Assembly: GCA_002720125.1 (NCBI GenBank)
Contig: PBGQ01000018.1
Location: 19,805 to 36,011, forward strand
DNA length: 16,207 nt
Origin: Rickettsiales bacterium
GTDB lineage: Bacteria; Pseudomonadota; Alphaproteobacteria; TMED109
Direction of reading: 5' to 3'
The notes below the pieces were generated by a model. It worked only from the letters and a program-made list of their open reading frames with translations. It was not told where the DNA came from and ran no database searches. Of this stretch, positions 1-16,207 are shown piece by piece (within the stretch, counting starts at the first letter, position 1; each line of letters begins with the position of its first letter). Both the position numbers and the translations under genes were made by a program.

Positions 1-410
1 TGTTCTAAATACATTTGCTCAAGTTCAACCGCACCGTTACCGTCTTTTACATAAGCATGCTCTAGTTCTACTTCACTATTGAAACTTAACCATTTATTAA
101 ATTGATGTCCTATAAACGTTACATATCTATGAGCATCTAATTTTTTAGTAGAACCTGGATCACCTGCTGTGACATCTTTGGAAATGTGTGCCATCTCCCA
201 GTGAAGTTCACCATATCCACCAATAGAGGTTTTGGTCCACCAACCATCTCCTCCTTCACCACCCTCTTCAATTACAGCAGCCAGTGCATCTATTTCATCT
301 TGCATATCTGCTAATTTTTGTTCAAGGTGACCATCAGCCATTAGTAGACTAATTTGAAATAATAAGCCTGTTATTATTCCAATAAATACCTTTAAAAATT
401 TATTAATCAT
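1..410 (-). CDS. Outer-membrane porin, N-terminal part (runs off the window)
   Basis: The reading frame is open from an ATG at 410 down to base 1, giving 136 codons of N-terminus. Residues 1-25 form a signal peptide ending in LLMA. A short helical, probably coiled-coil, segment follows (about 28-48, LEQKLADMQDEIDALAAVIE), then a Gly-rich linker. From residue 60 come alternating beta-strand-like segments with SIGGYGELHW, AHRYVTFIGHQFN and SEVELEHAY. This layout (periplasmic coiled coil, then a barrel starting with GGYGELH) is that of OprO/OprP-like porins of Gram-negative bacteria, which let small anions or chelates through the outer membrane. An SD-like GGAGA lies at 418-422. Its promoter region carries an iron-regulator-like palindrome and it follows a periplasmic iron operon, so a role in iron or iron-chelate entry is inferred. 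Substrate cannot be read from this fragment. Confidence 0.75.
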   Translation of the reverse strand, partial: MINKFLKVFIGIITGLLFQISLLMADGHLEQKLADMQDEIDALAAVIEEGGEGGDGWWTKTSIGGYGELHWEMAHISKDVTAGDPGSTKKLDAHRYVTFIGHQFNKWLSFNSEVELEHAYVKDGNGAVELEQMYLE

Positions 411-435
411 ATTCGTATCTCCATTCAATAGAGTT

Positions 436-464
436 TATGTAGCGCGAATAGCAATTAATGTCAA
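436..464 (-). promoter_or_regulatory. Candidate sigma70-type promoter of the porin gene
   Basis: On the minus strand there is a perfect -35 TTGACA (459-464), a 17-base spacer and a weaker -10 TACATA (436-441). The predicted start near 429 leaves a leader of about 19 nt containing the GGAGA ribosome site. An alternative -10 is TATACT at 464-469, directly beside the operator-like palindrome but without a convincing -35. Confidence 0.5.
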
Positions 465-469
465 GTATA

Positions 470-488
470 AATGAGAATTATTCTCAAT
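470..488. promoter_or_regulatory. Fur/RirA-type iron operator upstream of the porin
   Basis: The core TGAGAATTATTCTCA (472-486) is a perfect 7-1-7 inverted repeat. The 19-bp stretch 470-488 matches the classical Fur box (AATGATAATNATTATCATT) at all but three of its 18 defined positions. The core also fits the TGA-N9-TCA form described for RirA IRO boxes. It lies just upstream of the porin -35 and beyond the terminator of the preceding operon, so it most likely controls the porin. Which regulator binds cannot be told from the site alone. Confidence 0.75.
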
Positions 489-493
489 AGAGT

Positions 494-519
494 AAAAAAT
501 CCTTATAAATTAGGATTTT
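494..519 (-). terminator. Hairpin terminator after the DUF1513 gene
   Basis: A perfect 8-bp inverted repeat, AAAATCCT (496-503) and AGGATTTT (512-519) with an 8-nt loop, lies 3 nt beyond the stop codon of the DUF1513 gene. On the minus strand the stem runs into six T residues (494-499). The stem is AT-rich, so strength is uncertain, but position and T-tract fit a Rho-independent terminator ending the four-gene iron operon. Confidence 0.55.
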
Positions 520-522
520 CCT

Positions 523-1620
523 TCAAATAAATGTCAATAAATGGTTATCAAATTGGTATTTTTCTTTTATGAATAAATTTTTCTGATATCCTGACAAATT
601 CTGAATAGCTCCTTTCCCGCTAGAAGCAAGCATCAATTCATTTCTTGGGACTTGAGCTAGTCCGCAAACATCAAATTTCCTGTGAGAAGACGTAAGTTTA
701 TGTGTATTTATATTCCAAGCCAATACATAACCTGACCTTGGAAATGAAGCATAGACTAGATTTTTATTTGATAAGACTTTTATACTTCCTACATAGTTGT
801 CAAACTTTTGATAATTATTTGGTATCTTAAAAAAAGTCAATTTTTCTAAATTACACTTAAATACAGTAGATAAAGTCTTATTTTTTGACCTATTGTAAGT
901 TTGGCAACCAGCCAAAATTTCACTTTCCTTTGTATCAAAATGTCTAATACTGAAGTCTTTATATTCTTTTCTTAATTTAAATTGTTTTTGTAATTTACCA
1001 TTGGTTTGACTAATTATACTTAAATTAGAATTAATATCAGACAGATTTAATTTAACCCTAGGAAAATCAGGATGAGTTAAAATACCACCATTTGCAATTA
1101 TAAGCTTTCCATTTTTAGCAATTTTAATTTCATGAGGTCCAATACCATAAGTTTGAAATTCTCCAACTCTTCTAAAATCTCTGAAAGGATCATATATTCC
1201 TATAGAACCTGATCTATCATCACTATAATAATGATGATTTTCAGTTAAAAATAAGAGATTTGAAGTTCTAGAATACGCCCCATGTCCATAAAAATGTCTG
1301 CCTTTTGGTGCTTTTATAAGCTTTGTTTTAGTTTTGTCTTTTAGATCAAAAACTATAAATTCGCTACCTGGTCTTCTAGAAATAACAACAAATTTTTGTA
1401 AGTCTGATATGTAAAGACTGTCATGAGCCCTAAAAGGTAATTTTATTTTTATTAACTCGTATCCTAGGCAATTAAAAATACAAAAATAATTAGAATTTCC
1501 TGAAGTAATAGCGGACCCAATTTTATAAACAAATTCTGGTTTTTTTTTTGCGTACAAATGTGAATTTCCTGAAAAAAATAAATTCAGCATAGTCCATGAA
1601 AAAAAATCTCTTCTATTCAC
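523..1620 (-). CDS. DUF1513 family Tat-exported protein (COG3490)
   Basis: This 365-residue protein starts at GTG (1620), whose G is also the last base of the preceding TAG stop (TAGTG), implying translational coupling. The N-terminus MNRRDFFSW carries twin arginines (R3, R4) followed by a hydrophobic stretch and a likely cleavage after YA (24), so Tat export to the periplasm is expected. The body looks like a beta-propeller of short repeats. Family landmarks are GRHFYGHGAYS (107-117), the segment from LTENHHYY to IYD (125-144), GPHE (161-164) and NGGILTHPDFPRVKLNL (177-193). Several histidines cluster there and could bind a metal, which is inference. The biochemical function of DUF1513 is not established. 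Such proteins typically travel with imelysins and DUF1111 proteins, exactly as here. It is the last gene of the operon. Confidence 0.88.
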   Translation of the reverse strand: MNRRDFFSWTMLNLFFSGNSHLYAKKKPEFVYKIGSAITSGNSNYFCIFNCLGYELIKIKLPFRAHDSLYISDLQKFVVISRRPGSEFIVFDLKDKTKTKLIKAPKGRHFYGHGAYSRTSNLLFLTENHHYYSDDRSGSIGIYDPFRDFRRVGEFQTYGIGPHEIKIAKNGKLIIANGGILTHPDFPRVKLNLSDINSNLSIISQTNGKLQKQFKLRKEYKDFSIRHFDTKESEILAGCQTYNRSKNKTLSTVFKCNLEKLTFFKIPNNYQKFDNYVGSIKVLSNKNLVYASFPRSGYVLAWNINTHKLTSSHRKFDVCGLAQVPRNELMLASSGKGAIQNLSGYQKNLFIKEKYQFDNHLLTFI

Positions 1621-2642
1621 TAATCACCATCCAACTTATTAAAACCAATGTTTATTGATAAAACTTCAGATACATCGTTTAAGAGAGAGCTGTGTAGTGC
1701 TTTTATTTTAAGATGTGCTTTTTCTAAATCAACATTTAATTGTTGTATATTTTTTTCTTTTTCAATGGGATAGGATACATCATTGAGAAAAATGAGAGTC
1801 ATTTTAAAATTATTCTCAAAATCACTAAGTTTAGGATATTTTGCTTCAACCAATAATGGTTTTAGAACCATTGTGTAAAATTCATAAATTGATCCTATGT
1901 TATTGAGTATGCTATCCCAAGAATAATTAGACCTCCAGAATTCAAGTTTCTTTTTGCTATATTTTTGATTTTTTTTAGAGGTATTCACAATTTTTTGATA
2001 CATTATAATTTCTAATTGAGATAATATAGAATTATAAAATAGACCAAGAAGTTGATCTTCATCAATGTTTTCATAAAAATCTGCTTCATTTTTCCAGATA
2101 TTGTGAGTATACAAAAATATAACCTCAAGATTTTTCAAAATAGCTTTCATATAATTGCATACAAAAGTTCTGTTATTAAGATTATAAGTATTCAATTCAT
2201 CAAATATAATTTTTTCTAAAACAGGAATTCCTTGTATAGCAACACTTTTCGCACCTAAGCTTGTAAAGTCTGTATATTCAGAGGATTTATTTCTAATTAC
2301 TTTTTCATACTGCCTTGCAATAACATTTCTCTTGTCTGGCCAAAATTGAATCCTCAAATAGTTGTTAAAATCTTCTATAGGTCCAAATCTGATATGTTGA
2401 ACAGATGTCCAACTATTTAACAACTGAAAGAATTTTTTTTTAAGGTTTTCGGTTTTCTTTTTATTAGTTGAGCAGTAATTATTTACCTCATCTATAAGCA
2501 AATTATTGTTTAACAATAATTTATAGTAATCCTTCTCTATTTTATTTTTATATTTATTAATTTCAAAATTGTCTTGAGTTAGACATTTGCTGAATATAAA
2601 AAAAAAGAGAAAAAATAATAGTCTTTGATAACCTTCAATCAT
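1620..2642 (-). CDS. Imelysin-like (M75 family) periplasmic protein, GxPxxE variant
   Basis: This 340-residue protein begins with a hydrophobic export signal (residues 6-20). Cys20 follows it, but the preceding FSK is a poor lipobox, so lipidation is uncertain. The fold is predicted helical. Recognisable imelysin-type landmarks are SWTSVQHIRFGPIE (77-90), RIQFWPDKR (97-105) and VAIQGIPVLEKIIF (134-147). The last corresponds to the GxHxxE signature of true imelysins but reads G138-x-P140-x-x-E143, with the metal-ligand-type His replaced by Pro. That is typical of the COG3489 branch, so it is unlikely to be a peptidase and may be a binding or structural partner. The start codon overlaps the upstream di-haem gene by 4 nt (ATGA) and the stop overlaps the next start by 1 nt, so the genes are tightly co-translated. 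Confidence 0.85.
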   Translation of the reverse strand: MIEGYQRLLFFLFFFIFSKCLTQDNFEINKYKNKIEKDYYKLLLNNNLLIDEVNNYCSTNKKKTENLKKKFFQLLNSWTSVQHIRFGPIEDFNNYLRIQFWPDKRNVIARQYEKVIRNKSSEYTDFTSLGAKSVAIQGIPVLEKIIFDELNTYNLNNRTFVCNYMKAILKNLEVIFLYTHNIWKNEADFYENIDEDQLLGLFYNSILSQLEIIMYQKIVNTSKKNQKYSKKKLEFWRSNYSWDSILNNIGSIYEFYTMVLKPLLVEAKYPKLSDFENNFKMTLIFLNDVSYPIEKEKNIQQLNVDLEKAHLKIKALHSSLLNDVSEVLSINIGFNKLDGD

Positions 2643-4090
2643 AAAGATTTCAAAAATTTTTCTAATTTATCCAGGTCATTTCCATACTTTTCTATCAAGT
2701 AATCCAAGGATTTCTTTGCCTCACCTGAGTGCCATAGAACAGCTTCCATTATGGTGTTGGCACGTCCATCATGTAAAAATGTAGCTCTGGGGTTTACATC
2801 TTTAGCTAGCCCAATTCCCCAGAGAGGAGGAGTTTTCCATTCTTTATTGGTAATATTTCCTTCTAAATCTTTGTCAGCTAACTCGTCTCCCATGTCGTGT
2901 AACAAAAGGTCAGTATAAGGCCATATAAGTTGATACCTAAGAAAATCAATATCAGCATTTTTAGATGTAACATACTTTGGAGTATGACATGAGGTACATT
3001 GGGATTTGTAAAAGATCTCCTTTCCTTTAAGAACGTCTGAGTCATTAACATTTCTTCTTTTAGGAGGAGATAAACTTGATAGATAAAAAACTACTTTATC
3101 AAGTACTTCTTTACTAGCTTCAAACCCATTGACACTGTCATTACCGTTAGGAAATTTTGAACATTCTGTTTGTTCTATAGTGCAATCTCCATCTGGATTT
3201 TGACCAACAGGGTTGGAGATGCCCATATCGTGCATAAATGCTACACCGGATTGATTTGTTAAGTTATGTGTAGACGCTCTTACTCCAAAACGGCCAACTC
3301 TAATTTTATTTTTATCAACTTTAATTCTTCTTGCTATTCCTGATATACCATCCTGATCATTATCATATTTATCCTCTTTTTTTAAGATGTCACTATCTTC
3401 AATAGCATTAATTAATCCTGTTCCATATACAAATGGCGATATCCTCAATGAGAGAGAGTTATCATTCTCAAATTTTCCATAATTATAATCTAAAATGTCA
3501 AACCTCACTTTAGATAAGCTTTTTGAATAATTTTTTGAGATATTTCTAATTACTTTAGAAGTAGTTATTTTACCTGAAACCTCATTCAAAATACCTGGAA
3601 TTGCAAAAAATTGAAATTGTTTACCATATGTCTTATTTTTAATAAGATCTAGCCCTTTATATTTACCAGTTTTTATTACAAGTGAAAGTGGTCTCTCTGA
3701 GGTTGGTAAATGGCCTCTACCATCCTTTATATGACAAGACTGACATGCTCTCGCATTATATAATGGACCCAATCCGTCGGAAGCAATTGTAGAGGCAGGA
3801 GCTGATATCCAAAGTTTTCTAAAAAGCCCATTACCTATTAAAAAGTCTTGCCTTTGTTGGAAACTCAAATTATTGAAATGCATTGAATAAGCATTTCTAC
3901 CTACTATAGCTACAGTACCAGCTCCCCCTGAGAGATTTTCAGACCTCTCCGCTTTAGAAAAGTTATTTGTTGGAGTTACTACTTTATTAACTACTTTAAT
4001 TTCTTCACTATTGAGATCAACTCTAGCGTGACATATGCTGTAAAAAAAAAAGTATGTAAGTATAAAAAAATTAAAAAGCAGTGACCTCAT
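2639..4090 (-). CDS. Di-haem oxidoreductase, DUF1111/DHOR family c-type cytochrome
   Basis: This 483-residue protein has an N-terminal signal peptide (1-22, cleavage after CHA) and two c-type haem attachment motifs, CQSCH (116-120) and CTSCH (365-369), so it should be matured with covalent haem in the periplasm. Other family features are NGLFRKLW (87-94), GLGPLYNARACQSCH before haem 1, an Asp-rich DNDQDGISG (243-251) that may bind calcium, LLLHDMGDELAD (395-406) and PRATFLHDGRAN (434-445), which supply possible axial His or Met ligands. The length and layout match the di-haem family usually annotated as thiol oxidoreductase. The true substrate is unknown. Its place between two imelysins suggests electron transfer linked to iron acquisition, such as changing the iron redox state, but this is inference. 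The gene starts 5 nt after the upstream imelysin stop. Confidence 0.92.
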   Translation of the reverse strand: MRSLLFNFFILTYFFFYSICHARVDLNSEEIKVVNKVVTPTNNFSKAERSENLSGGAGTVAIVGRNAYSMHFNNLSFQQRQDFLIGNGLFRKLWISAPASTIASDGLGPLYNARACQSCHIKDGRGHLPTSERPLSLVIKTGKYKGLDLIKNKTYGKQFQFFAIPGILNEVSGKITTSKVIRNISKNYSKSLSKVRFDILDYNYGKFENDNSLSLRISPFVYGTGLINAIEDSDILKKEDKYDNDQDGISGIARRIKVDKNKIRVGRFGVRASTHNLTNQSGVAFMHDMGISNPVGQNPDGDCTIEQTECSKFPNGNDSVNGFEASKEVLDKVVFYLSSLSPPKRRNVNDSDVLKGKEIFYKSQCTSCHTPKYVTSKNADIDFLRYQLIWPYTDLLLHDMGDELADKDLEGNITNKEWKTPPLWGIGLAKDVNPRATFLHDGRANTIMEAVLWHSGEAKKSLDYLIEKYGNDLDKLEKFLKSL

Positions 4091-4095
4091 ACGTA

Positions 4096-5343
4096 TTAAT
4101 TAAATACAGCATCAGGATTATCAAGGGAGTCTGAACCTTCTATTTGTAAATTACTGATATTTAACGATTTAGCAACTTCTTCTATACTTCTACTTTGAAC
4201 TACCAACGCGTCCACAGCATCCTGAATAAGACGATTTCCATCATCATTTCCTTCAGCTATTAACATGTCATAAGTAATACCACCTTCAGCTGAGTCTACT
4301 ATTTTTTGCATTCTATTAATTGTTTGATTGATTGCATTTCTAACCGCTAAATCTAAATCTTTATCTATTAAAGCAACTTTGGAACTAAGACTGTCGCCTT
4401 TAATAGTTTTACCATCAATATTTTTGTAGTTTCCTAAGTACACGTTCTTGATACCGATCACGTTATAAAAATGGGAATTGTGTGTATTGTCAGAAAAACA
4501 ATCATGTTCTTCTTCTGGATCATTTAGCATAAGACCTAATTTCATTCTTTCACCAGCTAATTCTCCATAAGAGAGACTTCCCATACCTATCAAAATTCTC
4601 TTTAATGCTTCCATTTCATTTTCTTTAAGAATGTCGTTTCTTGCTTCTCCGTTAACTCCCCATTTTGCGACTATTTCTTCAAGATCTGAAACTAATAACT
4701 CGGCTGCAGCTTTCAAATAATCTCTTCTTCTATCACAGTTAGTATTTGAACAAGCTTTAAGACTATAATCTTCAAAACCTCGCTTGCCAGCGCCAGCTTT
4801 TGTCCCATTTAAGTCTTGTCCCCACAACAAGAATTCTATCGCATGATAGCCAGTTGCTACGTTAGCTTCATTACCTCCAATTTCATGAAGAACATCTCCA
4901 AGAAGATTAGCATTTATTACTCTAGCATCTATTTCATTGCCCTCAACTTTTAAAACTGAGTTAGCAACAACGTTAAAGTTTGAAAAATCATTTTCACTAG
5001 GATAGTAATTAGTATTATCAACATAATCTATTAATCCTTCATCTAGAGGCCAAGCATTAACTTTGCCTTCCCATTCATCAACAATGGCATTACCAAACCT
5101 AAAAACTTCAGTCTGTTGATATACAGTTCTTGCTTTTAACCAACTTTTTTTAACCTCCAAAAACTTTTTTTCACTCGGAGCTTCTAAAAAGAAATTTATT
5201 TTAGAAAGCATAACTTCAGCTAATGTGAGGGAGTCTTTGTATTTAGCGTATGCTATATTTGCATAGTTATCTGTAATACTATTTTTAGAAAAAGATAAAT
5301 AACAGACAAAATATATTAAACCAGCAAGTAAAATTTTTTTCAT
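4096..5343 (-). CDS. Imelysin (peptidase M75 family) iron-regulated protein
   Basis: This 415-residue protein opens the operon. ATG at 5343 is preceded by a good SD, GAGGTG (5348-5353). A signal peptide covers about residues 1-19. The mature part carries the imelysin signatures: a helical repeat with WLKARTVYQQTEVFRFG (68-84), WPLDEGLIDY (98-107), the GxHxxE motif GYHAIEFLLWGQDL (165-178, H167 and E170), and EEEHDCFSDNTH (277-288). Imelysins, also called IrpA, ICMP or the M75 domain of EfeO, are periplasmic or outer-membrane-attached proteins linked to iron uptake. Peptidase activity has been claimed for some members, but an iron-binding role is widely preferred. This is a true GxHxxE member, in contrast to the GxPxxE paralogue two genes downstream. 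It diverges from a ferric-iron binding protein gene and shares a regulatory region with it. Confidence 0.93.
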   Translation of the reverse strand: MKKILLAGLIYFVCYLSFSKNSITDNYANIAYAKYKDSLTLAEVMLSKINFFLEAPSEKKFLEVKKSWLKARTVYQQTEVFRFGNAIVDEWEGKVNAWPLDEGLIDYVDNTNYYPSENDFSNFNVVANSVLKVEGNEIDARVINANLLGDVLHEIGGNEANVATGYHAIEFLLWGQDLNGTKAGAGKRGFEDYSLKACSNTNCDRRRDYLKAAAELLVSDLEEIVAKWGVNGEARNDILKENEMEALKRILIGMGSLSYGELAGERMKLGLMLNDPEEEHDCFSDNTHNSHFYNVIGIKNVYLGNYKNIDGKTIKGDSLSSKVALIDKDLDLAVRNAINQTINRMQKIVDSAEGGITYDMLIAEGNDDGNRLIQDAVDALVVQSRSIEEVAKSLNISNLQIEGSDSLDNPDAVFN

Positions 5344-5380
5344 AATACACCTCTATAAGTTAGGAATATGACAACTTATA

Positions 5381-5408
5381 ATAATAGTTAATATTTTCTT
5401 GATTTCAA
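5381..5408 (-). promoter_or_regulatory. Candidate promoter of the imelysin operon
   Basis: On the minus strand, TTGAAA (5403-5408) and TATTAT (5381-5386) are separated by 16 nt. Transcription would begin near 5374, about 30 nt ahead of the imelysin ATG. In DNA this AT-rich, chance matches are common, so this is only a candidate. Confidence 0.4.
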
Positions 5409-5426
5409 TAATTTATTTGATAATAA
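5399..5426 (+). promoter_or_regulatory. Candidate promoter of futA
   Basis: TTGATT (5399-5404) and TAATAA (5421-5426) lie 16 nt apart, with several overlapping -10-like frames in the GATAATAATAAT run. The -10 would lie inside the operator-like element at 5418-5437, a classical arrangement for repression by an iron regulator. AT-richness makes the exact boxes uncertain. Confidence 0.3.
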
Positions 5427-5437
5427 TAATCATATGC
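5418..5437. promoter_or_regulatory. Fur/RirA-type operator between the imelysin operon and futA
   Basis: TGATAATAATAATCA (5418-5432) again has the TGA-N9-TCA form and is identical at 11 of 15 positions to the palindrome at 472-486. The 19 bases from 5419 match the E. coli-type Fur consensus GATAATGATAATCATTATC at 15 positions. It lies in the shared region of two divergent iron genes and could control both. Confidence 0.6.
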
Positions 5438-5452
5438 AGATTATTTCTGCAT
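5434..5452. promoter_or_regulatory. Palindrome ATGCAGA-N5-TCTGCAT ahead of futA
   Basis: A perfect 7-bp inverted repeat with a 5-nt centre, ending 18 nt before the futA ATG. It is the only GC-containing dyad in an otherwise almost pure AT intergenic region. It could be a second operator or a short hairpin in the futA leader. It partly overlaps the Fur-like element, so binding of two factors might be exclusive. Confidence 0.45.
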
Positions 5453-5470
5453 CTTTTATATAAAAATAAA

Positions 5471-6475
5471 ATGCTAAAATTTTTTTTAATTCTTATATTT
5501 TTCTATACAAATTATACCTTGTCAAAAACTGATAATTTTATAAATCTTTATTCTGCAAGGCAAAGTGTTTTGATGGAACCGTTAATAGAAGCTTTTCAAA
5601 AAGAAACTGACATAAAAGTAAATATTATCGCTGCTAAAGCAAGTCAATTAATTAACAGAATTGAGTCTGAAGGACAATATACAAAAGCAGATATTTTGCT
5701 AACTACGGATGTGGGAAGGTTAATTCAAGCACAAAAAAAAAAATTATTTATTAAAGTTGAAAGTGAAATAATTAATGAAGCTTTACCTTCAAAATTTAAG
5801 GATGAAAAAAATGAATGGTTCGGACTAAGTTTGAGATCAAGGATTTTAGTTTATAATACTAAAAAAGTAGATAAAAGTAATCTTTCTGGATACTTTGATT
5901 TGTCAAATAAAAAATGGGATAGACGAATAATGGTTCGCTCTTCAAATAATGTTTACAATCAATCTTTAGTAGCAGCAATGATATTAAACTACGGAGAAAA
6001 AAAAGTAGAAAAATTTCTGAAGAACTTTGTTAAAAATTTTGCTAGAAAGCCATCCGGCGGAGATCGGGATCAAATAAAAGCGGTAGTAGCAGGTCAAGGA
6101 GACATTGCTCTTGTAAATAGTTATTATTTTCTAAAAATGAAATTTAACGATCATAAAGATACTCTTAAGAATGTGGCAGTTCACTTTCCTAGTGATGGTA
6201 TAATGAATACACATGTCAATTTAAGTGGAGCAGGTATAATAAAATATTCTAAAAATTACATTAATTCCGTTAAGTTTTTGGAGTTTATGTTAAGTGATCA
6301 GGCTCAAGAAATCTATTCTGATATAAATTATGAGTACCCAATTAAGAAAAAAATAAAAGTTTCAAATAAGATGCAGCCTTATTTAATTACTAAACAAGAT
6401 AATCTAAGTCTTTTTGAAATAGGAAAAGTTAACGAAAAAGCTATAATATTGATGGATAAAGCAGGCTGGAAATAA
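5471..6475 (+). CDS. futA: Ferric-iron ABC transporter substrate-binding protein (FutA/FbpA type)
   Basis: I choose ATG 5471 (334 residues) because it begins a normal signal peptide (MLKFFLILIFFYTNYTLS, about 1-18). The frame stays open upstream to a TTG at 5399, but that adds 24 hydrophobic residues before the signal and would run through the operator region. Family landmarks are INLYSARQ (24-31), the segment KADILLTTDVGRL after a KxSQLINRIESEG-like helix, SSNNVYNQSLVAAM (156-169) and VNSYYF (215-220). Tyr27, Tyr162, Tyr218 and Tyr219 match the tyrosine cluster that binds Fe(III) in this class. The protein would carry ferric iron across the periplasm to an inner-membrane permease. No permease or ATPase gene is in the window, so the rest of the transporter must be elsewhere. 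It diverges from the imelysin operon. Confidence 0.9.
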   Translation: MLKFFLILIFFYTNYTLSKTDNFINLYSARQSVLMEPLIEAFQKETDIKVNIIAAKASQLINRIESEGQYTKADILLTTDVGRLIQAQKKKLFIKVESEIINEALPSKFKDEKNEWFGLSLRSRILVYNTKKVDKSNLSGYFDLSNKKWDRRIMVRSSNNVYNQSLVAAMILNYGEKKVEKFLKNFVKNFARKPSGGDRDQIKAVVAGQGDIALVNSYYFLKMKFNDHKDTLKNVAVHFPSDGIMNTHVNLSGAGIIKYSKNYINSVKFLEFMLSDQAQEIYSDINYEYPIKKKIKVSNKMQPYLITKQDNLSLFEIGKVNEKAIILMDKAGWK

Positions 6476-6502
6476 TAAATATTTAATAAAAATTTCGATA
6501 AA

Positions 6503-7333
6503 ATGAACCTTAGAGAAAGTCAAAATATAGATTCTTGCTCTTTTGAATTTATTTCTCAAAATTCACCTTTGATTATAATGGTTCCTCATAGTGGAAGAAA
6601 TTATGATAAGACTCTGCTTAATCAAACTCAACTAAGCATTAAAGAGTTACGGGACTCTGAAGATGCTTATGTGGATAAATTTTTTTCCAATAATGTTAAA
6701 AAATTCTCATTTTTAAAAGCAAAATTTCCTAGAATATTTGTTGATGTAAATAGATCTCCTTTAGAAATAGATCCACTTATGTGGCAAGAAAACGGTCTGA
6801 CAAAAATTTTTAATCAGAAAACATTAAAAGTACTTTCTGGTATTGGAGTTTTTCCAAAAGTAAACCTGCAAGGTGATTTTCTGTACAATTCAAAAATACC
6901 ATTTATAGAAGCAAAAAGAAGACTTTTTAAATATTATTTTCCTTACCATAAAAAAATAAAAGATGTTATAAATACAACAATTATCAAATTTAAGAAAGTT
7001 GTAGCTTTAGATTGTCATTCAATGGCGTCAGATATAATTGACAGCGACGTAGTTCTAAGCAATGGCCAAGGTATAACTGCAAGTTACGATATTTTGTATT
7101 TTATGAAAGACTTTTTTAAAAGTTTTGGTTTTAAAGTTAGTATAAATAATCCTTTTAAAGGAGGTTTCATTTCCTATCATCATTCAAACATTAAAAAAAA
7201 TATACATTTTATCCAAGTCGAAGTTAATAAAAGAATATACATGTCAGAACAAGATTACACTATAAAAAAAGAAGAAATGAAAAAATTACAATCTTGTTTT
7301 AAAAAGTTAGTAGAAAACATTATTATGAATTAA
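6503..7333 (+). CDS. N-formylglutamate amidohydrolase family protein
   Basis: This 276-residue cytoplasmic protein has no signal peptide. It carries the family motifs MVPHSGRNYD (26-35), DVNRSPLEIDPLMW (81-94), ALDCHSM (168-174), NNPFKGGFISYHH (215-227) and FIQVEVNKRIYM (236-247). His29, Asp170, His172 and Glu240 are in positions expected for the zinc-dependent amidohydrolase fold (PF05013). Members deformylate N-formylglutamate at the end of one histidine breakdown route, but no hut genes are present here, so the physiological substrate may differ. The gene starts 27 nt after the futA stop, and no clear ribosome site is seen. It may be read through from futA or from an unseen promoter. Confidence 0.88.
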   Translation: MNLRESQNIDSCSFEFISQNSPLIIMVPHSGRNYDKTLLNQTQLSIKELRDSEDAYVDKFFSNNVKKFSFLKAKFPRIFVDVNRSPLEIDPLMWQENGLTKIFNQKTLKVLSGIGVFPKVNLQGDFLYNSKIPFIEAKRRLFKYYFPYHKKIKDVINTTIIKFKKVVALDCHSMASDIIDSDVVLSNGQGITASYDILYFMKDFFKSFGFKVSINNPFKGGFISYHHSNIKKNIHFIQVEVNKRIYMSEQDYTIKKEEMKKLQSCFKKLVENIIMN

Positions 7334-7370
7334 AACTAAAGTTCTTTATTAATTTACAATTTATTAAAGT

Positions 7371-7376
7371 TATAAT
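7371..7376 (+). promoter_or_regulatory. mrcA: Possible -10 box for mrcA
   Basis: A perfect TATAAT occurs in the 83-nt gap before mrcA, 40 nt ahead of the ATG. No convincing -35 lies at normal spacing, and chance occurrence in AT-rich DNA is likely. Confidence 0.25.
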
Positions 7377-7416
7377 ACAAATCAAATAAGATTTACAAAC
7401 AAATAAAATTAATTTT

Positions 7417-9801
7417 ATGAAGATTATTTTTTATACTTTTCTTACGCTCGTATTAGTAGCTTTTCTATTTATAGCAATTAGTATAATGGGAATTATAAAA
7501 TATACTAAAGATTTGCCAGACTATAAACAACTTAAAGAATACTCGCCATCTATCATTAGCAGGCTCTACACAGGCAATGGTTCTCCTTTAGCAGAATTCT
7601 CTCTTCAAAAAAGGATTTTTATTCCTACATCCTCTATGCCAGATATGGTAAAGAGAGCATTTGTATCAGCAGAGGATAAAAATTTTTTTCAGCACAAGGG
7701 AGTTGACTTTATTAGCATTGCTAAAGCTTTTGTAATTAATATTAACAATATTTACAATGGCAGAAGGTTAGTTGGGGCATCTACCATTACTCAACAAGTA
7801 GCAAAAAACTTTTTACTGTCCAATGAAGTTTCTTTGAATAGGAAAATTAAGGAGGCTTTATTGGCATTAAGAATAGAGAGAATTCTTACTAAAGAAAGAA
7901 TTCTAGAGCTATATTTAAATGAAATTTTTCTTGGTCTAAGATCTTATGGAGTTGCTGCCGCATCCTTAAATTATTTCAATAAATCCTTAGACGAATTAGA
8001 GCTGTCTGAGATAGCCTATTTAGCAGGATTACCAAAAGGCCCTAATAATTATCATCCAATTAAAAATAAAAAAGCAGCTATCATAAGAAGAAATTATGTT
8101 TTAAACCGAATGAAAGAAGATGGAATTATTTCTCAGGAAGCTGCAATTAAAGCCTCTTTAAAACCTATAGAACAAACTAGCCAAAAGGAGGAAGAGAGGG
8201 TATATGCGCCTTACTTTATAGAAGAAGTAAGAAGAAAGATAATTGATAATTATGGAGAGGATGCTTTGTATAGAGAAGGATTAAACATAATTACAACAAT
8301 AGATCCAATTTTACAGAAGCATGCAATAGATTCTTTGAGAAAGGGTATAGAGGATTATGATAAGAGACACGGGTGGCGAGGACCTTTAAGAAATATCAAA
8401 GAAGAAGTAATTAATAAAAAATCTAAAAATCTTAGAGAGAAATATAAAAATTTTCCAGGGTTACATTCAAAAAAGCTTGGCTATATTTTACAAATTAGTG
8501 ATAAGAAACTAACAATTAAACTATTAGAAACAAACAAAAAGGTACAAATAAATAAAGAAGATATAATTAAACAAAAATGGCTAAATAAATCTAATAATTT
8601 TAATTTCGATCAGATAAATGAAAACTTTAAAAAATATGATTTACTAGTTATCAATGAAATAAAAGATAACCAAAATAAAATTTACGAAATTGACCAAATT
8701 CCTGAAGTCAACGGAGCAATAGTAGTTGTAGACCCTAGAAATGGCAGAGTATTAGCTTTGTCGGGAGGATATGATTTTGATGGAAGTGAATTTAACAGGG
8801 CTACCCAGGCTAAAAGGCAGCCAGGATCAGCCTTTAAACCCTTTGTTTACTTATCGGCTTTGGAAAATGGCTATCTTCCAAATACTAAAATATTAGATGC
8901 TCCTTTAGTTATAGATCAAGGTCCTCAACTAGGAGACTGGAGGCCAAAAAATTATTCAGGAGTTTTTTATGGACCATCAACTTTGAGAGTGGGTTTAGAA
9001 AAATCGAGAAACGTTATGACTGTTAGATTAGCAAATCAGATTGGTATGAAGAAAATTACTGAAATAGGAAAAAGATTTAAGTTAGGTAATTTTCCACCTC
9101 TTTTAGCGACATCATTGGGAGCAGAAGAAGTTACCTTATTAGATCTTGTGGCAGCATATGCTGCTTTTGTTAATGGTGGTCGCTATAATAAGCCAGCAAT
9201 AATTGAGAAGATACAGGATAGAAAAGGTAAAACTATATTTAGAAGAGATGAAAGGTTTTGCAAAAAATGTCAAATAATTCAAGAAAAAAATTTTATTAGA
9301 CCTCTTTTAGCTCCCGAAGGTGAGCAAATTATTGATGAGTCTTTCGCATTTCAATTAACTTGGATGCTCAAAGGAGTAACTGAGAGAGGAACTGCAAAAT
9401 CTTTGAAAAACTTAGGGCATTCTTTAGCAGGAAAAACTGGAACAACTAACGATAACATGGATGCATGGTTTTTAGGATTTTCTCCTGAAATTGTAGTAGG
9501 AGTCTTCATAGGATTTGACCAACCCAAAACATTAGGAGATAAAGAAACAGGTGGAAAAGTTGCTGTTCCAATTTTTGCAGACTTTCTTACCAAGGCTCTA
9601 AAAAACTTAGAAAAAAGACCTTTTTTAGTTCCAGAAAACATTGAGATGGTAAAAATAGAACATAATTCAGGAAAGTTTGTTATAGCAGATAGTAAAAATA
9701 CAATTTATGAAGCCTTTTTAAAAGGAACAATTAATACTGAAACGGATAAAAAATATATCAATAAAGAAGTTATAAAGGGTTTTGAAGATAATTTATATTA
9801 G
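7417..9801 (+). CDS. mrcA: Penicillin-binding protein 1A, bifunctional peptidoglycan synthase
   Basis: This 794-residue class A PBP polymerises and cross-links peptidoglycan on the periplasmic face. An N-terminal membrane anchor spans about 4-27. The GT51 glycosyltransferase domain (about 55-230) shows the catalytic EDKNFFQHKGVD (86-97, Glu86), GASTITQQVAKNF and RKIKEALLALRIE-like segments. An OB-like insert (about 300-430) follows, as in other proteobacterial PBP1A proteins. The transpeptidase domain has SAFK (Ser471, Lys474), SRN (530-532) and KTGTT (673-677). A CKKC pair (615-618) is present near the end of the transpeptidase core; alphaproteobacterial PBP1A proteins often have a CxxC here. 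All catalytic motifs are intact. The gene stops 8 nt before prfB, and this pair is a common alphaproteobacterial order. Confidence 0.97.
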   Translation: MKIIFYTFLTLVLVAFLFIAISIMGIIKYTKDLPDYKQLKEYSPSIISRLYTGNGSPLAEFSLQKRIFIPTSSMPDMVKRAFVSAEDKNFFQHKGVDFISIAKAFVININNIYNGRRLVGASTITQQVAKNFLLSNEVSLNRKIKEALLALRIERILTKERILELYLNEIFLGLRSYGVAAASLNYFNKSLDELELSEIAYLAGLPKGPNNYHPIKNKKAAIIRRNYVLNRMKEDGIISQEAAIKASLKPIEQTSQKEEERVYAPYFIEEVRRKIIDNYGEDALYREGLNIITTIDPILQKHAIDSLRKGIEDYDKRHGWRGPLRNIKEEVINKKSKNLREKYKNFPGLHSKKLGYILQISDKKLTIKLLETNKKVQINKEDIIKQKWLNKSNNFNFDQINENFKKYDLLVINEIKDNQNKIYEIDQIPEVNGAIVVVDPRNGRVLALSGGYDFDGSEFNRATQAKRQPGSAFKPFVYLSALENGYLPNTKILDAPLVIDQGPQLGDWRPKNYSGVFYGPSTLRVGLEKSRNVMTVRLANQIGMKKITEIGKRFKLGNFPPLLATSLGAEEVTLLDLVAAYAAFVNGGRYNKPAIIEKIQDRKGKTIFRRDERFCKKCQIIQEKNFIRPLLAPEGEQIIDESFAFQLTWMLKGVTERGTAKSLKNLGHSLAGKTGTTNDNMDAWFLGFSPEIVVGVFIGFDQPKTLGDKETGGKVAVPIFADFLTKALKNLEKRPFLVPENIEMVKIEHNSGKFVIADSKNTIYEAFLKGTINTETDKKYINKEVIKGFEDNLY

Positions 9802-9809
9802 AGGATTTT

Positions 9810-10905
9810 ATGCTTATAGAGTTAGAAACAGAAATAAATGAAATTGAAAGAACTGTTGAATTCATAAGGAGGTATCTTTGACCCTTTAGATATGGAAAAA
9901 AAAATTATTCACTTTAATAAATTATCAGAGGAAAAAAACTTCTGGGAAAACACAAAAAATGCTCAAAAAATATTTAAAGAAAAAAGCAAAATTGAGAAAA
10001 ACTTAAATGACTTTAAAGCCTTAGAAAATGAGTTAGTGGATTTAAAAGAACTTTTTCAGTTATTTAAAAATGATAGCGATCTAGATGTCCAAGAAGACAT
10101 TGTTTCACTAATCAAAAAAATAAAAAAAAAGGCAAATAATACTAAGTTAAATACTCTTTTATCTAAAGAGGCTGACTCTAATAACTGTTTTATAGAGATT
10201 CATGCAGGAGCTGGAGGAACAGAGAGTCAAGACTGGGCGGAAATGCTTTTAAGAATGTACAATAGATGGATAGAAGAAAAAAAATTTAAAAGAGAGATTA
10301 TTAATTTTCATTCGGGCGATGAAGCGGGAATAAAATCTGTTACTATTAGAGTAACTGGAGAAAATGCTTATGGTTTACTTAAAACAGAAAGTGGAATTCA
10401 TAGATTGGTAAGAATCTCTCCATTTGACTCTCAAAAAAGAAGACATACTAGTTTTGCTAGCATTTGGATTTATCCTGAGTCTAACGAAGATATAGAGATT
10501 AAAGTTGGGATGAAAGACTTAAGGATTGATACCTACAGAGCCTCTGGTGCTGGCGGACAACACGTTAATAAGACTGATAGTGCTGTTAGAATTACTCATA
10601 TACCAACAAAAATTGTAGTACAATGTCAAAATCAAAGGTCACAACATCAAAATAAGGCTACTGCTCTAAAAATGTTAGAGTCTAGATTATATGAAATAGA
10701 ATTAAGAAATTTAGAGAAAAAGAATAGCAAAAATGTTTCAGAGAAAAAAGAGATAGGATGGGGAAATCAAATAAGGTCATATATTATGCAGCCTTATCAA
10801 TTAGTAAAAGATAACAGGACTGGACAGGAGACTAGCGATGTATTAGGGGAATTAGATGGAAATCTCGATGATTTTATTTTAAATAATTTATCAAATAAGT
10901 TATAG
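9810..10905 (+). CDS. prfB: Peptide chain release factor 2, made by programmed +1 frameshift
   Basis: RF2 recognises UGA and UAA and releases the finished peptide. The gene begins at ATG 9810 (GAGG ribosome site at 9801-9804). It reads 23 codons to an in-frame TGA (9879-9881) and then continues in the +1 frame from GAC 9880, giving 364 residues, close to the 365 of E. coli RF2. The frame-1 ATG at 9892 is only an internal Met and would lose the conserved N-terminus. Landmarks in the full-length numbering are the stop-codon-reading SPF (203-205) and the catalytic GGQ (248-250, bases 10552-10560). The position matching E. coli residue 246 is Ala, the active variant, and not the Thr of strain K-12. 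GWGNQIRSY in the C-terminal part is also typical. It is regulated by its own product: low RF2 slows decoding of the TGA and favours the shift. Confidence 0.97.
9867..9882 (+). promoter_or_regulatory. prfB: RF2 programmed +1 frameshift site
   Basis: The bases AGGAGG-TAT-CTT-TGA-C contain an internal Shine-Dalgarno (9867-9872), a 3-nt spacer, the slippery CTT (9876-9878) and a UGA followed by C, the weak stop context. This differs from the E. coli site by one base (AGGAGG for AGGGGG) and has the same spacing. The frame-0 product would be a 23-residue peptide ending RRYL. Confidence 0.97.
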
Positions 10906-10917
10906 AATTATGGAAAC

Positions 10918-11373
10918 TTATTTTAGAAAAGATAAAATCTCTTCAAGGTGATTTGCGACTTTTACTTTGTTCCATACGTGTAAAATTTTATTATTTTTAT
11001 CAATAAGGAAGGTAGTTCTTTCTATACCAAAATACTTCTTTCCATACATGCTTTTCTCCACCCAAACCTTGTATTTTTCACAAGTATCATTTTCAAAATC
11101 AGATAATAAGTCAATAAGTAAATTATGTTTTTCTATAAAATTTCTATGTTTTTTAGTACTATCTTTAGATATTCCGAAGACTAAATAGCCTAATTTGTTT
11201 ATTTTGTCTAAGTTTTTCGAAAATTCGATAGCTTCTTTGGTGCAGCCTGGCGTATTATCTTTGGGATAAAAAAATAATACAACATTTTTTTTAATTTTAT
11301 TTAGTTCTACCAATTCATCATTATGATTAAGTAATTCAAAATTTGGGGCTATATCGTTTACTTTAAGAGACAT
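10918..11373 (-). CDS. bcp: Peroxiredoxin, BCP/PrxQ family
   Basis: This 151-residue cytoplasmic thiol peroxidase reduces hydrogen and organic peroxides. The peroxidatic site is YPKDNTPGCTKEA (36-48) with Cys44, supported by the conserved Thr41, Pro42 and Arg119 (in FGIERTTFLID). In typical BCP the resolving cysteine comes five residues later (CTxxAC). Here that position is Ile49. The only other cysteine is Cys98, in DFENDTCEKYKVW, too far for the known alternative helix-3 site. The enzyme may therefore act as a 1-Cys form or use an outside thiol, which is inference. It converges on prfB with a 12-nt gap and diverges from the AsmA-like gene across 46 nt. Confidence 0.93.
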   Translation of the reverse strand: MSLKVNDIAPNFELLNHNDELVELNKIKKNVVLFFYPKDNTPGCTKEAIEFSKNLDKINKLGYLVFGISKDSTKKHRNFIEKHNLLIDLLSDFENDTCEKYKVWVEKSMYGKKYFGIERTTFLIDKNNKILHVWNKVKVANHLEEILSFLK

Positions 11374-11389
11374 TTCAAATAATTTTATG

Positions 11390-11395
11390 TATAAT
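11390..11395 (+). promoter_or_regulatory. Possible -10 box for the AsmA-like gene
   Basis: TATAAT lies in the 46-nt divergent gap, 24 nt before the TTG start at 11420, which would give a short leader. No good -35 is seen. Confidence 0.3.
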
Positions 11396-11419
11396 AAAAT
11401 ATTAAATATAAGTTAAAAA

Positions 11420-14407
11420 TTGTTCAAATTCAAGATTACTAAATATATTTTTTACACTTTGTTGGCATTGCTAATTTTAGTTTTGCTATTCTTATTAAGG
11501 TTGTCTGTAAAACCATTAAATGTTAGTTATTTAAAAGACTATCTAAAAAGTAAGCCATATTTAACTCAGCATTTTGATAAAATCGAATTAGAAAAAATTC
11601 AAGTAAAGGTTAATATACTCTCAAACAAGATAAACCTTAATTTAGGACAAATTTCTTTTAAAAACTTTGATAAGCAGATTAAAAAGCTAGTCGCTGATGA
11701 AATTACAATAGACATTTTGTTTACTGACTTTTTAAATGACAAAATTTCAATCCATGCTTTAAACATGTCTAAAGGTGAGGTTGAAGTAGAGACTAATAAA
11801 ATTGGTACTGTTTTCAATAAAAGAGAAATCCAAAATCTTACCTTGCTATTATCAGCGGAAGAAAAACTAGATTTTTTTAAAAAAATAACGCTTCAGGATT
11901 TTAAAGTAAATGTAAAAAATTTATCTGATAATACAAACATAGTTACAGAAGTAAAAAATGGAACAATAACTCTCAAAAATAATAAGCCAATATTTAATAA
12001 TTTTTTAATTAAAAATACTATTTACTCAGGTATAGAAAAAAGAGAAAATCTTAAAATTAAAAGTATACTGATGAGCTACACTGAAAATCATGATTATCTA
12101 ATAACCATAGAAGAGGTATCTTTTAAAGGGATTGAAAATTACTTTAACCAGGACTATTTCTATTTTGATTTTGTAAAAGTTAAAGATTGCAAAATAAAGT
12201 TCAATACTAAAACAAAAAAAATAAATTTAAGGTCAAAAATAGAACAAAATAATAACTTATTTCCATTAGACTTTGATGGGTTTTTAGACAAAAATTTAAA
12301 GCTCAATGGACAATTAGTAGGAGAATTATCTGAAACAAAAATTTTTAAAATATTGAATAAAGAAAAAATTATTGGTTTAGGTCTTGATATGAAAAATGCC
12401 AGCAATGGAAATGCTAATGGAAACTTTCTTTTCAATATCTCAAAAAATAAGATTGAAAATTTAGACTTTGATCTTAGATATAGCCTAAAAAAATTTAACC
12501 CTATTTCATTTGCCTTTAAAAAAGATAAAAGAATTGAGGCTACATTAAAAGAGTTTTATATTTTAGGAAAGTATGAAAATAACCAAGTCAAACTGCTAGA
12601 TTTTACAGCTAGCCTTAAAGAGGGCAGGGTAAGTGCTTATGGAAATTTAGAGAGCTTAGTTGACAAAATTAAATTTGAACTTGTATTCACATTGCACAAT
12701 TTCGTATTTGAGAATTTCAATTTTCAAGATAATTTAGGAGTTTTAGATAATTATAAGAACATATTTCACAACACTAAAATAAAAAATATTCTTTTAGATA
12801 ATCTTGTTTTAGAAATTTCTAATAAAGAAGGTGATATAGTAATGAATTCATTATTTTGTAAACTTAAAAAAATGGATCTTTACTTTCCTCAGGATTTAAT
12901 AGTTAACCTAGAATCCGTTGAAATGACTGCAGATGATAAAGTATTAAAAGCTAATTCGCAAAAAATAATTATCAAGCACAAAACACTGAAAAATGCAGAA
13001 TTTCAAAAAACTAGATTGTCATTATCTTACAACTTAAAAAAAATTAATAACTATGAATTAAGTTTAAATAGTCAGATAAGTTCTCAATATAAAAATTTAA
13101 GAAAAATAGCAGGGTTATATAATGAGTTACAACTAGATGAATATTTTTTTGATGGATTAGATGGAATATTAGAGGCTAATATTAATTTTAATGCTCAGAA
13201 TAAGGATAACAAAAAAAAGTTTTATGATTTAAAATTGACAGGGGAACTTTCAGATTTTTTTACTCAAAAAGAAGTAGGCTCAGAGAGTATCCCTCTCAAG
13301 CTAGAGGAATTTAATGGGAGCTTTGCTGTTGAAGATAACAAAATCAAATTAGAAGGAAATGGTATCCTAAACGGTTCTGAAGCAAAATTAATTTTAGACG
13401 TTGATGAAAAAAATAGCTTGAGAGCAAAAATTATATCTGATGCAAAACATAACTCTTTTAGCTTTTTAAACAATTATAATTTTTTAACGCAAGGCAATTC
13501 TAAAATAGAAATGTTAGTAACAAAAGAGAAAATATCTGATGATGACTGGAAGGTTCTTTTTAAAAGCAACTTATTCAAGAATGAGGTTACAATTGATTTT
13601 TTATCTCACCAGAAAAATTCCAATACAAATGGACAAATGGAAGGTGAGTTTTTTTTTAAAGGTTTAGACTTATTAAAAGTTAAGAATTTACAATATGCTA
13701 CAGATGATATTTTATTAAGTCTAGATATGTATTTTAATGGCTCTGGAGATATATCTAATATTGATTTACATCAATTCATAAGTGCAAATAACAATTTCAA
13801 AGGGAATATTAAATTTTTAACTTCTAATAAAAAAGAAATAAAGATTAGAGGATACAGTTTTGACTTTAAAGATATACCCATGCAGAAAGAGGATAATAAT
13901 TCTACTTTTATTAAAGTCGATATTGATATAGATAATCTTTTATTTGGTGAAAATAATTTTGGAAGAGCTATATGCAACGTAGATTTATATGATGAAAAGA
14001 TTGAAAGTCTATCAGGTAAACTCATAAATAATAGTATAGTGCATACAAATTTTGTTTTTAGAGAATACGACAAGAAACAGAATGACGTTATAGAATTTAT
14101 ATTTGATGATTTTGGCTTGTTTTTAAAAACAGTAGGAGTAACTGATGATTTTTCTAATGGAAAAGGAATACTCACATTGACCTTAAAAGATGATACGCAA
14201 GAAATAATTAATGGTTTTTACGATATAAAGTCTTTTTCTATAAAAAATGCTTCATTTCTTGCAAGAATTCTTCAACTTGCATCTTTTACAGGGTTACTTG
14301 AAATACTTGGAAACGAAGGGATACCATTTAGTAAATTAAGTGGAAAATTTGATAAGAAAAATAATGTACTCAAAGTTAATAATACAAAATTTGAGGACTA
14401 TCCCTAG
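11420..14407 (+). CDS. AsmA/YhdP-like (DUF3971) envelope protein, main part before a frameshift
   Basis: Translation from TTG 11420 gives 995 residues. An in-frame TAA at 11414 rules out an earlier start, and the TTG keeps the basic KFKITK segment ahead of the single membrane helix (about 9-29). The rest is a long, low-complexity, beta-rich periplasmic region of repeating strand pairs without cysteine clusters or enzymatic motifs, as in AsmA-like proteins. E. coli members of this clan (YhdP, TamB, YdbH) bridge the inner and outer membranes and help move phospholipids outward. A similar role here is inferred. The frame stops at TAG 14405 just after KFEDYP, before the conserved family C-terminus, which continues in another frame (14404-14706). 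With one base restored, the product would be about 1,095 residues. The bcp / DUF3971 / tyrS neighbourhood is common in alphaproteobacteria. Confidence 0.85.
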   Translation: MFKFKITKYIFYTLLALLILVLLFLLRLSVKPLNVSYLKDYLKSKPYLTQHFDKIELEKIQVKVNILSNKINLNLGQISFKNFDKQIKKLVADEITIDILFTDFLNDKISIHALNMSKGEVEVETNKIGTVFNKREIQNLTLLLSAEEKLDFFKKITLQDFKVNVKNLSDNTNIVTEVKNGTITLKNNKPIFNNFLIKNTIYSGIEKRENLKIKSILMSYTENHDYLITIEEVSFKGIENYFNQDYFYFDFVKVKDCKIKFNTKTKKINLRSKIEQNNNLFPLDFDGFLDKNLKLNGQLVGELSETKIFKILNKEKIIGLGLDMKNASNGNANGNFLFNISKNKIENLDFDLRYSLKKFNPISFAFKKDKRIEATLKEFYILGKYENNQVKLLDFTASLKEGRVSAYGNLESLVDKIKFELVFTLHNFVFENFNFQDNLGVLDNYKNIFHNTKIKNILLDNLVLEISNKEGDIVMNSLFCKLKKMDLYFPQDLIVNLESVEMTADDKVLKANSQKIIIKHKTLKNAEFQKTRLSLSYNLKKINNYELSLNSQISSQYKNLRKIAGLYNELQLDEYFFDGLDGILEANINFNAQNKDNKKKFYDLKLTGELSDFFTQKEVGSESIPLKLEEFNGSFAVEDNKIKLEGNGILNGSEAKLILDVDEKNSLRAKIISDAKHNSFSFLNNYNFLTQGNSKIEMLVTKEKISDDDWKVLFKSNLFKNEVTIDFLSHQKNSNTNGQMEGEFFFKGLDLLKVKNLQYATDDILLSLDMYFNGSGDISNIDLHQFISANNNFKGNIKFLTSNKKEIKIRGYSFDFKDIPMQKEDNNSTFIKVDIDIDNLLFGENNFGRAICNVDLYDEKIESLSGKLINNSIVHTNFVFREYDKKQNDVIEFIFDDFGLFLKTVGVTDDFSNGKGILTLTLKDDTQEIINGFYDIKSFSIKNASFLARILQLASFTGLLEILGNEGIPFSKLSGKFDKKNNVLKVNNTKFEDYP

Positions 14408-14706
14408 GAGCTACAGTTAAAGGAAGCCTAAATCTTGAAAGTAAAAATATTGATTTAGAGGGAGTCTTAGTTCCAGCCTACGCAATTAACTCTATAATTA
14501 ATAAAATTCCAGTGATAGGTGATATAGTAACTGGTATAGAGGGTGAAGGAATTATTGGAGTTGAATATAAAGCACAGGGAAGTTTTGAAAATCCTAATTA
14601 TTTGATAAACCCTTTTTCATTATTTACTCCAGGAATACTAAGAAATCTTTTTACACCTACAGATAAAAAAGAGGATACCGAAGTTAATGATGATGCTAAG
14701 AAGTAA
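14404..14706 (+). pseudogene. C-terminal part of the AsmA/YhdP-like protein, out of frame
   Basis: From CTA 14404 the -1 frame reads on for 100 residues, LGATVKGSLNLESKN onward, including VPAYAINSIINKIPVIGDI, GEGIIGVEYKAQGSF and NPFSLFTPGILRNLF. These are the most conserved motifs of the AsmA2/DUF3971 C-terminus, so this belongs to the gene starting at 11420 and is not a separate gene. An ATG at 14512 could start a 64-residue product, but it lacks a ribosome site and would begin in mid-domain. The intact motifs suggest a sequencing or assembly error, or a very recent mutation. The end overlaps the tyrS 3' end by 11 nt in convergent orientation. Confidence 0.8.
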
Positions 14707-15964
14707 TTTTTATTAAAGCTCGTCTTTTTGCTCCAGCAGATAGATACAGACTGTTATTTTCTTTTACATAAGTTTCATCAATTAGCTTATTAAAATCAGT
14801 TATTATATTGCCATTTATTTTAGCGCCTCCTTGTTTTATTAATCTACGCGCTTCACTGTTAGACTTACACAGAATTTCATTTAGTGAAAAAACTTTGTAA
14901 GCAGGAAGGCCTTTTCTAATTAGATCTTTTTCTATATTTGTACTAGGTAAAAGTTTCTCATTCCACTCATTTTTTGCAAACTCTTTTATAGAATTTTGAA
15001 CCTTTAGAGCGTTTTCTTTTCCATATACAACTTCCGTTACAGAATTAGCTAACAATAATTTTGCTTCATTTATTTCTTCGCCTTCAAGTTTGCTCAGTTT
15101 TTGTATTTCACTCAGGTCTATTTCTGTAAAAAATTTTAAGAACCTTATTACATCCTCATCTAAAGTATTTCTCCAGAATTGCCAAAAATCAAAAATTGAT
15201 AATTTATTTTCAGATAGCCAAATTGTGCCCTTGCTAGTCTTTCCCATTTTATTTCCATTTGCTGTTGTTATAAGTGGTGATGTAATAGCATGAGCATTCA
15301 CTTTATAGTTGTTTTTAAAGCTTAATCTTTTAATTAAGTCAATCCCATTCACTATATTTCCCCATTGATCTGACCCTCCAAATTGAACATTACAGTTATA
15401 TCTTTGGTTGAGTATGAAATAGTCATATGCTTGATTAATCATATAATTAAATTCTAAAAAACTCAGATTCTGCTGTCTATCTAATCTGGTTTTAACTGAG
15501 TCAAAAGTTAACATTCTATTAATAGAGAAGTGACAGCCAATATCACGAAGAAAATCTATATATTTTAATTCATTTAACCATTCTGAATTGTCTAGAAGAA
15601 TTGCATCAGAACTACTTTCACCAAACTTTATAAAGTTTTTTATTATATTTTTTATCCCTATAGAATTCTCTCCAATAGTTTTTTCATTTAATATTTTTCT
15701 TGTTTCATCTTTGCCAGAAGGATCTCCTATTTTCGTAGTACCTCCTCCTATAAGTACAATAGGTTTATTATCTGTTTTTTGTAACCACCTAAGCATCATT
15801 AATTGTAGAAGGCTTCCTACATGAAGACTATCTGCAGTGCAATCAAATCCAGTATATCCAACAATTCTGATATTCTCCATAGATAACAGTTTCATATCGG
15901 TAGTTTGGTGTATTAAATCTCTTTCTTTTAAGATTTCTAGAAAATCAGTAATTTTTTTGTTCAT
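14696..15964 (-). CDS. tyrS: Tyrosyl-tRNA synthetase
   Basis: This 422-residue class I aminoacyl-tRNA synthetase charges tRNA-Tyr with tyrosine. The nucleotide-binding HIGH-type motif is HVGS (48-51), after GFDCTADSL, and the KMSKS-type motif is KMGKT (239-243). Tyrosine-pocket segments include INQAYDYF (176-183) and QFGGSDQWGN (194-203). A C-terminal S4 RNA-binding domain covers about 356-422 (SNSEARRLIKQGGAKING). Length and motifs match bacterial TyrS of the KMGKT subtype common in alphaproteobacteria. No SD is seen. The start lies 2 nt after the stop of the upstream gene, so translation is probably coupled to it. Confidence 0.97.
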   Translation of the reverse strand: MNKKITDFLEILKERDLIHQTTDMKLLSMENIRIVGYTGFDCTADSLHVGSLLQLMMLRWLQKTDNKPIVLIGGGTTKIGDPSGKDETRKILNEKTIGENSIGIKNIIKNFIKFGESSSDAILLDNSEWLNELKYIDFLRDIGCHFSINRMLTFDSVKTRLDRQQNLSFLEFNYMINQAYDYFILNQRYNCNVQFGGSDQWGNIVNGIDLIKRLSFKNNYKVNAHAITSPLITTANGNKMGKTSKGTIWLSENKLSIFDFWQFWRNTLDEDVIRFLKFFTEIDLSEIQKLSKLEGEEINEAKLLLANSVTEVVYGKENALKVQNSIKEFAKNEWNEKLLPSTNIEKDLIRKGLPAYKVFSLNEILCKSNSEARRLIKQGGAKINGNIITDFNKLIDETYVKENNSLYLSAGAKRRALIKITS

Positions 15965-15966
15965 AT

Positions 15967-16207
15967 TTAAATATTAAAATTTGCAACTTCACATGATAAG
16001 AATAATATCTTATTTTCTAAGTTTACACTAATTTCTTTAATATCTTTATCTATCACAATATAAATATCATTGAAAGAAAGAACAATTTCTTTTTTATTGC
16101 TTGATGTAATATCTACTTCAAACTCATTACCTAACATTGTCACGAATGCTTTTTCAATGGCATTTGTTTTTAAAATATCAATAGCACTTATAGAAAGTTT
16201 ATTTTCA
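15967..16207 (-). CDS. Unidentified protein, C-terminal part (runs off the window)
   Basis: On the minus strand the frame is open from the window edge (16207) to TAA at 15967-15969, giving 79 residues. The visible sequence alternates short beta-like segments (AFVTMLGNEFEVDI, KKEIVLSFNDIYIVI, KEISVNLENKILFLS) with charged turns and has one Cys near the end. I do not recognise a family. Only 2 nt separate it from tyrS on the same strand, so they likely share a transcript. The absence of stops and the tight spacing support a real gene. Confidence 0.65.
   Translation of the reverse strand, partial: ENKLSISAIDILKTNAIEKAFVTMLGNEFEVDITSSNKKEIVLSFNDIYIVIDKDIKEISVNLENKILFLSCEVANFNI

Follow-up and report, generated by a model that had tools for sequence, protein, structure and literature searches.

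In a marine bacterium, known iron genes lie side by side with little-described genes for a porin, a flavin-binding protein, and a reductase-like membrane protein that are found together in other bacteria as well; this suggests that all of them may form one envelope iron route. We analyzed a window of 16,207 nucleotides, the whole stretch of DNA under study (G000:C38:19805-36011; assembly of 1.42 Mb in 51 contigs, 79% complete). In the reading that we prefer, with a probability of about 0.4, two iron-linked units act together: a four-gene run of the PA4370-PA4373 type and a trio of porin, FMN-binding protein, and PepSY_TM protein, which would form a reductive envelope iron route under Fur-type control; we infer its iron substrate, redox direction, and regulator. 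The proposal bears on iron acquisition by planktonic bacteria with few TonB receptors and on the role of imelysin-di-heme operons.

The Four-Gene Run Is a Known Type of Imelysin Operon

All six features named in an earlier, sequence-only reading of this DNA were found (Table 1): the porin, imelysin 1, a di-heme oxidoreductase (DHOR), imelysin 2, a DUF1513 protein, and a FutA-like substrate-binding protein. Imelysin 1 matches PF09375 at 262 bits, and its best solved chain is 7xrx (E 6.4e-109), annotated as an "insulin-cleaving metalloproteinase outer membrane protein." Imelysin 2 matches the same family at 80.8 bits and the solved chain 3pf0 at E 9e-7; the assembly holds no further PF09375 genes. 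Gene order and two CxxCH motifs agree with the earlier description of a heme-c enzyme between two imelysins, this enzyme being the DHOR (PF06537, E 3.2e-77), which had no match in the PDB at E 0.1. The DUF1513 protein (PF07433, 250.7 bits) had none at E 1 (we take PA4373 to be a DUF1513 protein as well). Its twin-arginine RR is kept in 10/10 aligned sequences, the CxxCH pairs in all 41 aligned DHORs, and GxHxxE in all 30 aligned imelysin 1 proteins. The four frames are spaced by +5, −4, and −1 bp, which makes the suggested co-translation plausible. The sequence-only reading also placed the porin under control apparently shared with the run. A Fur-box-like site does precede the porin, but because that box is the porin's own and the gene lies 112 bp beyond DUF1513, the porin is probably a separate unit.

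Table 1. Features of the window and of the porin locus beyond its left edge
Feature	Position	Strand	Remark
Porin gene, 5′ part	1..410	-	ATG at 410; continues past window edge
Porin, whole frame	L003:11004-12233		Contains a few N-derived X residues
FMN-binding gene	L003:10302-10829		Same strand as porin, downstream of porin
PepSY_TM gene	L003:9563-10321		Same strand as porin, after FMN-binding gene
Fur-box-like palindrome TGAGAATTATTCTCA	472..486	.	Before porin
A+T-rich hairpin and T run, possible terminator	495..519	-	Behind DUF1513; spotted by eye, absent from output of computed scan
DUF1513 (PF07433), twin-arginine start	523..1620	-	
Imelysin 2, IPPA/PA4372-like	1620..2642	-	GIPVLE replaces GxHxxE
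GIPVLE codons (imelysin 2)	2214..2231	-	Sequence
DHOR, PF06537 di-heme oxidoreductase	2639..4090	-	
Second heme c motif CTSCH (DHOR)	2984..2998	-	Sequence; CxxCH 41/41 aligned
First heme c motif CQSCH (DHOR)	3731..3745	-	Sequence; CxxCH 41/41 aligned
Imelysin 1, ICMP-like	4096..5343	-	
GYHAIE codons, GxHxxE motif (imelysin 1)	4834..4851	-	Sequence; 30/30 aligned
Fur-box-like site TGATAATAATAATCA, one mismatch	5418..5432	.	Gap imelysin 1/futA
FutA-like ferric-iron binding protein	5471..6475	+	

The run holds the set that marks ICMP-type imelysin operons, a GxHxxE imelysin, a DUF1111/DHOR protein, and a GxxxxE imelysin. The same four genes occur in one run in the genome G004 and in eight loci of the class that belong to other families; in two of these eight, L062 and L067, a gap of 1.6-1.8 kb separates imelysin 1 from the DHOR. 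As the sequence-only reading had noted, imelysin-DUF1111 clusters are already on record, and the imelysin-DHOR-imelysin core is not new but known in kind: the PA4370-PA4373 operon of P. aeruginosa is Fur regulated and encodes two imelysin-like proteins and a DUF1111 protein (Xu 2011, PMC3143127). Both PA4370-PA4373 and VC1264-VC1266 resemble our locus in having two imelysin-like proteins around a DUF1111 di-heme protein, with one imelysin of the GxHxxE family and the other of the GxxxxE family, as described in the same paper, which also treats VC1264 and VC1266. The difference is that a porin-FMN-PepSY_TM trio and FutA stand at the sides here, none of them mentioned in the sections of Xu 2011 that concern the operon. 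Our literature search covered open-access papers, with most subscription journals outside it, and Xu 2011 was the only paper found there with both imelysin and DUF1111.

Further reports place such genes in iron metabolism. VC1264 and VC1266 are within the V. cholerae iron regulon (PMC5816637), VC1264 and VC1265 are tabulated among iron-uptake genes in the paper on the IurV regulator (PMC7600106), and the latter two are transcripts common to iron limitation in V. cholerae and A. salmonicida (PMC4324432). In favor of the preferred reading, the M75-only protein EfeM kept about 1.4 Fe(II) or 1.3 Fe(III) bound (PMC9174327), whereas the lack of a ferric-ion effect on PIBO and IPPA (PMC3143127) counts against it. 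A peptidase role for the imelysins was set aside, Xu 2011 arguing against it (PMC3143127). EfeUOB/M likewise combines an imelysin domain protein with a heme enzyme in iron uptake, and none of the frames flanking the cluster was recognized as EfeU. The heme enzyme of that system, EfeB, is of the DyP type, whereas the DHOR is a di-heme c protein. Xu 2011 calls EfeB a DUF1111 member (PMC3143127).

The Porin Heads a Trio with FMN-Binding and PepSY_TM Proteins

Past the window edge, four more genes follow the porin on its strand. The first two, for an FMN-binding-like protein of 182 aa and a PepSY_TM protein of 252 aa, are the redox genes with the strongest tie to the porin; the other two encode a 145-aa protein and an MscS-like protein. 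The porin itself reaches no Pfam cut-off, and two close relatives reach no NCBIfam model. In an alignment of 29 porins, E119, E121, E123, H124, E135, E137, and Q138 are invariant, as are N168, H171, E172, P173, T175, and F176, with E133 (27/29) and E169 (28/29) nearly so. The ExExEH stretch and the HEPxTF motif are thus common to the porins; they never occur together in eight Porin_O_P controls, which all lack HEPxTF and have no glutamate at 119 or 123, although the controls likewise have an acidic residue at 121 and some have a histidine at 124. (These controls came from 14 loci picked from 26 matches, which gave 10 frames, less L183 with 1 aa and L171 with a wrong-looking frame.) Acids at alternate residues would fit one face of a β-strand, and this face may be the pore side. 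With Porin_O_P (PF07396), the porins here have G and ER-type positions in common, and the Ferrimonas member L087 (F. sediminum DSM 23317, which carries the trio) reaches 28.5 bits, above the cut-off of 20.9. The window's porin differs in being unmatched (none in G000), and the Zoogloea-type L101 also falls below the cut-off.

The FMN-binding protein matches PF04205 marginally (21.8 bits, cut-off 22), and the threonine of its SGAT motif is invariant in 30/30 aligned relatives. The PepSY_TM protein matches PF03929 at 49.4 bits and has two invariant histidines (28/28); of the 28 relatives, 20 have two hydrophobic segments, 7 have three, and the last has one. By analogy with FoxB (PMC11334425), it may be a heme-carrying dimer. 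A single ApbE gene lies away from the cluster in this genome. Among 41 porin-FMN loci, 11 have ApbE as a neighbor of the pair, five of these proteins being Pfam-confirmed. Judging from motif and gene content, ApbE would attach the flavin at the SGAT threonine of the FMN protein.

PepSY-like flavinylation clusters, in which PepSY_TM lies beside an FMN-binding protein, often with ApbE, have been linked to iron, with a role in iron assimilation proposed (Meheust 2021, PMC8238504). Our locus shares the adjoining PepSY_TM and FMN-binding genes and the ApbE in the genome. It differs in its partners: the published clusters are described with DUF2271, DUF4198, VIT1, or TonB (PMC8238504), and the word "porin" is missing from the main text of PMC8238504 and of PMC11334425. 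No paper in the open-access set searched, most subscription journals lying outside it, joins porin, PepSY, FMN-binding, and iron, and among the matches listed for three of the terms ApbE, porin, FMN-binding, and PepSY, none had both porin and PepSY.

The Two Units Recur Together and Apart

A DHOR-anchored search matched 31 of 97 relatives, FMN-anchored searches matched 25 of 97 relatives and 32 named loci, and a porin-anchored search matched 11 of 299 phylum genomes, our own included. The closest matches to the FMN protein came from alphaproteobacterial single-cell or metagenome genomes (Rhodospirillaceae, Candidatus Pelagibacterales, MarineAlpha9, TMED109). Among 41 non-redundant porin-FMN loci, again with our own, PepSY_TM is present in 33, imelysin or DHOR lies within 6 kb in 13, and FutA occurs in 5; imelysin/DHOR is not in view in 28, and a contig end lies close to 10 of the loci. 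The rate of 13/41 is biased, as L003, L035, L038, L041, L042, L047, and L050 were first reached via DHOR. Better rates are 10/32 for the loci of the FMN alignment and 1/10 for the non-own loci of the porin alignment (299 genomes); in these ten, the FMN gene stands beside the porin in 9 and PepSY_TM is present in 7. Thirteen duplicate loci were removed before the box, alignment, and 41-locus counts. The 41-locus count omits L081 (cut porin), L095 and L131 (no porin in view), L096-L098, L100, L104, and L105 (score or spacing limits), L130 and L162 (porin at contig end), and L163 (weak porin); FMN matches in G014 and G024 were left out of the locus comparison.

The neighborhood is not unique to this genome, since joins of imelysin/DHOR with porin-FMN recur in other loci. 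Trio and imelysin run diverge in genus g4 as well as in L088, L090, and L093, and they share a strand in L042 and our own locus. They are interleaved with ApbE in L157, where a single locus from another alphaproteobacterial family carries imelysin 1, the trio, ApbE, the DHOR, imelysin 2, and DUF1513. The records of L088, L090, and L093 are titled Proteobacteria or Gammaproteobacteria.

Each unit is also found without the other (the 28 of 41 loci; eight alphaproteobacterial imelysin runs without the trio nearby), so neither needs the other. This speaks for two independent iron-responsive units that are neighbors through shared control, with imelysin-DHOR working with any outer-membrane route, the trio serving as a separate assimilatory reductase, and FutA as a third, general part. 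In genus g7, moreover, imelysin-DHOR comes after genes for a TonB receptor, ExbB, and TonB in L037, and the frames of L044 read the same way; its outer-membrane partner seems exchangeable. Against independence, the joins repeat across arrangements and lineages, and in L157, the trio sits inside the imelysin run. We regard independence as a serious possibility, short of an even chance. What draws attention is now less the known imelysin operon than its repeated association with the porin-flavin-PepSY_TM unit, a flavin-based membrane reductase and porin that would supply the imelysin genes with electrons and a way in.

Fur-Box-Like Sites Precede Porin, Imelysin, and FutA Genes

The iron-operator-like sites reported for both flanks are present, the second weaker than the first. 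The 1.42-Mb assembly has 5 exact TGANAATNATTNTCA sites, among them TGAGAATTATTCTCA at 472-486, and 27 with one mismatch, among them TGATAATAATAATCA at 5418-5432. A reversed-pattern control gave 22 sites vs. 32 in total (exact and one-mismatch), so the TGATAATAATAATCA site is weak on its own; the presence of a box at p ≤ 0.05 before FutA in 5/5 loci strengthens it. At this level (100 shuffles, p grain 0.01, N read as A; score limits applied and genes within 80 bases of a contig end left out), boxes were found before 18 porin and 16 imelysin 1 genes, out of 29 each, and before all 5 FutA genes, our own included for FutA. That 11/29 porin and 13/29 imelysin genes have no box at p ≤ 0.05 counts against a Fur-type route, as does the position of the other exact boxes before genes without an obvious iron role: frames resembling an aldehyde dehydrogenase and a PQQ dehydrogenase, an HbpS-like gene, and a small gene with AhpC-/AhpD-like frames after it (names from reading, HbpS alone tested by Pfam). 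The assembly has one Fur-family gene, whose product may bind the box sites and sense iron; with this gene and a one-mismatch box in the gap shared by imelysin 1 and the FutA gene, the imelysin operon may be under Fur and iron control. Promoter-like sites numbered 22 vs. 27.1 in shuffles, and we claim no promoter.

The neighbors of the exact boxes bear on two other accounts. The genes might answer oxidative stress or manganese, with the DHOR acting as a peroxidase and a PerR- or Mur-like Fur-family member as the regulator. Pfam labels the DHOR a putative peroxidase, one exact box leads into the AhpC-/AhpD-like frames, and alphaproteobacterial Fur relatives can sense manganese. We nevertheless think this improbable, as the literature ties FutA, imelysin, and PepSY_TM to iron (PMC3143127, PMC8238504, PMC9174327) and the orthologues belong to the V. 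cholerae iron regulon (PMC5816637) and to the transcripts that V. cholerae and A. salmonicida share under iron limitation (PMC4324432).

Alternatively, the cluster could serve heme iron or a defined iron chelate, not inorganic iron, with the DHOR and PepSY_TM acting on the ligand. In L036, imelysin 1 has a divergent HbpS-like gene as its neighbor, our own genome has another such gene that follows an exact box, and the TonB receptor near the imelysin in L037 scores best with heme and siderophore receptor models, below cut-off. However, a FutA-like protein adjoins the trio, heme lowered the melting temperatures of imelysins, and the site was judged too small (Xu 2011, PMC3143127), which leaves a heme or chelate role as a slim prospect.

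A Candidate Reductive Envelope Iron Route

If the two units cooperate, as in the preferred reading, low iron would cause a Fur-type repressor to leave the boxes. Iron or small iron complexes might then cross the outer membrane via the porin, and the PepSY_TM protein, with its two invariant histidines, would carry electrons across the inner membrane to the flavinylated FMN protein, which by analogy with other PepSY systems could reduce Fe(III) and free the iron from its ligands. Certainty is lowest for what follows reduction: imelysin 1 may hold iron at its GxHxxE region, the DHOR would set the oxidation state at hand-over, probably by reoxidizing Fe(II), imelysin 2 and DUF1513 might assist, and FutA would pass Fe(III) to a putative ABC permease.

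Two TonB-receptor plugs in the assembly, one closest to a B12 receptor model and the other unclassified, count against the proposed porin route, and the idea of a TonB-free organism was rejected on their account; one or more such plugs occur in 27 of 28 genomes of the family. A broader version of the proposal is tentative and on the doubtful side. It holds that these Gram-negative bacteria take up iron by a TonB-independent, reductive system, planned like that of yeast, with a dedicated, acidic-lined metal porin bearing a HEPxTF loop, a PepSY_TM heme dimer and a flavinylated protein that together serve as ferric reductase, imelysins and a di-heme enzyme that serve as chaperones and ferroxidase, and FutA as receiver, and that the porin-reductase core extends from marine Alphaproteobacteria to Gammaproteobacteria and Verrucomicrobia. 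ExExEH, HEPxTF, SGAT, and the two PepSY_TM histidines are the residues singled out for testing.

The FutA-Like Protein Is Linked Through the Porin

The FutA-like gene is on the plus strand, divergent from imelysin 1, and probably starts at ATG 5471, not at TTG 5399. Its product, the substrate-binding component that a FutABC system calls for, matches the solved iron-binding proteins 6g7n (E 5.8e-80) and 2pt1 (E 7.3e-72); the best NCBIfam models are phosphonate-binding, far under their cut-offs, and no equivalog was reached. It resembles FutA/FbpA in its full-length match and in the tyrosines kept at the YNQS and SYY positions (5/5 aligned) and differs in the N-lobe, with SARQS in place of the SSRHY of 6g7n. 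The 79%-complete assembly yielded no obvious FutB among 5 PF00528 matches (frames of 238-299 aa; 2 loci inspected, none FutB-like), which counts against the preferred reading. Nor was a clear FeoB seen, the six matches in this assembly (≤51 bits) looking like other GTPases by frame length.

The suggested partnership of the run with FutA and a porin held in part. FutA stands beside the porin in 5 loci; in the 4 other than ours, three of which sit on short contigs, imelysin/DHOR is not in view. A conserved FutA-imelysin pair was dropped, as 0 of 38 loci checked had a FutA match and FutA was seen beside imelysin or DHOR in no locus other than ours. Because FutA recurs beside the porin and not beside imelysin/DHOR, its link to the cluster runs through the porin. 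Four genomes of genus g8 (L074-L077) have FutA and the trio in divergent orientation, and in L076 and L077, FutA is adjoined by the amidohydrolase gene, an arrangement that resembles the right flank of the window.

Neighbors of the Imelysin and Porin Genes

Genus g7, which belongs to the same family, has TonB receptor, ExbB, and TonB genes immediately in front of imelysin 1 and the di-haem oxidoreductase gene, DHOR (locus L037:1960-10445), and by reading, the same genes lie immediately 5′ of this pair in locus L044. Both genomes carry the trio of porin, FMN-binding, and PepSY_TM genes at a separate site, away from the TonB-imelysin-DHOR genes. The barrel-like protein of L057 matched no Pfam or NCBIfam model at cut-off.

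Locus L155 has the porin-FMN pair without PepSY_TM; the weakly DUF4405-matching protein there is perhaps another membrane electron carrier. Genes downstream of the four other exact Fur-box-like sites in the genome are dehydrogenase-like, HbpS-like, and AhpC/AhpD-like.

The two small cytochrome-like proteins resemble each other. The secreted-looking protein and MscS-like channel also follow the trio in genus g8 (L074, L077), and the amidohydrolase family gene likewise adjoins FutA in L076 and L077.

Coordinates of neighboring features
Feature	Location	Position or remark
DUF4405 match, weak (E 0.008, below cut-off)	L155:11047-11499	Behind porin-FMN pair, opposite strand
Remaining exact Fur-box-like sites (four)	G000 (own assembly):C21:9621, C21:10569, C21:42317, C44:25457	
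Small c-type-cytochrome-like protein	L003:5640-6131	Upstream in own contig
Small c-type-cytochrome-like protein	L144:5359-5844	Behind PQQ-dehydrogenase-like gene
Unclassified outer-membrane-barrel-like protein	L057:6647-7732	38 bp before imelysin 1; locus from another family
N-formylglutamate amidohydrolase family gene	Window 6503-7333	Behind futA
145-aa secreted-looking protein and MscS-like channel	L003:7773-9553	3′ of trio
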